From Bifidobacterium asteroides (GTDB lineage Bacteria; Actinomycetota; Actinomycetes; Actinomycetales; Bifidobacteriaceae), in contig NZ_CP132384.1 in assembly GCF_030758775.1 (NCBI RefSeq), positions 682,001 through 746,000 of the forward strand: 64,000 bases of DNA. Direction: 5' to 3'. Shown piece after piece: positions 1 to 64,000 of the stretch (the stretch's first letter is position 1; each line of letters opens with the position of its first letter). The position numbers and the translations under genes are program-made. The notes beneath the pieces are model-generated. The model saw only the letters and a program-made list of their open reading frames with translations. It ran no database searches and had not been told where the DNA came from.

Positions 1-94
1 GCTTGTCCACGAGGAATGGAGAACGCTGCAACCTAGGTGATCTGGTCGATTAAAGCTGTCAAAAGCACACATGGTTACATCGCATGTCTTGGCT

Positions 95-1696
95 TCACCG
101 CCTCACTAGCGTCAGTATCAGCTGCCACCTTCCTTTGAAGCTGGAAAAACTATGAGTGATGACTTTTTGTAGTCTTTCCTCGTTATCAGCCTCTGAGCTT
201 ATAGATGTTGATAAGTACTGACGATCATCGAAGATAGCAGCTAAATAGATTTTGCAGTCCTCTTGGTCGCAACAATTGAACTCTGGATCATTGGTGTCGA
301 TTTTATTTATCAAGCGTGTGATAGCGCGTTGACGTTCTGTTGCTTCAGGACTTATATCGTTTTTCTGTTTGAGGTTATCAGATTCTAGGGTTTTCTGAAG
401 TTCCTGAGTTGATAAAGAAAGCAAGGGAACTTGATTTGTGGTGCGGGAAGCGGGATCACATATTTCTGCCCATTTCCCTTTTTCAGCGGGTATTATGACG
501 GTATGCATCAAATACTCGCGATGAGTATCCACGGATAATTCGGAGCTTAAGTATGACGCCGCAATTTTTGTGAATGCTTCGTAGTGAATCTGTTCTATAT
601 TACGCTGGTCATCTTTTATCAAATTGCTAACCCACCATTTATGAATGGGAGCTAAAAACCAATTCCAGCAGGGTAGCAGATAGATGACGACGATCAATAT
701 CGGCACCAAAAGAGTGATTAAGAACATAGGCATAGTTGTTGGATTCAATACGATGGCAAAGGTAAGCACTGATATAAGCCAAGAAGACAATACTGTAAAG
801 ACTCGATATATCCATTTACAAACCATGCGACCCTTGTAGTGTTCTAGGTTCTTTCTACTTGGGCGACCGCCAACGCCGATGTCTAGCATAAACAGAGGAT
901 CTAACAAGCAAGGAACCAGCTCAAAAGCAACAGTTATAATAAACGTCCCTATAGAGGCCACTGGGTGATTGTTTATTCTGGCGAATAGCGCTGCTATTCC
1001 ATATGTTATAAAAGCAGCAGGAGTAGTCATGAGTATCAATCCGCAAGTAATACGAAGAAAAGCATCGGCTTTCGGGTGTCTTCTGACCAATGATCCCTTA
1101 GCTAATGACTGATATTCATTGAGGTGATCTGATCTCAGCATTTCGTTTTCCTGTATCATGTGAAACGAAAAGACCTGTTTTACGCCATAGCTAAGAGCAA
1201 AGGCTGCGATATTGAGGCTGACGAATATCAATAACAGGCTCAGACCAAAATCGTTCTGCTGCAACATATCAGGAGATATGTAGCCTGTGACAATGCTAAT
1301 AGCACATGACAGGAAACAGACGAATACAATGAATGCTCTCGCTTTGCTGGATGATTCAGGAGTTTTTGTTTCCAAAAAAGCTGTCACAATAATGACGCTT
1401 ATGATTAATGTCCACAAAGCCAGCAGCATATTTGCAGAGTCTTTATAGGGATTGTCAAGCACGAAATTGTGGGGGAAGGTATTTTGCTTATACCAACTTC
1501 GCTCTGCTTTATTTTCAATTAAGTTATATTCTGCCAACCTGAGACCGATTCCTGATGCTAAAAGCAGGACAGAGTATGCTATTGCTACAAAGAATTGCCT
1601 TACATTTTCAGCGTGCCAGCTTTCTGCTGGATGGAATATTGGAGCAATACTCGAATGATCTCTTGTAGTGGACATAATTGAAACCCGCTCTATCAT
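95..1696 (-). CDS. AT-rich multi-spanning membrane protein, unknown function
   Basis: Product of 533 aa that I do not recognise. About eight hydrophobic segments are visible (roughly residues 35-53, 90-107, 120-140, 148-170, 215-240, 245-270, 300-320 and 325-350). A hydrophilic C-terminal tail of about 180 aa follows, with paired cysteines near residue 475 (CCDQEDC). The protein should sit in the cytoplasmic membrane with a large soluble tail. An alternative start is the Met at codon 8 (1675). The gene is visibly richer in A and T than the genes beyond 5 kb, and its codon use differs from theirs, which suggests horizontal acquisition. No neighbour forms an operon with it; the next gene diverges. 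No enzymatic motif is seen. The reading frame is secure, the function is not. Confidence 0.7.
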   Translation of the reverse strand: MIERVSIMSTTRDHSSIAPIFHPAESWHAENVRQFFVAIAYSVLLLASGIGLRLAEYNLIENKAERSWYKQNTFPHNFVLDNPYKDSANMLLALWTLIISVIIVTAFLETKTPESSSKARAFIVFVCFLSCAISIVTGYISPDMLQQNDFGLSLLLIFVSLNIAAFALSYGVKQVFSFHMIQENEMLRSDHLNEYQSLAKGSLVRRHPKADAFLRITCGLILMTTPAAFITYGIAALFARINNHPVASIGTFIITVAFELVPCLLDPLFMLDIGVGGRPSRKNLEHYKGRMVCKWIYRVFTVLSSWLISVLTFAIVLNPTTMPMFLITLLVPILIVVIYLLPCWNWFLAPIHKWWVSNLIKDDQRNIEQIHYEAFTKIAASYLSSELSVDTHREYLMHTVIIPAEKGKWAEICDPASRTTNQVPLLSLSTQELQKTLESDNLKQKNDISPEATERQRAITRLINKIDTNDPEFNCCDQEDCKIYLAAIFDDRQYLSTSISSEADNEERLQKVITHSFSSFKGRWQLILTLVRR

Positions 1697-2049
1697 CGTC
1701 TCTCATTGTGACCTTATAAAGTTAAATATAAATATGATTAAAGGACATGTAGTTTGTATACTGTCCTGGTTGTGGATCGAGAAACAAGATGACCATCGAA
1801 CTGGCCAGTGAGTTGGAATTGCTTGTTTGCTAGGTCTTTCCATTTAAAGGGTTTCACTCTAATGCTGTGACGCCTAGACGATGTAAGGCATACGCTCACA
1901 ATGAGCTCGGTATCATAAGGTTGAATCAGGGTTGATTCAGGGTCGTTTCAGGGGTTTGCCGGATGTTGTCTTACGCGCCGATCGGCTATTCATGTAAATA
2001 CAGGAATGTAGTCGAGTGTACGCACGAGGACGTGGCAGGTGAATGAAAC
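1697..2049. other. Intergenic region, 353 bp, between two divergent genes
   Basis: No gene is supported here. The part next to the membrane-protein gene is AT-rich. A 14-codon frame beginning at 1789 has no recognisable content. The only structured element is a set of three 11-bp direct repeats at 1920-1952, listed separately. The region should hold the promoters of both flanking divergent genes. Confidence 0.6.
1920..1952 (+). repeat. Three tandem 11-bp direct repeats, possible regulator site
   Basis: Three head-to-tail copies are visible: GTTGAATCAGG, GTTGATTCAGG and GTCGTTTCAGG, starting at 1920, 1931 and 1942. The block ends about 100 bp before the FtsX-type permease gene. An 11-bp period on one face of the helix is typical of OmpR/PhoB-type response-regulator sites, and peptide-sensing ABC exporters are often controlled by such regulators. 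That role is an inference; no two-component genes lie in the window. Confidence 0.5.
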
Positions 2050-3489
2050 ATGACTTGGGCCTTACGTGATTTGAAAGCCAATAGTGGCATCTGGGCTGGC
2101 GTCTTTATCGTTCTTGTGGTCACCCAAACCCTGCTCTGTGCCATGAGCGTGAGCATGGGTGTCAACAGCTATTACCAGGGTTTGTCGGCCAAGACCAGGG
2201 ATCCTGCCAAGAGCCTGGCTTCGGTCCTGAGTCTGGTCTTTCTCACGGTCATTGTGCTCGGCTGTCTGGTGATCAAACAGACCCTGCAGGCATCGATTCG
2301 CCAACGTCGGCAGGGGCTGGCCCTTCTTTCGCTGCTGGGCGCTACGCCTAAGCAGATCCTGGTACTTACGCTTTTGCAGGTGATGATTTTGGTTCTACCA
2401 GCCTCCCTCGTTGCTGCGGCTCTTTCACCTGCGCTGGTTGGAAGGATCCTCGATTGGTATTCAGCTGGAATGCGAATACCGGTGCATTTCGCTTTTACCT
2501 GGCACGGTTTTCCCAGGTCTGCCCTGACTGGTCTCGCAGTGGGACTGGCTACGGCCGTCTTGGCGACCAGCCGGACATTGCAGGATTTGGGAAAGATGAC
2601 ACCAGTCCGGGTGGTGCGCCGTGCTGAGGAGAGCGAATCGATTGACCGGCCCCGACATGGACGTGGTCTTGTATCGCTTTTCCTTGGGCTGGCCTTGCTG
2701 CTATTGCCCTTGCCTGTCTTTGCCTATCTTTCGCACAGCGGCTCTGGGGCCTTAGAGCCTAAGCAGGTCCAGGCGGTCATAAGTGCCGTTGGAAGTGGAC
2801 CGCTGTTTGCTATTTTCTTGCTGCTGATTGCCTTGGCACGTTCTGGGGGGCCAGTTATAAGCAGGGTCACTCAACTTTGGACTGCTCTGGTCCCCTCGTC
2901 ATCTGCTGTCTGGCGGATAGCGCGTTCACAGTCTGTGGCCAGGAGTCGAGACACTACATTCGGCTCAACAGTAATAGCTCTGACTGCCTGTATGTTTCTG
3001 GTTGGTGGTCTGTTGGCTGCCGGAGGCACCAGTACCATCGCCATGAACAAGGTACCGGGAATAGAGAATGTCACATCGGGTGGAACCTTGGAGTTGCTCT
3101 ATGGTTTCTGGGCAGCGCTGCTGGTCGCCCTGGTCGGTGTGATCGCGGGGTTTGCTATCGCCGCTCGGGATCGTGACCTAGATCTCGCGCTCCTGTCAAT
3201 TGCCGGCGCAAACCCGCAGCAGCTGACTGCTATATCCATATTGGACGGCACCATCGTGATGACTACGGGCATTATCATCGCAGCAGGTGGCACCGGACTG
3301 GTCGGGCTGAGCACAGCTATGGTCTACTGGCCGCTTGTCCACAGCTTGTCCATGGTTTTTCCTTGGCAGTTCTTCCTTATATGCGGGTTCCCGATCATCG
3401 TCGTCGGTTCGCTGGCGACCATGCTGACGGCGCGGCCTGCTTTGCGGCGCTCGCCCATAGCCATTCTGCAAGGGGCCGTAGGCGAATGA
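2050..3489 (+). CDS. FtsX/MacB-type ABC transporter permease, lone
   Basis: Integral membrane protein of 479 aa. It has an N-terminal membrane helix (about 14-36), an FtsX-like block of three helices (about 57-165), a middle group (205-320) and a second FtsX-like block (345-470). This two-block layout fits BceB/YtrF-like permeases that export or sense peptides and cell-envelope antibiotics together with an ATPase. Gly-Ala-rich segments such as SLLGATPKQ and SIAGANPQQ, just after the second helix of each block, are the usual FtsX-domain signature. No ATP-binding subunit is adjacent on either side, so the partner must be encoded elsewhere or the system is incomplete. Substrate unknown. The next gene downstream is 320 bp away and on the other strand. 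Confidence 0.8.
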   Translation: MTWALRDLKANSGIWAGVFIVLVVTQTLLCAMSVSMGVNSYYQGLSAKTRDPAKSLASVLSLVFLTVIVLGCLVIKQTLQASIRQRRQGLALLSLLGATPKQILVLTLLQVMILVLPASLVAAALSPALVGRILDWYSAGMRIPVHFAFTWHGFPRSALTGLAVGLATAVLATSRTLQDLGKMTPVRVVRRAEESESIDRPRHGRGLVSLFLGLALLLLPLPVFAYLSHSGSGALEPKQVQAVISAVGSGPLFAIFLLLIALARSGGPVISRVTQLWTALVPSSSAVWRIARSQSVARSRDTTFGSTVIALTACMFLVGGLLAAGGTSTIAMNKVPGIENVTSGGTLELLYGFWAALLVALVGVIAGFAIAARDRDLDLALLSIAGANPQQLTAISILDGTIVMTTGIIIAAGGTGLVGLSTAMVYWPLVHSLSMVFPWQFFLICGFPIIVVGSLATMLTARPALRRSPIAILQGAVGE

Positions 3490-3810
3490 TTGACAATGAA
3501 CTTTTACTCCTGGGCTCGCGATGCGTAATTGAGCGGTCTTGCCAAGCACTGATTTCGGCCATGGCTGTGTGACATATTCATCAACCTGCAGTTCCTTGCC
3601 GTATTGACCAGCGCTGGTCAATACAGAAAATACATGTTGGCTGCTCGAAGATGGGTATCGCCATTATGGCACGTTAATCTTGAGGAGATCCTACTGACGA
3701 TTAACTCTTTAACTGAGAAGTAGATAAACAGTTGGCGGTCAAATTTGTGTATTGAGTACAGTGATTCGTGTCAGTCTGAACAAGACTCGATTACTCAGAC
3801 TTCACTTATG
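3490..3810. other. Intergenic region, 321 bp, with a perfect palindrome
   Basis: No gene is supported. It separates the converging permease and toxin genes, so both transcription units should end here. A perfect 24-bp palindrome lies at 3601-3624 and a small GTC...GAC stem near 3774-3786. No clear U-tract terminator was seen for either gene. Confidence 0.55.
3601..3624. promoter_or_regulatory. Perfect 24-bp palindrome, operator-like
   Basis: The half-site GTATTGACCAGC is followed directly by its exact reverse complement, with no spacer. There is no T-run behind it and no loop, so it is a poor terminator but a good dimeric repressor site (TetR-like operators often have this form). It contains TTGACC on each strand, which could also act as a -35 box. 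No regulator gene is adjacent, which is odd for such a site. Confidence 0.5.
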
Positions 3811-4089
3811 TCACAGTGTTTGGTCATGGCTGCCAGTGGTCATCAAAGTGAGAATCATTCGATTTTTATCGCGCTTGTATACCAGGAGCCAGTCTGCGTC
3901 GACATGTAGCTCCTCGTATTTGGACCAGCGTCCCTTCAACTGGTGATTTCGGTATTTGCGTTTAAGCAGTGCTGAATTGTAGTCAGCCAAGTCGTCGAGC
4001 ACTTGATCGAGCCTGCTTAAGTCGAAATGCTTCTTCTTGATTTTCTTGACATCACGCAGGAATTTTTGCGTATATGCAAACTCATACAT
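3811..4089 (-). CDS. YafQ-family mRNA interferase toxin
   Basis: Toxin of 92 aa in the RelE/YafQ superfamily. YafQ toxins bind the ribosomal A site and cut mRNA, and are blocked by a DinJ/RelB antitoxin. Residues matching the YafQ active-site set are visible: His49 in RNHQLKG, His62 and Asp66 in LHVDADW, and His88 near the C-terminus in TTGSHDQ. Trp67 and the LLVYK strand also fit the family. The gene overlaps the upstream antitoxin gene by 8 bp, so the two are translationally coupled. The start is fixed by the overlap. Functional toxicity is inferred from the intact active site. Confidence 0.88.
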   Translation of the reverse strand: MYEFAYTQKFLRDVKKIKKKHFDLSRLDQVLDDLADYNSALLKRKYRNHQLKGRWSKYEELHVDADWLLVYKRDKNRMILTLMTTGSHDQTL

Positions 4090-4354
4090 GATGGATGATG
4101 TCTTTCATATCCTCTACATCACCCACGTGAGTGACCGGTGAAGTCTGAGCTTCCTCCATTTCCCTGTCAAATTCGGAAAGTCGAGAGCGAAATGGAAGTC
4201 CTCCTTCGCGCAACGACTGGGAGAGAAACATGTTAATCGCCGTGCCGAGATCAAGGCCTAGGTCTTCGAAAAGCTGTGAGGCACGACGTTTCATATCCTC
4301 GCTGGTGCGAATTTGGATTCTCGTTGTCTCTTTCATTACTTTCACCCGCTTCAA
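4082..4354 (-). CDS. RelB/DinJ-family antitoxin
   Basis: Antitoxin of 90 aa. The N-terminal half (about residues 8-50) has the ribbon-helix-helix pattern of RelB/DinJ: a TTRIQIRTSEDMKRRA strand and helix, followed by the LGLDLGTAINMFLSQS helix. This part should bind DNA as a dimer. The acidic C-terminal part (about 55-90) would wrap the toxin. It is the first gene of a two-gene operon with the YafQ-like toxin, in the usual antitoxin-first order with an 8-bp overlap. An ATG at codon 7 (4336) is an alternative start. Autorepression is likely, because GAGTTA-type palindromes overlap the promoter just upstream. Confidence 0.88.
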   Translation of the reverse strand: MKRVKVMKETTRIQIRTSEDMKRRASQLFEDLGLDLGTAINMFLSQSLREGGLPFRSRLSEFDREMEEAQTSPVTHVGDVEDMKDIIHHV

Positions 4355-4383
4355 TTGCTCTATTTGTCTTCTTTAGCTCCAAA

Positions 4384-4433
4384 ATTATATCATTTATGCT
4401 CCGAATGGAGTTACTCTGGAGTTATTCTAACTC
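4384..4433 (-). promoter_or_regulatory. Promoter and operator palindromes of the toxin-antitoxin operon
   Basis: On the minus strand a perfect -10 box TATAAT occupies 4384-4389, about 30 bp before the antitoxin start. Upstream of it are three inverted repeats: CTCC-gaat-GGAG (4399-4410), GAGT-t-ACTC (4408-4416) and GAGTTA-ttc-TAACTC (4419-4433). The GGAGTTA unit recurs at 4407 and 4418, 11 bp apart. The layout fits cooperative binding by a ribbon-helix-helix antitoxin. The -35 box is weak. Confidence 0.6.
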
Positions 4434-4543
4434 TACGAGTAAAGAAACGAGCATGACTTGAGGTTCATGAATTAGGCTGTTGCCAATGTGATGCACTAAA
4501 TAATCCGTAAAGATGGATCTTTGAACCGTAAAAACGGTATAGA

Positions 4544-4575
4544 AAGGGCCGGCCAAGTTGCCTCGGCCGGCCCTT
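4544..4575 (-). terminator. Terminator of ssrA
   Basis: A perfect 9-bp GC stem (GGGCCGGCC at 4546-4554 and its complement at 4565-4573), extended by A-T pairs, lies just beyond the 3' end of tmRNA. On the minus strand it is followed by TTTC. It separates ssrA from the toxin-antitoxin operon. Confidence 0.8.
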
Positions 4576-4581
4576 GCCTTG

Positions 4582-4977
4582 TGGAGCTGCGGGGAATTGA
4601 ACCCCGGTCCGGTGACCGCACCCTCAGTCTTCTACGTGCGTAGTCTGCTGGCCTTTGTGGCTATCTGTCTGCCCCCACCTGTGTCGCAGACAACTGGTGG
4701 CGGGCATAGCCGCAGTAAAAGTCCCCGAACCGCCCTGTGGCGCAGCAGTTCAGGCAAGTCTTCTTAATGACGCTCAGCATCCCCCCGAAGGCGAAGGGGA
4801 GTGAACGGAGCAGCTGCTCACTGGTTAATCCTGGCGCGAAGCTCAGGCAGCGAGAGCGAACTCAGTGCGGTTAGATTTAGCACTTGTTGTTTGCGGGAGG
4901 ACATTAACGAGCGGACCCCCGCGTTCTCGGCACGCTTCCCTGCGACGAACAGGTCACCGTCGAAACCGATCAGCCCC
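4582..4977 (-). ncRNA. ssrA: tmRNA (transfer-messenger RNA)
   Basis: tmRNA of about 396 nt. It frees stalled ribosomes and tags the unfinished peptide for proteolysis, working with SmpB. The 5' end GGGGCUG pairs with CAGCUCC at the 3' end (acceptor stem, one G-U pair). The typical GATCGGTTTCGACGG follows the 5' arm, and the T-arm GGGGTTCAATTCCCC precedes the 3' end. CCA is not encoded after the discriminator A. The tag frame lies at 4843-4881 (minus) and reads AKSNRTEFALAA followed by TGA; the resume codon is GCT. A -10 box GATAAT (minus) lies at 4986-4991, 8 nt before the 5' end. Confidence 0.97.
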
Positions 4978-4985
4978 AATCTTGA

Positions 4986-4991
4986 ATTATC
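4986..4991 (-). promoter_or_regulatory. -10 box of ssrA
   Basis: GATAAT on the minus strand ends 8 nt before the first base of tmRNA (4977), the right distance for a transcription start. A convincing -35 hexamer was not seen about 17 nt further upstream. Confidence 0.55.
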
Positions 4992-5090
4992 AAGCTCCGC
5001 TGGTGCCATTGCGGACCAGCCTCGTCAGTATACAACAGATGGACGCTGTGGATATTCCCGCTTCTCCCTGGGCATTGACTTGAATCCTGG

Positions 5091-6035
5091 TCAAGCCATA
5101 GAGCCCAGTCGACTGGTGGCATATTCGCTGAAGGCGTGCACCTCCTCCACGTCCTCGTGAAAGGCCTCCCGCTTCGTGTCGTTAAAGAGGTAGATATTGA
5201 AGCGGGGCATGTCATCACCGGCAAAGGGGATGAAGCGCAGACCATCGCCAGGGTGTACGCCAGCCGAGGTGATCAGGCTGCAGACCAGGCTGGATGTAGT
5301 CACCATTTTCAGTGTTTCCACGTCGGAGACCTCGATCAGGTGGCTGACAGGTTCAGACAGGTGAATCAGCCGTTCAGCTGCCTGGGCATGGACGAAATCG
5401 CGGTTGAGGGTGGCGAAGGGGACGTCCCCGGGAAGCATGGCCAGATCCTCGGGGTGCAGACTGGTCATTCCTGCCGTGCCCAAACGTTCGGCCATGGACT
5501 GGGTGCAGACCATACCGAAGGGGAAGGATGCCAGCTTGGTCGTTTCAACGCCATCCACGCTCAGCGATTCGTCCACGCTGGCAACAGCCCCGTAGTCCAC
5601 GCGGTGGGCCTCTATCTGGCCCAGGAGCTTTTGGGATCCTATGGTTTCTACGGTCGTGTTCTTGTCTGGTTCGGACTGCTTCTGCTTCCCTTGTCCGGAG
5701 CTCAGTAGCGATGAGATGATGGGCGGCAGGCCGATGGTGCGCCGTCGAATACCGGTCCGTGCAGCTAAAGCCTCGGGCAAGGAGTTGATCAGGTCCAGGG
5801 CCTGGCTGACATGATCCACCACTGTTCTTCCGGATTGGGTGAGCTGTGTGCCTTCGCCAGCGCCGAAGCGCTGCCGCAGAACCAGCCTGGTTCCTAGGCG
5901 CTTTTCCAGCCTTCTGATGGCCTGCGAGACCGCAGGCTGGGAGATGCCTGCCTCCAACGCGACGTCGGTGAAACTGCCGTACCGGGCCAGCATGGTAAGC
6001 AGCTCGAGGTCGCGGACATTATCCATATAGGTCAT
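5091..6035 (-). CDS. LysR-family transcriptional regulator, probable malate regulator
   Basis: Regulator of 314 aa. Residues 8-67 form the winged helix-turn-helix of LysR proteins (LELLTMLARYGSFTDVALEAGISQPAVSQAIRRLEKRLG). The rest is a periplasmic-binding-protein-like effector domain. The gene lies downstream of the malolactic/malic enzyme gene on the same strand, and a dicarboxylate transporter diverges beyond that, so malate or a related acid is the probable inducer, as for MleR of lactic acid bacteria. That role is inferred from context. A long hairpin separates it from the enzyme gene, so it may have its own promoter. The start ATG at 6035 has GGGAAG upstream; an ATG three codons later is possible. 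Confidence 0.85.
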   Translation of the reverse strand: MTYMDNVRDLELLTMLARYGSFTDVALEAGISQPAVSQAIRRLEKRLGTRLVLRQRFGAGEGTQLTQSGRTVVDHVSQALDLINSLPEALAARTGIRRRTIGLPPIISSLLSSGQGKQKQSEPDKNTTVETIGSQKLLGQIEAHRVDYGAVASVDESLSVDGVETTKLASFPFGMVCTQSMAERLGTAGMTSLHPEDLAMLPGDVPFATLNRDFVHAQAAERLIHLSEPVSHLIEVSDVETLKMVTTSSLVCSLITSAGVHPGDGLRFIPFAGDDMPRFNIYLFNDTKREAFHEDVEEVHAFSEYATSRLGSMA

Positions 6036-6153
6036 GAGCCGCTTCCCTTGATTGTTGCTCAGATTATTATTGCTTATCCGTCAACTTTGGCGAAAGACTA
6101 CTTACCGCCACCCTATCATTGTCGTCTGGACTTAAGAAGATTGACACATGGGG

Positions 6154-6242
6154 AATATTGATACGGCTTGGCTCATGATTGTGGTCCGGCCAACACGATC
6201 GTCGTTCATAAATCGTGCTGGCCGGACCACAATCTCAATATT
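6154..6242. terminator. Long hairpin between malate enzyme and regulator genes
   Basis: Two 22-nt arms (6178-6199 and 6212-6233) pair with one mismatch around a 12-nt loop. Outside them AATATTGA (6154-6161) pairs with TCAATATT (6235-6242). It lies just after the stop of the enzyme gene and likely ends that transcript. There is no clean T-run on either side, so read-through or RNA processing is possible. Confidence 0.6.
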
Positions 6243-6268
6243 GCAGGAAGCGAAGGCGCTGGTTTCGC

Positions 6269-7891
6269 TCAGGCATCATAGTGCCACTGGGCCTTGGCCA
6301 CGGCGGCGTCCACATCCTCAATCGGCTCACGGTTCAGACCCTCCTGAACCGCCTGTTCAGCCACAGCAGTGGCGACCCGGCGCGAGATCTCCTTGAGGTC
6401 GGCCACCGGCGGCAGCACGGCGGTTCCGGGCTTGTCCACGTCGATCATGTCGGAGATGGCGTAGGCTGCTGCCAAAAGCATTCCCTTGGTGACCAGCCGT
6501 GCCTTGGCGACGATGGCCCCGAAGCAGATGCCGGGATACATGAGGGCGTTGTTGCCCTGTCCGATGGAATAGGTGACGCCCTGGTAGTCAACCGGCTTTG
6601 AGGGGGTGCCGGTGATGACGAAACCGCGGCCGTGGGTCCAGGCGATCACGTCGGCAGCCTTGGCCTCAGCCAGTTCCGTGGGGTTGGAGATGGGGCAGAT
6701 CAGCGGCCGCTCCACATGCTTGGCCATGGCCTCCACAACGTTCTGGTCAAAGGCTCCGGGCCTGGTCGAGGTGCCGATGAGCACCGTAGGTTGGAAGGCG
6801 TCGACAACTTGTGCCAGCGAGGTCTTGTCGGTGACCGAGGCGAACTCGTCCGGCTTGCGTGCATAACGGGTTTGGCCCTCGGTCAGATCATCTTGTCCCT
6901 GCTCGATCAGACCTTGACGGTCGAAGAGCAGGACCCTGCTGCGCGCAGTCTCGGTATCCATGCCTTGGCGGATGATCAGGTCGTCCACGATCTGGTCGGC
7001 GATGCCCACGCCGGCGGTCCCTGCGCCGAAGACCATGATCTTGGTGTCCTTGGGGTCGGTTCCGGCGATTTTTCTGGCGGCGATCAGTGCAGCCAGGACG
7101 GTTACGCCGGTGCCTTGAATGTCGTCGTTCAGGGTCAGTATGCGGTCCTGGTAGCGCTTGAGGACGGGCGCGGCCTCGGGCCTGCCGAAGTCCTCCCAGT
7201 GGATCAGGGCCTGCGGGTAGCGCTGGAGGACCTGTTGGACGAAGTCATCGATGAAGTCGTCGTAGCGCTGGCCTCTGACCCTGGCGAAGTGGTTGCCCAC
7301 GTAGTCGGGATTGTCCAGCAGGGCCTGGCGGTTGGTGCCCACATCCACCATAACCGGCAGAACGCGCGAAGGGTCAATGCCGGCAGCAGCGGTGTAAACC
7401 GCCAGCTTGCCCGTCAGGATCTCAGCGCCCTGAGCGCCCCAGTCGCCGATGCCAAGAATGCCTTCTGCGTCAGTGCAGACCACCAGGTCAATGGGCCGAT
7501 CACCGGCGTACTGGTCCAGGGCATCGCCGATCCCCTCGGGATGATCGATGGAGATGTAGGCCACATCGCTGCCCGAATAGAACTCGTCGTAGCGTTGGAT
7601 GGACTGGGCCACGGTGGGGGCGTAGACGATGGGCATGTACTCGGTCAGGTGCTTGTCCATGCTCCTGTAGAAGAGCCGACGATCGGTGCGGCAGATGCTC
7701 ATCAGATAGAGCCGCTTGTCCAGATCGGTGGGCTGGGCCAGGAAGCGGCGGTAAACGATGCGCTCGCGCTGTTCGTCATCCTGTATGGCAGCAGGCAGCA
7801 GCCCGTCCAGTTTTAGCTCGCGCCGTTGCTCATAGTCGAATCCCAGTCCCCGGTTGGCATAGGAATCGTTGATGGTATCGAATCCTGTCAT
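6269..7891 (-). CDS. mleS: Malolactic enzyme / NAD malic enzyme (MleS family)
   Basis: Cytosolic enzyme of 540 aa, the length of lactic-acid-bacterial malolactic enzymes. Malolactic enzymes turn L-malate into L-lactate and CO2 with NAD+ and Mn2+; malic enzymes give pyruvate. Catalytic Tyr lies in MPIVYAPT (about residue 90). The stretch TDAEGILGIGDWG (about 140-153) resembles malolactic enzymes more than E. coli MaeA, which as I recall has TDGERILGIGD. The dinucleotide-binding loop is FGAGTAGVG (about 288-296), and HWEDFG and DDIQGTG carry metal and substrate residues. Neighbours are a LysR regulator and a divergent DASS transporter, which supports malate use. Malolactic versus oxidative activity cannot be settled by sequence reading. 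Confidence 0.8.
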   Translation of the reverse strand: MTGFDTINDSYANRGLGFDYEQRRELKLDGLLPAAIQDDEQRERIVYRRFLAQPTDLDKRLYLMSICRTDRRLFYRSMDKHLTEYMPIVYAPTVAQSIQRYDEFYSGSDVAYISIDHPEGIGDALDQYAGDRPIDLVVCTDAEGILGIGDWGAQGAEILTGKLAVYTAAAGIDPSRVLPVMVDVGTNRQALLDNPDYVGNHFARVRGQRYDDFIDDFVQQVLQRYPQALIHWEDFGRPEAAPVLKRYQDRILTLNDDIQGTGVTVLAALIAARKIAGTDPKDTKIMVFGAGTAGVGIADQIVDDLIIRQGMDTETARSRVLLFDRQGLIEQGQDDLTEGQTRYARKPDEFASVTDKTSLAQVVDAFQPTVLIGTSTRPGAFDQNVVEAMAKHVERPLICPISNPTELAEAKAADVIAWTHGRGFVITGTPSKPVDYQGVTYSIGQGNNALMYPGICFGAIVAKARLVTKGMLLAAAYAISDMIDVDKPGTAVLPPVADLKEISRRVATAVAEQAVQEGLNREPIEDVDAAVAKAQWHYDA

Positions 7892-8194
7892 GGTCTCACT
7901 TGTCCTTCACGATCGGGGCCGGCCGCGTTGCCGGACCTCTGCAATCAGCCTAGAAAAGCCTTGGACACACCGGCAAATAATCAGAATCTATATGCGTTTA
8001 AGCCCCCTTTGCCGCTCTTTGACGGGCCTTGGAGGTCATAGGCGGCCGCCAGTCATGGCGCTCCCTACATATAGGCAATGCTTATTTGTCGCCCCTGCCG
8101 CCAGCCGCATAGCATAAGTCCACATGAGCAAGCCGACGAAGAGGTCGGTGGTTTCCAGGCGGTCATACGCCGGATCATGAGCGAAGGAGCAATG

Positions 8195-9670
8195 ATGGGT
8201 GAAACAGTACGAACACGTGAGGGCAGGGGAGACCCCCAGGCAGAGGCCAGACAGCCTTTCAATACGAGCCAGCTGGTCAAGGCTCTGATCTGTGTAGCGG
8301 TAGGGTTGGTCATCTTTCTGATTCCGCCTCCCAAGGGGCTGACCGCCCAGGGCATGCACATGCTGGGAGTCTTCGTAGGCACCATCCTAGGGCTGATTCT
8401 GCAGCCTCTGCCCACCTCAGCAGTGGCCATCATCGGCATGACCGTGGGGATGCTGACCGGTGCCCTGGATCCCAAGAAGGCGGCTTTCAACGGACTGGGC
8501 AGCGCATCCATCTGGCTGATTGTGGCGGCCTTCTTCATCGCCCAGGGCTTTGTCTCTACCGGGCTGGGCCGCAGGATTGCCCTGGTCTTTCTGTCTCGAT
8601 TAGGCAAGTCCAGCCTGGGCACAGCATACGGACTCTCGGCCGCCGACCTGGTCCTGGCTCCGGCCACCCCGTCAAACACGGCTCGCCTGGGCGGCATTCT
8701 GTTTCCGATCATCACCTCCATCAGCGACGTGCAGGGTTCAAAGCCGGACACTGACGAATCCCGGCGGCGCATCGGTGCTTACCTGGCAATCACGGCCAAC
8801 AACGTCAACGCCATCACATCGGCCATGTTCCTGACGGCCATGGCGGCCGGCCCGGTTGTCGGGCAGCTGGCCCAGAAGTTCCATGTGGACATCGGATGGG
8901 GTACCTGGGCCCTGGCCGGCATCGTGCCTGGCCTGATCTGCCTGATCATCATCCCCGCCCTGATCTACCGCATCTTCCCGCCAACTCTGAAGAATGTTCC
9001 TCAGGCTCAGGAGGATGCCAAGGACGAGCTCAAGGGAATGGGTCCGCTGAGCATGCACGAGTGGATTATGACTGTGACTTTCCTGGTCATGCTGGTCCTC
9101 TGGGCGACCGGTTCGGTGATCCATATCAACTCCACCACCGTGGCCTTCCTGGGCGTGGCCGTGCTGCTGTGCACCAAGATCATCACCTGGCAGGATATGG
9201 TGGCTAACAAGTCCGCTTGGTCCACGTTGATCTTCTTCGGCGTCCTGGTAGGCATGGCGGAACCGCTGAATACCCTGGGCGTCACCACCTGGGCGGGGGA
9301 GATCATCGCCGGACTGGTCAAGGGCCTGCCCTGGGTGCTGGTCCTGATCATTCTGACGGTCTTTTACTTCCTCATCCACTACATGTTCGCTTCCGAGCTG
9401 GCTCAGGTGGCGGCCATCTACACGCTCTTCGTCAGCGTGGCCGTGGCCGCCGGGGTCCCCGCCATGCCTGCAGCGCTGATGCTGGGATGCGCCAGCGGTC
9501 TGATTGGCGCCATGACCCATTACGCCTCCGGACCGGCGGCCTTGATTTACGGTGCCGGATACGTCAAGACCTCTGAGTTCCTGCGGATCGGCCTGATCTG
9601 CGGACTGGTGACCGTGGCCATCTTCCTGACCGTGGGCCTGGGCTGGTGGCGGCTCATCGGCATCTGGTAA
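8195..9670 (+). CDS. DASS-family (SLC13) di/tricarboxylate transporter
   Basis: Inner-membrane carrier, 491 aa from the chosen start. It has about 11-12 hydrophobic segments and the two SNT-type substrate signatures of the divalent anion:sodium symporter family: PATPSNTARLGG near residue 165 in the first half, and a related re-entrant segment in the second half near MTHYASGPAA. Such proteins carry malate, citrate, succinate or tartrate. The ATG at 8195 has GGAG at 8186-8189; the frame is open upstream to 8078 but the extra residues look non-native. It diverges from the malate enzyme gene with a shared promoter region at 7892-8194, so it is the likely malate importer or malate/lactate exchanger. 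Coupling ion and exact substrate are unknown. Confidence 0.87.
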   Translation: MGETVRTREGRGDPQAEARQPFNTSQLVKALICVAVGLVIFLIPPPKGLTAQGMHMLGVFVGTILGLILQPLPTSAVAIIGMTVGMLTGALDPKKAAFNGLGSASIWLIVAAFFIAQGFVSTGLGRRIALVFLSRLGKSSLGTAYGLSAADLVLAPATPSNTARLGGILFPIITSISDVQGSKPDTDESRRRIGAYLAITANNVNAITSAMFLTAMAAGPVVGQLAQKFHVDIGWGTWALAGIVPGLICLIIIPALIYRIFPPTLKNVPQAQEDAKDELKGMGPLSMHEWIMTVTFLVMLVLWATGSVIHINSTTVAFLGVAVLLCTKIITWQDMVANKSAWSTLIFFGVLVGMAEPLNTLGVTTWAGEIIAGLVKGLPWVLVLIILTVFYFLIHYMFASELAQVAAIYTLFVSVAVAAGVPAMPAALMLGCASGLIGAMTHYASGPAALIYGAGYVKTSEFLRIGLICGLVTVAIFLTVGLGWWRLIGIW

Positions 9671-9692
9671 ATCCCGATTCCGTAGATATATG

Positions 9693-9741
9693 TTTGGTCC
9701 CGTCCAGTCGGCTATTGACAGCTCGACCGGGCGGGACCAAA
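9693..9741. terminator. Hairpin between convergent transporter and fructokinase genes
   Basis: TTTGGTCCCG (9693-9702) pairs perfectly with CGGGACCAAA (9732-9741) around a 29-nt loop. It lies between two converging genes and could stop transcription from both sides, since either strand ends the stem with three A or T bases. The long loop makes it a weaker terminator than usual. Confidence 0.55.
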
Positions 9742-9761
9742 TCACGTTTAAAAGCGAGGGA

Positions 9762-10661
9762 TCACTGACCCTGCTGGCCCAGATAGTCGGGGATGTGCTC
9801 GGGGTATTCGGGCCAGGCGCCTTGTTGGGTGCAGACGAAGGCGGCGGTGTTGACGGCAGCCCGGTGGGCCTGGGTCAGGGAGGCCCCCAGCAGACGGTTG
9901 ATGGCGAAGGTGCCGGAGAAGGCATCGCCGGCCCCGACCGTGTCGGCTACGGTGATCTCAGGCGTGGGCAGGTGTGAGGACTGGCCGTCCGCCAGGCAGA
10001 TTGTGCTGTAGTCGCTGCCGGCGGTCAGCACGATGGTGTCCAGATGCCACTGGTCCATGAACCAGCGGCAGAGCTCGTCGTCGGTGGCTCCGGGAACGTG
10101 GAACATGTCGCGCAGGGTGACCAGCTCCTCGTCGTTGAGCTTGAAGACCGTGGCCATGTCCAGCAGTTCTTGGATCAGGTCCTTGCTGTAGAAGGTGCCA
10201 CGCAGGTTGATGTCGAAGAAGCGCATGGCATGGCTCTTGGTGTGGCGCAGCACCTGTAGGCAGGTCTCGCGGGACTGGCTGTTGCGCATGCTCAGCGTGC
10301 CATAGCAGACGGCATCGGCCTTGCTGGCCAGTCCGGCCAGGTCATCCGTGTACTCCAGATGATCCCAGGCCACATCCGGTTTGAAGACGTACTGGGGGAT
10401 GCCCTCGGTCAGCTGAACCTCGACGGTGCTGGTGGGATGGTCGTTGTGCTGCAGCACGGCATCGACGCCGGCCTGGTGAACAGCCTCCTCCAGCTCCCGG
10501 CCCAGGTCGTCGCGTCCTACGGCGCTGATGGCATAGCCTTCCGCCCCGTTCTTGGCAGCATGGTAGCTGAAGTTGACCGGTGCGCCACCGGCCCGCTTGC
10601 CTGTAGGCAGAACGTCCCAGAGGATCTCGCCGATGCTGAGGACCATGGGTTTACTGGTCAT
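9762..10661 (-). CDS. PfkB-family carbohydrate kinase, probable fructokinase
   Basis: Sugar kinase of 299 aa in the ribokinase/PfkB family. The N-terminal GEILWDVLPTGKRAGGAPVNFSYHAAKNG block (first 40 residues) matches fructokinases, where GGAPxN binds the sugar. The C-terminal signature TVGAGDAFSG (about residues 240-250) holds the catalytic Asp and the anion hole. The expected reaction is fructose plus ATP to fructose 6-phosphate, which enters the bifid shunt directly. The start has AAAGGAACACC upstream. It overlaps the end of the upstream ROK regulator gene by 11 bp, so the two form an operon. Other PfkB substrates cannot be excluded. Confidence 0.85.
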   Translation of the reverse strand: MTSKPMVLSIGEILWDVLPTGKRAGGAPVNFSYHAAKNGAEGYAISAVGRDDLGRELEEAVHQAGVDAVLQHNDHPTSTVEVQLTEGIPQYVFKPDVAWDHLEYTDDLAGLASKADAVCYGTLSMRNSQSRETCLQVLRHTKSHAMRFFDINLRGTFYSKDLIQELLDMATVFKLNDEELVTLRDMFHVPGATDDELCRWFMDQWHLDTIVLTAGSDYSTICLADGQSSHLPTPEITVADTVGAGDAFSGTFAINRLLGASLTQAHRAAVNTAAFVCTQQGAWPEYPEHIPDYLGQQGQ

Positions 10662-11928
10662 GGTGTTCCTTTCCTGATGACGGGTGATGCGCCCGCCTTG
10701 TGCTTGTTGATTTCACAGCTGTACGGCCCATGCTGGCCGGGTGCTCCAAAAACTGGTTGGCCGCCACTGCCGCAGCGCCGGTCAGCGTGGCATCGATTGG
10801 AAGGCGGGAAAGCAGGATCTGTGTGTGCTCGCGCAGGCCGGGCAGGGCGCGCTGGGAGACTATGGCCCGAACCCGTTCCAGCAAGCGGTTTCCGGCGGCG
10901 GCCACCATGTCTCCGATGACAATTTGGGCGGGGTTGTAGGCGTTGACGATGGTCACGCAGCCATAGCCCACGTAGTCGGCTATCTGATCCACCAGAGCCT
11001 GGGCGGCCTGTTGACCAGAGCGAGCCCAGTCGAACAGGCTCGCACATGCCTTGGCGTGGGTCATGGCCTCGACTCCAGGGAAGTGATTCCGCACATCCGG
11101 CTGACACATGCGGCGGTGGATGGCTACAGCCGAGCAGTAGCATTCCAGGCAGCCACGGTTGCCGCACTCGCAGGGCAGGCCGTTCAGATCGATGCTGACG
11201 TGGCCGATCTCGGTGGCCGCTCCCTGGCTGCCGTCCACCAGGGCGCCCCTGTCTATGACTCCCAGCCCTACGCCTTCGCCCACCAGGAAGTAGGCCATGC
11301 TGGATGCACTCACGCGGGGGTCGAACAGGCTCTGGGCCAGCGCCCCGGCCCGAGCGTCCTGCTCGATGAAGGTGGGTACGCGGAAGGCCTGACCGAATTC
11401 GTGGATAAAGTCCACGCTGCGCCAGCCGGGCATGCTGGTGACCAGGGCGATGCGTCCGCTCTCGCGCAGATAAGGGCCCGGCACGGCCATGCCTACAGCC
11501 ACGATGGCGGGATTCGTTTGAAGTCGTCCTGCCACTCGGGTTCGGACATCGGCTACGGCACCTGGGATGTTGCCGGGGTCGACGGGGGGCAGCTCCTCCG
11601 AGTCCAGCAGGCGACCGCTGATGTCGAACAGCCCGATGCTGACCAGGCTGCGGGCGAACTTGACTCCGATGACCTGGTAGCGGTCGGCGTTCAGGGCCAG
11701 GCCGATGGATCGGCGGCCGCCCTCTGAGTCCATACTGCCAGTCTCGCTGATCAGGCCCAGACTCATCAGGCGGGCCACCAGCTTGCCTACGGCTGCCGGT
11801 GTCAGATCGAGGTCCCGGGCCATTTGGGCTCGCGAACTGGTGCCTTGCTGGTGCAGATACTGGACGATGCGTGACTGGTTGAGCTCGGAAATGGCCTTCG
11901 GCGTGCTGGCGTAGGTGCTGATGCGCAT
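10651..11928 (-). CDS. ROK-family transcriptional repressor
   Basis: Regulator of 425 aa (NagC/XylR type). An N-terminal winged helix-turn-helix (about residues 15-70, RIVQYLHQQGTSSRAQMARDLDLTPAAVGKLV) precedes a ROK sugar-kinase-like domain. The zinc motif CECGNRGCLE is intact. The start ATG at 11928 has a strong AAGGAGGAGG; ten extra codons are open upstream. The gene is co-transcribed with fructokinase (11-bp overlap) and diverges from a GH2 glycosidase gene. A perfect AACAGTGTT palindrome lies about 55-75 bp upstream of the start and probably serves autoregulation and control of the GH2 gene. The inducing sugar is unknown; fructose or a product of the GH2 enzyme are candidates. Confidence 0.87.
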   Translation of the reverse strand: MRISTYASTPKAISELNQSRIVQYLHQQGTSSRAQMARDLDLTPAAVGKLVARLMSLGLISETGSMDSEGGRRSIGLALNADRYQVIGVKFARSLVSIGLFDISGRLLDSEELPPVDPGNIPGAVADVRTRVAGRLQTNPAIVAVGMAVPGPYLRESGRIALVTSMPGWRSVDFIHEFGQAFRVPTFIEQDARAGALAQSLFDPRVSASSMAYFLVGEGVGLGVIDRGALVDGSQGAATEIGHVSIDLNGLPCECGNRGCLECYCSAVAIHRRMCQPDVRNHFPGVEAMTHAKACASLFDWARSGQQAAQALVDQIADYVGYGCVTIVNAYNPAQIVIGDMVAAAGNRLLERVRAIVSQRALPGLREHTQILLSRLPIDATLTGAAAVAANQFLEHPASMGRTAVKSTSTRRAHHPSSGKEHHDQ

Positions 11929-11979
11929 ATCGACCTCCTCCTTGAGTGGTACCGTCACGCGATCTTCGCGAACTTTATT

Positions 11980-12005
11980 AACAGTGTTTATATATTAACA
12001 CTGTT
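11980..12005. promoter_or_regulatory. Inverted-repeat operator for the ROK regulator
   Basis: AACAGTGTT (11980-11988) and its exact complement AACACTGTT (11997-12005) flank an AT-only 8-bp spacer. TTAACA-type arms around an AT core are the usual form of NagC/XylR operators. The site lies between the ROK gene and the divergent GH2 gene, where it could control both. The remaining stretch 12006-12225 shows no further clear element. Confidence 0.65.
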
Positions 12006-12225
12006 TAGTATCTGCTCGCAAACCTTTCCATCTGTTCCAAAACTGTTCAAGGTGCCAAGGAGAGGATTGCCATCTGCGGCCGTCGAACTGGTCTGCTCAA
12101 GGGGCGGGGTTTCGGCTGGAAGCCAAGGTCGAACCATCCAGGCGGGAGTAGTCTGGTCTTCTATCCATCAATGTTGATTAGGTCGGCTATGCACTGGTGA
12201 TCATGAACGATGGCGGAGGAGTTGT

Positions 12226-14709
12226 ATGCAGGCAACGGATTGGAACCAGGGTTGGCATTATCGACATTTACAGGAGTCAGAAGAACCCTGGAAGCCTGTT
12301 GAGCTACCCCACGATGCCATGCTGGCAGAACCCAGAAGGGCCGATGCCCCGAGCGAGGCTAACAGCGGATGGTTCGTAGGGCGCGATTACGAATACTGCA
12401 AGAAGTTACGTGCTGACGGTCTTAGGCAGCAGGATTCGATGATTCTGGAATTCGAGGGCGTTTACCAACACAGCGAGGTCTGGCTGGATGACCGCCGCCT
12501 GAGCTTTCACCCTTATGGATACACGGGGTTCTTCGTCGACCTGAGTGGGAAAATCCGACCGGGGCAATCGGGCATGATCCGTGTTGTCGCCCGGAACGCC
12601 CAGCAGCCCAACTCGCGTTGGTATTCCGGAGCAGGCATCTACCGGCCCGTCACGCTCTGGAGTGCCGGCCCGCAGCATCTGTACCCAGACGGCATCAGAG
12701 TCTCTACGCTTGGGGTCAATCCCTGCGTCATCCGGGTCTCATTGCGGGCATCATCAGGCGGGACCGCGCAGGTTCGCATTATGCGCAACGACAAGGATGA
12801 ATCGGGGCCCTTGACTGAGGTCGCAGTCCCTGTGGATACCGATGGCAGAGCCCAGGTCGATATCGACCTTCCTGGCGCCCAGCCATGGAGTCCGGAAAGC
12901 CCGACGCTATATGAATGCCAGGCGCTCTTCGTCTCCTCCTCGGGCTGCCATGACCAGGCTCAGGCGATATTCGGCATACGAACGGTGGCCTGGGGGGATC
13001 AGGGGCTGCTCATCAACGGTGTCCGCAGGATTCTCAAGGGTGCCTGCGTTCACCATGACAACGGGATCCTTGGCGCCTGCGCCTGGCCCGAGGCCGAGGA
13101 GCGGAAGGTGAAGCTGCTGAAACGTAATGGCTACAACGCCATTCGCAGCGCCCACAACCCCTGTTCGAAAAGCCTTCTGGCGGCTTGCGACCGTCTGGGT
13201 ATGCTGGTCCTGGACGAATATGCCGACCAATGGTACATCCACAAGACCATCCACGACTATGCGCAATACCTCCCGAAATGGTGGCGCAGTGATCTGGCTG
13301 ATATGGTTGCCAAGGATTTCAACCATCCATCGGTCATCATGTACTCCATCGGCAACGAGGTCAGCGAAACCGCCCAGTCCAAGGGGGTGGAACTGACCAG
13401 GCGCATGGTCGACTTCCTCCACGGTCAGGATGCGAGTCGTCCGGTTACCTGCGGGGTCAACATCTTCTTCAACTTCCTGAGTTCGATCGGGCTCGGGGTG
13501 TATTCGAGCAAGAAGGCGGCCAAGCAGGCGGTGCACGATGGGTCAAAGAAGAGCGTGTCACTTTCGATTAAGCGTCATGGATCTGTAGGGAGCCGATTCT
13601 TCAATGAGATGGCCGGAATCATGGGAGCGGACTTTATGAAGAGAGGTGCCACCCTGCCATCCTGCGACCGCCTGACCCGTGATGCCTTCGCACTTATGGA
13701 CGTGGCCGGATACAACTATGGAATCAAACGATACCTTCAAGACCTCCGCAGATACCCTCATCGGCTCATCCTGGGGACGGAGACCTTCTGCAGCGATGCC
13801 GACGAGTTCATGCGTCTGGCCTCCCGTTGCCCGCGCCTGATCGGAGACTTCGTCTGGGCAGGTATGGATTATCTGGGCGAAGCCGGCGTGGGCGCTTGGG
13901 AGTATCGACAGGAAGCTCCACGGTTCAGCGGGCTGGGATGGCTGACTGCTGGTTCCGGTCGTCTTGATCTGACAGGCAGGCCGCTGGGCGAGGCCTTGTA
14001 CACACGGGTGGCGTTAGGGGGCGAGACTGGGCCCTATCTGGCTGTCCGCCCTGTCAATCATTCGGGGGAGAGGCATTCCCCCAGCGCCTGGAAGATGACA
14101 GATGCCCTTGACTCATGGTCTTGGGACGGCTGTGAGGGCAGGACCGCCCAGGTGGAGGTCTACGCCCGGGCTCATGAGGTCGTGCTGATGCTGAATGGCC
14201 GTTGCCTTGGCCGTTCGCGTTGGCGGGGTAGCACTCGTTTCCGTTTCTCCTGTCCTTATGAACACGGCCTGCTGGAGGCCTTGGCCTACGACAGCTCGGG
14301 CGGGCTGATTGGACGGAGTCGGTTGCGGTCAGCCGCGCCTCAGACCACGGTCAGGCTGGCAGCCGATCGGGACTCCGTCCGCCCGGGAGGGTTGTGCTTT
14401 GTGAGGGCAAGGTATACCGACCAGCAGGGCATTGACAAACCCACGGTATCGGGGGATTTGACTGCCCGCGTGCAGGGTGGCCGACTGCTGGCCTTTGGGT
14501 GTGCCGCCCCATACAATCCCGAAGGGTTTTTGACCGGGCACACGCGTACCTATTACGGCCAAGCCTTGGCAGTGGTGCAGGCGGATCGGTCAGCAGGTTC
14601 AGACGGCTCGGACGTACCCAAGCAGCTTGAACTCAAGGTTTCCGACGGTCGTCACAGGGTTTCCCTGCACATTCCTATCCGTGAGCAGGTAGGGTCGCCG
14701 TCTATATAA
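12226..14709 (+). CDS. Glycoside hydrolase family 2 enzyme, beta-galactosidase-like
   Basis: Enzyme of 827 aa with GH2 architecture: sugar-binding jelly roll (about 1-170), Ig-like domain (170-270), TIM barrel (about 270-570) and C-terminal Ig-like domains. The acid/base Glu378 sits in YSIGNEVSE, the nucleophile Glu519 in LGTETF. SRWYSGAGIYRPV and IRSAHNPCS are standard GH2 landmarks. No signal peptide, so it acts inside the cell on imported oligosaccharides or glycosides. GGAGG precedes the start at a good distance. It diverges from a ROK regulator-fructokinase operon and is followed by xylA. beta-Galactosidase is most likely; beta-glucuronidase or another GH2 activity is possible. It is clearly distinct from the LacZ-type enzyme at 16.4 kb. 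Confidence 0.87.
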   Translation: MQATDWNQGWHYRHLQESEEPWKPVELPHDAMLAEPRRADAPSEANSGWFVGRDYEYCKKLRADGLRQQDSMILEFEGVYQHSEVWLDDRRLSFHPYGYTGFFVDLSGKIRPGQSGMIRVVARNAQQPNSRWYSGAGIYRPVTLWSAGPQHLYPDGIRVSTLGVNPCVIRVSLRASSGGTAQVRIMRNDKDESGPLTEVAVPVDTDGRAQVDIDLPGAQPWSPESPTLYECQALFVSSSGCHDQAQAIFGIRTVAWGDQGLLINGVRRILKGACVHHDNGILGACAWPEAEERKVKLLKRNGYNAIRSAHNPCSKSLLAACDRLGMLVLDEYADQWYIHKTIHDYAQYLPKWWRSDLADMVAKDFNHPSVIMYSIGNEVSETAQSKGVELTRRMVDFLHGQDASRPVTCGVNIFFNFLSSIGLGVYSSKKAAKQAVHDGSKKSVSLSIKRHGSVGSRFFNEMAGIMGADFMKRGATLPSCDRLTRDAFALMDVAGYNYGIKRYLQDLRRYPHRLILGTETFCSDADEFMRLASRCPRLIGDFVWAGMDYLGEAGVGAWEYRQEAPRFSGLGWLTAGSGRLDLTGRPLGEALYTRVALGGETGPYLAVRPVNHSGERHSPSAWKMTDALDSWSWDGCEGRTAQVEVYARAHEVVLMLNGRCLGRSRWRGSTRFRFSCPYEHGLLEALAYDSSGGLIGRSRLRSAAPQTTVRLAADRDSVRPGGLCFVRARYTDQQGIDKPTVSGDLTARVQGGRLLAFGCAAPYNPEGFLTGHTRTYYGQALAVVQADRSAGSDGSDVPKQLELKVSDGRHRVSLHIPIREQVGSPSI

Positions 14710-14718
14710 TTCAACGAA

Positions 14719-14747
14719 TTGACAAAATCGATCCAGCCCTCTACTCT
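14719..14747 (+). promoter_or_regulatory. Promoter upstream of xylA
   Basis: A perfect -35 box TTGACA (14719-14724), a 17-bp spacer and TACTCT (14742-14747) as the -10 box start 10 bp after the GH2 stop codon. An imperfect GGAGG...CCTCC inverted repeat follows at about 14757-14778 and could be an operator. This suggests xylA is transcribed on its own. Confidence 0.6.
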
Positions 14748-14823
14748 TATTGTTCAGGAGGCAGGAACTGGTTTCCTCCCCTGTGAACGCTGTAAAGGCA
14801 AATGCATTAGGCAAAGGAGCATT

Positions 14824-16167
14824 ATGGGTCTGTGGGACGTTGACAAGATCGAATACGTGGGTCGCCAGGGTGTCAAGGAGGGCCTGGGCTTCCGTTACTA
14901 CGACAAGAACAAGGTGGTGGCCGGCAAGCCCATGAAGGACTGGCTGCGCTTCGCTGTGGCCTGGTGGCACACCTTCAACCAGGGCCTGGTGGATCCCTTC
15001 GGCGATCCCACTGCGCAGAGGCCCTACTACCGCTACACCGATCCCATGGATCAGGCGCTGGCCAAGGTGGACTACGCCTTCGAGCTCTTCACCAAGCTGG
15101 GGGTCGATTTCTTCTGCTTCCACGACCGTGACCTGGCTCCCGAGGGCGACACCCTGCGCGAGAGCGATGCCAATCTTGACAAGGTGGTTGACCGCATCGA
15201 GGCCGCCATGAAGGACACGGGCGTCAAGCTGCTCTGGAACACCTCGTCGCTCTTCACCAATCCTCGTTTCGAGGCTGGCGCCGGCACCTCGCCCTTCGCT
15301 GACATCTATGCGTATTCGGCGGGCCAGCTCAAGCACAGCCTGGAGATCGGCAAGCGGCTCGGTGCCGAGAACTACGTCTTCTGGGGCGGCCGCGAGGGCT
15401 ACGAATCCCTCTGGAACACCCGGATGAAGGAGGAGCAGGACCATATGGCCGCCCTCTTCCACATGTGCGTGGACTACGCCAAGGAGATCGGCTTCGACGC
15501 GCAGTTCCTGATCGAGCCCAAGCCCAAGGAGCCCACCCTTCACCAGTACGATTACGACGCGGCTACCACCATCAACTTCCTGCGCACTTACGACCTGCAG
15601 GATAACTTCAAGCTCAACATCGAGGGCAACCACGCCAACCTGGCCATGCACACCTATCAGCATGAGGTCCGCGTGGCCCGCGAGGCTGGATTCCTGGGAT
15701 CCTTGGATGCCAACCAGGGCGACAAGCTGATCGGCTGGGACATGGACGAGTTCCCCTCGGATCTTTACGATGCCACCGCCGTCATGTGGGAGGTGCTGGC
15801 CAATGGAAGCATCGGGCCCCGCGGAGGCTTGAACTTCGACGCCAAGCCTCGTCGCTCCTCCTTCCTGCCTGAGGACCTCTTCAGGACCCACATCGTGGGC
15901 ATGGACACTTACGCCGCCGGTCTGCTGGTCGCGGCCAAGATGCACGAGGACGGCTACATCGAGCAGCTGCAGCAGGAGCGCTACTCCTCCTTCGAATCCG
16001 GCATCGGTTCGACGGTAAAGGACGGCACGGCCACGCTGGCCTCCTTGGAGGAGTACAGCCTTGACAAGCCGCAGGCCGAACTGATCGCCGCCGACAAGTC
16101 CGACCATCTCGAGGTCGTCAAGGCCACCATCAACAACTACATCGTCGAGGCCCTGGCCCAGGCCTGA
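14824..16167 (+). CDS. xylA: Xylose isomerase
   Basis: Enzyme of 447 aa that converts D-xylose to D-xylulose (also glucose to fructose) with two divalent metal ions. The catalytic His region [12 protein letters not shown] (about residues 98-110), the [10 protein letters not shown] signature (about 187-196), the metal-binding EPKPKEPT and NIEGNHA and the late DANQGD are all present, as in the longer class II isomerases. The ATG at 14824 follows AAAGGAG and gives the usual N-terminus; the frame is open 35 codons further upstream. Partner xylulokinase lies 3.5 kb downstream on the other strand, with lacZ between them. A hairpin terminator follows directly. Confidence 0.96.
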
Positions 16168-16192
16168 GCTTTAGACGGCTGTCGTCTCCTAG

Positions 16193-19657
<3,465 letters not shown>

Positions 19658-19662
19658 CCCCG

Positions 19663-19690
19663 GCTGGCGGGGCCCCTCATCCCCGCCAGC
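19663..19690. terminator. Bidirectional hairpin between lacZ and xylB
   Basis: GCTGGCGGGG (19663-19672) pairs perfectly with CCCCGCCAGC (19681-19690) around an 8-nt loop. It covers the xylB stop codon and starts 5 bp after the lacZ stop, so it can serve both convergent genes. It lacks a T-tract. Confidence 0.65.
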
Positions 19691-21188
19691 GCAGGTACTG
19701 CTGGTAGACCTGCTCGCAGGGGGCTCCCGTCAGCGTGGTCTCGATGTCCACCGGCCAGGCGGGGGGCTCCTCTTCCCCAGTCAGAGTCCAGGCTGCCTGG
19801 CGGGCAGCACCGATGGCCACATACTCGTCCGGCCGGGGCAACTGCACATCCATGCCCAGAATCCCTGGTGCGTAGGCTCTGACCGCTGGGGACTTGGCGC
19901 CGCCGCCGACCAGAAGGATCTTGGAGACCGTGGTGCCCAGCCGTTTCAGCAGCTCCAGGCAGTCACGCTGGGAGCAGAGCAGGCCCTCCACGAATGCTCT
20001 GGCCAGGTTGGTGCGCGTGGTGTTGGCCAGGGTCAGTCCCTCCAGCCTGGCGTGGGCATCTGGACGGTTCGGAGTGCGCTCGCCGTCGAAGTAGGGGATC
20101 AGGGTGATGCCCTCGGCCCCTGGCGAGGACTTCTCTGCCAGTTTGGCCAGACCGTCGTAATCGGTTCCCAGGGCGGCCAGGCCCGCGTCCAGGATGCGTG
20201 AAGCGTTGATGGTGCAGGCCAGAGGGAGCCAGTGGCCGGTGGCATCGGCGAATCCGGTGACCGAGGCGCTCATGTCATAGGCGGGGACCGGGCTGACCGC
20301 GGCAGCGACCCCCGAGGTTCCCAGGGAGATGGAGACGTCGCCCACCTGCATGGCCAGGCCCAGGGCTGTCATGGCGTTGTCGCCGCCGCCCGGTGCGATG
20401 ATGCAGCCTCCGGGCACGTCCCTGCCGGCGATGCGGGGGTCGGCTTTGGCTCCGACCTGGTGGGGGCCAAGAACCTTAGGCAGGATGACCTGTTCGGCCA
20501 TCCCGTCGGGCAGGGCCATGGCCAGCAGGTCACGCCGGTAGCTGTCGGCGGCGGGGTCGTAGTAGCCGGTGCCAGAGGCATCAGAGCGATCAGTGAAGAG
20601 ATCCTCCAGCCCGGGTTCAGTCTCCGGGTCGGCCGCGGGACCATGGCCGGCGATAACCCAGCTCAGCCAGTCGTGGGGGAGGCATATGGCCGCGATGGCC
20701 TTGGCCTTATGCGGCTCCATCCGGCTGACCCAGGCCACCTTGGTGATGGTCAGCGAGGCTACGGGGGAGGAACCCACAGCCCGTACCCAAGCTTGCTTGC
20801 CCTGCATGGCCAGGCCCTGGTCTGAGTCCGGGTCTTTGTTTGGCCCGCCGGTTTCGGACTTGGCGAGCCGGATGATGAGATCGTCGGCATCAGGAGCCGA
20901 ACGCGTATCGTTCCAGAGCAAGGCATCCCTGATTACTCGCCCTTGGCGATCCAGCAATACCATGCCGTGCTGCTGGCCACCCACGCTGAGGGCCGAGACA
21001 TCGCCCAATCCGCCCGCCTGGGCGGAAGCCTCCTGAAAAGCCTTCCACCAAGCCATGGGATCGACGCTGGTGCCTGCCGGATGAGGAGCCTTGCCGAAGC
21101 GGACCAGCCGACCGGTCCGGGCATCGGTGACCCTCACCTTGCAGGACTGTGTCGAAGTGTCCACTCCCGCCACCAGGATCTCATTCAT
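19677..21188 (-). CDS. xylB: Xylulokinase
   Basis: FGGY-family kinase, 503 aa from the ATG at 21188, which follows AAGGAGG at ideal distance. It phosphorylates D-xylulose to xylulose 5-phosphate, the substrate of phosphoketolase in bifidobacteria. The N-terminal GVDTSTQSCKV phosphate loop, the substrate-contact GGQQHGMV (about residues 77-84), the LLWNDTRS motif and the C-terminal FGGY element ILLVGGGAKSPA with nearby AIGAARQAA are visible. It diverges from a ROK regulator gene, the probable xylose repressor, across about 195 bp. Start codon choice is supported by the ribosome site; 16 extra codons are open upstream. Confidence 0.93.
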   Translation of the reverse strand: MNEILVAGVDTSTQSCKVRVTDARTGRLVRFGKAPHPAGTSVDPMAWWKAFQEASAQAGGLGDVSALSVGGQQHGMVLLDRQGRVIRDALLWNDTRSAPDADDLIIRLAKSETGGPNKDPDSDQGLAMQGKQAWVRAVGSSPVASLTITKVAWVSRMEPHKAKAIAAICLPHDWLSWVIAGHGPAADPETEPGLEDLFTDRSDASGTGYYDPAADSYRRDLLAMALPDGMAEQVILPKVLGPHQVGAKADPRIAGRDVPGGCIIAPGGGDNAMTALGLAMQVGDVSISLGTSGVAAAVSPVPAYDMSASVTGFADATGHWLPLACTINASRILDAGLAALGTDYDGLAKLAEKSSPGAEGITLIPYFDGERTPNRPDAHARLEGLTLANTTRTNLARAFVEGLLCSQRDCLELLKRLGTTVSKILLVGGGAKSPAVRAYAPGILGMDVQLPRPDEYVAIGAARQAAWTLTGEEEPPAWPVDIETTLTGAPCEQVYQQYLRWRG

Positions 21189-21382
21189 GTCAGCCTCCTT
21201 GCTTTCTGGGCTCCGTTCATTGGAGTACCCCATCATAGTATCTCAATTATTAAATCGATAAACTAAATGGTCTTAGTCTGAGTACCTTTAATTGCTTACC
21301 TGCCGTTAGGCTGGAACGTAAGATGTTGAAGAAGGCCCAGGATTCTGCGGGCCTGTGTTCCTTCATGAAAGGTTATTGAACC
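21189..21382. promoter_or_regulatory. Divergent promoter region of xylB and the ROK regulator
   Basis: An AT-rich patch at about 21238-21275 contains an imperfect inverted repeat around ATCGAT (TTATTAAATCGATAA) and, on the minus strand, TTTATC-N16-TACTAT as a possible xylB promoter. The patch stands out from GC-rich surroundings and is the best candidate for the ROK operator. No perfect palindrome was found. Confidence 0.4.
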
Positions 21383-22618
21383 GTGACTGCCCTGCGCTCT
21401 ATCAATCAGGATGATCTGAGGAACCACAACCTCTCGGTCATTATCGACACCATTCTGCGGTCACCTACCGCGCTCAGCAGGGCGGATCTGGCCAAGGCTA
21501 CGGGGCTGACCAAGGCTACCATGTCGCTCCTGGCAGGGCTTCTGATCCGGAATCGGGTGGTGCGCGAGGAAGAGCCTGAGACTTCGCAGAGCAGCCATGG
21601 CCGACCCAGCACCCCACTGTCCATCGCGCACGGACGCTGGGCCGGTCTGGGCCTGCAGATCAACACCGATGGTTACGGATGTCTGGCCATGGATCTGGAT
21701 GGGACCCTGATCGATTCGGCCTGGGTCAAGGATGATATGCATGAGGCTGAACCCGATCGGGTCTTCGCTGACCTGGAGAAACTGACCAAGCCCATCGAAC
21801 GCAAGCTGTCCCGTCGGCACTACCGTACAGTGGGTTCGGGCCTGGCTCTGCCCGGCCTGGTCGGTGGCGACACCACCCTGCTCATGGCCCGCAACCTGGG
21901 GTGGGAACGTCTGGATCTGCAGGACTTTCCCCTGGTCCGTCGCCTGAGTCCCAGAGTGGGCAATGAGGCGCGTCTGGCAGCCCTTGCTCAGATTCCCGGC
22001 TACGCGACCCAGCGTCCTGCGGGCGGAGATGAGGGGCCACTTTCGCCCACCGACTCCTTTATTTACATTTCCACTGACATTGGCATCGGCGGCGCTGTGG
22101 TGCGTCGCGGGGCCGTCGAGACCGGAGACCATGGGTTCGCCGGTGAATTGGGGCATGCCTCGGTGGATCTGAACGGCCCAACCTGCCGTTGCGGCCGCCG
22201 TGGGTGCCTGGAGACCTACGCCGGGCGTAGGGCTCTGGTTGAGGCGGCTGACATCGCCACCGGAGCTGAGGCGGTCACACCCCAGGCCATGGAGGAGCTC
22301 TACCAGCGCTGGCAGCAGGGTGATGCCAAAGCGGTAGACGCCATCGACCGCGGGCTCGATGCCATGATCTCGGTCATCGCATCAGCCATCAATATTGTTG
22401 ACGTGGATACGGTCATTCTGGGGGGATTCTGGTCGCACTTCGGTGGCAACCTGGCCCAGCGTCTGCAGGATCGGCTCAATCAGCTGACCCTGGGCCGGGA
22501 TGCCGTGGACATTCGCGTGCTCATCCCCACCCAGGCCGACTATCCGGCCCTCAAGGGGGCAGCCCTGGTGGGCCTGCGTCGCTTTATCGACGATCCGCTG
22601 GATTTCTTCGAGGACTGA
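21383..22618 (+). CDS. ROK-family transcriptional regulator, probable XylR
   Basis: Regulator of 411 aa starting with GTG. Residues about 14-70 form a helix-turn-helix (VIIDTILRSPTALSRADLAKATGLTKATMSLLAGLL). The rest is a ROK domain with the ATP-like loops DIGIGGAVV and the zinc motif CRCGRRGCLE. The gene diverges from xylB, the usual place of a xylose-responsive repressor in Actinobacteria. Xylose or xylulose as effector is inferred from context. The ribosome site (AAAGG) is rather far from the GTG. Expression of xylA, 6 kb away, may belong to the same regulon. Confidence 0.86.
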   Translation: MTALRSINQDDLRNHNLSVIIDTILRSPTALSRADLAKATGLTKATMSLLAGLLIRNRVVREEEPETSQSSHGRPSTPLSIAHGRWAGLGLQINTDGYGCLAMDLDGTLIDSAWVKDDMHEAEPDRVFADLEKLTKPIERKLSRRHYRTVGSGLALPGLVGGDTTLLMARNLGWERLDLQDFPLVRRLSPRVGNEARLAALAQIPGYATQRPAGGDEGPLSPTDSFIYISTDIGIGGAVVRRGAVETGDHGFAGELGHASVDLNGPTCRCGRRGCLETYAGRRALVEAADIATGAEAVTPQAMEELYQRWQQGDAKAVDAIDRGLDAMISVIASAINIVDVDTVILGGFWSHFGGNLAQRLQDRLNQLTLGRDAVDIRVLIPTQADYPALKGAALVGLRRFIDDPLDFFED

Positions 22619-22664
22619 CCCTTCGAGGGCGGAGCCGTCCAAGGGCACAATGGTCAACTTGAGA

Positions 22665-23201
22665 CTAGTCGGGATTTGCAGGCAACTCCCTGCCGCCAAC
22701 CTTGAAGAGGGCGTGGGCGTCTCCGCCATGCAGGCGTTCCAGATAGGTTCGGGCTCGGGCCATGCGTTCCACAGTGGTCTGGGCCAGCGGAGAGGGGAGT
22801 TGATCGGGGTCGAACCAGCCGACTGACAGGCTCTCCTCGTCGCCCACAAAGGGATCGGTGTTGCCGCTGGGGTCAGGCTGGCAGATGAACAGATGATCCA
22901 TGTACATGGTCCGGTCCCCGTTGGCATAGGTGATCACCTCTTGGGAGGATGTGACCGCCGCCAGGTCGGTGACGATCACATCCACCCCGGTCTCCTCCTT
23001 GACCTCGCGGATCACGGTGTCGGCCGGGTCCTCGCCCGGTTCGTTGATCCCGTAGACCAGGGCCCACTGTTCGGTGTCGGAGCGCCGGCCCAGCAGGAGG
23101 CGGCCCTGGTCATCGCTGACGAAGGCCGTCACACCGTTCAGCCAGAGCAGGTCATGGCCTATGGACCGGCGCAGTCTGAGCACGAAGTCAGGGGTGGGCA
23201 T
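22665..23201 (-). CDS. Nudix hydrolase
   Basis: Hydrolase of 178 aa acting on nucleoside diphosphates linked to another group. The Nudix box is complete: a Gly at about residue 51, Glu seven residues on, and REVKEETGV (about 65-73), matching Gx5Ex7REUxEExGU. The N-terminal segment LLLGRRSDTEQWALVYGINEPGE fits the ADP-ribose/8-oxo-dGTP type, but the substrate cannot be told. It starts directly after the pepP stop codon (1 nt between them), so it is the second gene of a pepP-nudix operon. A housecleaning role is the usual assumption for such genes. Confidence 0.88.
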   Translation of the reverse strand: MPTPDFVLRLRRSIGHDLLWLNGVTAFVSDDQGRLLLGRRSDTEQWALVYGINEPGEDPADTVIREVKEETGVDVIVTDLAAVTSSQEVITYANGDRTMYMDHLFICQPDPSGNTDPFVGDEESLSVGWFDPDQLPSPLAQTTVERMARARTYLERLHGGDAHALFKVGGRELPANPD

Positions 23202-23202
23202 A

Positions 23203-24804
23203 TCAGTCCCTGTCCGGGTCGGCCAGTGCGGCCCGTTGCGCCATCCAGGCTTCCACCTCTTCGACGGTCTTGGGGATGCCAGCAGACAGCCACTGGGGTC
23301 CCTGCTCGGTCATGAGCACGTCGTCCTCCACGCGCACGCCGATGCCGCGGAACTCCGGAGGCACCAGCAGGTCGTTCTCCTTGAAGTAGAGTCCGGGCTC
23401 GATGGTGAAGATCATTCCAGGGGTGATGGGCGCGCCCTGGTAGGACTCGTACCTGGCCTCCGCGCAGTCGTGCACGTCCAGACCCAGGTGGTGGGCGCAG
23501 CCGCAGGCGTGCCAGCGGCGGTGCTGCTGGCCCTGGGGGGAGAGGGACTCTTCCACGCTGACCTTGAGGATGCCCCACTCGTGCAGTGTTTCGGCCAGCA
23601 CCCGCATGACGGCATGGTGGATGTCCGAGTAGGTGGCGCCTGGCTTGGCGGCTTCGAAGCCGGCCTGCTGGGCCTTGAGCACGGTCTGGTAGATCCGCTT
23701 CTGCAGGGGGCTGAAGGTGCCGCCTACGGGGAAGGTGCGGGTGATGTCGGCCGTGTAGAGGCTGTTGACCTCCACGCCAGCGTCGATCAGAAGCAGATCG
23801 CCCTGCTGGACTGTCCCGTCATTGCGCATCCAGTGCAGGATGGGAGCGTGCTTGCCCGAGGCGATGATCGAGCCGTAGCCCACGTCGTTGCCCTTCTCGC
23901 GGGCGTTGGCGTTGAAAACGCCCTCCAGCATCCGCTCGGAACGGGGCTTGCCTACCACCTGGGGCAGGTGGGTCAGAATCCGGTCGAACCCGTCTTTGGT
24001 GGCGGCGATGGCCTTGCGCATCTCGCCCACCTCGTAGTCGTCCTTGATCATGCGGGCCTCAGAGGTGAATTCTTCGAGCTTGTCGTCGGCCTCCTCATTG
24101 CGGTCCGGACCGCCGATGCCGTTGGCCTTGCGGGCGGCCTCCACCTGATTCAAGACCTCCTGGTCGGCAGTGCGGATCACCCGCATCTTGACTGCACCCT
24201 GGTCCGGCCCCAGATCCTTGGCGATGGCATCAGGGAAGGAGGCGATGTCCTTGGTGGGGATGCCGGTCATGATGGCCAGCTCCCGCAGCCCGGCGCGGGG
24301 ACCCACCCAGTACTCCCCATACTGGGAGGACCGGTAGTAATCGCGGGTGGACTGATCGGCCCGGGGATGGACGAAGAGCTCAGGGGTATGCGTCAGACCC
24401 TTGGCGGCCTCCGGGCTGTCGGGGTCCACCGGGTCCAGGACCAGGATGGCTCCGGGTTCGTAGTCCTCGCCCAGGCCCGTGTAGTAGGCAAAGGTGGTGT
24501 CTGGGCGGAAGGCGTAGTCGTTGTCGTTGTTTCGGGTCTTATAGGATCCGGCTGGGATGACCAGCCGCTCGCCGGGGAAACGCTGTCCCAGCTCACGCAG
24601 GCGGCGCTCCGTGTACTTGCTGGACTCCAGCGGCTCGATCTGAGGCTCCTGGGCCTGCCATCCGGTGGTCATGAACTTCTGGAAGGCGGGGGAGTTGGGA
24701 CGCAGGGTGCGATTGTTCACCCGGTCTTCCATGTTCTGCTCATCCAGGTCCACATTCTTGGGATCGGTGTCTCCTTGTAGATGCTCCTGTGCGGATGCGG
24801 TCAC
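23203..24804 (-). CDS. pepP: Xaa-Pro aminopeptidase
   Basis: M24B metallopeptidase, 533 aa from a GTG start at 24804. It removes N-terminal residues preceding proline. The GTG is preceded by AAGGAGG at good distance; the open frame upstream to 24966 is non-coding. An N-terminal domain (about 1-200) precedes the pita-bread fold. The metal ligands are present: two Asp in LIDAGVEVNSLYTADITRTFPV, His in HHLGLDVHD, Glu in TIEPGLYF and Glu in GIGVRVEDDVL. Cytosolic, no signal peptide. It forms an operon with the Nudix gene and diverges from folC. Confidence 0.93.
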   Translation of the reverse strand: MTASAQEHLQGDTDPKNVDLDEQNMEDRVNNRTLRPNSPAFQKFMTTGWQAQEPQIEPLESSKYTERRLRELGQRFPGERLVIPAGSYKTRNNDNDYAFRPDTTFAYYTGLGEDYEPGAILVLDPVDPDSPEAAKGLTHTPELFVHPRADQSTRDYYRSSQYGEYWVGPRAGLRELAIMTGIPTKDIASFPDAIAKDLGPDQGAVKMRVIRTADQEVLNQVEAARKANGIGGPDRNEEADDKLEEFTSEARMIKDDYEVGEMRKAIAATKDGFDRILTHLPQVVGKPRSERMLEGVFNANAREKGNDVGYGSIIASGKHAPILHWMRNDGTVQQGDLLLIDAGVEVNSLYTADITRTFPVGGTFSPLQKRIYQTVLKAQQAGFEAAKPGATYSDIHHAVMRVLAETLHEWGILKVSVEESLSPQGQQHRRWHACGCAHHLGLDVHDCAEARYESYQGAPITPGMIFTIEPGLYFKENDLLVPPEFRGIGVRVEDDVLMTEQGPQWLSAGIPKTVEEVEAWMAQRAALADPDRD

Positions 24805-24959
24805 GTCCAGCCTCCTTGAAATTCCGGTTATGACTATGTTGGTTCCATGGTAGTGCGTTCGGCCGATGTGACAGTCGGCTGATCCGGCCCTCAATCGGGG
24901 TCGGTCGCGCATAGAATGGGCGGGAAGCATCCACAGCCAGCAGGAGGCGCAGGCAGAAT

Positions 24960-26381
24960 ATGTCATTCGAACACCCCAACAGCAAGGGTCAGAATATTCG
25001 CGATGTCGAGCGGGCCATCATGGCGCGTCCCGTCGAGCATGACAGCCCCAACCTGGACCTGGACAGGATGGGGATGATGCTGGACCTGCTGGGCCATCCG
25101 GAGCACAGCTTCCGGGTTATCCACGTCACCGGGACTAATGGGAAGGGGTCCACGGCGCGGATGGCCGAGGCTCTGGTGCGGGCTTACGGTCTGCGCACCG
25201 GGCTCTACACCTCGCCCCACCTGGAGCGGATCAATGAGCGGATCGCCATCGACGGCCAGGAGCTCTCAGACGAGGACTTTGTGGATCTCTACCAGCAGAT
25301 CGAGGATTTCATCGCCATGGTGGACGACCGCTTCGCCCAGCAGGGCAGGGCCCCCATGAGCTTCTTCGAGGTCCTGACCGCCATGGCCGTCTGGGCCTTC
25401 GCCGACGCCCCGGTGGACGTGGCCATCGTCGAGGTGGGGATGGGCGGCCGTTGGGATGCCACCAACGTCCTCGATGGCGATGCTGCCATCATCGGTCCGG
25501 TGGACATGGACCACATGCAGTGGCTGGGGGATACGGTCGAGCAGATAGCAGGGGAGAAGGCCGGGATCATCAAGCCCAAGTCCACGGTCATCGTCGGGGC
25601 CCAGCCTCATGAGGAGGCCGTCATGCCCATCATCGAGCAGGCCGTGCGTGAGCAGGGCGCCCCCACCCTTTTAAGGGATGGCAACGAGCTGGAGGTGGTC
25701 TCCCGCATGCCCGCAGTGGGCGGCCAGGTGGCTACGTTGCGCACGCCGCAGGGGCTCTACAAGGATGTGCCCATCGATAAGTTCGGGGAGCACCAGGCCC
25801 ACAACGCCCTGGCGGCCCTGGCAGCGGCTGAGACGGTCATCCCCGTCAACGGGGCACTGGACCAGGATCTGGTGGCCGAGGCCTTGAGCCAGGTGCGCAT
25901 CCCCGGACGGATCGAGCAGGTGCGCACCTCGCCCACCATCATCATCGACGGCGGGCACAACCTGAACGCGGCCCAGTCCCTGCGCTCGGCCATCGAGGAG
26001 AACTACGACTTCAAGCAGCTGGTGGGTGTGATTTCCATGATGGCCGACAAGCAGGTGGAGGACTATCTGGGCCTGCTGGAGCCCGTGCTGGACAGCGTCG
26101 TGGTCACCGAAAACTCCTGGAAGGGCCGGGTCATGCCGGCCGAGGATCTGGAACGGGTCGCCGTGCGGGTCTTCGGGCCCGACAGGGTGGTCCGGCGCGA
26201 CCGGATGCCCGATGCCATCCAGACGGCTGTCGACATGGTCGACAGCGAGGATCAGACCGGGGTGGGCTATGGCCGCGGCGTGCTGATCTGCGGCAGCTTC
26301 GTCACCGCCGGCGACGCCCGCACCCTGCTGGCCGAGCGTCCCAATCCCGATCTGGCCAAACCTAAGGCGGAGCGCGCCTGA
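24960..26381 (+). CDS. folC: Folylpolyglutamate synthase / dihydrofolate synthase
   Basis: Mur-ligase-like enzyme of 473 aa that adds glutamate to folates and, in many bacteria, also makes dihydrofolate from dihydropteroate. The P-loop VTGTNGKGST (about residues 56-65) is followed by YTSPHLERINERI, the folate-binding region. VEVGMGGRWDATNVL and GPVDMDHMQWLG (metal-binding His) follow, and the C-terminal domain has IIIDGGHNLNAAQSL. The stop overlaps the smc start by one base (TGATG), so the two genes are translationally coupled. The ribosome site AGGAGG is about 12 nt upstream of the ATG. Confidence 0.94.
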   Translation: MSFEHPNSKGQNIRDVERAIMARPVEHDSPNLDLDRMGMMLDLLGHPEHSFRVIHVTGTNGKGSTARMAEALVRAYGLRTGLYTSPHLERINERIAIDGQELSDEDFVDLYQQIEDFIAMVDDRFAQQGRAPMSFFEVLTAMAVWAFADAPVDVAIVEVGMGGRWDATNVLDGDAAIIGPVDMDHMQWLGDTVEQIAGEKAGIIKPKSTVIVGAQPHEEAVMPIIEQAVREQGAPTLLRDGNELEVVSRMPAVGGQVATLRTPQGLYKDVPIDKFGEHQAHNALAALAAAETVIPVNGALDQDLVAEALSQVRIPGRIEQVRTSPTIIIDGGHNLNAAQSLRSAIEENYDFKQLVGVISMMADKQVEDYLGLLEPVLDSVVVTENSWKGRVMPAEDLERVAVRVFGPDRVVRRDRMPDAIQTAVDMVDSEDQTGVGYGRGVLICGSFVTAGDARTLLAERPNPDLAKPKAERA

Positions 26382-29300
26382 TGTATCTCAAGGAGCTGAC
26401 CCTCAAGGGCTTCAAGTCCTTCGCCTCGGCCACCACCCTGCGCTTCGAGCCGGGCATCACCGCTGTGGTGGGCCCCAACGGATCAGGCAAATCCAACATC
26501 GTCGACGCCCTGGCCTGGGTCATGGGCGAGCAGGGGGCCAAGAGCCTGCGCGGCGGATCCATGGAGGACGTGATCTTCGCCGGCACCTCCTCGAGACCGC
26601 CACTGGGCCGGGCTCAGGTCACCCTGACCATCGACAACACCGACCGGACCTTGGACATCGACTACACCGAGGTCACCATCAGCCGGACCATCTACCGCAA
26701 CGGCGGGTCAGAGTATGCCATCAACGGATCCGACTGCCGTCTGCTGGACATCCAGGAGCTGCTCAGCGACACCGGGCTGGGCCAGCAGATGCATGTGATC
26801 GTCGGCCAGGGGCGGCTGGATGCCATCCTGCGGGCTGATCCGGCCGGCCATCGGGCCTTCATCGAGGAGGCGGCCGGCATCCTCAAGCACCGCAAGCGCA
26901 AGGAGCGGGCCCTGCACAAGCTGGCCAACACCGAGGCCAACCTGTCCCGCCTGGATGACCTGATCGGCGAGATTCATCGGCAGCTGGGGCCTCTGGGCCG
27001 CCAGGCCAAGGTCTCCCGCCGGGCCGACATGATTCAGGTCAGCCTGCGGGACGCCCAGGCACGCATCCATGCCGACGACGCCCTGACCTCGCAGAGGAAG
27101 CTAGAGAACCTGCGCTCGCAGATGGCAGAGACTCGGGGGCAGCTGGCTCGCGGGCAGGAGGATCTGACCAGGGTCAAGCTGCGCATCGAGCAGCTGGAGG
27201 GGCTGGACCGACAGTCCAATCCGGCCCTGGAGGCCGTCAACCAGCAGTGGAACGACCTGACCAAGCTGGGTGAGCGGGCCGGGTCCCTGGCATCCTTGGC
27301 CAGAGAGCGCAGCCGTTCGCTGGAGGCCGGCATGGTGGCCGACCAGGGGCAGGATCCCGGGGTGCTCAGGCGGAGGGCCGACGAGCTCAAGGGCCAGGTC
27401 GACCAGGAGGAGGGCCAGGTCGGAGCCGACCGGATCGCCCTCGATGGTTGTGTCCAAGCCCGTGCGGATCTGGAGCGGCGGTTGGCCGCTCACCGGCAGA
27501 CCATGACCGAGCTGCGGCAGGCGGCCAGAAAGCGGCAGGCTCGGCTGGGCGATCTGGCCCAGCTGGTGGCCAAGGAGGAATCGGCCCTGGAACTTTCCAG
27601 GCAGCGCGAGCGTGACCTGTCCCGCCAGCAGGATCAGCTCAGAGAAGGCCTGGAGCGGGCCAGAAACCGGGTGCGGGACCTGGACAGCCAGGAGGAAGGT
27701 TCTGACCAGGACGGCAGACAGGCCCTGGACCAGGCAGGTCAGGTCAGGGACCAGGCCCGCAGCAGGCTCAACGACCTCCAGGAGCGCGAACGTCGAATCC
27801 AGTCCGATGCCATATCGGCCCAGGCCAAGGCCGATGCCCTGGCGGACACGCTGGACCATCGCGGCGCCGGCGAGGCCTTGTCCCAGGCGGGGGATCCGGC
27901 CCTGCTGGGTGTACTGACCGACTTCGTCCGAGTGGAGGAGGGTTGGGAGGAGCCCCTGGCCCAGGCCCTGCACGACTATGCCTCGGCCCTGGTGGCCAAG
28001 GATGGCCAGACGGTCGACCGGACCCTGGAGCGGGCCCGCCGGGATCGCCTGGGACGCGCCGCGCTGATCTCGGCATCAGGCCCGCTCAAGGGGACAGCCA
28101 TAAGCTCCGGCGATGGCCCCTGGCGGTCGGCCGCCGACCTGGTGGCCCTGCGCGAGCATCCTGCCGATCCTGACCAGGCTCAGGGTGTGCTGGCGGCTGT
28201 TCGCAGTCTGCTGGCCTCTACAGCCGCCGTCGATGACGCTGATCAGGCCCGCCGTGCCTTGGAGGACGGATGGCAGCAGGCGTTGACCCGCCTGGGCGAC
28301 CTCTACGACCGGGTAGGTGCTGTGGGCGGATCAGCCCCGGCCACCAGCGACCTGGCGTTGACTGCACGCAGGGATAAGGCCCTGGCGCAGGTGGAGGCCC
28401 TCCAGGATGAATCCCGAACGCTGCAACCGCAGATGGATGCGGCCCGTGCCGCCCTTGAGCGGGCCGAGCAGCAGCTGCAGGAGGCGCGCAACCGGTGCAC
28501 CGAGGCCCGGGTCAAGGCCGAGCAGGCGGCTCGGGAGCTGGCAGCAGCCCGCAAGGAATCTGATCGAGCCCAGGCCGGGGTCAAGGATCTGGAGGACCGG
28601 CTGGCCCAGGTGCGCGACCAGGTGCGCACCCACGAACTCAAACTGGAAGACCTGAAAGCCGGCCTGGCCCGTGCCCAGGAGGACGGGGGGACTGATCCTG
28701 ATGACCCGGAGGGCATGGAAGACCGGCAGCATGAATTGGAGACGGCCCTGGACCAGGCCCGCACCGCCGAGATGGAGGCCAAGCTGACCTGGACGGAGAG
28801 CGACCGGCGGCACGCCTCTCTGCTGCGTCAGATCGATTTGCTGCGGGATCAGGCCGACCAGGCCGAACGCCGTCGTCAGCGGATCAGCCAGGAGAACCGT
28901 CGCCGCAAGGCTGGCATGGCTTCCCTGGGGCTGATCGCGCTTAGGGCCGACCTGCTGGCCCAGCTGATCAAGAAACGGTTGGAGCATGCGGCCCGCCGCA
29001 GGGATCAGCTCAGGGCCAAGGCCTCGGCCCATGACAAGGAGCTGACCGATCTGCGGGCCAGCAGGGATGCCTTGGAACCCAAGGTGGCCGGTCTGCGCCA
29101 GGATGAGCACGGCCTGGATCTGGAGCGGGAGCGTCTGGCCGGCGAGGACGGCCGTCTGCGCCAGCGCATCCAGGATGACTTGGGCATGGAGCCGGGGGAG
29201 CTGATCCGCGAATACGGCCCCGACTGTCCGGTGCCCGTCCTGGATGACGAGGGCAATCCTGTGCCTTTGGACCAGGAAGCGACGGAGGAAGACGGGGATT

Positions 29301-30019
29301 CATCAGCCTTCAAAACAGTGCCCTACCAGCGCGGGGAGCAGGAGAAGCGGCTGGCCAAGGCCAAGCGGGACCTGGCTGCCCTGGGCAAGGTCAACCCACT
29401 GGCCACCGAGGAATACGAGGCCCTGGAGTCCCGCAACCGCTACCTGCACGAGCAGCGTCAGGATGTGATCGGGTCCCGGGACGATCTGATGGCCCTGGTC
29501 AAGGATCTTGATTCGACCATGGTCACGGTCTTCAAGGAGGCCTTCGACGACACCGCCCAGGCCTTCGAACGCATCTTCGCCACCCTCTTCCCCGGCGGGC
29601 GCGGGCGGCTGCGGCTGGAGGATCCGGATGACCTGCTGACCACAGGCGTTCTGGTCGAGGCCAGCCCGGCCGGCAAGAAGGTCCGCCGGCTCTCCCTGCT
29701 CTCGGGCGGGGAGCGGTCGCTGACGGCCCTGGCCCTGCTCCTGGCCATCTTCACGGCCCGGCCCAGCCCCTTCTATGTCATGGACGAGGTCGAGGCCGCT
29801 CTGGACGATGTGAACCTGACCAGGCTGCTCAAGGCCTTCGAACAGCTGCGGGAGCATGCCCAGCTGATCATCATCACCCACCAGCAGCGGACCATGGGCA
29901 TCGCCGACGCCCTCTACGGGGTCACCATGCGGGGGGACGGAGTGACGGCCGTCATCTCCCAGCGGCTGAAGGATCCGAATCGTTCCGGCCGCGAAGAGCC
30001 CGAGCCCGATCAAGGGTGA
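26381..30019 (+). CDS. smc: Chromosome condensation protein SMC
   Basis: Structural maintenance of chromosomes ATPase, 1212 aa. Walker A GPNGSGKSN lies at residues 31-39. Two long coiled coils (about 165-500 and 670-1000) flank a hinge (about 510-660). The C-terminal ABC signature LLSGGERSLTA and Walker B FYVMDEVEAALDD complete the head. With ScpA and ScpB (encoded at 59.5-61 kb) it forms the condensin-like complex that organises and segregates the chromosome. It is coupled to folC by a one-base overlap. Its last 68 bp overlap the 3' end of the convergent racemase gene, so the two messages share complementary ends. Confidence 0.96.
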   Translation: MYLKELTLKGFKSFASATTLRFEPGITAVVGPNGSGKSNIVDALAWVMGEQGAKSLRGGSMEDVIFAGTSSRPPLGRAQVTLTIDNTDRTLDIDYTEVTISRTIYRNGGSEYAINGSDCRLLDIQELLSDTGLGQQMHVIVGQGRLDAILRADPAGHRAFIEEAAGILKHRKRKERALHKLANTEANLSRLDDLIGEIHRQLGPLGRQAKVSRRADMIQVSLRDAQARIHADDALTSQRKLENLRSQMAETRGQLARGQEDLTRVKLRIEQLEGLDRQSNPALEAVNQQWNDLTKLGERAGSLASLARERSRSLEAGMVADQGQDPGVLRRRADELKGQVDQEEGQVGADRIALDGCVQARADLERRLAAHRQTMTELRQAARKRQARLGDLAQLVAKEESALELSRQRERDLSRQQDQLREGLERARNRVRDLDSQEEGSDQDGRQALDQAGQVRDQARSRLNDLQERERRIQSDAISAQAKADALADTLDHRGAGEALSQAGDPALLGVLTDFVRVEEGWEEPLAQALHDYASALVAKDGQTVDRTLERARRDRLGRAALISASGPLKGTAISSGDGPWRSAADLVALREHPADPDQAQGVLAAVRSLLASTAAVDDADQARRALEDGWQQALTRLGDLYDRVGAVGGSAPATSDLALTARRDKALAQVEALQDESRTLQPQMDAARAALERAEQQLQEARNRCTEARVKAEQAARELAAARKESDRAQAGVKDLEDRLAQVRDQVRTHELKLEDLKAGLARAQEDGGTDPDDPEGMEDRQHELETALDQARTAEMEAKLTWTESDRRHASLLRQIDLLRDQADQAERRRQRISQENRRRKAGMASLGLIALRADLLAQLIKKRLEHAARRRDQLRAKASAHDKELTDLRASRDALEPKVAGLRQDEHGLDLERERLAGEDGRLRQRIQDDLGMEPGELIREYGPDCPVPVLDDEGNPVPLDQEATEEDGDSSAFKTVPYQRGEQEKRLAKAKRDLAALGKVNPLATEEYEALESRNRYLHEQRQDVIGSRDDLMALVKDLDSTMVTVFKEAFDDTAQAFERIFATLFPGGRGRLRLEDPDDLLTTGVLVEASPAGKKVRRLSLLSGGERSLTALALLLAIFTARPSPFYVMDEVEAALDDVNLTRLLKAFEQLREHAQLIIITHQQRTMGIADALYGVTMRGDGVTAVISQRLKDPNRSGREEPEPDQG

Positions 30020-30695
30020 CCTCTGCCAGAACGGCCTGGGAGTCCACGATGGGCAGCTGCGGCATGGGGTAGGCCTCGTTGAGCACTGAGAGCTCGGTGC
30101 AGCCCAGCAGGACCGAGTCGCAGTGGTAGTCCTTCAGGAAGGCATCGAGAACGCCCAGGTAGCGGTCCCGGTCCAGTCGCCCTTCCTTGACATCGTCGTA
30201 GATCAGCGCACTGACCCGGTCCTGCAGGGCCTGGTCCGGGTCCACCAGCTGGTAGCCGGCGCTGTCGGCCGGGCCCTGGTAGATGGCGGCATGACGGGAC
30301 CCCTCGGTGCCCATGTACCCCATGCGAGGATGGGATTTCGCCGGATAGTGCCGGTCAGCCCAGTCGATGGTGGCCTGGGGCATATCCAGGATGGGCACCG
30401 GAGTCAGGGCCTGGAGCCTGGGCAGAATCTGATGGGCGGTGTTGCAGGCCATGACCATGAAGGAGGCGCCCATGGCTGTGGCCTGGCGAACATCCTCGGC
30501 CAGATAGGGGAAGGGGTCATCCTTGCTGCGGCCCAGGATGAATTCGGTGCGGTCGGGCACGGTGGCGTGGTTGAAGACCACATAGTCCAGAAAGTCCTGG
30601 TCCCTGTGCGCCCCGGTCATCCGGTCCAGCACCCGCACGAAGCTTTCGGTGGCCAGTGTGCCCATGCCGCCCAGGACGACGAAGAAGTTCCTCAT
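29952..30695 (-). CDS. Aspartate racemase family protein
   Basis: PLP-independent racemase of 247 aa in the Asp/Glu/hydantoin racemase family. The two catalytic cysteines are visible in VMACNTAH (about residue 84) and LLGCTELS (about 199). LGGMGTLAT at the N-terminus is the phosphate/carboxylate-binding turn typical of aspartate racemases. It starts within the stop codon of the ATP-grasp gene (ATGA overlap) and ends the murE operon. Its likely job is to make D-aspartate for the peptidoglycan cross-bridge, as racemases do next to D-aspartate ligase genes in enterococci. The 3' end overlaps smc on the opposite strand by 68 bp. Confidence 0.88.
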   Translation of the reverse strand: MRNFFVVLGGMGTLATESFVRVLDRMTGAHRDQDFLDYVVFNHATVPDRTEFILGRSKDDPFPYLAEDVRQATAMGASFMVMACNTAHQILPRLQALTPVPILDMPQATIDWADRHYPAKSHPRMGYMGTEGSRHAAIYQGPADSAGYQLVDPDQALQDRVSALIYDDVKEGRLDRDRYLGVLDAFLKDYHCDSVLLGCTELSVLNEAYPMPQLPIVDSQAVLAEVTLDRARALRGRNDSDPSAAGR

Positions 30696-31936
30696 GCCAG
30701 TGTCCTCTTGTCACGGAAGTAGCGCCGGTAACGACGCCGATAGATGGAAAACATGTGCCGAATCAGCAGCCAGCGCTTGAAGTTGCGGTCCTTACTGTAC
30801 TCCAGAGTGGTGCCCCAGTCTCCGCGGCGAATCATGGCCATGGCCTGTCGCTTGTCCTCGGACTCGGCGCAGTATTTGCGGAAGATGTCCTTGGGGATCT
30901 CCATCCAGAGGCGATGCCCCCGGCCGAAGACGGTGCGTCCGTTGAAGGGGGTGTCCAGAACCAGGTCGTCCACGAAGCAGCGGGCCAGGTTGAAGCCGTT
31001 CAAAGTGACCACGTAGCTGCTGCGTCCCTGGCGCAGATTGATCTCGAAGAGCTTGTAGACGCCGTCGCGCGGATCGTACTTCATGTCGAAGTTGGCCACA
31101 CCGCTGTAGTTGATGTCCTCGAGGAAGGCCTTGATCCGGTCGAAGATGTCCTGGTTGTAGTCGGGCATAATGGCTGCGTAGTTGCCCACGGCCTCGGGAG
31201 TGGGGTCCTCCAGCAGCGGGTGTCCCAGAAACATCATGCGCACCCGGTGGTGGCGGTCCACATAGGCATTGAGCACCCTCATGTTGTCATCGCCCCCGGG
31301 CACGAAGTCCTGGATGACCATTTTCGAGGTGTACCCGGCCTGGTAGGACCTGCGGATCATGGTGTCCAGCTCCTCAGGGTTGCTGAAGATGAAGGCCTTC
31401 TTCCTCCCGGGGAAGTCGATGTCCAGCCACTCGTCGCTGTCCGCGGGCTTCATGGCCACCGGGTAGTCGAAGGGCAGCTTCCGGTGACGACCCGCCTTCA
31501 CATCGTCGGCATCCACCGAGACGGTCTGCGGATGGGGCAGATCGTAGCGGTCGCAGAGTTCGTAGAAGGAGGACTTGAGCGAGAGGGCGCGGTTGAGCTT
31601 GGCGTCGATGGCGTTGAAGACGAACCGTTCGCGCAGTGGATCGCCGAACTCGTCCAGCAGGTTGGCGTAGGTGTCCCCGCAGGGCAGCAGGAGCAGGGTG
31701 GCTCCTGGGTGGTCCCGGTGATAGGCGTCGGCCCAGTCGTTCAGGGCCGGCACAAAGACCTTGGGATTGGCGAAATCCGGCACCAGGTGCACGTCGATGA
31801 TCCTGCTGTACTTGGTGGGGGAGAGCTGCTGGTGGGCGAAGGCGGTGGAGACCAGTCCATAGGCCTCATGAAAGGCGCGCGCCATGCCGTAGGCGTTGAT
31901 GTCGCTGCCCAGTATGACCGGTTGGAATTCTTGCAT
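30692..31936 (-). CDS. ATP-grasp ligase, candidate D-aspartate ligase for the cell wall
   Basis: Carboxylate-amine ligase of about 414 aa with an ATP-grasp core: the PVAMKPADSDEW strand (about 140-152), the SKMVIQDFVPGGDDNMR segment and the metal-binding FEINLRQGRSSY (about 303-314). It is followed by a basic C-terminus (IYRRRYRRYFRDKR) that may touch the membrane or lipid-linked precursors. It sits between murE and an aspartate racemase gene, with an ATGA overlap to the latter. That order points to a ligase adding D-aspartate to the lysine or ornithine side chain of the stem peptide (Aslfm type). An upstream Met (31957) is also possible as start. The substrate is inferred from context. Confidence 0.8.
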   Translation of the reverse strand: MQEFQPVILGSDINAYGMARAFHEAYGLVSTAFAHQQLSPTKYSRIIDVHLVPDFANPKVFVPALNDWADAYHRDHPGATLLLLPCGDTYANLLDEFGDPLRERFVFNAIDAKLNRALSLKSSFYELCDRYDLPHPQTVSVDADDVKAGRHRKLPFDYPVAMKPADSDEWLDIDFPGRKKAFIFSNPEELDTMIRRSYQAGYTSKMVIQDFVPGGDDNMRVLNAYVDRHHRVRMMFLGHPLLEDPTPEAVGNYAAIMPDYNQDIFDRIKAFLEDINYSGVANFDMKYDPRDGVYKLFEINLRQGRSSYVVTLNGFNLARCFVDDLVLDTPFNGRTVFGRGHRLWMEIPKDIFRKYCAESEDKRQAMAMIRRGDWGTTLEYSKDRNFKRWLLIRHMFSIYRRRYRRYFRDKRTLA

Positions 31937-32022
31937 CTGTATGAAACCACCTACCATGTGCTCGTGCGCCCCGCCCTGCCGCGGGGCATTTGGCTTTCCA
32001 TCTTAGGGTCCTGTCAGGATCG

Positions 32023-33591
32023 TCATCCCCGGGCTGCGCCGGTAGCTCCCAGGTTGTAGCTTTCGGTGCCCAGCAGGCGCGCCACCACGTGGTCATCGCC
32101 CTCATAGGGCACGTGGCCGCCGTCCGTCTTGAACCAGCGTTCCTCACCCTTGCCGATGACCAGCGTGACGCGCAGACGGTCCCCTGGCTGGCCCGGATCC
32201 CCCAGGGCCTGCTGGATGGCCTGGACCCTGTTCGGAACTATGCTGGCATCCAGGCTTGGGTTGGTCACGAAGCCCAGCATCTGCCGGTCCACCTGGTCCG
32301 CGCTCTCCCCCTCCTCGTCGTCGGCGGTCAGGATCAGCCGGTCGACGCGGTCCTGGGCGGCGCTGACGATGCCCTCCCTGCGGTCGATGGCCTTGCCGCC
32401 AGCGGAACCGGAGACCAGGGTAATCAGGGGTTTGCGCTCGCCGTAGCGCTCGTCCACAAAATCCAGTAGGGCGGTGACCGAGGCCTTGTTGTGGGCGTAG
32501 TCGACGTAGACTACTCGGTTGTCGGCCTTGAAGCGTTCCATCCTGCCGGCGATCCTGACGCTCCCCATGGCCCGGAGTGCGTCGGCATCGGGCTCCAGAC
32601 CCAGACGGGTCAGCATGGCCAGGGCAGCGGCCGCGTTCAGGGCGTTGAAATCCCCGTCCATGGACAGGCTGACCGGCCTCATGGCTCCGCCGGCGGGTCC
32701 TATCAGGTAGTCGTCGCCCTGGCCGGGAGCCTTGCGAACCAGGAAATCGGCCTGTCGGGTTCCATCGCCGAATGTGGTCACCGGAATGCCGGCAGCGCGG
32801 GCATCCTGACGTATCAGGTCGGCTCCGCGCGCATCGGCTCCCAGAACCAGCTGCCGGCTGTTGTAGGTTATGCGGCGCTTGCAGTAGAAGTAATCCTCGA
32901 AGCTGGGGTGTTCGATGGGGCTGATGTGGTCGGGGGAGATGTTCAGGAATGCCCCCAGGTCGAATGTCAGCCCGTAGACACGGTCCACCTTGTAGGCCTG
33001 GGAGGAGACCTCCATGACCAGGTAGCGCATGCCGGCGTCTGCCGCCTGGCGCATCATCCGAAAGAGATCCAGCGATTCGGGTGTGGTGAGCTGGGACTCT
33101 TCGTAGTGCCGGCCGTCCAGGCAGTTGTCCACTGAGGAGAGCAGGGCCGCTCGACCTCCGGAGATACTGGACAGCATGGCATGCAGGAAGTAAGCGGTGG
33201 TGGTCTTGCCCTTGGTCCCGGTGATTCCCACCAGCGTCAGCTGCTCCTGGGGATGCCCGTAAAAAGCAGCGGCCAGCAGGCTCATGGACTTGCGCACGTC
33301 GTTGACGATGATCCCCGGGGCCTTGGTGTGGGCGGACAGATCCTGCTGGGCCACATAGGCCTGCGGTCCCTGGGGATTGCAGGCATCCAGATATTCAGGC
33401 AGGAAGCGGCCCTTGCAGAAGAGCAGACTGCCGGGTCCAGCCTGGCGGGTGTCGTAGGTGATGTCGGTGAAGGGCTTGGATGACTGGGTGTCTTCTGGAG
33501 TATTCAAGGTCCACTGGTCGCCCTGGATCACCTCGCGCAGTTGATGATGTTTGCGCAGCAGCTCCAGAGTTGAAGCCATCGTCAGCGCCAT
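32023..33591 (-). CDS. murE: UDP-MurNAc-tripeptide synthetase, lysine/ornithine type
   Basis: Mur ligase of 522 aa that adds the third residue to UDP-MurNAc-L-Ala-D-Glu in the cytosol. The ATP-binding loop GITGTKGKTT (about residues 120-129), the LTTPESLDLF substrate loop, MEVSSQAYKVDRV and the YVDYAHNKAS motif are all present. The diaminopimelate-type signature DNPR is not present where LTADDEEGES is found, which fits a lysine- or ornithine-adding enzyme as in Gram-positive cocci and bifidobacteria. It is first in an operon with an ATP-grasp ligase and an aspartate racemase. AAGGGGGAAG precedes the start. Amino acid choice between Lys and Orn is open. Confidence 0.88.
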   Translation of the reverse strand: MALTMASTLELLRKHHQLREVIQGDQWTLNTPEDTQSSKPFTDITYDTRQAGPGSLLFCKGRFLPEYLDACNPQGPQAYVAQQDLSAHTKAPGIIVNDVRKSMSLLAAAFYGHPQEQLTLVGITGTKGKTTTAYFLHAMLSSISGGRAALLSSVDNCLDGRHYEESQLTTPESLDLFRMMRQAADAGMRYLVMEVSSQAYKVDRVYGLTFDLGAFLNISPDHISPIEHPSFEDYFYCKRRITYNSRQLVLGADARGADLIRQDARAAGIPVTTFGDGTRQADFLVRKAPGQGDDYLIGPAGGAMRPVSLSMDGDFNALNAAAALAMLTRLGLEPDADALRAMGSVRIAGRMERFKADNRVVYVDYAHNKASVTALLDFVDERYGERKPLITLVSGSAGGKAIDRREGIVSAAQDRVDRLILTADDEEGESADQVDRQMLGFVTNPSLDASIVPNRVQAIQQALGDPGQPGDRLRVTLVIGKGEERWFKTDGGHVPYEGDDHVVARLLGTESYNLGATGAARG

Positions 33592-33766
33592 GCCGGCTTC
33601 CCCCTTGTCTGTAGGTTCGTCACTTCAATCGTTCCCGTCCCGATTGGTGACCCCGATCGAGACCAGATACAAGTCTAAACCGCCTCCAGGCGAGGGCAGG
33701 ACGATTCGACGACCCCTTGACTGAATGGGCAAAAAGCAGGAAGCGGATCGGCCTGGGAGCTGGGCT

Positions 33767-34525
33767 TCAGAGCCAGGAGTCGGTGACTGGACGGCGCCCC
33801 TGGGAGATCAGGTGCTGGTTGAACTGTTCCCGCCACCTGGCCTGCGCCTGCCGCTGCCAGTCCATAAGCGAGTCCATGGTGATTCGGGCCACCTGGGGGA
33901 AGAGGGTGGTCATGGGCTTGATCAGGTCGACGGCAGCCACCGTATCCGCTGTGGCATTGTGGAAGTTGCCATGGGGGACGACGCCGTAGTACTCGCTGGT
34001 CAGCCCCAGGGTGCGGCGGCCCGACCGGTGGGAGATCTCCCTATCCAGGACCAGGGGGTCCACTACCAGCAGGTCCCCCTCGCTCAGAGGCTTGACCGAC
34101 TGCGCGCACCAGTGGGCGATGTCCCCATCCAGCATCTGTACGTCAAAGGGCGCGTTGTAGGCCAGCAGGGGGATGCGCTTGTCCTGGGCGCGGGCAATGA
34201 ACCCGGCCATCTGCTCGGTGGCCAGCTCAGGCTCCATGCCCTCGTCGGCCAGCTGCTCATCGGTGAACCCGTTGACCCGGCTGGCCCCCTTGCTGATATG
34301 CCGGTGCGGATTGACTATCCAGGTGGCTACGACGTCCCCTGAGTAGCCCTTGGTCGGGTCGCGCAGAACCAGGCTGGCCGAAACGATGCCGTCCTTGCCC
34401 GGTCTGGTGCCCGTGGTTTCGGTGTCGAACCCCAGAAGCCAGGAGTCCCCAAGGCGAGTCGACCCCTCCTGTTGCGGGGCGGACGCGAGCGCCTGCTCCA
34501 TGCTTGTGTACTCGGTGTTTTCCAT
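33767..34525 (-). CDS. DEDDh 3'-5' exonuclease, DnaQ-like
   Basis: Exonuclease of 252 aa from the ATG at 34525. Exo I motif GFDTETTGTRPG (about residues 32-43) gives the first Asp and Glu; LAYNAPFDVQML (about 120-131) is Exo II; the Exo III region HNATADTVAAVDL (about 189-201) supplies His and Asp. The layout fits DNA polymerase III epsilon or a stand-alone exonuclease for repair or RNA end trimming. GAAGGAG lies 11 nt upstream of the chosen start; another 30 codons are open upstream. It diverges from sigH with about 100 bp between them. Confidence 0.85.
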   Translation of the reverse strand: MENTEYTSMEQALASAPQQEGSTRLGDSWLLGFDTETTGTRPGKDGIVSASLVLRDPTKGYSGDVVATWIVNPHRHISKGASRVNGFTDEQLADEGMEPELATEQMAGFIARAQDKRIPLLAYNAPFDVQMLDGDIAHWCAQSVKPLSEGDLLVVDPLVLDREISHRSGRRTLGLTSEYYGVVPHGNFHNATADTVAAVDLIKPMTTLFPQVARITMDSLMDWQRQAQARWREQFNQHLISQGRRPVTDSWL

Positions 34526-34625
34526 AAGCGTGATTTCTCCTTCGTCATTATGGTAACCGAGGACCGACCGGCCCGCGACCGGGTCGAAACCGCCACGGGC
34601 GAGGGGGGATGGCACAATAGGGGTT

Positions 34626-35300
34626 GTGGCAGATACCAGCGAACTCGAAAGCAGAAAACGTCAATTCGAGGCCCTGGCCATGCCTGCGGTGGATGTGCTC
34701 TACCGCCAGGCCATGCGCCTGACCAACAACCCGGAGGATGCCCAGGATCTGGTCCAGGACACTTTCGAGCGTGGATTCAAGGCTTTCGACCGCTTCCAGC
34801 CCGGCAGCAACTTCGAGGCCTGGATGACCACCATCGAACGCAATGCCTACTTCAACCAGTACCACAAGGCCAAGCGGCGTCCGCAAAGGGCCAACGACTC
34901 GACGGGCGAGTACAACGACTGGGACATCTATTCGGCCTCGGAGCACGGGTCCGAGGGGCTCAAATCCGCCGAGCAGGAGTACATGGAGACCTTTGCCCCT
35001 GAGGAGATCATGGCAGCCCTGGACCGGCTCAGCCCGGAACGCCGACGGGTCTTCATCGATGCTGCCATCGACGGCAAGAGCTATCAGCAGGTGGCCGACG
35101 AGGAGGGCATCAAGATCGGCACGGTCATGAGCCGGCTGAACCGTGCGCGCTCGCAGTTGCGCCAGGAGCTGGAGCGCTATGCCCAGGAGCGCGGCTACCA
35201 GCAGGAGCGTGAGGCTGCAGGCAAGCCCTCAGCGGAACACCATGGCACTGGTGCTGCCAGGCCTAGTATAAAAAAAGAGATCAGCAACAAGGGGCATTGA
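34626..35300 (+). CDS. sigH: ECF sigma factor, SigH/SigR type
   Basis: Group 4 sigma-70 factor of 224 aa with GTG start. Region 2 (about residues 20-90) contains ALVYR-like YRQAMRLTNNPEDAQDLVQDTFERGFKAFDRF and the -10 contact NFEAWMTTIERNAYFNQY. Region 4 (about 125-180) has LSPERRRVFIDAAIDGKSYQQVADEEGIKIGTVMSRLNRARSQLR. This is the SigH/SigR type of Actinobacteria, which drives thioredoxin and redox-stress genes and is held by a zinc-binding, thiol-sensing anti-sigma factor. A cysteine-rich small protein is encoded 40 bp downstream in the expected anti-sigma position. The C-terminal tail (about 185-224) is low-complexity. Confidence 0.92.
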   Translation: MADTSELESRKRQFEALAMPAVDVLYRQAMRLTNNPEDAQDLVQDTFERGFKAFDRFQPGSNFEAWMTTIERNAYFNQYHKAKRRPQRANDSTGEYNDWDIYSASEHGSEGLKSAEQEYMETFAPEEIMAALDRLSPERRRVFIDAAIDGKSYQQVADEEGIKIGTVMSRLNRARSQLRQELERYAQERGYQQEREAAGKPSAEHHGTGAARPSIKKEISNKGH

Positions 35301-35339
35301 GGGCCCCCGAAGATCGGGTATTAGGAAGCGGGCAGGAGC

Positions 35340-35627
35340 ATGGACGGACGCGTGGAGATGAGTCACTACGCCTACGATGACGGCGGCTCTGTCAGGGTGT
35401 CCCACACCAGCCTGCGCATCTACCGGGATGCTTCCTGCGTTGATCCCAGCGACTGCTTTGATCCGGAATCCTGCTGCGACGAGCGTGAGCGCATGGTCAT
35501 CGAGGAGCTGCGCCGGTATCTGCGTCCCGAATGCGCACCGGACTGTCTGCTGGATCGGCTCAGGCACATGTTCGATCAGATGGATGAACTGGAGCAGGGA
35601 ACCCCGGATCGCGCTACGGACAAGTAG
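35340..35627 (+). CDS. Small cysteine-rich protein, candidate anti-sigma factor
   Basis: Acidic protein of 95 aa immediately downstream of sigH. Six cysteines are at 33, 39, 45, 46, 65 and 69, with helices between 47-62 and 66-86. The position is that of RsrA/RshA, redox-sensing zinc anti-sigma factors. The usual HxxxCxxC zinc motif is not present; instead there is CxxxC at 65-69 and a CC pair. It could be a diverged anti-sigma factor that binds zinc through cysteines only, or an unrelated partner. Reading frame and operon with sigH are well supported; the role is inferred. Confidence 0.7.
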   Translation: MDGRVEMSHYAYDDGGSVRVSHTSLRIYRDASCVDPSDCFDPESCCDERERMVIEELRRYLRPECAPDCLLDRLRHMFDQMDELEQGTPDRATDK

Positions 35628-35721
35628 ATCAAGTAGATAAGGTCAAGCGGATCCAGCCTGTTTCTTGGCAGAGGATCGCTTCTGTCCGGCTATTTCAGGC
35701 TATTGCACAGATCATGGTCAT

Positions 35722-35747
35722 GCGAATGCAGCCATGGTTTTTTTTTT
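35722..35747 (+). terminator. Possible terminator of the sigH operon
   Basis: A short CATGG...CCATG stem is followed by ten consecutive T bases at 35738-35747. The T-run is strong, the stem is only about 5 bp with internal mismatches. It lies about 100 bp after the cysteine-rich gene. The upstream stretch from 35628 holds nothing else recognisable. Confidence 0.45.
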
Positions 35748-35763
35748 ATGCATATATGCAAAA

Positions 35764-35786
35764 CCCCGGCACCGTTGGTGCCGGGG
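35764..35786 (-). terminator. Intrinsic terminator of the bL37-like gene
   Basis: CCCCGGCACC (minus strand) pairs perfectly with GGTGCCGGGG around a 3-nt loop and is followed by TTTT. It begins 8 bp after the stop codon of the 24-codon ribosomal protein gene, which supports that gene as a real single-gene unit. Confidence 0.85.
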
Positions 35787-35793
35787 CAGACGA

Positions 35794-35868
35794 TCAGGTG
35801 TTCGGCCTCTTGCCGTGGTTGGCGGCCTTCTTGCGGCGATCCCTGCGCTTGCGTCCGCGCATGCCCAT
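35794..35868 (-). CDS. bL37-like small ribosomal protein (24 aa)
   Basis: A 24-codon gene too short for standard gene finders. The peptide starts MGMRGRKRRDRRKK and ends ANHGKRPNT. It closely matches the mycobacterial large-subunit protein bL37, which as I recall it starts MAKRGRKKRDRK and ends ANHGKRPNA. An AAAGGAG ribosome site lies 7 nt upstream of the ATG, and a strong terminator follows the stop. The peptide is very basic, as expected for an rRNA-binding protein in the 50S subunit. The gene stands alone between the sigH unit and galM on its own promoter. Identity rests on remembered family sequence, but the gene signals around it are excellent. Confidence 0.85.
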   Translation of the reverse strand: MGMRGRKRRDRRKKAANHGKRPNT

Positions 35869-35953
35869 GATTGGACTCCTTTGCTACTGATGATCCGATA
35901 AGCCTTGCCGATTATCGCACACCGGGCTGACCTTTGTCGACCAGCCAGGCCGC

Positions 35954-36922
35954 TCAGAGCTGTTGTGCCCGGTAACCCACCTGGGTGGTGTATGCAGCGG
36001 CAGGCTGCAGAATGACCAGGTTCCGGCCTGTCCGGAAGGCATTGGCATAGGCGGTCATGGGCTCTACGGCAACGCCTGCCGGGCGCATGCCTGCGTCGAA
36101 GCCGGTTCCGGTGCAGACCTGCCAGGAGGTGATGGTCTCATCGCCCCAGAGCTGAATGCGGATGCCATCCGGCCTGGTGAACCAGGCCGAGCAGGTGCCG
36201 TCGTCGTCCGGTTCCACATCGGTCCAGGCATCGTCGAAGGACGCATCCTCGCCCAGCACAGGGCCCTGGCGCAGATCGGTCCGTCCCTGGACGGGCTCGG
36301 TGCCGGTGGGCAGCAGCCTGTCCGGATCGACCACCACATGGGTGCGGCAGGGGATGGACAGGGTGCAGGGGGCGTTGTCCTTCTGGATCTGGTCACCGAC
36401 GCCCTGCTTGCCGTTGGACAGCCAGGGGTGGATGCCGAAGGCCCAGGGCGCGGCCTCGTCGCCCAGGTTCAGGGCCCGGGTGGTCATGGTCAGCCCCTGG
36501 TCGTCCAGGGTGTAGGTGACGGTGACCACCACGTCGAAGGGGTATCCGGCCATGTCGGGCACCCGCCAGGAGAGGCTGACGGAGTCTTCGGCCAGAACCT
36601 GCAGGTGCCAGTAGGCGCGGTAGCCGTAGCCGTGGATGGCGGTGCGCCGGTCGTGCTCATCGATGGGCAGGGTGTAGGTGTGGCCTTGGAAGTCGTAGGT
36701 GCCGTCCTCGATCCGGTTGGGGAAGGGGACCAGCACGTTCCCGTTGCTGCAGGGTACGGTTCCATCCGGGTCGAATGAGGCCAGCAGGTCCTTTCCCTGG
36801 TATTTCAGGACGCGCAGGATGGCTCCCAGCTCGGTCACTACCGCCTCGTAGTCCCCATGACGGATGCTGTACTGCTGTCCGGTCCGGGGCACGGCCCCGC
36901 CCATCATCTCGTTCGTATGCAT
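35954..36922 (-). CDS. Aldose 1-epimerase family protein
   Basis: Cytosolic mutarotase of about 322 aa that interconverts alpha and beta anomers of sugars such as galactose. Family landmarks are NVLVPFPNRIEDGTY near residue 70, the catalytic HGYGYRAYW (about 98), WAFGIHPWL with the second catalytic His (about 172), and VCTGTGFDAGMRPAGVAVEPMTA with the catalytic Glu near the C-terminus. GGGAG lies close before the chosen start; the frame is open a further 44 codons upstream. It could assist the LacZ/galactose route in this genome. It stands alone, divergent from ispH. Confidence 0.87.
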   Translation of the reverse strand: MHTNEMMGGAVPRTGQQYSIRHGDYEAVVTELGAILRVLKYQGKDLLASFDPDGTVPCSNGNVLVPFPNRIEDGTYDFQGHTYTLPIDEHDRRTAIHGYGYRAYWHLQVLAEDSVSLSWRVPDMAGYPFDVVVTVTYTLDDQGLTMTTRALNLGDEAAPWAFGIHPWLSNGKQGVGDQIQKDNAPCTLSIPCRTHVVVDPDRLLPTGTEPVQGRTDLRQGPVLGEDASFDDAWTDVEPDDDGTCSAWFTRPDGIRIQLWGDETITSWQVCTGTGFDAGMRPAGVAVEPMTAYANAFRTGRNLVILQPAAAYTTQVGYRAQQL

Positions 36923-37094
36923 GCTCCCACTTCCATAGTGCCGTTGATGCTTGGTACGCCACCATCCTAGCGCCTTGGCGGTCTTGGCTTCTTGGTGAAA
37001 GAGTGGCGCATGGACTACCGGGAGCTGCCCTGGTTTTCTACCATGGTCTTGCAATCACCGGGACCGTCCGGATTGACATCGATAAGGAGCGGCA

Positions 37095-38162
37095 GTGGCA
37101 GGATTTCGGACCACCGTGTGCGAACAGCCGACCCCGCAGGGGCATGGGCGGGTCATCCTGGCTGATCCGCGCGGGTTCTGCGCGGGAGTGGACCGTGCCA
37201 TCCAGACCGTGCAGACCATCCTGGATGCGGACAACCCCCACCAGGGGCTGCCGCCGGTCTATGTGCGCCGGCAAATAGTCCACAACCGGCATGTGGTCGA
37301 GGATCTAGCCCAGCGGGGGGCTGTCTTCGTGGACGAGCTGGATCAGATTCCCGACCAGGCCGTTCGTGCCGGGGTTCCTGTGGTCTTCTCGGCCCATGGA
37401 ATCGCCCCCTCGGTCGTCAAGGAGGCCCAGCGTCGGGGGATGCGTGTGGTCGATGCCTCATGCCCCCTGGTCAGCAAGGTCCACCGGGAGGTCCAGCGCT
37501 TCGTTCGCGACGGCTACCGGATTATTTACATAGGCCATCGGGGGCACGACGAGGCTGTGGGAGTCATGGGGGAGGCCCCGGACCGGGTTCATCTGGTCGA
37601 GCATGTGGCCGATATCGAGGCCTTGGATTTTGGGCCCGACACGCCCTTGGTCATGCTGACCCAAACCACCCTGAGCCTGGATGAGACCGCCGACCTGGCT
37701 GCGGCCCTGCGTCGACGCTTCCCCTGGATAGAGGAGCCGCCAGGCTCAGACATCTGCTATGCCACCCAGAACAGGCAACAGGCGGTCAAGCTGGTGGCTG
37801 GTCAGGCGGACTGCATGATTGTGGTGGGGTCGGCCAACTCCTCCAATTCGGTGCGTCTGGTCGAGGTGGCCCGTCAGGCCCTGGATGAGCGCTTTCCCGG
37901 TCAGGGCGAGCAGAGGGCCCACCGGGTCGACGATGCGGGCGAGCTGGATCCCGTCTGGCTGCAGGGCGTGGATTCGGTAGGGCTCACCTCGGGTGCTTCG
38001 GTTCCCGAAGACCTGGTTCAGGGGGTGCTGGAGACCCTGGCCTCCCGAGGGTTCACCCAGGTGACCCGGGCCCGGGCGGTTGACGAGCACATGCACTTCG
38101 TACTGCCTGCGGCCCTGCGCTCCGCACGGTCATCCAGGAAGCTTCCACAGCCGCAGGGCTGA
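37095..38162 (+). CDS. ispH: 4-hydroxy-3-methylbut-2-enyl diphosphate reductase
   Basis: Last enzyme of the methylerythritol phosphate isoprenoid pathway, 355 aa, forming isopentenyl and dimethylallyl diphosphate. Three iron-sulfur cysteines are visible: GFCAGV (about residue 29), DASCPLV (about 120) and DICYATQNRQ (about 222). The substrate-binding histidines lie in VRRQIVHNRHVVEDL and VVFSAHG, and GSANSSNSVRLVEVA is the phosphate loop. GTG start with AAGGAG at 37084-37089. It is a single gene between galM (divergent) and a convergent YbaK-like gene. Confidence 0.95.
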   Translation: MAGFRTTVCEQPTPQGHGRVILADPRGFCAGVDRAIQTVQTILDADNPHQGLPPVYVRRQIVHNRHVVEDLAQRGAVFVDELDQIPDQAVRAGVPVVFSAHGIAPSVVKEAQRRGMRVVDASCPLVSKVHREVQRFVRDGYRIIYIGHRGHDEAVGVMGEAPDRVHLVEHVADIEALDFGPDTPLVMLTQTTLSLDETADLAAALRRRFPWIEEPPGSDICYATQNRQQAVKLVAGQADCMIVVGSANSSNSVRLVEVARQALDERFPGQGEQRAHRVDDAGELDPVWLQGVDSVGLTSGASVPEDLVQGVLETLASRGFTQVTRARAVDEHMHFVLPAALRSARSSRKLPQPQG

Positions 38163-38182
38163 GCTTCCAGGGCTAAGTTCCC

Positions 38183-38689
38183 TCAGTCGGTGGCCAGCGG
38201 GGCGGTCTTGGCCTTGAGAACACGGATCAGATCCCGCGGGTCCAGACCCAGGCTGATCCCGCGCTTGCCGCCGGAGACCATGATGGTGTCGAATTCCAGG
38301 GCGCCCTGGTCCAGTACGGTGATGTGTGCAGTGCGCTGTCCGAAAGGCGATATGCCGCCCAGGACATATCCGCTCTCCCGCTCGGCCTGGGCCTTGTCGG
38401 CCATGCGGGCCTTCTTGGCGCCCACAGCAGCCGCCAGGTGTTTGAGGTTCAGGTGGCCGGTCACCGGCACAATGCCGATGACCCGTTCCTTGCCTGTGTC
38501 GGCCATCAGGGTCTTGTAGACCGTGCGCGGGTCCAGGCCCAGCTTTTTGGCGGCCTCGATGCCGTATCCCTGGTCCATGTGGTCGGCATTGTGTTGATAC
38601 TCGTGGATGGTGAAGGGAACTCCCAGACGCTCCAGCTGGGCCATGGCCGGGGTCGCGGCATCCGAGTCCGCCCGCTTCTTCTTGCTCAT
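38183..38689 (-). CDS. Cys-tRNA(Pro)/Cys-tRNA(Cys) deacylase, YbaK/EbsC type
   Basis: Editing enzyme of 168 aa that hydrolyses mischarged Cys-tRNA(Pro). The YbaK fold is indicated by the catalytic-site lysine in DPRTVYKTLMA (about residue 59), the VPVTGHLNLKHLAAAVGAKKARMAD block, GYVLGGISPFGQR and the late VSGGKRGISLGLDPRDL. These are the standard family landmarks. GGAG lies just before the start. It is convergent with ispH (20 bp apart) and divergent from the DedA gene. No operon partner. Confidence 0.92.
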   Translation of the reverse strand: MSKKKRADSDAATPAMAQLERLGVPFTIHEYQHNADHMDQGYGIEAAKKLGLDPRTVYKTLMADTGKERVIGIVPVTGHLNLKHLAAAVGAKKARMADKAQAERESGYVLGGISPFGQRTAHITVLDQGALEFDTIMVSGGKRGISLGLDPRDLIRVLKAKTAPLATD

Positions 38690-38765
38690 GACTCCATGCT
38701 AAGGTACTGACCGTTTAGGGAGGCTGAGGGGTGTCTTTGGCACCATCGCGCGGAAAGGGTGGTCC

Positions 38766-39362
38766 ATGACCGCTGTCAATGCCTGGCTGCTCGATGCGGT
38801 GACGGGCGGCTGGGGGCTGGCCGTGCTCTTCCTGGCCGCCTTTTTGGATGCGCTGATCATTCCCATACCCACGGAGCTCATGGTCCTGGCCACGGCTTCG
38901 GCCTTCCGGGCCTCGGGACGACCTCTGCCTGTGCTGGTCTTTCTGGTATGCGCCCTGGCCTTCGCAGGCGGCGATGCCTGCACCTATGGGCTGGGGAGGA
39001 TGGTCCCGCTGAATCGTCTGGCCGTCTTCCGTGGCGCCGCAGGCAAGGCTGTGACCTCATGGGCCCACCGGGCCCTGCTGCATGGAGGCGGCTTCTTCAC
39101 GCTGGCCTCGCGCTTCGTGCCCTCGGGCCGGACCGTGGTCAATCTGACGGCAGGCGCGGCCCGGTACCCGCTGAACCGTTACCTGCCCCTGGCTGCCCTG
39201 GCCGGCCTGCTCTGGTCCATCTACATGTGGACCCTGGGGTATCTGGCCGCCTCATGGCTGGAAAACAACCCTCTGGCGGTCATGGCCTTCGGCTTTCTGG
39301 CGGGCATGGTCGTCGGCCTGGTCTGCGACCTGGCCATGCGGGCGCTCACCCGGAGGCGCTGA
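38766..39362 (+). CDS. DedA-family membrane protein
   Basis: Inner-membrane protein of 198 aa with about five hydrophobic segments. The N-terminal PIPTELMVLATASAF and the central ALAFAGGDACTYGLGR followed by SRFVPSGRTVVNLTAG match the DedA/SNARE-associated family: conserved acidic residue early on, and the FxPxxR-like motif (FVPSGR) at about residues 118-123. Members help maintain membrane potential and recycle undecaprenyl phosphate or lipids. The protein is a little short for the family and has an arginine-rich C-terminus (RALTRRR). No operon partner. Confidence 0.85.
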   Translation: MTAVNAWLLDAVTGGWGLAVLFLAAFLDALIIPIPTELMVLATASAFRASGRPLPVLVFLVCALAFAGGDACTYGLGRMVPLNRLAVFRGAAGKAVTSWAHRALLHGGGFFTLASRFVPSGRTVVNLTAGAARYPLNRYLPLAALAGLLWSIYMWTLGYLAASWLENNPLAVMAFGFLAGMVVGLVCDLAMRALTRRR

Positions 39363-39372
39363 TTACAAACAA

Positions 39373-39430
39373 GGGGCCCGCCCCCCGTAGGGAACGGACC
39401 CCGAAATCGTTATGGCCGGAAGAACCGGCC
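39373..39430 (-). terminator. Terminator region of gap
   Basis: Read on the minus strand, after the gap stop come two hairpins. The first is GGCCGG-ttctt-CCGGCC (39414-39430). The second is GGGGTCCG...CGGGCCCC (39373-39402, one G-U pair) followed by TTGTTTG. The second has the better T-rich tail and probably ends the gap transcript. Confidence 0.6.
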
Positions 39431-39436
39431 GGATGC

Positions 39437-40492
39437 TCAGTCGCCCAGCTTGGCGAAGTAGAGCAGGGTGCGGATCATGTTGCTGGTGAAGCCATACTCG
39501 TTGTCGTAGAAGGCAACGGTGCGGACCAGCTGGTCGTCGCCGTGGGTGTTGACATCGGTCTGGGTGGGATCGAAGACGCCGCCGTGTGTGTCGCCGATCA
39601 CATCGGAGGAGACGATGCCCTCGTCGTTGTAGCCGTAGTAGTCCTTGCCCTCGAAGGACTTCTTGGCGGCATCGTTGATCTCGTCGACGGTGACCTTCTT
39701 GTCCAGGACGCAGGTCAGCTCGGTGACGGAGCCGGAGGGAACGGCCACACGCTGTGCATGGCCCTGCAGCTTGCCGTCAACGGAGGGAACAACCTTGCCG
39801 ATGGCCTTGGCGGCACCGGTGGAGTGCTCGATGGTGTTGATGGCGGCGGCGCGGGTGTTGCGCGGCTTGTTGCCCTTGGGGCCGTCCAGCAGCATCTGGG
39901 AGCCGGTGTAGGCGTGGATGGTGGTCATGTAGCCGATGCGGATGCCGAAGTTGTCATCCAGCATCTTGACCATGGCGGCCAGGGAGCCGGTGGTGCAGGA
40001 TCCGGCGGAGATGATCTTGTCGGAGGACTTCAGGGTCTCCTCGTTGACGCCGTAGACCACGGTGGGCGTGGTGTCGTCCTTGGCGGGGGCGGAGATCAGA
40101 ACCTTCTTGGCTCCGGCGTTCAGGTGGGCCTGGGACTTCTCGGCCGAGGTGTAGAAGCCGGTGCACTCCAGCACATAGTCCACGCCGTCGTTCTTGACCC
40201 AGGGGATGTTGTTGGCGTCCTTCTCGGCATAGACCGGGTACTCCTTGCCGTCCACCACGATGGCGGTGTCGGTGGAGGTGACGGAGACAGGGGTGCCGTC
40301 GTCGTGACGGAAGGTGCCCTGGGTGCTGTCGTACTTGAGCAGATAGGCCAGAATGGCCGGGGTGGTCAGATCGTTGATGGCGGCAACCTCGATGTTGGAG
40401 GCGTCGCCGCCACGGGCCTGGAGCTCAAAGATGCGCCGGAAGGCCAGACGACCGATACGTCCGAATCCGTTGATGCCAATCTTTACTGTCAT
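39437..40492 (-). CDS. gap: Glyceraldehyde-3-phosphate dehydrogenase
   Basis: Type I phosphorylating GAPDH, 351 aa. It oxidises glyceraldehyde 3-phosphate to 1,3-bisphosphoglycerate with NAD+. The NAD-binding [14 protein letters not shown] opens the protein. The catalytic Cys166 lies in [11 protein letters not shown]; the usual motif is SCTTNCLAP, so the second Cys and the Asn are replaced. The catalytic His is in [10 protein letters not shown], and WYDNEYGF near the C-terminus appears as FYDNEYGF. Strong AAGGGAGA ribosome site. The gene has its own promoter (40575-40602) and a leader with alternative hairpins, fitting a highly expressed, perhaps controlled, glycolytic gene. Confidence 0.95.
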
Positions 40493-40512
40493 TCAATTCT
40501 CCCTTGGAGATT

Positions 40513-40552
40513 GGCCGTATACAGCACAAAAAATACCGGACCGTATATGGCC
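40513..40552 (-). promoter_or_regulatory. Structured gap leader with two competing hairpins
   Basis: In the roughly 75-nt untranslated leader on the minus strand, GGCCATATAC (40552-40543) can pair with GTATACGGCC (40522-40513), 9 of 10 positions. Inside, ATAC-ggtccg-GTAT followed by TTTTTT forms a small terminator-like hairpin using the same ATAC. The two are mutually exclusive, so attenuation is conceivable. Structure seen by eye only. Confidence 0.4.
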
Positions 40553-40574
40553 GATTACTGATAACATCTCATAG

Positions 40575-40602
40575 TTTATAGAACCCTATGTACTTATAGC
40601 AA
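40575..40602 (-). promoter_or_regulatory. Promoter of gap
   Basis: On the minus strand TTGCTA (40602-40597) and TATAAA (40580-40575) are spaced by 16 bp, about 83 bp before the gap start codon. Both hexamers are close to consensus and lie in an AT-rich patch. Confidence 0.6.
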
Positions 40603-40681
40603 GCGATAACGCGGGTTCTGCCAAGGAAAAAACGAACAAAAAAATTGGTAGGTTTTGTTGTCTGTTTGCATAACGAAACGA

Positions 40682-41086
40682 TCAAGAATTGTGAGGATTT
40701 TCGTTCGTATCGGCCAGCCAATTCTCCCACTGCTGCTGACGGAATCCTACCAGGACATGCCGGCCATCCAGCAGGATGGGACGCTTGACCAGCATGCCGT
40801 CGGTGGACAGCAGCTGCAGAGCCTGTTCCGTGTCCATCTGCGGCAGACGTTTGCTTAAGCCCTGGCTGCGATAGGCCTGGCCCGAGGTATTGAAGAATCG
40901 TCGGACGGGCAGGCCGCTCATGTCCAGCCAGGCGGTCAGTTCCTCCTGGGTGGGGCGGTCCTCCTTGATGTCGCGCTCGGTGAAGTCCACATTGTGGTCG
41001 CGCAGCCAGGTGCGGGCCTTGGCGCAGGTTGAGCAGCGGCTGTAGCAGATGAAGAGCGGGTGCTGGGCTGTAGGTGATGCTGTCAT
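40682..41086 (-). CDS. Spx/ArsC-family thioredoxin-fold protein (YffB-like)
   Basis: Small protein of 134 aa in the arsenate reductase/Spx superfamily. The active-site loop ICYSRCSTCAKARTWL (about residues 13-28) has a CxxC. YxERDIKEDRPTQEEL and the late SDGMLVKRPILLDG-like segment (TDGMLVKRPILLDG) with the conserved RP are typical. Members reduce arsenate with glutathione or bind RNA polymerase, but YffB-like ones are mostly uncharacterised, so no function is assigned. GGAAAGGA lies before the ATG at 41086. It ends 46 bp after the TPK gene on the same strand and may be the last gene of the azlC-azlD-TPK unit. Confidence 0.82.
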   Translation of the reverse strand: MTASPTAQHPLFICYSRCSTCAKARTWLRDHNVDFTERDIKEDRPTQEELTAWLDMSGLPVRRFFNTSGQAYRSQGLSKRLPQMDTEQALQLLSTDGMLVKRPILLDGRHVLVGFRQQQWENWLADTNENPHNS

Positions 41087-41128
41087 AGTTTTTCCTTTCC
41101 AAGTGGGGTTTGAAGTCAAAAGCGAGGC

Positions 41129-41932
41129 TCAAGCCAGACGGCGGGAGGGACGGGTCTCCAGGGAGCCCAGGTCGGCCCTGGGCTCCAGGCTGGTGCTCCA
41201 GACCGGCTGAGGCGCCGAGGTGGGGTAGGTGACGAATACCGCTCCCTGTTTCAGGCCTATGTGGGCCGGTCTGCCGGGCAGGAACTCGTTGCTGACGCCG
41301 ATCACCTCCTGGTTGGTCATGGTCATGCCATCCGTCTGGTATTTGAGGCCCTGCTCGACCACGCCCAGAGCCTGGTCGTCGGCTGCCAGGACGGAGACCA
41401 TGGACCTGGGCGGGCAGTCCCAGGCGGGGAAGTCCAGGCTTCCAGGGCCAAGGGCCGTGACCAGCATCCCTTGACCCCAGAGTTCGGCCCGGCCCCCGCT
41501 GGCGGCGATCAGATGGATCAGGTTCAGGTTGGCCAGCGTGTGGTCCATGCGTCCGCCCAGGCCACCATATATAAGGAACCGTCGGCAGCCCCGCCGCCAG
41601 CCCACCTTGACCGCGGCCAGCAGGTCCGTGTCGTCCTTTTCGGCAGGCAGGACCCGACGGGGGATGTCTGTACGGAGCTTCCGGCTGTCGGCGGGCAGGG
41701 AATCGAAGTCGCCGACGACCAGCTCGGGCTCGTCCCCGTGCTCCAGGGCCGGCTCCAGCCCTCCGTCCGCTGCGATGACCAGGGCCTGACCGCCGCGTGC
41801 CGTCTCTTCGCCAAAGTACTGTCCTGCGCCCCAGATCCGGCAGAGCGGCGCCTGGACAGCCTCGCCCGACTGACCGTCATCCTGCATAAGAGTCTTCTTT
41901 CTGCGCTCGTCCCTTGGAGGCGCCTCCATCAT
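41129..41932 (-). CDS. Thiamine pyrophosphokinase
   Basis: Enzyme of about 267 aa that transfers pyrophosphate from ATP to thiamine, giving the cofactor of phosphoketolase, central in bifidobacteria. Landmarks are VIAADGGLEPAL, VGDFDSLP, DDTDLLAAV and GGRMDHTLANLNLI, all metal- and ATP-binding loops of the TPK N-domain. The C-terminal beta-sandwich holds GLKYQTDGMTM and VSNEF, which bind thiamine. The ATG at 41932 shares an ATGA overlap with azlD; a second ATG at 41887 would remove a charged 15-residue leader. Co-transcribed with azlC and azlD. Confidence 0.9.
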   Translation of the reverse strand: MMEAPPRDERRKKTLMQDDGQSGEAVQAPLCRIWGAGQYFGEETARGGQALVIAADGGLEPALEHGDEPELVVGDFDSLPADSRKLRTDIPRRVLPAEKDDTDLLAAVKVGWRRGCRRFLIYGGLGGRMDHTLANLNLIHLIAASGGRAELWGQGMLVTALGPGSLDFPAWDCPPRSMVSVLAADDQALGVVEQGLKYQTDGMTMTNQEVIGVSNEFLPGRPAHIGLKQGAVFVTYPTSAPQPVWSTSLEPRADLGSLETRPSRRLA

Positions 41933-42285
41933 CCCAGACCGGCCAGACCGACCAGGAAGCTCAGCCACCCCTGCACCAGGGCCATGTAGGTCAGGGTCCC
42001 GCAGGCGATGCTGACCATCATGTTCCGCCAGCGCAGGTGGACCAGGGTCGTGACCAGCAGGGCCAGGGCCTCGTAGAGCCCGTGGTCGCCTCCGGCCAGG
42101 TTGGTGTGCCTCAATGAATAGACCACCAGCAGCCCCATGACGGCGGCGGGCAGCAGTTGCCCCAGTCTGGTCACCAGGGCCGGCGGCCGACGCCCCTCCG
42201 GCCAGATGATGAAGGGCAGGAATCTGGTGGCCATGGTTCCCAGGACCACAATGCCTATGGTGATCAGTTGCTGCGCGGCGGTCAT
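41929..42285 (-). CDS. azlD: AzlD-like branched-chain amino acid export subunit
   Basis: Membrane protein of 118 aa with four hydrophobic segments. It is the small partner of AzlC in two-component exporters of branched-chain amino acids (BrnE in corynebacteria). The family landmark ATRFLPFIIWP lies at about residues 19-29. Start overlaps the azlC stop (ATGA) and its own stop overlaps the TPK start (ATGA), so all three genes are translationally coupled. The export substrate here is inferred from the family. Confidence 0.88.
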   Translation of the reverse strand: MTAAQQLITIGIVVLGTMATRFLPFIIWPEGRRPPALVTRLGQLLPAAVMGLLVVYSLRHTNLAGGDHGLYEALALLVTTLVHLRWRNMMVSIACGTLTYMALVQGWLSFLVGLAGLG

Positions 42286-43019
42286 GAGGCCTCCCTTTGG
42301 CTGTGGAAGTCCAAGAGGATGAAGATGGCCAGGATGACCACCATGGACGGGATGATGAACCGGTCAGGTCCGAAGACCAGCAGGCAGGCCAAGGAGGCCA
42401 GCAGACCGATCATGGCAGGCAGACGGGCCTCGGCCTGCCGCCACTGCTCCAGAAAGAGGACCAGGAACATGGCGGTCAGCACGAAATCCAGCCCCCTGGT
42501 GTCGAAGTTGGCCAGGTTGCCCAGCACGGCGCCCAGGGTGGCGCCGCCCACCCAGTAGATCTGGTCGAGCAGGGTGACGAAGAAGAGGTACCAGCCCTTG
42601 TCGGTCCCGGCCGGGTGAGGATCGGCGGACTCCAGGGCGAAGGTCTCATCGCACATGCCGAAGATCAGGTAGGGCTTCTTCCGGCCGGTCCCTCGAAAGA
42701 CCGGCAGCATGGCCAGGCCGTAGAAGAGGTGGCGTGCATTGACCATCAGGGTCAGCATCAGCGCGCCCCAGGGGTTGAAGGTGGACATGAGCAGGTCCAC
42801 GGTCACGAACTCCATGGACCCGGCATAGATCAGGGCGCTCATGGCCACCGGGTAGACCACCGGGAAGCCACGGCTGGTCATCAGAAAACCGTAGGAGACC
42901 CCCAGCACCAGGAATCCGGCCATGATGGGCAGGGTCCGTGGGAAGGCCGCAGCCAGGGAGCCCAGGATGGTCCCGGAGGACTCCGCGTCTTCGTCAGCGT
43001 CTTCCTGCACTCGCTGCAT
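42282..43019 (-). CDS. azlC: AzlC-like branched-chain amino acid exporter
   Basis: Membrane protein of 245 aa, the large subunit of an AzlCD/BrnFE-type exporter. An acidic N-terminal stretch is followed by about seven helices. Landmarks are GVSYGFLMTSRG, SALIYAGSMEFV (about 64-75), NARHLFYGLAMLP and the F(G)MCDETFAL segment. AGGAGG lies 6 nt before the start. It leads an operon with azlD, thiamine pyrophosphokinase and perhaps the Spx-like gene. The role is export of valine, leucine, isoleucine or methionine by family analogy. Confidence 0.9.
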   Translation of the reverse strand: MQRVQEDADEDAESSGTILGSLAAAFPRTLPIMAGFLVLGVSYGFLMTSRGFPVVYPVAMSALIYAGSMEFVTVDLLMSTFNPWGALMLTLMVNARHLFYGLAMLPVFRGTGRKKPYLIFGMCDETFALESADPHPAGTDKGWYLFFVTLLDQIYWVGGATLGAVLGNLANFDTRGLDFVLTAMFLVLFLEQWRQAEARLPAMIGLLASLACLLVFGPDRFIIPSMVVILAIFILLDFHSQREAS

Positions 43020-43207
43020 GAACCGCCTCCTGACTTCGTTTGGGTGACTTTGTTTGGGGAATGGTCAGCAATGATAATCTCCTCTCGCGCTGCGCGGATA
43101 GGTTGGTCGACAATGTGAGAAGGCTGTCAAGACGGGACGGGCGTGGAATAGGCGCTCTCCCGCTCCTGTTGAACCTAGCGATAGGCACCGGTATGTGAGG
43201 AGGAATC

Positions 43208-44185
43208 ATGGACAAGAACAAGATTTCGACCAACAACCCGGCCACGGTCGTCCTGGCAGGGGGATGTTTCTGGGGCATTGAGCGGTTCTTCCAGGAGGTG
43301 GACGGGATCACCGACACCCAGGTGGGATACGCTCAGTCCACAGTGCCCAACCCCAGCTATGAGCAGGTCTGCAGCGGTGTCACAGACGCCGTGGAAAGCG
43401 TTCGGCTGACCTATGATCCCCAGAGCGTCAGTCTGCGGACCTTGACCCTGCTTCTGCTGGATCTGATCGACCCCTTCTCGGTGGATCGGCAGGGCAACGA
43501 CCGGGGCAGGCAGTATCGCAGCGGCCTCTACTGGGATCCTGAGGATCGCGAGCAGGAGGAGCCCGTCTTCCGCCGCGCCCTGGATGAGCTGGAGCGCAGG
43601 ACCGGCCGTCACCCCGCTGTGCAGGTGGAAGCCCTGATCAACTTCTACCCGGCGGAGGAGTCCCACCAGGACTATCTGCTCAAGAACCCCGGCGGATACT
43701 GCCACATCCCTCTGGAGGCCATCGCCAACGCCGCCTCCCGCCAGCGCTATATCGAGCGCATCTGGTCCCTGGACCCTGAAAGCTACGAGGTCACCCAGCA
43801 CTCGGCCACCGAGAGGCCTTTCGCCAACGCCTACGACGGGGAGTTCCGTCCGGGCATCTATGTGGACGTGGTCAGCGGACAGCCGCTCTTCTCCTCGGCG
43901 GACAAGTACGACTCGGGCTGCGGCTGGCCGGCATTCACCAAGCCCATCGATCCCGACCTGCTGGTCAACCGCAAGGACTACAAGCTGCTGGGCCGGCCCC
44001 GGATTGAGGTGCGGACGGCACAGACCGGCATCCATCTGGGACACGTCTTCGACGACGGCCCTGCTGACCGTGGCGGGCAGCGCTACTGCATGAACTCCGC
44101 CGCCCTGCGGTTCGTGCCGCGGGACCGGATGGAGGAGGAGGGCTACGGGGACTACCTGCCCCTGGTAGACCAAGTTAGCCGTTGA
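43208..44185 (+). CDS. msrAB: Fused methionine sulfoxide reductase MsrA-MsrB
   Basis: Bifunctional repair enzyme of 325 aa. The MsrA domain (about residues 12-170) has the catalytic GGCFWGIERFF and reduces the S-epimer of methionine sulfoxide. The MsrB domain (about 185-315) reduces the R-epimer; its catalytic Cys lies in RYCMNSAALRF. The zinc-site CxxC pairs typical of many MsrB forms are absent: only SGCGWPAF is seen. Cytosolic, no signal peptide. GAGGAAT precedes the start. It stands alone between azlC (divergent) and asnB, and may belong to the oxidative stress response. Confidence 0.95.
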   Translation: MDKNKISTNNPATVVLAGGCFWGIERFFQEVDGITDTQVGYAQSTVPNPSYEQVCSGVTDAVESVRLTYDPQSVSLRTLTLLLLDLIDPFSVDRQGNDRGRQYRSGLYWDPEDREQEEPVFRRALDELERRTGRHPAVQVEALINFYPAEESHQDYLLKNPGGYCHIPLEAIANAASRQRYIERIWSLDPESYEVTQHSATERPFANAYDGEFRPGIYVDVVSGQPLFSSADKYDSGCGWPAFTKPIDPDLLVNRKDYKLLGRPRIEVRTAQTGIHLGHVFDDGPADRGGQRYCMNSAALRFVPRDRMEEEGYGDYLPLVDQVSR

Positions 44186-44325
44186 CCGTTCTGCCTCCAG
44201 TGACACGCCGGAGCTTCTCACCCATGGGGTTCCGGCGTAGTCCACATATAAGTGAGGCCCGTCTGTTCCCTGTTGCCCTTTTAGGCTATTGTGGACTGCT
44301 GGTGGATTGATAAGGAGTCATGCCA

Positions 44326-46215
44326 ATGTGCGGAATTGCTGGGTTCGTCAACGACACCTCTACCGAGGAAAAAACGGCCGTGCTCAAGCGGATGACGGAT
44401 ATCATCGCCCACCGAGGCCCCGACAACGAGGGGCATTTCGTTGATGGGCGGGTGGCCCTGGGCTTTCGGCGCCTGAGCATCATCGACCTGCAGGGCGGCG
44501 ACCAGCCCATCTTCAACGAGGACTCCTCCATGGCCATCACCATGAACGGGGAGATCTACAACTACCGTGAACTGCGCCGCCAGCTGATCGACCTGGGGCA
44601 CACCTTCTCCACCGAGTCCGACACCGAGGTCATCCTGCACGGCTACGAGCAGTGGGGTCACGAAGTGGTCAACCGCCTGCGCGGCATGTTCGCCTTCGTC
44701 ATCTGGGACCGGGGACGCGGCGAGCTGTTCGGGGCTCGGGACCACTTCGGCATCAAGCCCTTCTATTACGCCCGGATGGGCGGCACCTTCATGTATGCCT
44801 CGGAGATCAAGAGCCTCCTGCAGCATCCGGACTTCCACAAGGAGCTCAATACCCAGGCCCTGCGTCCCTACATGACCTTCCAGTACCCGGCGCTTCCGGA
44901 GACCTTCTTCAAGGGGGTATTCAAGCTTCCCGAGGGCCATTGGTTCACCTTCCGGGACGGGAAGATGGACATCCACCAGTATTATGACCCGGCCTTTGGG
45001 GAGAGCAAGCAGGATCTGAAGGACCTGGTCGACTCCATCGACCAGACCGTCCAGGATTCGGTCAAGGCCCACCAGGTGGCCGATGTGGAGGTGGGCTCCT
45101 TCCTCTCCTCCGGGGTGGACTCCAGCTATGTCGCAGCCCTGGCACGCCCCCGGCACACCTATTCGATAGGCTTCGGCAAGGGGACCTACAACGAGTCCGA
45201 CCAGGCTGGCGAGCTGGCCTCCATACTCAAGCTCAACAACACCACCGAGTCCCTGGACGGCGACCAGGCCTTCAGCTATTTCCCGCAGATTCAGTGGTAT
45301 ATGGACGAACCTGACTCCAATCCCTCCTGCGTGCCGCTCTTCTTCCTTTCCGAGCTGGCCAGCCGGGACCTGCGCGTGGTCTTGAGCGGGGAGGGCGCCG
45401 ACGAGCTCTTCGCAGGCTACGTAGACTACGGCGTGCACACGCGCTCGCGCATCATCAAGGATGTCACCCGTCTCCTGGGCCGTCTGCCCCGCAAGGCCCG
45501 GTATGCCATCGGACGCTGGGCCAAGGGCAAGCACTTCCACGGGGCCTGGCACCTCTACGCCAACCTGGCCCCCGCCGAGGAGAGCTTCATCGGCCAGGCC
45601 AAGGTCTTCGACGAGGACGAGGCCGGCAGGCTGCTCAAGCCGGCCTACCGCAAGGCTCCCCGTGTCTGTGAGATCACTGGGCGAATCTATGCCCGGCTCA
45701 AGGGGCGCAGCCTGTCCGAGCTCAAGAAGAAGCAGTACCTGGACATGCATCAGTGGATGCCCGGGGACATCCTGCTCAAGGCCGACAAGATGACCATGGC
45801 CCACTCCCTGGAGCTGCGGGTGCCCCTGCTGGACCGCAAGCTGATGGATGTGGCCGAGAAGGTGCCTACCAAATATCTGATCACTGATCAGAACACCAAG
45901 TTCGCCTTCCGCAAGGCTGCCGACCGCCATATTCCCCGGGAGTGGTCCGCCAGGGAGAAGCTGGGCTTCCCCGTGCCCATCAGGGACTGGCTGCATCAGG
46001 AGCGTTACTACCGGCTGGTCCGCAGCATGTTCGAGCAGGACTGGGTGTCCGAGTTCTTCGACCAGGAGGCCCTGCTGCGCATGCTGGACGACAACTACGC
46101 CAAGCGCAACGACGCCCGCCGCAAGATCTGGACCGTCTACTCCTTCCTGACCTGGTATGACGTCTACTTCATCCACGACGGAACCAAGCCGGAGCTTCAA
46201 GATCTCGGAAAATAA
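44326..46215 (+). CDS. asnB: Asparagine synthetase, glutamine-hydrolysing
   Basis: Class II amidotransferase of 629 aa making asparagine from aspartate, glutamine and ATP. The start MCGIAGFV puts the nucleophile Cys directly after Met; the ATG at 44326 lies 8 nt after AAGGAG, while the ATG at 44320 is too close. The glutaminase domain (1-200) has HRGPDNEG, the TMNGEIYNYRELR strand and SDTEVILHGYE. The synthetase domain has the PP-loop SFLSSGVDSSYVA (about 262-274) and VLSGEGADELFAGY. An asnB-like amidotransferase modifying the cell wall is possible, but the sequence reads as a full AsnB. Single gene. Confidence 0.93.
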   Translation: MCGIAGFVNDTSTEEKTAVLKRMTDIIAHRGPDNEGHFVDGRVALGFRRLSIIDLQGGDQPIFNEDSSMAITMNGEIYNYRELRRQLIDLGHTFSTESDTEVILHGYEQWGHEVVNRLRGMFAFVIWDRGRGELFGARDHFGIKPFYYARMGGTFMYASEIKSLLQHPDFHKELNTQALRPYMTFQYPALPETFFKGVFKLPEGHWFTFRDGKMDIHQYYDPAFGESKQDLKDLVDSIDQTVQDSVKAHQVADVEVGSFLSSGVDSSYVAALARPRHTYSIGFGKGTYNESDQAGELASILKLNNTTESLDGDQAFSYFPQIQWYMDEPDSNPSCVPLFFLSELASRDLRVVLSGEGADELFAGYVDYGVHTRSRIIKDVTRLLGRLPRKARYAIGRWAKGKHFHGAWHLYANLAPAEESFIGQAKVFDEDEAGRLLKPAYRKAPRVCEITGRIYARLKGRSLSELKKKQYLDMHQWMPGDILLKADKMTMAHSLELRVPLLDRKLMDVAEKVPTKYLITDQNTKFAFRKAADRHIPREWSAREKLGFPVPIRDWLHQERYYRLVRSMFEQDWVSEFFDQEALLRMLDDNYAKRNDARRKIWTVYSFLTWYDVYFIHDGTKPELQDLGK

Positions 46216-46265
46216 CGCGGTACCCTTGAAACAGCTTCACAGAGCTGGATAAGGGGGTACCCTCC

Positions 46266-47225
46266 ATGGCTTTACGCCCTGATGTTGCCAGAAGCAGGAT
46301 GGCGGATGCCGCCGAACTCTATTGGGTGCACGGCATGAAAGTTGCAGCCGTGGCAAGAGAGCTTGATGTGTCCACGTCAACTGTCTCGCGTCTGCTGTCT
46401 GAGGCGAAACGTCGCCACATCATCGAGTTCACCGTCAATCGTCAGGAGGACTCGGCGCTCGAGCTGAGGCATCATCTTGAGGAGGAGTTCCATATCCATG
46501 CAGTTGTTGTGGGTACTGGTGAGATATTGGATGCTACCAGGCGGAGGGTTGCCGTAGGAGATGCCGCTCAATCGCAGATTTGGAAGATGGTCAATTCCGA
46601 TACGGTCATCGGGGTGGCGTGGGGCCGAACTATAGAATCTCTCTCCCTTCAGCTGATACCCAAGCATCTATCGGGTGTTGAGATTCTGCAGCTTCATGGT
46701 TTCGGGAATACACTTTCCTTCGGGGAAAATTATTTTACCCAGATCCTCACTCGCTTTGGCACCGCATATGACGCTCAAGTTCATTTGTTCCCCGCCCCTG
46801 CCATCTTCGATTCCAGTGAAACTCGTGAGATGATGTGGAAGGAGACCAGCATTCGTCAGATGCTGGAATTGCGGCGTTCCTTGGATCTGATCATAACCTC
46901 TGTCGGCACTCCGTATGGGGCCACGCCCAGCCCCTTGTTTAGTCCGGGAGTGCTGTCCCGTCATGATCGAGAAGAGCTTAAACGTGAGCATGTAGTGGGG
47001 GATGTGACCTCCACCTTCTACCGCAGCGACGGCAGCATGCGTGATTTGGCCATCAATAAAAGGTCGACCGGGCTGAGCCGAGAGGAATTGCTCAGGGTGC
47101 CGACTCGTCTGTTCATCGTAGCCGATGAAAACAAGGTTCAAGCCTTGACTACGGCTCTTAATGCCGGCTTGGTTACTCACCTGGTCATCGACCAGACGAC
47201 GGCAGCACATCTGGTCCGGCAGTAG
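46266..47225 (+). CDS. SorC-family transcriptional regulator
   Basis: Regulator of 319 aa. Residues about 12-60 contain a helix-turn-helix (AAELYWVHGMKVAAVARELDVSTSTVSRLLSEAKRR). The rest is the SorC sugar-binding domain, with VGDAAQSQIWKMV, VIGVAWGRTIESL and ITSVGTPYG resembling the phosphosugar isomerase fold. Such proteins sense sugar phosphates and repress or activate catabolic operons. It lies upstream of, and co-oriented with, the kinase/epimerase/PdxA/GntP cluster, and 384 bp with several inverted repeats separate it from that cluster. So it is the likely local controller, with a tetrose or triose phosphate as plausible effector. GGGGGTACC precedes the ATG; the ribosome site is weak. 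Confidence 0.87.
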   Translation: MALRPDVARSRMADAAELYWVHGMKVAAVARELDVSTSTVSRLLSEAKRRHIIEFTVNRQEDSALELRHHLEEEFHIHAVVVGTGEILDATRRRVAVGDAAQSQIWKMVNSDTVIGVAWGRTIESLSLQLIPKHLSGVEILQLHGFGNTLSFGENYFTQILTRFGTAYDAQVHLFPAPAIFDSSETREMMWKETSIRQMLELRRSLDLIITSVGTPYGATPSPLFSPGVLSRHDREELKREHVVGDVTSTFYRSDGSMRDLAINKRSTGLSREELLRVPTRLFIVADENKVQALTTALNAGLVTHLVIDQTTAAHLVRQ

Positions 47226-47609
47226 GCGATAGTTCTCCACGCACAAATACAGACGTGCATCGCGGCATGGTCTGAATTGTGGTGGATTTTATAGACTGAT
47301 CAACCTGTTCTTTGCAGGACTATGCCCAAATGCTTGGCTGTTTATACAGCATCTTGTTTCATTTATCCGATACCAATAAATACCTGATAAATGAAAATAT
47401 TCCCACAAATATCAGGTATATCATGCTGAATATCACCATTAATGCATAAAGCATTCGCTTTTGATGGGTATTTTTGCTATCACTGAAAGTACCGCAAGGG
47501 ATGGCGATGTCCTGAAGCGGATCTCAAAAAACAGAAGAGCCCAGTGTCATGCTCCTGGGCTCACCAACTTTGCGGGTGAAGAGCTCGAGGACAGAGAGGA
47601 CTGCGCACG
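47226..47609. promoter_or_regulatory. Regulatory region, 384 bp, between SorC gene and kinase gene
   Basis: AT-rich and full of repeats. CATTTATC (47362-47369) pairs with GATAAATG (47388-47395). ATACCTGATA (47382-47391) pairs perfectly with TATCAGGTAT (47410-47419). AATGC-ataaa-GCATT (47441-47455) is followed by CGCTTTT and may end the SorC transcript. GAGCCCAG (47537-47544) pairs with CTGGGCTC (47555-47562), just before the kinase gene. The first two sets are candidate SorC operators; the last may affect the mRNA leader. Confidence 0.6.
47382..47419. promoter_or_regulatory. Perfect 10-bp inverted repeat, candidate SorC operator
   Basis: ATACCTGATA and TATCAGGTAT are separated by 18 bp. A second pair (CATTTATC/GATAAATG) overlaps its left arm. 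Large AT-rich arms with a wide spacer fit tetrameric SorC regulators. Position about 190 bp upstream of the kinase gene fits control of that operon. Confidence 0.5.
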
Positions 47610-49376
47610 ATGGCGTGTCGGATTGATGATGTCGGTGAATTCGCAACGGAATCGATCAGAGGATTCGTCCAGGCCAATCCTGGGTATGTCAAGGCATGCC
47701 CGGGTGGCGTGATTCGTTCTACACGCTCCAGGAATGATCAGGTTGCGCTGGTAATCGGCGGAGGCATGGGGCACTATCCGGCATTCGCGGGACTCGTGGG
47801 GCCGGGCATGGCTCATGCGGCCGTGCAGGGCAATATTTTCGCATCTCCATCCGCCAGGCAGGTTGTTGACGTTTGCCGTCGAGCCGATCAAGGGCGAGGC
47901 ATAATCCTCATCTTCGGCAACTACGAGGGGGATCGGTTGAATTTCAACCAGGCTGCACGCACGCTTCGTGCCGAGGGCCATGATGTGCGAGTTCTGCCGG
48001 TTACTGATGATCTGTATTCCGCCCCTCCGGATCGAATTCAGGAACGCCGAGGCATAGCGGGTGATATGGCGGTTTTCAAAATCGCCGGAGCCGCCTGTGC
48101 GGCCGGAATGGACCTGGATTCTGTGGAAGCCTTGGCTATACGTGCTAATGCTTGCACACGCAGCTTGGGTGTGGCATTTTCCGGATGCACGCTGCCCGGG
48201 TCGGACAAACCACTGTTCAGTGTCCCTGAAGGCCGTATGTCGCTAGGGCTCGGCATTCATGGGGAGCCTGGAATCGGTCAAACAGATCGGCCTACTATCG
48301 ATGGTTTGGCGGATCTGCTGGTCCGACGCCTCATGGATGAAAGACCCGAGGACCGTCAAATGCATGGGGCGCATGTGGCTCCCATTCTTAACGGCTTGGG
48401 CGCTCTTAAGTCTGATGAGCTCTTTGCTGTATACGATGCTGTCCAACGACGTCTGTCACAGCTGGGTCTGCGATTGATCCAACCTCTGGTGGGGGAGTTT
48501 TGCACCAGTTTTGATATGAGCGGATTGTCGCTTTCCTTGTGCTGGCTGGATGAGGATTTGGAGCCCCTTTGGTGTGCTTCCGCAGAGACGCCGGCTTTGC
48601 ATTTGGGTAATCATGTAGATTCCAGCCAGACGGATATAGATGCCCAAGTGTCCGCGCAGGAGGACGGTCCGACCGAAAAAGAAGAGCAGGCCACCCCGGA
48701 GTCAAAACAGGCTGCTCAAATCTTGGCCAGAATCATGCAGACTGTGATGCAATGCGTTAACGACAACGTGGATTATCTGGGACGAATAGATGCGGTGGCG
48801 GGTGACGGGGATCATGGACTCGGCATGCAGCGCGGTGCTGAAGCAGCGGCAAAAGCTGCAGATGAAGCAATAGCAACTGGGTCCGGTTGCCGAACTGCAT
48901 TGAAGCAAGCGGCTGAAGCCTGGGCCGATAAGGCAGGCGGCACGTCAGGAGCGCTCTGGGGTGAATTGCTGACATCCCTGGCAGGTCATCTCTCCGATTC
49001 ATCGAGACCTGGGAAGGAGGAGATTGCAGAGGGCTGGCGCGACGCTGACAAGCAGCTTATGGAGTTTGGCGGGGCGAAACCGGGAGACAAGACCATGATC
49101 GATGCCGTGCATCCTTTCGTGCAAGCTTTTGCCAGCGGCGGGGATTCGCTGGCAAATACTTGGAGCCACGCTGCAGAAGCTGCTCGCCATGGGGCTGAGG
49201 AGACAGCCGATATGCTGCCCAAGAAGGGTCGCGCGAAAGCCCATGGCAGCAAGGATCTGGGTACCCCAGACCCAGGAGCGGTCTCATTCGCCATGATTGT
49301 CCAAGCCGTAAGTCCCGTACTGAACGATTTGGCCAGCCAAGAACAGTGCAATGCCGACAAGGTGGTGCTCTCATGA
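47610..49376 (+). CDS. DhaK-DhaL fusion kinase, probable tetrulose/dihydroxyacetone kinase
   Basis: Fusion kinase of 588 aa using ATP. The DhaK domain (about 1-335) holds the substrate pocket: GGGMGHYPAF (about 51-60) and the His217 in GLGIHGEPG that binds the ketose carbonyl covalently. The DhaL domain (about 365-585) binds ADP-Mg through DAVAGDGDHGLGM (about 394-406). The GHYP variant, in place of GHEP of plain dihydroxyacetone kinases, resembles erythrulose kinases (DerK/LerK) as I recall them. It is first in the cluster. Its stop overlaps the next gene (ATGA). Substrate could be dihydroxyacetone, erythrulose or another short ketose. Confidence 0.85.
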   Translation: MACRIDDVGEFATESIRGFVQANPGYVKACPGGVIRSTRSRNDQVALVIGGGMGHYPAFAGLVGPGMAHAAVQGNIFASPSARQVVDVCRRADQGRGIILIFGNYEGDRLNFNQAARTLRAEGHDVRVLPVTDDLYSAPPDRIQERRGIAGDMAVFKIAGAACAAGMDLDSVEALAIRANACTRSLGVAFSGCTLPGSDKPLFSVPEGRMSLGLGIHGEPGIGQTDRPTIDGLADLLVRRLMDERPEDRQMHGAHVAPILNGLGALKSDELFAVYDAVQRRLSQLGLRLIQPLVGEFCTSFDMSGLSLSLCWLDEDLEPLWCASAETPALHLGNHVDSSQTDIDAQVSAQEDGPTEKEEQATPESKQAAQILARIMQTVMQCVNDNVDYLGRIDAVAGDGDHGLGMQRGAEAAAKAADEAIATGSGCRTALKQAAEAWADKAGGTSGALWGELLTSLAGHLSDSSRPGKEEIAEGWRDADKQLMEFGGAKPGDKTMIDAVHPFVQAFASGGDSLANTWSHAAEAARHGAEETADMLPKKGRAKAHGSKDLGTPDPGAVSFAMIVQAVSPVLNDLASQEQCNADKVVLS

Positions 49377-50302
49377 GTGCGGCCGTGACCGATAAGCCAG
49401 TGATTGCCACCTGCCTGAATGGAGCGCCTCTGCAAGGAGCGGATGGTAGATCGATGACCAAGGCCGACCCAAGCGATTGGGCCAAGATTTTCACAGCGAT
49501 AGCAGGCGCCGGTTTCCATTACGCCGAACTGTCGGATGCCTGGATCAGGCCGGCGGATATGACTCCTGCAAGGAGGCATGAATTGGTGGAGACTGCACAC
49601 AGCTGCGGGGTTGAATTGCCCTCCTTGCATGTGCAGCGCGCCAGCGTCATTCAGCCGGGAATCGGGCAGAACAATCTGGCCTATGCGCACGCCAGCATTG
49701 ACGCTGCGGCGGAGATGGGTATGAAAGTCTTTTCAACCGGACTGCATCAGCCCCTGAACTCCTCACAGCGCAAGGCCTTTTGGTTCTGGCTGGGACAGGG
49801 TCCGGTGGATCCGCCTGACGACCCTGAGCGCTGGCAGACCGCGGTACGCAGAATCAGAGAGCTGGGCCGGCATGCTAATGACGCAGGAATGGTCATGTCT
49901 TTGGAGATGTACGAGGACACCTATCTGGGTCGCGCTGACTCCGCCGTCCGTTTCGTATCCGAGGTAGGCCTGCCCAACGTGGGTCTCAATCCAGACGTGG
50001 GCAACCTGGTCCGCCTGCACCGGCGGATCGATGATTGGCGCGAAACCTATCGGAAGACGCTTCCATATGCGGTTTACTGGCATCTGAAGAACTACCAGCG
50101 CGACGAAGCCCCTGACGGTTCCTGGCATGTTGCTATACCCACAACCTTGCGTGACGGCATCATCGATTACCGTTGGGCGGTCCATTATGCCCAAAGCTGC
50201 GGGTACCAGGGCATGTTCATCTGTGAGCACTACGGAGGCGATGTTCTATCCGTCTGCGCTCACAACGCTGAATACCTGCAGAAACTGCTTTCCCGGCCGT
50301 GA
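49373..50302 (+). CDS. TIM-barrel sugar phosphate isomerase/epimerase
   Basis: Enzyme of 309 aa in the xylose-isomerase-like (AP endonuclease 2) family. Metal ligands are visible in order: Glu in SLEMYEDTYLG (about 184), Asp in LNPDVGNLV (about 217), His in YWHLKNY (about 241) and Glu in FICEHYGGD (about 283). These bind one divalent metal for a ketose epimerisation or isomerisation. Relatives in tetritol pathways include EryC. The start ATG overlaps the stop of the kinase gene (ATGA), so translation is coupled. The exact reaction in this cluster is unknown; 3-epimerisation of a tetrulose phosphate is one option. Confidence 0.85.
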   Translation: MSAAVTDKPVIATCLNGAPLQGADGRSMTKADPSDWAKIFTAIAGAGFHYAELSDAWIRPADMTPARRHELVETAHSCGVELPSLHVQRASVIQPGIGQNNLAYAHASIDAAAEMGMKVFSTGLHQPLNSSQRKAFWFWLGQGPVDPPDDPERWQTAVRRIRELGRHANDAGMVMSLEMYEDTYLGRADSAVRFVSEVGLPNVGLNPDVGNLVRLHRRIDDWRETYRKTLPYAVYWHLKNYQRDEAPDGSWHVAIPTTLRDGIIDYRWAVHYAQSCGYQGMFICEHYGGDVLSVCAHNAEYLQKLLSRP

Positions 50303-50376
50303 CCTTCGAAACGATGAACCAATCGGTCAAAGATTTGGGGAAATAAACCAACACCATATCCAACAAAGGAGTACAT

Positions 50377-51372
50377 ATGAGTGCAAATGCATCAACAAAA
50401 CCACGTATTGCCATGACGTTCGGCGATCCGGCCGGCATCGGCCCTGAACTTGGCGTCAGGTTGCTCGCTGATCCCAAAAACCGCAAGTCCGCTGACATCT
50501 ATGTTTTGGCTGACAGGGTTGAGGTGGAGTCCGCGGCCGAGAAAGCCGGTCTGGAAGTCCCCATTGCTGATCAGCCTAATGATGATGCGGTAGCCGTTCT
50601 CGACGATCATTCGCTACCTGAAACCGCTATCCCCATCAAGCAAACGTCCAAGGAAGCCGGCGAGCGCGCACTGCATCAGCTCAGTCGCGGACTGGATCTA
50701 GCGCGAGACGGCAAAATCGAAGCCATGGTCTTCATGCCGTTGAACAAGACCAGCCTGCACCTGGGCGGCATGAACGAGCTCGACGAGCTCCGTTGGTTTG
50801 CCAAGAAATTGGACTTCGATGGATTTACGAGTGAAATCAATATCATTCCAGGATTGTGGACTTCAAGGGTGACCAGTCATATGGGACTCAAGGACGTGCC
50901 GGGCCGTATCACCAAGGATGGTGTGGTCAGCGCTATCACTCTGCTGCACAACTTGTTGCATGACTCGGGCATAGCGGAACCCCGCCTTGGGGTTTGCGCT
51001 TTGAACCCCCATAATGGCGAGAACGGCATTTTTGGCCGCGAGGAGATTGATATCATTCGTCCTGGTATCGAGCAGGCGCGGCAGGCCGGCATTAACGTGG
51101 AGGGAACCTATTCGGCTGACACCATATTTATTGGTGCCAAGGACCGGTATGACGGTGTCGTGACGATGTACCACGATCAGGGCCAGATCGCTATAAAGCT
51201 GATGGGCTTTGACGGTGGAGTCACTGTCCAAGGCGGTCTTCCTGTCTTCATAGATACGCCTGCTCATGGAACGGCATTCGATCTGGTTGGAAAGAACAAG
51301 GCCAACATCACTTCAAGCCAGAATGCCTTCAACATTGCCTGCGCTATCGGATCAAGCAGGGTCAATCGCTGA
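50377..51372 (+). CDS. PdxA2-like 4-phospho-D-threonate/erythronate dehydrogenase
   Basis: NAD-dependent dehydrogenase of 331 aa in the PdxA family. Landmarks are TFGDPAGIGPELG at the N-terminus, two metal-binding His (THMGL- and NPHNGENG-type segments, near residues 168 and 210), the MYHDQGQIAIKLM loop (about 264) and TPAHGTAFDLVGK near the end. PdxA proper acts in vitamin B6 synthesis, but no pdxJ or other B6 gene is nearby. PdxA2 proteins oxidise 4-phospho-D-threonate or -erythronate; the product decarboxylates to dihydroxyacetone phosphate. With a GntP permease directly downstream, that catabolic role is preferred. AAAGGAG precedes the start. Confidence 0.88.
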   Translation: MSANASTKPRIAMTFGDPAGIGPELGVRLLADPKNRKSADIYVLADRVEVESAAEKAGLEVPIADQPNDDAVAVLDDHSLPETAIPIKQTSKEAGERALHQLSRGLDLARDGKIEAMVFMPLNKTSLHLGGMNELDELRWFAKKLDFDGFTSEINIIPGLWTSRVTSHMGLKDVPGRITKDGVVSAITLLHNLLHDSGIAEPRLGVCALNPHNGENGIFGREEIDIIRPGIEQARQAGINVEGTYSADTIFIGAKDRYDGVVTMYHDQGQIAIKLMGFDGGVTVQGGLPVFIDTPAHGTAFDLVGKNKANITSSQNAFNIACAIGSSRVNR

Positions 51373-51442
51373 TCGTCAAGATCTTACCGACGGTCAGGTG
51401 AAGAGGATCGACAACGGAAGTCATCCATTTGCCTGACTGTTC

Positions 51443-51482
51443 GACGTGCCCCGGCATCCTCTTGATTTCGGGGCCGTCTTTT
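51443..51482 (+). terminator. Terminator-like hairpin between the PdxA2-like gene and gntP
   Basis: GCCCCG (51448-51453) pairs with CGGGGC (51469-51474) and outer GAC with GTC, followed by TTTTGG. It lies 26 bp before the permease start codon. It may reduce transcription into the permease gene or be an mRNA processing signal. Confidence 0.4.
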
Positions 51483-51508
51483 GGTCATACATTCAAGGAA
51501 AGAGTGTC

Positions 51509-52852
51509 ATGCTTCCAGTTCTCAGCGGCATTGCCGCCATCATTGTTTTAATAGTTCTGATTGTGTACTGCAAACTGCATCCCTTTGTGGCGCTCATCAT
51601 CTCATCTTTGGGCCTTGGTTTGGTCAATGGCCTGGGCACGGAGAAGACCGTCAAATCCTTTACTACGGGGTTCGGTTCTCAGCTGTCCACCACCGGTATC
51701 GTGATAGGTTTGGGAGCCATCATCGGTGGGATGCTCGTCAGCAGCGGCGGAGCCGAACGCATAGCCAACGTGATCGTGGGCAAGAGCAAGAAGGCTTTGA
51801 TCCCTCTTGCTGTGGGTTTGGTGGCTTTGATCATCGAATTGCCCAATTTGTTTGAGGTCACCTTCGTGCTCCTCATTCCAATTGTGTTCTCTGTGGCTAA
51901 GAGGACTCATACCAGTGCGCTTTACGTAGCCATTCCTATGGCCGCCGGTATGATGACCGCCCATGGTCTGCTTCCTCCCGGCCCTGCAACCGTCATCGGT
52001 GCAGGTGCAATCGGAGTGGATCTCGGGTTGGTTTCCATGATCGGCATCGTAATCTGCATTCCTGTGTTCGCGGCCGGTGTCTGGCTGTTCCCCAAGCTCA
52101 TGCAACGGTACTACCTTCGTTATCAGGTAAGTGATGGCTCTGAGTACGCCACCAAGGACGACGACCTGGCACAGGCTCCCGGCATAGTCAAATCACTGCC
52201 TTCGGTATTGCTGGCTCCGGTTCTGCTGATCATCGGCACCATTGGCAAGGCGGTCTTCTCCAAGGGCTCCGTCGGTTATGTGATTACGCAATTCTTTGGC
52301 AATACAGTGGTCGCCTTGCTCCTGTCGGCCTTGTACGCGCTGATCTTCCTGGGGCTCGGCTCGGGTATGACCGCCAAGAAGACGTTGAGTCAGAGCAAGA
52401 CCAGTCTCAAAGGTGTGGTCAATGTTCTGCTGATCATTGGCGCAGGCGGTGGCCTTAAGGAAATGCTGCAGAGCACTGGTCTGAGCGATCAAATAGCGAC
52501 AACCACAGCCAAGTGGGCCATTCCCACCGTTCTGCTGGCTTGGCTTATCGCTGCGCTCTTCCGTGTCGCTCTTGGGTCTGGCACGGTCGCTGTGGCTGCT
52601 GCGGCGGGCATCGTGGCTCCCATGGTCGCACAAGCAGATGATTTGCATAAGGCACTGGCTGTGTTAGCCATCGCCGTAGGCGCGATGATCTTCTCTCATG
52701 TAAATGACGGCGCCTTCTGGCTCTTCCAGGAGTATCTGGACATGACCGTTCCTCAGACGCTGAAGACATGGAGCTTCCTGGTGACTGTCCAATCGGTGGT
52801 AGGTCTGATTGCTCTGTTGCTGGTGGATGCCGTCATAGGCGTTGTGGTATAG
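51509..52852 (+). CDS. GntP-family sugar-acid permease
   Basis: Inner-membrane proton symporter of 447 aa from the ATG at 51509, the normal size for the family. About 12-13 hydrophobic segments. Landmarks are KLHPFVALIISSLGLGLVNG at the start, GLGAIIGGMLVSSGGAERIA (about 71-90) and the late FRVALGSGTVAVAAAAGI and HVNDGAFWLFQEYL (about 400-413). Family members carry gluconate, idonate and shorter sugar acids such as threonate. Placed between a PdxA2-like dehydrogenase and an RpiB-like isomerase, it probably imports the substrate of this cluster. An upstream start at 51446 is possible but lacks a ribosome site. Confidence 0.88.
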   Translation: MLPVLSGIAAIIVLIVLIVYCKLHPFVALIISSLGLGLVNGLGTEKTVKSFTTGFGSQLSTTGIVIGLGAIIGGMLVSSGGAERIANVIVGKSKKALIPLAVGLVALIIELPNLFEVTFVLLIPIVFSVAKRTHTSALYVAIPMAAGMMTAHGLLPPGPATVIGAGAIGVDLGLVSMIGIVICIPVFAAGVWLFPKLMQRYYLRYQVSDGSEYATKDDDLAQAPGIVKSLPSVLLAPVLLIIGTIGKAVFSKGSVGYVITQFFGNTVVALLLSALYALIFLGLGSGMTAKKTLSQSKTSLKGVVNVLLIIGAGGGLKEMLQSTGLSDQIATTTAKWAIPTVLLAWLIAALFRVALGSGTVAVAAAAGIVAPMVAQADDLHKALAVLAIAVGAMIFSHVNDGAFWLFQEYLDMTVPQTLKTWSFLVTVQSVVGLIALLLVDAVIGVVV

Positions 52853-52903
52853 GCCGCTAGCCCGCTAGGTCGATATTCGAGATTCAAGGAAAGGTGAAAG
52901 ATA

Positions 52904-53344
52904 ATGAGACTGGCGTTTGGAGCCGATCCTAATGCTGCAGGGTTGAAGAATGTGCTCATGGAGGAGGCAAGACGTCTAGGTCACGAGGTGATCGATTTTC
53001 CTACCGATGATCCGATCTACGCCAACGTGGCCATCGCCCTTGCGCAGTCTGTGGTTAGGGGCGAAGCGGATCGAGGAGTCCTGCTTTGCGGGACGGGTCT
53101 AGGCGTTTCGATCTCGGCCAATAAAGTGCCGGGAGCCTATTGCGCTTGCGTATCGGACATATATCAAGCCGAGCGTGCCCGCCGCAGCAATGATGCGAAC
53201 ATCATCGCCATGGGAGCTCAGGTTCTGGGGCCCGAAACAGCCAAATCCCTGTTAAGGGCCTATCTGGACAGTGAGTTCGATCCTGATTCCAGAAGCGGCC
53301 CGAAGGTGGCGCGCATCCGCGAATTTGAGCTTCATCAGCAATGA
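52904..53344 (+). CDS. RpiB/LacAB-family isomerase, likely tetrose-phosphate (EryI/DerI-like)
   Basis: Isomerase of 146 aa with the RpiB/LacA/LacB fold. The core LLCGTGLGVSISANKVPG (about 60-77) keeps the catalytic Cys62 and the GTG anion loop. But the N-terminal Asp-His of RpiB (DHxG) reads ADPNAAG (Asp8-Pro9), and the later HNDAN reads SNDAN (Ser95), so both landmark histidines of ribose-5-phosphate isomerase are gone. A substrate such as D-erythrulose 4-phosphate, interconverted with erythrose 4-phosphate, would not need ring opening. It is followed by a TPI-like gene, the same pair as eryI-eryH. AAAGG precedes the start. Confidence 0.85.
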   Translation: MRLAFGADPNAAGLKNVLMEEARRLGHEVIDFPTDDPIYANVAIALAQSVVRGEADRGVLLCGTGLGVSISANKVPGAYCACVSDIYQAERARRSNDANIIAMGAQVLGPETAKSLLRAYLDSEFDPDSRSGPKVARIREFELHQQ

Positions 53345-53394
53345 TGAATCCGTGGGCAGCAGATAGTCAATTTTAATAGCGCAGAGTGGGGAAG

Positions 53395-54171
53395 ATGAAC
53401 AAGCCGATTGTAGCTATAAGCCTGAAAATGTATTTTACAAGAAAACAGACACTGGCATATTGTCGACGATTAGCCGATCTTCTCAATGCCGCAGCCCTTC
53501 CACAGGACAAGGTGACGATGGCGGTTTTGCCGGATTACCTTACGGTGGAGCAGGCTGGGCAGGCCCTGCTGTCCACGGATGTTCATCTTGGTATTCAGGA
53601 TGTATGCGATCAAGATCGTGGCCCGTTTACTGGAGAGGTCTCGCCCCGGGATGCTTTTGATCTGGGTGTGACCGTGGCCGAAGTGGGTCATGAGGAACGC
53701 CGTCGCCTGTATGGGGAAGATGATGAACTCATCGGGCGGAAGGTTCGTGCATGCTGGCGCAATGGATTGACACCCCTGCTGTGTGTGGGTGAGCTTAGCA
53801 ACCACGGCCCTGAGGCAGCCGCTGAATATTGCTTAAAACAGATCGAAATGGGGCTGGGTGAGAAGCCTGACCTTCCAGCCTGGATCGCATATGAACCCGT
53901 CTGGGCCGTCGGAGCTTCCCGCCCCGCTCCAGTTGAATACGTCCAAGAGGTATGTTCGATTATCAAAAACAAGCTTGGCCCCCAATGCCACAATTTGTCG
54001 CTCATATATGGAGGGGCTGCTGCTCCGGGATTGTTGACTGAGCTATGGCCAACTGTCGATGGGGTCTTTCTAGGCCGTTTCGCGCATGATCCCGCTGCTT
54101 TCATGGAAGTCGTGAAAGAGGCCTGGCGCCTGATCAGCCAGGACTCGGAGGTCCAGAACGGTCAGAGTTGA
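53395..54171 (+). CDS. TPI-like isomerase, diverged (EryH/LerI-like)
   Basis: Triosephosphate-isomerase-like TIM barrel, 258 aa from the ATG at 53395 (a GTG at 53386 is an alternative). Catalytic Lys is in SLKMYF, where classical TPI has NWKMN-like sequence; catalytic His in EVGHEERR (classical VGHSERR); catalytic Glu in AYEPVWAVG. The phosphate loops differ: YGGAAAPG for YGGSV and FLGRFA for VGGASL. These changes suggest a four-carbon substrate, for example L-erythrulose 1-phosphate isomerised to D-erythrulose 4-phosphate. A normal TPI role for dihydroxyacetone phosphate cannot be ruled out. Last gene of the cluster; its stop overlaps the infC promoter. Confidence 0.85.
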   Translation: MNKPIVAISLKMYFTRKQTLAYCRRLADLLNAAALPQDKVTMAVLPDYLTVEQAGQALLSTDVHLGIQDVCDQDRGPFTGEVSPRDAFDLGVTVAEVGHEERRRLYGEDDELIGRKVRACWRNGLTPLLCVGELSNHGPEAAAEYCLKQIEMGLGEKPDLPAWIAYEPVWAVGASRPAPVEYVQEVCSIIKNKLGPQCHNLSLIYGGAAAPGLLTELWPTVDGVFLGRFAHDPAAFMEVVKEAWRLISQDSEVQNGQS

Positions 54172-54196
54172 CCGCTTATCGGCATTGTGCTAGTAT
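54168..54196 (+). promoter_or_regulatory. Promoter of infC-rpmI-rplT
   Basis: TTGACC (54168-54173), 17-bp spacer, TAGTAT (54191-54196). The -35 box overlaps the stop codon of the TPI-like gene. The distance to the infC start leaves a leader of about 200 nt. Confidence 0.65.
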
Positions 54197-54202
54197 ATCC
54201 AA

Positions 54203-54404
54203 CGGCTTGAGCAATCAAGAAAGCGGGTGACCCACCTGGAAGTCTCTCATGACTTCGGGTTCGAGGAGTGGCGATATTCTGTTGTATTCTACAGAATCGC
54301 CCATGAACGCGGAAGCGCGTCGTTTACAGCGATGGTCTTTTCGTCTGGACTCATGTGGATCGGCTGCAGGCAGTGGATGTTGTGGTATTTGAGAAGGAGT
54401 CATC
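54203..54404 (+). promoter_or_regulatory. Structured mRNA leader of the infC operon
   Basis: About 200 nt without an ORF of note. Three hairpins are visible: GAAGTC-tctcat-GACTTC (54239-54256); GGCG(at)ATTCTGT pairing with ACAGAATCGCC (54270-54301); and ACGCG-gaag-CGCGT (54307-54320). A leader of this kind is known in other bacteria to bind L20 or respond to IF3 and control the operon. That role here is inferred. Confidence 0.5.
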
Positions 54405-55073
54405 ATTAGCGACGAACCAAGGATTAACGACGATATACGAGTGTCTCAGGTACGCCTGATCGGGCCCAACGGCGAGCAGGTGGGAATCATTGCGACCTCC
54501 GTCGCCCTCAACCTGGCCAAGGAGGCCAACCTTGACCTGGTCGAGGTTGCGCCCAAGGCCAAGCCTCCGGTCGCCAAGCTCATTGATTACGGCAAGTTCA
54601 AATACAACGAGAAGATCAAGGCTCGTGAGGCCCGCCGCAATCAGAGCATGTCGGAGATCAAGGAGATCCGCTTCAGGTTGAAGATCGACGACCACGACTT
54701 CGAGGTCAAGGAGGGGCACGTGCGCCGCTTCCTGTCCGCCGGAGACAAGGTCAAGGTCACCATCATGCTGCGTGGGCGCGAGCAGTCCCGGCCCATCGGC
54801 GGCGTGGAGCTCCTGCGCAAGCTGGCTGACGACGTCGCGGATCTGGGCTCCATCGAGTTTGCCCCCAAGCAGGAGGGGCGCAACATCATCATGACCCTGT
54901 CGCCCAAGGGCAAGAAGGTCCACACCCAGTCCGAGCAGCGTCGGCGGGGCGGCCAGGCCCGTGCCGAGCGCAAGGCCCGTCAGGCGGCCCATCTGGCTGC
55001 CAAGGCCGACAACAATACTTCTCCCAAGCAGATGAAATCCAAGGAGGGCAGCAATGCCGAAGATGAAAAGTAA
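54405..55073 (+). CDS. infC: Translation initiation factor IF-3, AUU start codon
   Basis: IF-3 of 222 aa, which binds the 30S subunit, checks the initiator codon and prevents subunit joining. The N-terminal [26 protein letters not shown] is complete only if translation begins at ATT 54405, 5 nt after AAGGAG (54394-54399). A GTG at 54441 would cut 12 conserved residues. A rare AUU start is a hallmark of infC and allows self-regulation, because IF-3 rejects such codons. The linker and C-domain ([24 protein letters not shown]) are intact, followed by a lysine-rich tail. Upstream gene of rpmI; the reading frames overlap by 20 bp. Confidence 0.95.
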
Positions 55074-55248
55074 CTCCGCCGCATCCAAGCGCGTCCGGAC
55101 CACGGGTTCGGGCAAGCTCATGCACGCCGGGACCGGTATGCGCCACAATCTGGAGCACAAGTCGGCCAAGAAGCGTCGTCACCTGTCCACTGACGAGGTG
55201 CTCGCTCCGACCCAGTCCAAGAACATGAAGAGGATGCTGGCCCGCTGA
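55054..55248 (+). CDS. rpmI: Ribosomal protein bL35
   Basis: Large-subunit protein of 64 aa. [21 protein letters not shown] and [14 protein letters not shown] are typical bL35 segments. It overlaps the 3' end of infC by 20 bp and is followed 48 bp on by rplT, the conserved infC-rpmI-rplT order. AAGGAGGG lies 7-8 nt before the ATG within infC. Confidence 0.97.
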
Positions 55249-55296
55249 GCGGGTGCTGTCGCGTCGAGTGAGATTTTAGAAAGCTGAGGAATATCT

Positions 55297-55680
55297 ATGG
55301 CACGAGTCAAGCGGGCAGTCAACGCGCATAAGAAGCGTCGGGTCGTCCTGGAGCGGGCGTCAGGCTACCGTGGCCAGCGCTCCCGTCTCTACCGCAAGGC
55401 CAAGGAGCAGCTGCTTCATTCATATACATACAACTTCCGGGACCGCAAGGCCCGCAAGGGCGACTTCCGCAAGCTGTGGATCCAGCGCATCAACGCCGGA
55501 TGTCGCGCCCAGGGAATCACCTACAACCGCTTCATCCAGGGGTTGCGCCTGGCCGGCATCGAGCTGGATCGCCGTGCCCTGGCCGACCTGGTCGTCAACG
55601 ACATCGACACCTTCAACGCCATCGTGGCTGAGGCCAAGAAGGCCCTGCCTGCCGATGTGAACGCTCCGGTCGCAGCCTGA
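55297..55680 (+). CDS. rplT: Ribosomal protein bL20
   Basis: Large-subunit assembly protein of 127 aa. [26 protein letters not shown] and the [20 protein letters not shown] block are standard bL20. In other bacteria bL20 binds the leader of this operon and represses it; the structured leader at 54203-54404 makes that plausible here. GCTGAGGAAT precedes the start. Ends with a strong terminator. Confidence 0.97.
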
Positions 55681-55705
55681 TCAGCGGACCTGAACACCCT
55701 ACTGC

Positions 55706-55733
55706 AAGAACCCCGCCTTTCGCGGGGTTCTTT
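55706..55733 (+). terminator. Terminator of the infC operon
   Basis: AAGAACCCCGC (55706-55716) pairs with GCGGGGTTCTT (55722-55732) around a 5-nt loop and is followed by T. It lies 26 bp after the rplT stop codon. Confidence 0.88.
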
Positions 55734-55797
55734 GCATATTTGACCATTCCTCATGGGGACGGTAAGTTGATTGACGACAATGATGCCGGGAGCCGCC

Positions 55798-57567
55798 ATG
55801 AACAGTGATCACAGCGCAGACGCGTCGGCTGTCTCGGCAGCATCGGCAGGTCAGGCCAGTCAGTCGCCGAGCAGCGGTACATCCAAAAGGGCCAGAATCA
55901 ATCAGTCGCGCCCTATTTTGCGGTCTCGGATCTTTCTCTATGTGACGGAGTTCTTCTCGGGGATGGCCGTCATGGCCGCCGAGCTGGGGGCCTCCCGCCT
56001 GCTGGCTCCTTACTTCTCGTCCTCGCAGATCGTATGGACCATCATCATCGGGACCATCATGATCGCCCTGGCCCTGGGTGCTGTCGTCGGCGGCCGCTGG
56101 GCCGACCGGAACCCTGACCCGGACAGGCTCTACCTGTGCATTATGGCCGCGGCGGTCTGGATCGCCCTGATCCCCCTGGTCGGCAAGTATCTGATCATCC
56201 TGATCTCGGGGCTGCTGATCGTGGCCGTCTCCACCAACTTCCTGGTCCTGGCGGCCTTCATCTCCTGTCTGATCATCTTTGTCCCGCCCCTCTTCCTCCT
56301 GGGGACCATCACCCCCGGCCTGGTCAAGAGCGCCACCGACTCCCTGGACGACAACGCTTCGGTGGTCGGCCGGCTCAGCGCCTGCAATACCGTAGGATCC
56401 ATCCTGGGCACCTTCCTGCCCACCTTTGTGACCATCCCGGCCGTGGGGACCTTCGTCACCTTTCTGATCTTCTCCGGGATACTGCTCCTGGTGGCCTTGG
56501 TCTACTTTCTTTCCTCCCATGCCCACCGCCTGGCCTGCCTGATCGCCACGGTGGCCTTTGTGGTCTCGGCAGCCCTGTCGCCGATGACGGGGTTCGCCTT
56601 CTGGGAGAAGGGCCTGGCCTACGAGGGCGAGTCCATCTACAACTACCTGCAGGTCAAAACCCTGGCGGACAGGACCATCCTCTCCACCAACGTCCTCTTC
56701 GGCGTTCAGTCGGTGACCATGAAGCACCCCGGGATGACCGGCATGTACTACGACACGGCCCTGGCGGCGCCGCTCATGGCTGATCAGGCCCGCTCGGCCC
56801 TGATCCTGGGCATGGGGACCGGGACCTACGCCCGGCAACTGAGGCGGTACTATCCTCGGATGGCCGTCCAGGGGGTGGAGATCGACCAGGCCATCAGCGA
56901 CCTGGCCATCAAGTATTTTGATCAGCCCGCCGATATCCCGGTTTCCACCTACGACGGCCGAGCCTGGCTGGCAGCCAGTGGCCAGCGCTTCGACCTGATC
57001 ATGGTCGATGCCTATCAGGACATCACCATACCCTTCCAGATGAGCTCCACCGAGTTCTTCGCCCTGGTCAGGAACCACCTGAATCCGGGCGGAGTCATGG
57101 TGGTCAACATGAACATGATCGACGACGGTCAGGGGTCCATCAATGCGGCCCTGACCAATACCATCACCAGGGTCTTCGGGTCTGATGCCATCCTGACGGC
57201 CGACGTGCCCCAGACCACCAACCGCGAGCTTTTTGCGCGTCGTCCCTCTTCCGAGGATGTCTCGGGACCAGGAGGGGATAGCCAGGGCAAGAAGGATGCG
57301 ATGGGGGACTACCCGGGTTCCGACCTGTTGGCGGAGGCGGCCGCCAGGGTCAGCCCTGATCCGGACCTGTCCCAGATGATGGGGCAGGTCAGCTCCCGTC
57401 TGAGCACGGTTGGGGATGCCAAGGGGAGGGTATTGACCGATGACAATGCGCCGGTCGAATTGCTGGGCATGCACGCCATCGACCGGATCATCGGCAGGGA
57501 GGCCGGCCCCTACCGGCGGATTCTTCAGCAAAAAGGGATCCAGGGGCTGATCCAGGAGGTCTCTTGA
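55798..57567 (+). CDS. Membrane-anchored spermidine-synthase-like protein
   Basis: Protein of 589 aa from the ATG at 55798 (GGGAG 6 nt upstream); a TTG at 55771 opens the frame earlier. The N-terminal 260 residues hold about seven or eight hydrophobic segments. The C-terminal half (about 300-580) has the spermidine-synthase methyltransferase-like fold: LILGMGTGTYARQL (SAM-type glycine loop), VQGVEIDQAIS and LIMVDAYQDITIPFQMSS. Such MFS/SpeE fusions are widespread in Actinobacteria with no settled reaction; bifidobacteria do not usually make polyamines by a known route. Methyl or aminopropyl transfer is open. Its own transcription unit. Confidence 0.8.
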   Translation: MNSDHSADASAVSAASAGQASQSPSSGTSKRARINQSRPILRSRIFLYVTEFFSGMAVMAAELGASRLLAPYFSSSQIVWTIIIGTIMIALALGAVVGGRWADRNPDPDRLYLCIMAAAVWIALIPLVGKYLIILISGLLIVAVSTNFLVLAAFISCLIIFVPPLFLLGTITPGLVKSATDSLDDNASVVGRLSACNTVGSILGTFLPTFVTIPAVGTFVTFLIFSGILLLVALVYFLSSHAHRLACLIATVAFVVSAALSPMTGFAFWEKGLAYEGESIYNYLQVKTLADRTILSTNVLFGVQSVTMKHPGMTGMYYDTALAAPLMADQARSALILGMGTGTYARQLRRYYPRMAVQGVEIDQAISDLAIKYFDQPADIPVSTYDGRAWLAASGQRFDLIMVDAYQDITIPFQMSSTEFFALVRNHLNPGGVMVVNMNMIDDGQGSINAALTNTITRVFGSDAILTADVPQTTNRELFARRPSSEDVSGPGGDSQGKKDAMGDYPGSDLLAEAAARVSPDPDLSQMMGQVSSRLSTVGDAKGRVLTDDNAPVELLGMHAIDRIIGREAGPYRRILQQKGIQGLIQEVS

Positions 57568-57691
57568 TCGGCCATCTTGATATCGGCCATCTGGATCCCA
57601 GGCGCGTTGGAAGCACGGGAACAGGGGAGCTGAGCGCTAGAATATGGCCTAAAGACCAGCACTGATGAAGAGAACCGGAGGTTAAGCAGTA

Positions 57692-58621
57692 GTGGACGGT
57701 GATCATCAGGAGGGGCTGACTGCATTGCTGGATCAGTTCCTGGCCTACACCGGTCTGGAGCGGGGTCTTGCCCCCGCCACGGTCAAGGCTTATCGGTCCG
57801 ATCTGACCATGTACATCAACTGGCTGTCCGGCCGCGGCATCACCAGCCTGGAGCAGATTCAAACCGCCGATGTGGAGGGCTTTCTGGCCCATCTGGCCGA
57901 CGAGAGTCCAGCCAGCCGCTCGCGGAGGATGGCCGCCGTCCATGAGTGGCACCGGTTCGCCCTCAAGCAGGGGGTGACCGACCAGGATGTCTCTCGTGCC
58001 GTCAAGGCTCCCAAGGGCACCTCGGCCCTGCCGGATGTGCTGGACGTGGACCAGGTGACCCGGCTGCTGGATGTGGCCGCCATGGGCGGGTCCAAGGATC
58101 CGGTCGTCCTGCGGGACAAGGCCCTGCTGGAGTTCATGTACGCCACCGGCTGCCGGGTCTCGGAGGCCGTCGGCACTGATTTGGAAGACATGGACCTTGA
58201 CGAGCGGGTGGTCCGCCTGACCGGCAAGGGCGACAAGCAGCGTCTGGTGCCTATGGGCTCCTACGCCTGCCAGGCCATGGAGGCCTACCTGAATCTGGGG
58301 CGGTCCAGCCTGTGCGATCGAGCCTCCAAGGGCAGGGAGCTGCGTGCCGTCTTCCTCAACAAGCGGGGCAAGCGGCTGACCAGGCAGACCGTCTGGCAGG
58401 TGGTCAGGGATGCCGGCCGCCGGGCAGGGCTGAACAGACCCCTGCACCCCCACACCCTGCGGCACTCCTTTGCCACTCATCTGCTGGAGGGAGGCGCCGA
58501 TGTGCGTTCGGTCCAGGAGCTGCTGGGCCACGCCTCGGTGACCACGACGCAGATCTACACACACGTCAGCCCCCAGGCCCTGATGGAGACCTACCAGACG
58601 GCCCATCCCCGCGCCCGCTGA
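57692..58621 (+). CDS. xerD: Tyrosine recombinase XerD
   Basis: Site-specific recombinase of 309 aa with GTG start. It resolves chromosome dimers at dif. The N-terminal core-binding SAM-like domain (about 8-95) precedes the catalytic domain. The active-site residues are Arg in TGCRVSEA (about 154), Lys in GKGDKQR, His-x-x-Arg in HTLRHSFATHLL, His in LLGHASVTT and the nucleophile Tyr in QIYTHVS (about 290). Length and lack of mobile neighbours argue for the housekeeping XerD rather than a phage integrase. It is followed by parA-scpA-scpB, so this is a chromosome-maintenance neighbourhood. Confidence 0.92.
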   Translation: MDGDHQEGLTALLDQFLAYTGLERGLAPATVKAYRSDLTMYINWLSGRGITSLEQIQTADVEGFLAHLADESPASRSRRMAAVHEWHRFALKQGVTDQDVSRAVKAPKGTSALPDVLDVDQVTRLLDVAAMGGSKDPVVLRDKALLEFMYATGCRVSEAVGTDLEDMDLDERVVRLTGKGDKQRLVPMGSYACQAMEAYLNLGRSSLCDRASKGRELRAVFLNKRGKRLTRQTVWQVVRDAGRRAGLNRPLHPHTLRHSFATHLLEGGADVRSVQELLGHASVTTTQIYTHVSPQALMETYQTAHPRAR

Positions 58622-58666
58622 CCCGCCAACCCGCGAAAGCGGACGGAAACTTGATAGGGTAGAGGC

Positions 58667-59506
58667 ATGCCTACGGATTTGTTAGGGCGCGAGTATGAGA
58701 CGTTCGCTGCCCCGGAGCCTTTGAAACAGCACGGTCCGGCCCGTGTCCTCGCCATGTGCAACCAGAAGGGCGGCGTGGGCAAGACCACCTCATCCATCAA
58801 CATTGCCGGGGCCATGTGCCAGTATGGGCGACGGGTGCTGATCGTGGACTTCGACCCCCAAGGCGCGGCCACCGTGGGCCTGGGCATCAATGCCAACAGC
58901 GTGGACAACACCATTTACACCGCCATGTTCGACACCTCCTTGGATGTTCACGAGGTGGTCCGGCACACCCGTTTTGACGGCCTGGACATCATCCCGGCCA
59001 ACATTGACCTGTCGGCCGCCGAGATTCAGCTGGTCACCGAGGTCGGCAGGGAACAGGCCCTGGCGGCCACCATCCGGCCCCTGCGGCAGGAGTATGACGC
59101 CATCATCATCGACTGCCAGCCCTCGCTCGGCCTGCTGACCGTCAACGCGCTGACTGCTGCGGACGGGGTCATCATTCCCGTGGCGGCCGAGTTCTTCGCC
59201 CTGCGCGGCGTGGCCCTGCTCATGCAATCCATAGAGAAGGTCCGCAGCCGCATCAACCCCGACCTGCAGATCTACGGGGTGCTGGTCACCATGTACACCA
59301 AGACCCTGCATTCGGACGAGGTGCTTCAGCGCATCTACGAGGCCTTCAAGGGCAAGGTGCTGCACTCCATCATCAGCCGGTCCATCAAGCTGCCCGACGC
59401 CACGGTGGCCGGCGAGCCCATCACCATGTTCGCCCCCGAGCACAAGACCGCCAAGGAGTATCGGGAGGTCGCCCGGGAGCTGATCGCCCGCGGCATCGTG
59501 GCGTGA
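58667..59506 (+). CDS. parA: ParA-family chromosome partitioning ATPase
   Basis: Walker-type ATPase of 279 aa. The deviant Walker A is NQKGGVGKTTSSIN (about residues 32-45), Walker A' VDFDPQGAAT and Walker B IIIDCQPSLGLLT. No ParB is next to it. Instead the gene overlaps scpA by 4 bp (GTGA) and thus joins the condensin operon. In other Actinobacteria this Soj-like gene precedes scpA-scpB; its exact task is unclear but likely in chromosome organisation. AGAGGC lies before the ATG. Confidence 0.92.
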   Translation: MPTDLLGREYETFAAPEPLKQHGPARVLAMCNQKGGVGKTTSSINIAGAMCQYGRRVLIVDFDPQGAATVGLGINANSVDNTIYTAMFDTSLDVHEVVRHTRFDGLDIIPANIDLSAAEIQLVTEVGREQALAATIRPLRQEYDAIIIDCQPSLGLLTVNALTAADGVIIPVAAEFFALRGVALLMQSIEKVRSRINPDLQIYGVLVTMYTKTLHSDEVLQRIYEAFKGKVLHSIISRSIKLPDATVAGEPITMFAPEHKTAKEYREVARELIARGIVA

Positions 59507-60306
59507 GCGGATCAGCGGACGGCTTTGCCGTCGACCTGGATGTCTACCAGGGGCCATTCGACCTGCTGCTGGGCATGCTGGCCAACCGCAAGCTCTCACT
59601 GACGGAGGTCTCGCTGGCCGCCATAACCGGGGAGTTTCTGGACTATGTGCGCACCCTGGACTTCGGCCAGGGGCTGGACCAGGCCAGCGCCTTCCTGGAC
59701 GTGGCCTCGGTGCTGGTGGAGGCCAAGAGCGCCGCCCTCCTGCCTGTGGAGGACGAGTCCATGCGCGACCAGGCCTCCATGGATGCCCTCCGGGAGCGTG
59801 ATCTGCTCTTCGCCAGGCTCCTGCAGTACCGGGCCTTCAAGCAGGCAGGGCAGGACTTTCGAGCCAGGCTGGCCGCCAACTCGGGCCGCTACCCGCACCC
59901 CGGCCATCTGGAGCCCCAGCTGGCCCATCTGCTGCCTGATCTGGTCTGGACCCTGAAGCCGGAGGATCTGGCCCTGCTCTGCGCCAACGCCCTGGTCAAC
60001 GCTCCGGCCTCCCAGGTGCGTCTGGACCAGCTGCACGTGCCCCTGGTCGACCTGAACAAGGAGGCCGACCAGGTTCGCCAGGCCCTGCTGGCACAGCCCG
60101 GGCAGCCGGTGGCCTTCGCCGATCTGGTCGCCTCCTCCAAGGGCCGGGCGCAGGTGGTGGCCCGATTCCTGGCCGTGCTGATCTTCTTCAGGCAGGAACT
60201 GATCCAGTACCGTCAAGATGGCCCCTACCAGCCGCTCTACCTGCGCTGGGTTGGGCCGACACAGGAGCCGGAAACGGCCTTGATCAGTGAGGGGGACTTT
60301 GCATGA
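59503..60306 (+). CDS. scpA: Segregation and condensation protein A
   Basis: Kleisin subunit of the SMC complex, 267 aa, GTG start inside the parA stop. The N-terminal FAVDLDVYQGPFDLLLGMLANRKLSLTEVSLA is typical ScpA and binds the SMC neck; the C-terminal winged helix (about 190-255) binds the SMC cap. It closes the ring with SMC (encoded at 26.4-30.0 kb). It overlaps scpB by 4 bp (ATGA), so both are made in linked amounts. Confidence 0.93.
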   Translation: MSGSADGFAVDLDVYQGPFDLLLGMLANRKLSLTEVSLAAITGEFLDYVRTLDFGQGLDQASAFLDVASVLVEAKSAALLPVEDESMRDQASMDALRERDLLFARLLQYRAFKQAGQDFRARLAANSGRYPHPGHLEPQLAHLLPDLVWTLKPEDLALLCANALVNAPASQVRLDQLHVPLVDLNKEADQVRQALLAQPGQPVAFADLVASSKGRAQVVARFLAVLIFFRQELIQYRQDGPYQPLYLRWVGPTQEPETALISEGDFA

Positions 60307-60965
60307 GCCAAACCTCGGCTCCCGATACCCGTCCCGAATACGTGGACTTTGACGTGCAGGACTTTCCCGGGGGGCTGGCCGCCTGCCTGGAGGCTATTCT
60401 GGTGGCCACGGACCGGCCGCTGACCGCAGAGGATTTCTCCCGGGTGCTGGCTGTGGATCCGGACCCGGTCAATGCCGCCCTGGAATCGCTGGCCGAGTCC
60501 TATGGCGACCGAGGATTCGAACTGCGTCGGACCGCCCGGGGCTGGCAGCTGACCAGCCGGGCCGCTTACCAGCCTGTGGTGGCGGCCTTCGTCAAGGACG
60601 GCCAGACAGCACGCCTCTCCCAGGCGGCCTTGGAGGCCCTGGCCATCGTGGCCTACCGCCAGCCCATGACCCGTGCCCAGGTGGGGCAAATCCGCGGGGT
60701 CAATTCGGACGGGGTCATCCGGGCCCTGCTGGTGCGCGGCCTGGTCCGCGAGGAGGGTCTGGACGAGCAGACCCACGCCGCGCTCCTGGTCACCACCGAC
60801 CTCTTCCTTGAGCGGATGGGCCTGCAATCCTTGGAGGATCTGCCCTCCCTGGCCCCCTTCCTGCCCGACGAGGACTCGGCTCTGGCCCAGGCCCGCCAGG
60901 AGCTGTCCGACCAGCTTCAGCCTCCGGACCCAGTCCAAGGTTCGCCCCAGGGCGAGGAGGAGTGA
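60303..60965 (+). CDS. scpB: Segregation and condensation protein B
   Basis: SMC-complex subunit of 220 aa with two winged-helix domains. LEAILVATDRPLTAEDFSRVL (about 25-45) and RLSQAALEALAIVAYRQPMTRAQVGQIRGVNSDGVIRALLVRGLV (about 102-146) are standard ScpB sequence. It dimerises and binds the ScpA middle part. The start overlaps the scpA stop (ATGA). The acidic C-terminus (about 180-220) varies among species. Confidence 0.93.
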   Translation: MSQTSAPDTRPEYVDFDVQDFPGGLAACLEAILVATDRPLTAEDFSRVLAVDPDPVNAALESLAESYGDRGFELRRTARGWQLTSRAAYQPVVAAFVKDGQTARLSQAALEALAIVAYRQPMTRAQVGQIRGVNSDGVIRALLVRGLVREEGLDEQTHAALLVTTDLFLERMGLQSLEDLPSLAPFLPDEDSALAQARQELSDQLQPPDPVQGSPQGEEE

Positions 60966-61042
60966 ACGCCTGTCACACAAGGCGGTTACACTTGTCTCTG
61001 TTTGTCCAATTCCGGGATAGCATTCACGAGAATGAGGTTTTG

Positions 61043-62962
61043 ATGGCGGTACGCGGCGATATACGAAATGTGGCGATTGTGGCACACGTTGACCACGGCA
61101 AGACCACCCTGGTCAACGCCATGCTGCAGCAGTCGCACGTCTTCTCCGAGCGGGAGGAGGTGCCCGACCGGGTCATGGACTCCAACGACCTGGAGAAGGA
61201 GAAGGGCATCACCATCCTGGCCAAAAACACCGCCGTCAAGTACACAGGTCCGCTGGCCGCCAAGCTGGGCGAGCCCGACGGCATCACCATCAACGTGGTG
61301 GACACCCCAGGCCACGCTGACTTCGGCGGCGAGGTGGAGCGCGGTATCTCCATGGTCGACGGCGTGGTCCTGCTGGTGGACGCCTCAGAGGGGCCCCTGC
61401 CCCAGACCCGCTTCGTCCTGCGCAAGGCCCTGGAGGCCAAGCTGCCCGTCATTCTGGTCATCAACAAGACCGACCGTCCCGATGCCCGCATCTCCGAGGT
61501 GGTCTCCGAGTCCACCGATCTGCTCCTGGGACTGGCCCAGGACGTGAGCGAGGAGGGAGTGGACCTGGATTTGGATTCCCTCCTGGACCTGCCGGTCATC
61601 TACTGCGCAGCCAAGGCCGGCAAGGCCTCCGTCAATCAGCCCGCCGACGGCGCCGTGCCCGACAACGACGATCTGGAGCCCCTCTTCGAGGCCATCCTGA
61701 CCAACATTCCCGCCCCTGAGTACGAGGAGGGCGCCCCGCTGCAGGCCCATGTGACCAACATCGACGCCTCCGACTACCTGGGCCGCCTGGGCCTGGTGCG
61801 CATCTACAACGGCACCCTGAGCAAGGGCCGCCAGTACGGCCTGTCGCGCGTGGACGGATCCATCGAGAACTTCAAGCTGACCGAGATCCTGCGCACCAAG
61901 GGCCTGCAGCGCTCGCCAGTGGACGAGGCCGGCCCCGGCGACATTGTGGCTGTGGCCGGCGTGGAGGACATCATGATCGGCGAGACCATCGTCGACCAGG
62001 ACGACCCCCGGCCCCTGCCGCTGATCCACGTGGACGACCCGGCCGTCTCCATGACCTTCGGCACCAACGATTCGCCCCTGGCCGGCACCGAGGGCAAGGA
62101 CCACAAGCTGACCGCCCGCATGCTCAAGGACCGTCTGGACCGCGAGCTGATCGGCAACGTCTCCATCAAGGTGCTGCCCACCGACAGGCCCGACGCCTGG
62201 GAGGTCCAGGGCCGTGGCGAGCTGGCCCTGGCCATCCTGGCCGAGCAGATGCGCCGCGAGGGCTACGAGCTGACCGTGGGCCGCCCCCAGGTGGTCACCA
62301 AGACCGTGGACGGCAAGCTTCAGGAGCCCATGGAGTCCGACACCATCGACGTGCCCGAGGAGTACATGGGCGCGGTCACCCAGCTGATGGCCGACCGCAA
62401 GGGCCGCATGGAGACCATGACCAACCACGGCTCCGGCTGGGTCAGGATGCAGTTCACTGTGCCCTCCCGTGGCCTGCTGGGCTTCCGCACCGCCCTGCTG
62501 ACCGCCACCCGCGGCACCGGCATCTCCGCTTCAATCTCCGCCGGCTACGCCCCCTGGGCGGGCGACATCAAGACCCGGCAGAACGGATCCATGGTCTCCG
62601 ACCGCTCGGGCAAGGCCAGCCCCTATGCCATGCAGAAGCTCCAGGCCCGGGGTGAGTTCTTCGTCAAGCCCCAGTCGCCCGTCTATGAGGGCCAGATCGT
62701 GGGCATCAACAACAAGCCCGGTGACCTGGACATCAACATCACCCTGGAGAAGCACATGACCAACATGCGTTCCTCCACCGCCGACGTGCTGGAGACCCTG
62801 ACCCCGCCCATCGACATGAGCCTGGAGGAGTCCCTGGACTTCGCCAACGATGACGAGTGCGTGGAGGTGACCCCCGAGTCCATCCGCGTGCGCAAGATCA
62901 TCCTGGACAGGGATGCCTGGTACAAGTGGAACGCCCGCCAGCGCAGGGCCAACAAGAAGTAA
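61043..62962 (+). CDS. typA: GTP-binding protein TypA/BipA
   Basis: Translational GTPase of 639 aa, the normal size. The G-domain has AHVDHGKTTLV (G1, about 13-23), the EKGITI switch, DTPGHADFG (G3) and NKTDRP (G4). Elongation-factor-like domains II-V follow, ending in a basic tail (NARQRRANKK). It binds 70S ribosomes and aids 50S assembly and stress adaptation. The frame is open upstream to 60962, overlapping scpB, but the ATG at 61043 gives the standard N-terminus. It may be transcribed from within the scpB region. Confidence 0.95.
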   Translation: MAVRGDIRNVAIVAHVDHGKTTLVNAMLQQSHVFSEREEVPDRVMDSNDLEKEKGITILAKNTAVKYTGPLAAKLGEPDGITINVVDTPGHADFGGEVERGISMVDGVVLLVDASEGPLPQTRFVLRKALEAKLPVILVINKTDRPDARISEVVSESTDLLLGLAQDVSEEGVDLDLDSLLDLPVIYCAAKAGKASVNQPADGAVPDNDDLEPLFEAILTNIPAPEYEEGAPLQAHVTNIDASDYLGRLGLVRIYNGTLSKGRQYGLSRVDGSIENFKLTEILRTKGLQRSPVDEAGPGDIVAVAGVEDIMIGETIVDQDDPRPLPLIHVDDPAVSMTFGTNDSPLAGTEGKDHKLTARMLKDRLDRELIGNVSIKVLPTDRPDAWEVQGRGELALAILAEQMRREGYELTVGRPQVVTKTVDGKLQEPMESDTIDVPEEYMGAVTQLMADRKGRMETMTNHGSGWVRMQFTVPSRGLLGFRTALLTATRGTGISASISAGYAPWAGDIKTRQNGSMVSDRSGKASPYAMQKLQARGEFFVKPQSPVYEGQIVGINNKPGDLDINITLEKHMTNMRSSTADVLETLTPPIDMSLEESLDFANDDECVEVTPESIRVRKIILDRDAWYKWNARQRRANKK

Positions 62963-62984
62963 CCCTTCTCCCACAATCAGATTC

Positions 62985-63023
62985 AGTCCGACCCGGCCCG
63001 CCCCACGGTGACCGGGTCGGACT
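62985..63023 (+). terminator. Hairpin terminator after typA
   Basis: AGTCCGACCCGG (62985-62996) pairs perfectly with its complement at 63012-63023 around a 15-nt loop; the tail AGTCTTGT is only weakly T-rich. It lies 22 bp after the typA stop and just before the next gene. Confidence 0.65.
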
Positions 63024-63035
63024 AGTCTTGTACCC

Positions 63036-63500
63036 ATGAAGTCTCAGGTTTCCAAATCCAAGGATCAGGCCCCCTCCCATTCGGCGGGTGAGTCCGGCAA
63101 GAGGAGTCCTTTCCGCTGCCTGCTGGGCCTGCCCATCGGTCTGGCGGTGGGCGTGCTGGGAACCCTGGTCCAGCGCTCCGGGGCCGCCCAGGGTCTGCCT
63201 TGGGGGATGGTCCTGGCCTATCTGCTGGTGGCCCTGGCCTCCTGGTGGGTCCGTTGCGACAGCGGCACCATGGGTCTGGCCCTGCATCTGGTGGCCTCGA
63301 CGGTCACGGTCTGGCTGCTCTCCATGCGGGGGCCTGGCGGCGACGTGCTCATGCCCTATGCCGACTTCCCCACATTCTTTGCCAAGTATGCGGTCTTTCT
63401 CTGGATGGGCGGGCTGGTCCTGATCCAGACCCTGGCCATCTGCCTGCCGGCCTCCTGGTTTGCTGACGGTCCCCTGCGTCGTCAGGGGCGATCAGCATGA
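63036..63500 (+). CDS. Small hypothetical membrane protein
   Basis: Protein of 154 aa, not recognised. A basic, serine-rich N-terminus (about 1-28) is followed by four hydrophobic segments (about 30-47, 55-72, 78-97 and 115-140) and a short basic tail. This would fit a four-helix membrane protein with both ends inside. Its stop overlaps the pheA start by 4 bp (ATGA), so the pair is co-translated. That coupling with an aromatic amino acid gene is the only functional hint. The start has no strong ribosome site. Confidence 0.7.
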   Translation: MKSQVSKSKDQAPSHSAGESGKRSPFRCLLGLPIGLAVGVLGTLVQRSGAAQGLPWGMVLAYLLVALASWWVRCDSGTMGLALHLVASTVTVWLLSMRGPGGDVLMPYADFPTFFAKYAVFLWMGGLVLIQTLAICLPASWFADGPLRRQGRSA

Positions 63501-64000
63501 GCCAGGATCCGTCAGGAAAGCCGGCGACTCTGCCCGGCCGGATTCCCCTGCACTTCCTGGGTCCCGAGGGGACCTTCACCCATCAGGCCGCTCTTGAGGC
63601 AGCCAACCTCATGGAGACAAGGCTGGACTGCAAGGCTGACTTGCACCCCTGCTCGGATGCGGCTGCCATCGTGGCCGCCGTGGAGGAGGGCCGAGGCTGG
63701 GGAGTGCTGGCCTGGGAGAACAACGTGGAGGGCCATGTGGTGCCCAACATGGATGCCCTGATCGACGCTCAAGCGGTAGCGGGCTTCGGCATGGTCCGCC
63801 TGCCCATCGTCTTCGACGCCTTCGTCCGGGCTGACCATGATCCCCTGCGCCAGGTCGCCGCCCATCCCCATGGACTGGCCCAGTGCAAGGGCTTCATCAC
63901 AGAGACCGGCCTCAATCCGGTGACGGCCAACTCCAACGCTGCGGCCTGCCGTGATCTGGGCCCCGATCAGGTGGCTCTGGGTCCTCGCATCTGCGGGAGC
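63497..64000 (+). CDS. pheA: Prephenate dehydratase, partial
   Basis: The first 168 codons of an enzyme that turns prephenate into phenylpyruvate for phenylalanine synthesis; the gene runs past the window end. LHFLGPEGTFTHQAALEAA (about residues 18-36) is the family opening, and LAWENNVEGHVVPNMDALI (about 76-94) carries the conserved Glu-Asn substrate region; the usual text is ENSxEG, here ENNVEG. The ACT regulatory domain would lie beyond the edge. The ATG overlaps the stop of the membrane-protein gene (ATGA). Confidence 0.92.
   Translation, partial: MSQDPSGKPATLPGRIPLHFLGPEGTFTHQAALEAANLMETRLDCKADLHPCSDAAAIVAAVEEGRGWGVLAWENNVEGHVVPNMDALIDAQAVAGFGMVRLPIVFDAFVRADHDPLRQVAAHPHGLAQCKGFITETGLNPVTANSNAAACRDLGPDQVALGPRICGS

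Follow-up and report, generated by a model that had tools for sequence, protein, structure and literature searches.

A row of seven genes in Bifidobacterium asteroides, at positions 46266-54171 of the 64,000-nucleotide stretch of DNA analysed here (the window), raises the question of which compound it serves to degrade and by what chemistry. The initial annotation, made from the sequence alone, saw in it a four-carbon sugar or sugar-acid cluster feeding the bifid shunt by a possibly undescribed route. In the reading that we find rather probable as a whole, a sugar acid would be turned into erythrulose and erythrulose into erythrose 4-phosphate, which would then enter the bifid shunt. Comparison brings out the gene families, the recurrence of the set, the membership of the isomerases and the kinase in specialised subfamilies, and an alteration of the pocket of the PdxA-family enzyme, and from these we infer every chemical step.

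Results

The row itself is real, judging by profile matches and gene order: all seven open reading frames lie on the plus strand, and profile searches returned the families first named. It starts with a SorC-family sugar-binding transcriptional regulator (46266-47225; Pfam Sugar-bind, 174 bits), followed by a putative promoter/operator region to which no strand is assigned (47226-47609), a fused DhaK-DhaL kinase predicted to be an erythrulose 1-kinase of the LerK type (47610-49376; Dak1 344 bits, Dak2 167 bits), an AP_endonuc_2 TIM barrel of the 5tnv family (49373-50302; 88 bits), a predicted PdxA-family NAD-dependent dehydrogenase/decarboxylase (50377-51372; Pfam PdxA, 266 bits), a GntP-family sugar-acid permease (51446-52852, with an ATG start at 51509; Pfam GntP 401 bits, and TIGR00791 367 bits, above the cut-off of 293), an RpiB-like isomerase (52904-53344; LacAB_rpiB, 135 bits) and a TPI-like isomerase (53386-54171; TIM, 174 bits). 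Because the kinase and TIM-barrel genes share an ATGA overlap (49373-49376) and the remaining gaps between kinase and TPI measure 41-74 bp, this six-gene run looks like a single operon downstream of a 384-bp intergenic region.

In the region before the kinase a promoter scan found no sigma-70-like promoter. An inverted repeat is present there, with arms ATACCTGATA (47380-47389) and TATCAGGTAT (47410-47419), and by eye the alignment shows one substitution in total in the arms of genome G145 and one per arm in G136; the repeat (47380-47419) may perhaps be a SorC operator. The regulator is 24% identical to its SorC-type counterpart in a rhizobial erythritol-type locus and 21-22% identical to those of Pantoea/Erwinia.

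Within the genus the cluster is accessory, being intact in 3 of 27 genomes and decayed in one (in a related strain most of the cluster has decayed, the RpiB and TPI genes being whole). The neighbourhood search that the initial annotation had suggested for Bifidobacteriaceae recovered the same seven genes, in the same order, in two further genomes of the genus and, at 52-74% identity, in a metagenome-assembled genome from another genus of the family. With its order repeated in other genomes, including a second genus, the gene set is beyond chance.

The same association extends further. Among the best 80 of 556 confirmed TIM-barrel loci, 51 have DhaKL, RpiB and TPI in the stretch that was fetched, and PdxA occurs in 14, of which 12 also hold the kinase, RpiB and TPI, two of these 12 being Bifidobacteriaceae (in this count of front ends over the 80 loci, PdxA, DhaKL, SDR, MFS and GntP matches below 33% identity were ignored). 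DhaKL, RpiB and TPI are absent from the stretches around the two Microlunatus PdxA loci (L021, L037). TIM barrel and PdxA are adjacent in only 8 of the 14; in Brevibacterium (L067, L068, L071, L081) PdxA lies some 5-8 kb from the TIM barrel, with a regulator and transporter of its own, and in L034 and L033 the distance is about 3 kb. Rhizobial loci are arranged GntR-PdxA-TctCBA-TIM-DhaKL, and in those stretches RpiB and TPI were not seen. The idea that the two halves of the cluster are not normally found together was therefore mistaken: PdxA, TIM barrel, kinase and the two isomerases are found in company in further actinobacteria, and the first three of these in rhizobia, so that their combination is no odd pairing.

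The DhaKL/RpiB/TPI trio also has other company: in Arthrobacter (L109) it stands next to a pair of alcohol dehydrogenases and an ABC transporter for sugars, and in Pantoea/Erwinia next to a PGDH_C dehydrogenase, another TIM barrel and a SorC-type regulator, whilst TPI and RpiB are further found alongside a DUF1537 kinase, PGDH_C and a gene annotated rbcL (RuBisCO-like). In all these contexts the intermediate to be expected is erythrulose or its phosphate. The window cluster contains no lactonase or sugar dehydrogenase gene; among a total of 10 flanking proteins taken from five PdxA-type loci (L020, L021, L031, L037, L090) there was no lactonase and a single aldo/keto reductase (L021).

The isomerases and the kinase point most clearly to the end of the pathway. 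In the TPI tree 33 cluster rows split from 32 housekeeping rows with support of 100/99, with long branches flagged, and in the tree including EryH_Rj, EryH falls on the cluster side, again at 100/99. The Asn of the NWK motif (Asn11) is present in all 32 housekeeping rows, whereas all 33 cluster rows have Ser, as does the window's enzyme; the Lys, His and Glu are retained in that enzyme. Similarly, the window's RpiB groups with the cluster RpiBs at 99/94, in a tree with long branches and an unsettled bootstrap, and at 98/94 once EryI is included, and His99, found in 30/30 housekeeping sequences, is Ser in the window's protein, as it is in 51/51 cluster-plus-EryI rows (cluster rows length-filtered; L161, near TPI and DhaK genes, excluded from the housekeeping set). 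Both trees drew on every second cluster row, length-filtered, with L019 and L029 excluded as duplicates; for the smaller trees with EryH and EryI, the cluster rows were thinned to one in three (TPI) or one in four (RpiB) and combined with some of the housekeeping rows. Against the NCBIfam model for DerI (NF051858) the RpiB scores 143 bits, below the cut-off of 240. The genome encodes another TPI and an RpiA elsewhere, the window's RpiB being its sole RpiB; a housekeeping role for the two isomerases was considered and rejected on account of the trees, the residues and these other genes.

The kinase scores 686 bits against PRK14479 (cut-off 492) and 377 bits against the glycerone kinase model, under its cut-off of 575. 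In a tree built from every third length-filtered cluster row (duplicates L019/L029 excluded), it lies within a set of 23 rows from erythrulose-type clusters, with support of 100/99 and context labels that are our own inference, whilst E. coli DhaK and 30 others occupy the far side and an unlabelled genome kinase (o_L205) branches basally on the erythrulose side. This supports a kinase distinct from plain DhaK, as the isomerase trees support isomerases of the EryH/EryI (LerI/DerI) kind, which is what the initial annotation had seen in the pair. It had also held that its reading would fall if trees put the kinase with plain dihydroxyacetone kinases and the isomerases with housekeeping RpiB and TPI, with no response to any C4 substrate; as far as the trees go, all three proteins lie elsewhere. 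Since both trees and active-site residues set kinase and isomerases apart from their housekeeping relatives, an ending from erythrulose to erythrose 4-phosphate appears well supported.

The PdxA-family enzyme, the only PdxA of the genome, is of this family yet not the PdxA2 that it had been called: it scores 175 bits against the D-threonate-4-phosphate dehydrogenase model, with a cut-off of 583, and of the seven NCBIfam PdxA models that it matched there is none whose cut-off it reaches. It retains the metal-binding H166, H211 and H266 and also K274, whereas E. coli H136, T137, N283 and R292, which from PdxA annotation we take to contact the substrate, are replaced by E, L, T and I. These changes run through the subfamily, with Asp-Glu at E. 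coli positions 135-136 and no Thr at 137 in 22/22 rows, and Thr at 283 with no Arg at 292 in the 20/20 readable rows (two rows end before the C-terminal motif; the window and its near copies L019 and G136 are counted). A fold search also placed terephthalate dihydrodiol dehydrogenase/decarboxylase close, at 25-27% identity. Searching the whole genome with PF07005 gave no DUF1537 kinase (a control search was positive in 3 of 14 genomes). We predict that its substrate is a sugar acid that carries no phosphate. A part in vitamin B6 synthesis was considered and rejected, given the catabolic operon setting and the missing substrate residues.

As for the TIM barrel, phmmer, profile search, hhalign and fold search all leave 5tnv alone as near relative, followed among the nearest folds by the isomerase Art22 and many ketose 3-epimerases; no useful sequence similarity was found to EryC, OtnI or the Pantoea/Erwinia TIM barrel, although the latter has LExYE and EH motifs and metal ligands in common with it. 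E177, D207, H236 and E284 (numbered by the first row of the alignment) are invariant in 33 sequences and are probable metal ligands. A tree of the family (every third HAD-type TIM row; L019/L029 excluded as duplicates) is not cleanly sorted by front end, the PdxA label changing 9 times with at least five changes forced, and we therefore deduce no substrate from it. The protein could be a 3-oxo-acid decarboxylase or an EryC-like D/L-erythrulose(-phosphate) 3-epimerase, with a slight preference for the decarboxylase; should PdxA decarboxylate alone, as its relatives do, the TIM barrel would be dispensable in that role.

Discussion

In the scheme that we favour, SorC would control the catabolic operon and the GntP permease would bring in a sugar acid, the C3 hydroxyl of which would be oxidised with NAD+ by the PdxA-family enzyme, with no prior phosphorylation. 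Loss of CO2 from the resulting beta-keto acid, on PdxA or on the TIM barrel, would give the C4 ketose erythrulose. The DhaK-DhaL kinase would convert this to erythrulose 1-phosphate, the TPI-like isomerase would form D-erythrulose 4-phosphate from L-erythrulose 1-phosphate, and from this the RpiB-like one would produce D-erythrose 4-phosphate, destined for the bifid (phosphoketolase-transaldolase) shunt. A phosphoketolase is encoded in the genome, so erythrose 4-phosphate could enter the shunt in the way first suggested. Since oxidation and CO2 loss must leave a C4 ketose, the imported acid is most likely a C5 compound, either a pentonate or an acid with a branched C5 skeleton, rather than a C4 one.

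It is harder to refrain from doubt about the start of the route than about its end. One variant, which we consider unlikely but by no means far-fetched, lets PdxA alone convert a D-pentonate to D-erythrulose and the kinase make D-erythrulose 1-phosphate, which the TIM barrel would epimerise to L-erythrulose 1-phosphate, so that TIM barrel, TPI and RpiB would repeat the series EryC, EryH and EryI of Brucella/Rhizobium. The rhizobial erythritol-type locus does have a TIM-barrel-annotated gene, which we take by position to be EryC, together with TPI and RpiB. A passage of PMC5992420 has EryC, EryH and EryI working in series, and one of PMC10733421 gives EryC as D-erythrulose 1-phosphate 3-epimerase. 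The ketose 3-epimerases and Art22 among the nearest folds agree with such a variant, and since the TIM barrel is seen alongside a variety of front ends, it may form part of the back end. The window's TIM barrel, however, has no significant sequence similarity to rhizobial EryC, and in Arthrobacter L109 the trio stands with alcohol dehydrogenases and without a TIM barrel among 14 listed features, which ties the TIM barrel to acids and not to erythrulose itself.

The C4 alternative is the tetronate route, where oxidation and decarboxylation of threonate or erythronate by the PdxA-like enzyme would yield dihydroxyacetone, for DhaKL to phosphorylate and the TPI-like isomerase to convert to glyceraldehyde 3-phosphate. 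The GntP-like YgbN, 32% identical to the window's permease, does belong to an E. coli operon annotated for threonate catabolism, and a PdxA relative (47.5% identity) lies beside an annotated threonate operon (L113), but kinase and TPI fall in erythrulose-type clades, the latter with its NWK Asn changed, a DerI/EryI-type RpiB would be idle, there is a further TPI elsewhere, and the DUF1537 kinase of the canonical route is absent from the genome; we regard this route as very unlikely. The replaced contact residues and the genome-wide absence of that kinase likewise speak against the earlier proposal of tetronate entry at dihydroxyacetone phosphate via PdxA2. Highly improbable, too, is a D-apionate variant with PdxA in place of the ApnO-like PGDH_C and the TIM barrel as 3-oxo-isoapionate decarboxylase forming L-erythrulose, for all that Pantoea/Erwinia combine PGDH_C with DhaKL, TPI, RpiB, a SorC-type regulator and a TIM barrel bearing the motifs of the window's, and that PGDH_C recurs in the locus with the rbcL-annotated gene. 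By Pfam, PGDH_C is not among the seven proteins, the two TIM barrels lack significant sequence similarity, and because C3 of D-apionate is tertiary, a PdxA-type oxidation at C3 is impossible.

The preferred acid-to-erythrulose scheme resembles several known systems in part. Huang 2015 is said to describe threitol and erythritol pathways of Mycobacterium smegmatis with LerK, LerI and DerI, and the kinase/RpiB/TPI trio with two alcohol dehydrogenases in Arthrobacter is alike; those pathways start from polyols through dehydrogenases, in place of which an acid permease, PdxA and the TIM barrel are found in the window. The names LerK, LerI and DerI also appear in a passage of PMC10733421. With the Brucella/Rhizobium erythritol pathway (EryA-EryD, EryH, EryI) the window has in common EryH/EryI-type isomerases (by the trees), a SorC-type regulator and a TIM-barrel gene, but not the FGGY kinase and glycerol-3-phosphate-dehydrogenase-like gene of the rhizobial erythritol-type locus (L241), next to which PdxA, DhaKL and GntP, all present in the window, are absent. 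D-apiose and D-apionate pathways were reportedly treated in Carter 2018. In these pathways, as would be the case here, L-erythrulose or its phosphate is formed from an acid, and TPI- and RpiB-like isomerases then lead on to erythrose 4-phosphate; they use a PGDH_C dehydrogenase (presumably ApnO) or a RuBisCO-like protein with DUF1537, where the window has PdxA. Carter 2018 is cited in passages of PMC6302742. PdxA and PdxA2, the 4-phosphohydroxythreonine and D-threonate-4-phosphate dehydrogenases, have the fold, the metal-binding histidines and, likely, C3 oxidation with decarboxylation in common with the window's enzyme, and differ from it at H136, T137, N283 and R292. TphB, the terephthalate dihydrodiol dehydrogenase/decarboxylase, is a PdxA-fold relative that acts on an unphosphorylated acid, as predicted for the window's enzyme, albeit on an aromatic precursor and with 25-27% identity in the structural match.

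Tentatively, and with close to an even chance of being right, the locus may represent a new catabolic route for an unphosphorylated C5 sugar acid, for instance an L-pentonate formed when vitamin C is broken down (such as L-xylonate or L-lyxonate) or else a D-pentonate. The acid would pass through a 3-oxo acid to erythrulose and erythrose 4-phosphate by means of a novel PdxA subfamily and a TIM-barrel enzyme that is likewise new. Such a route would be common to soil actinobacteria, rhizobia and some bifidobacteria, few in number, and in the last its product erythrose 4-phosphate would feed straight into the phosphoketolase shunt. A literature search of limited scope, with Carter 2018 and Zhang 2016 outside it, found no description of the gene combination, and the route is possibly undescribed. 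If true, the bifid shunt, which ordinarily receives fructose 6-phosphate and pentoses, would have an entry for acid sugars, and a PdxA subfamily would gain a function. So would the 5tnv family, which is found in many actinobacteria as well as in rhizobia and whose structure is solved, although the records consulted assign it no function. Within the sequence sets compared, Ser for the NWK Asn of TPI and Ser for His99 of RpiB could serve as simple marks of erythrulose-type isomerases.

Results

The cluster (plus strand, 46266-54171 of the window) starts with the gene of a SorC regulator, which is followed, after an intergenic region of 384 bp, by six co-directional genes, for a DhaK-DhaL kinase (DhaKL), a TIM barrel, a PdxA-family dehydrogenase, a GntP permease, and an RpiB-like and a TPI-like isomerase. 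It lies in a genome of 2.08 Mb (one contig) between two genes that, by resemblance, we take to be an asparagine-synthase-like gene and infC, and its G+C content of 54.9%, against 63.6% and 64.5% in the flanks, is consistent with acquisition from elsewhere. Among the matches listed, the nearest named record is Bifidobacterium mizhiense S053-2, with cluster proteins that share 98-100% identity with their window counterparts.

In the Bifidobacteriaceae, the TIM barrel finds matches in 10 of 189 genomes (E <= 0.001), four of them full-length and strong (the window's own, two of the same genus and one MAG of another genus), the others being one 61-residue fragment and five weak partial matches. That MAG (G163) carries the full set of seven genes in identical order at 52-74% identity. 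Within the genus, the stretch from an msrAB-like gene to infC (43208-55073) is variable: among 27 same-genus genomes, infC is adjoined by the msrAB-like gene in 16, by an asparagine synthase gene in six and by the TPI/RpiB end of the cluster in four, and one has none of these arrangements within the stretch read. One of the four, G150, holds at this site a decayed copy (L018, 6700-15365), in which SorC, DhaKL and GntP are in pieces, the TIM barrel is a fragment and PdxA was not found (E 1e-5), whilst its RpiB and TPI remain intact and match those of the window at 100% and 98% identity. These patterns mark the cluster as an accessory island, one that strains can acquire and lose.

A profile scan with the TIM barrel confirmed at least 556 stretches, of which the 80 best were kept, every one of them bearing an actinobacterial title; DhaKL, RpiB and TPI occur within the fetched stretch in 51 of these. 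The front end is a 3HCDH-like dehydrogenase in 60 loci, PdxA in 13, both in one, SDR only in four and neither in two, making the 3HCDH-like form, generally accompanied by an SDR and an MFS permease, the commoner second form (61/80; e.g., locus L004, 11106-19341). PdxA was seen in Agromyces, Microbacterium, Agrococcus, Glycomyces, Microlunatus, two Bifidobacteriaceae and, farther from the TIM barrel, Brevibacterium. A TctC-like binding protein accompanies 10 of the 14 PdxA loci among the best 80 (TctC, TctB and TctA being identified by Pfam); in the two Microlunatus loci its place is taken by an EamA permease, and DhaKL, RpiB and TPI were not found within their stretch. Rhizobia show the arrangement GntR-PdxA-TctCBA-TIM-DhaKL, and RpiB and TPI were not found in the rhizobial stretches examined. 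The initial annotation held that the tetronate and EryI/EryH halves are not normally found together, but the pairing is a recurring gene set; in bifidobacteria a GntP permease and a SorC regulator have replaced the transporter and GntR that it usually carries. Two Salinibacterium loci (L022, L023) have a third form, with SDR, TIM barrel, an apparent ABC transporter and a PF04199 'cyclase' (Pfam support in L022 only) beside the same DhaKL, RpiB and TPI, and in Agrococcus (L090, 14122-15944) the genes that come after those of the transporter encode a stand-alone Dak2-domain protein and a phosphatase of the GlpX type.

The back end is set apart from housekeeping enzymes. The window kinase falls inside a 23-row set from erythrulose-type clusters (100/99), opposite E. 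coli DhaK and 30 other DhaKs; such kinases have alcohol dehydrogenases as neighbours in Arthrobacter, and a PGDH_C dehydrogenase in Pantoea (Pfam) and Erwinia (95% identical). In the TPI tree, a 100/99 branch splits 33 cluster-type from 32 housekeeping proteins, with rhizobial EryH on the cluster side. Cluster TPIs retain the catalytic Lys, His and Glu (Glu not aligned in one row), but the Asn of the NWK motif, present in 32/32 housekeeping proteins, is Ser in 33/33 cluster proteins, EryH also reading SWK by eye. The window RpiB groups with cluster RpiBs and EryI, apart from actinobacterial RpiB, in a tree with flagged long branches and unsettled bootstrap. The proposed resemblance of the pair to EryI/EryH is thus borne out. 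His10 and His99, both found in 30/30 housekeeping RpiBs, are lost in the 51 cluster and EryI proteins, where His10 occurs in none and position 99 is always Ser. We take His99 to be the ring-opening residue, and its loss would suit a tetrose 4-phosphate, a sugar unable to close the usual ring. Elsewhere the genome has a further TPI and an RpiA, which can cover the housekeeping need.

In the PdxA-like protein, the metal histidines (E. coli 166, 211, 266) and K274 are conserved. In place of G135-H136-T137, 22/22 rows have Asp-Glu and then Leu, Met, Ile, Ser or His, and N283 becomes Thr and R292 Ile, Val or Leu in 20/20 readable rows, positions at which PdxA and PdxA2 retain GHT, Asn and Arg and which, following PdxA annotation, we take to be substrate/phosphate contacts. 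The nearest folds to its structure model (pLDDT 82, 12 sequences) are PdxA proteins, followed by dehydrogenase/decarboxylases of the TphB type, whose substrate is an unphosphorylated acid. Relatives of this protein (45-48% identity, same Asp-Glu motif) lie near transporters and beside annotated L-rhamnonate dehydratase proteins in two further loci (L115, 7998-10195; L116, 6639-9005), a setting hinting at further unphosphorylated sugar acids as substrates of the subfamily.

Discussion

The combination of an acid permease, a PdxA that lacks the phosphate contacts and a kinase for a ketose reads best as a pathway in which oxidation of the acid would come first and phosphorylation later. Because PdxA-type enzymes release C1 as CO2, a pathway ending in a C4 ketose would have to start from a C5 acid. 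By this chemistry L-erythrulose would arise from L-xylonate or L-lyxonate, which are listed together with it as products of vitamin C breakdown (PMC11276620); the two acids are candidates by way of suggestion only. The TIM barrel, with probable metal ligands (E177, D207, H236, E284) invariant in 33 sequences, belongs to a family in which a single near relative has a solved structure, 5tnv, whose records consulted assign it no function. One possible role is decarboxylation of the 3-oxo acid, which would serve PdxA and 3HCDH front ends alike. Another is that of an epimerase like EryC: the rhizobial EryC is likewise annotated as a TIM barrel, but the window protein showed no significant similarity to it, to OtnI or to the TIM barrel of Pantoea/Erwinia. 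In the TIM-barrel tree, front ends were exchanged repeatedly.

The ending is the known part. LerI and DerI, acting after EltD and LerK, are described as converting L-erythrulose 1-phosphate to erythrose 4-phosphate (PMC10733421), and PMC5992420 describes EryH as TpiA2-like and EryI as RpiB-like. For the front end, no match to a described pathway was found, and a limited literature search gave no description of this gene combination. The genome has a phosphoketolase, a possible link to the bifid shunt. Because a bifidobacterial phosphoketolase can also use D- and L-erythrulose in vitro (PMC10547157), a leak of unphosphorylated erythrulose into acetyl phosphate is conceivable too. In Curtobacterium loci (L062, L085, L086, L091 etc.), DhaKL and TPI lie beside the TIM barrel. 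For Curtobacterium isolated by enrichment on L-erythrulose and D-erythrose, the transporters and kinases are reported as unknown (PMC12780249), which makes this module a candidate.
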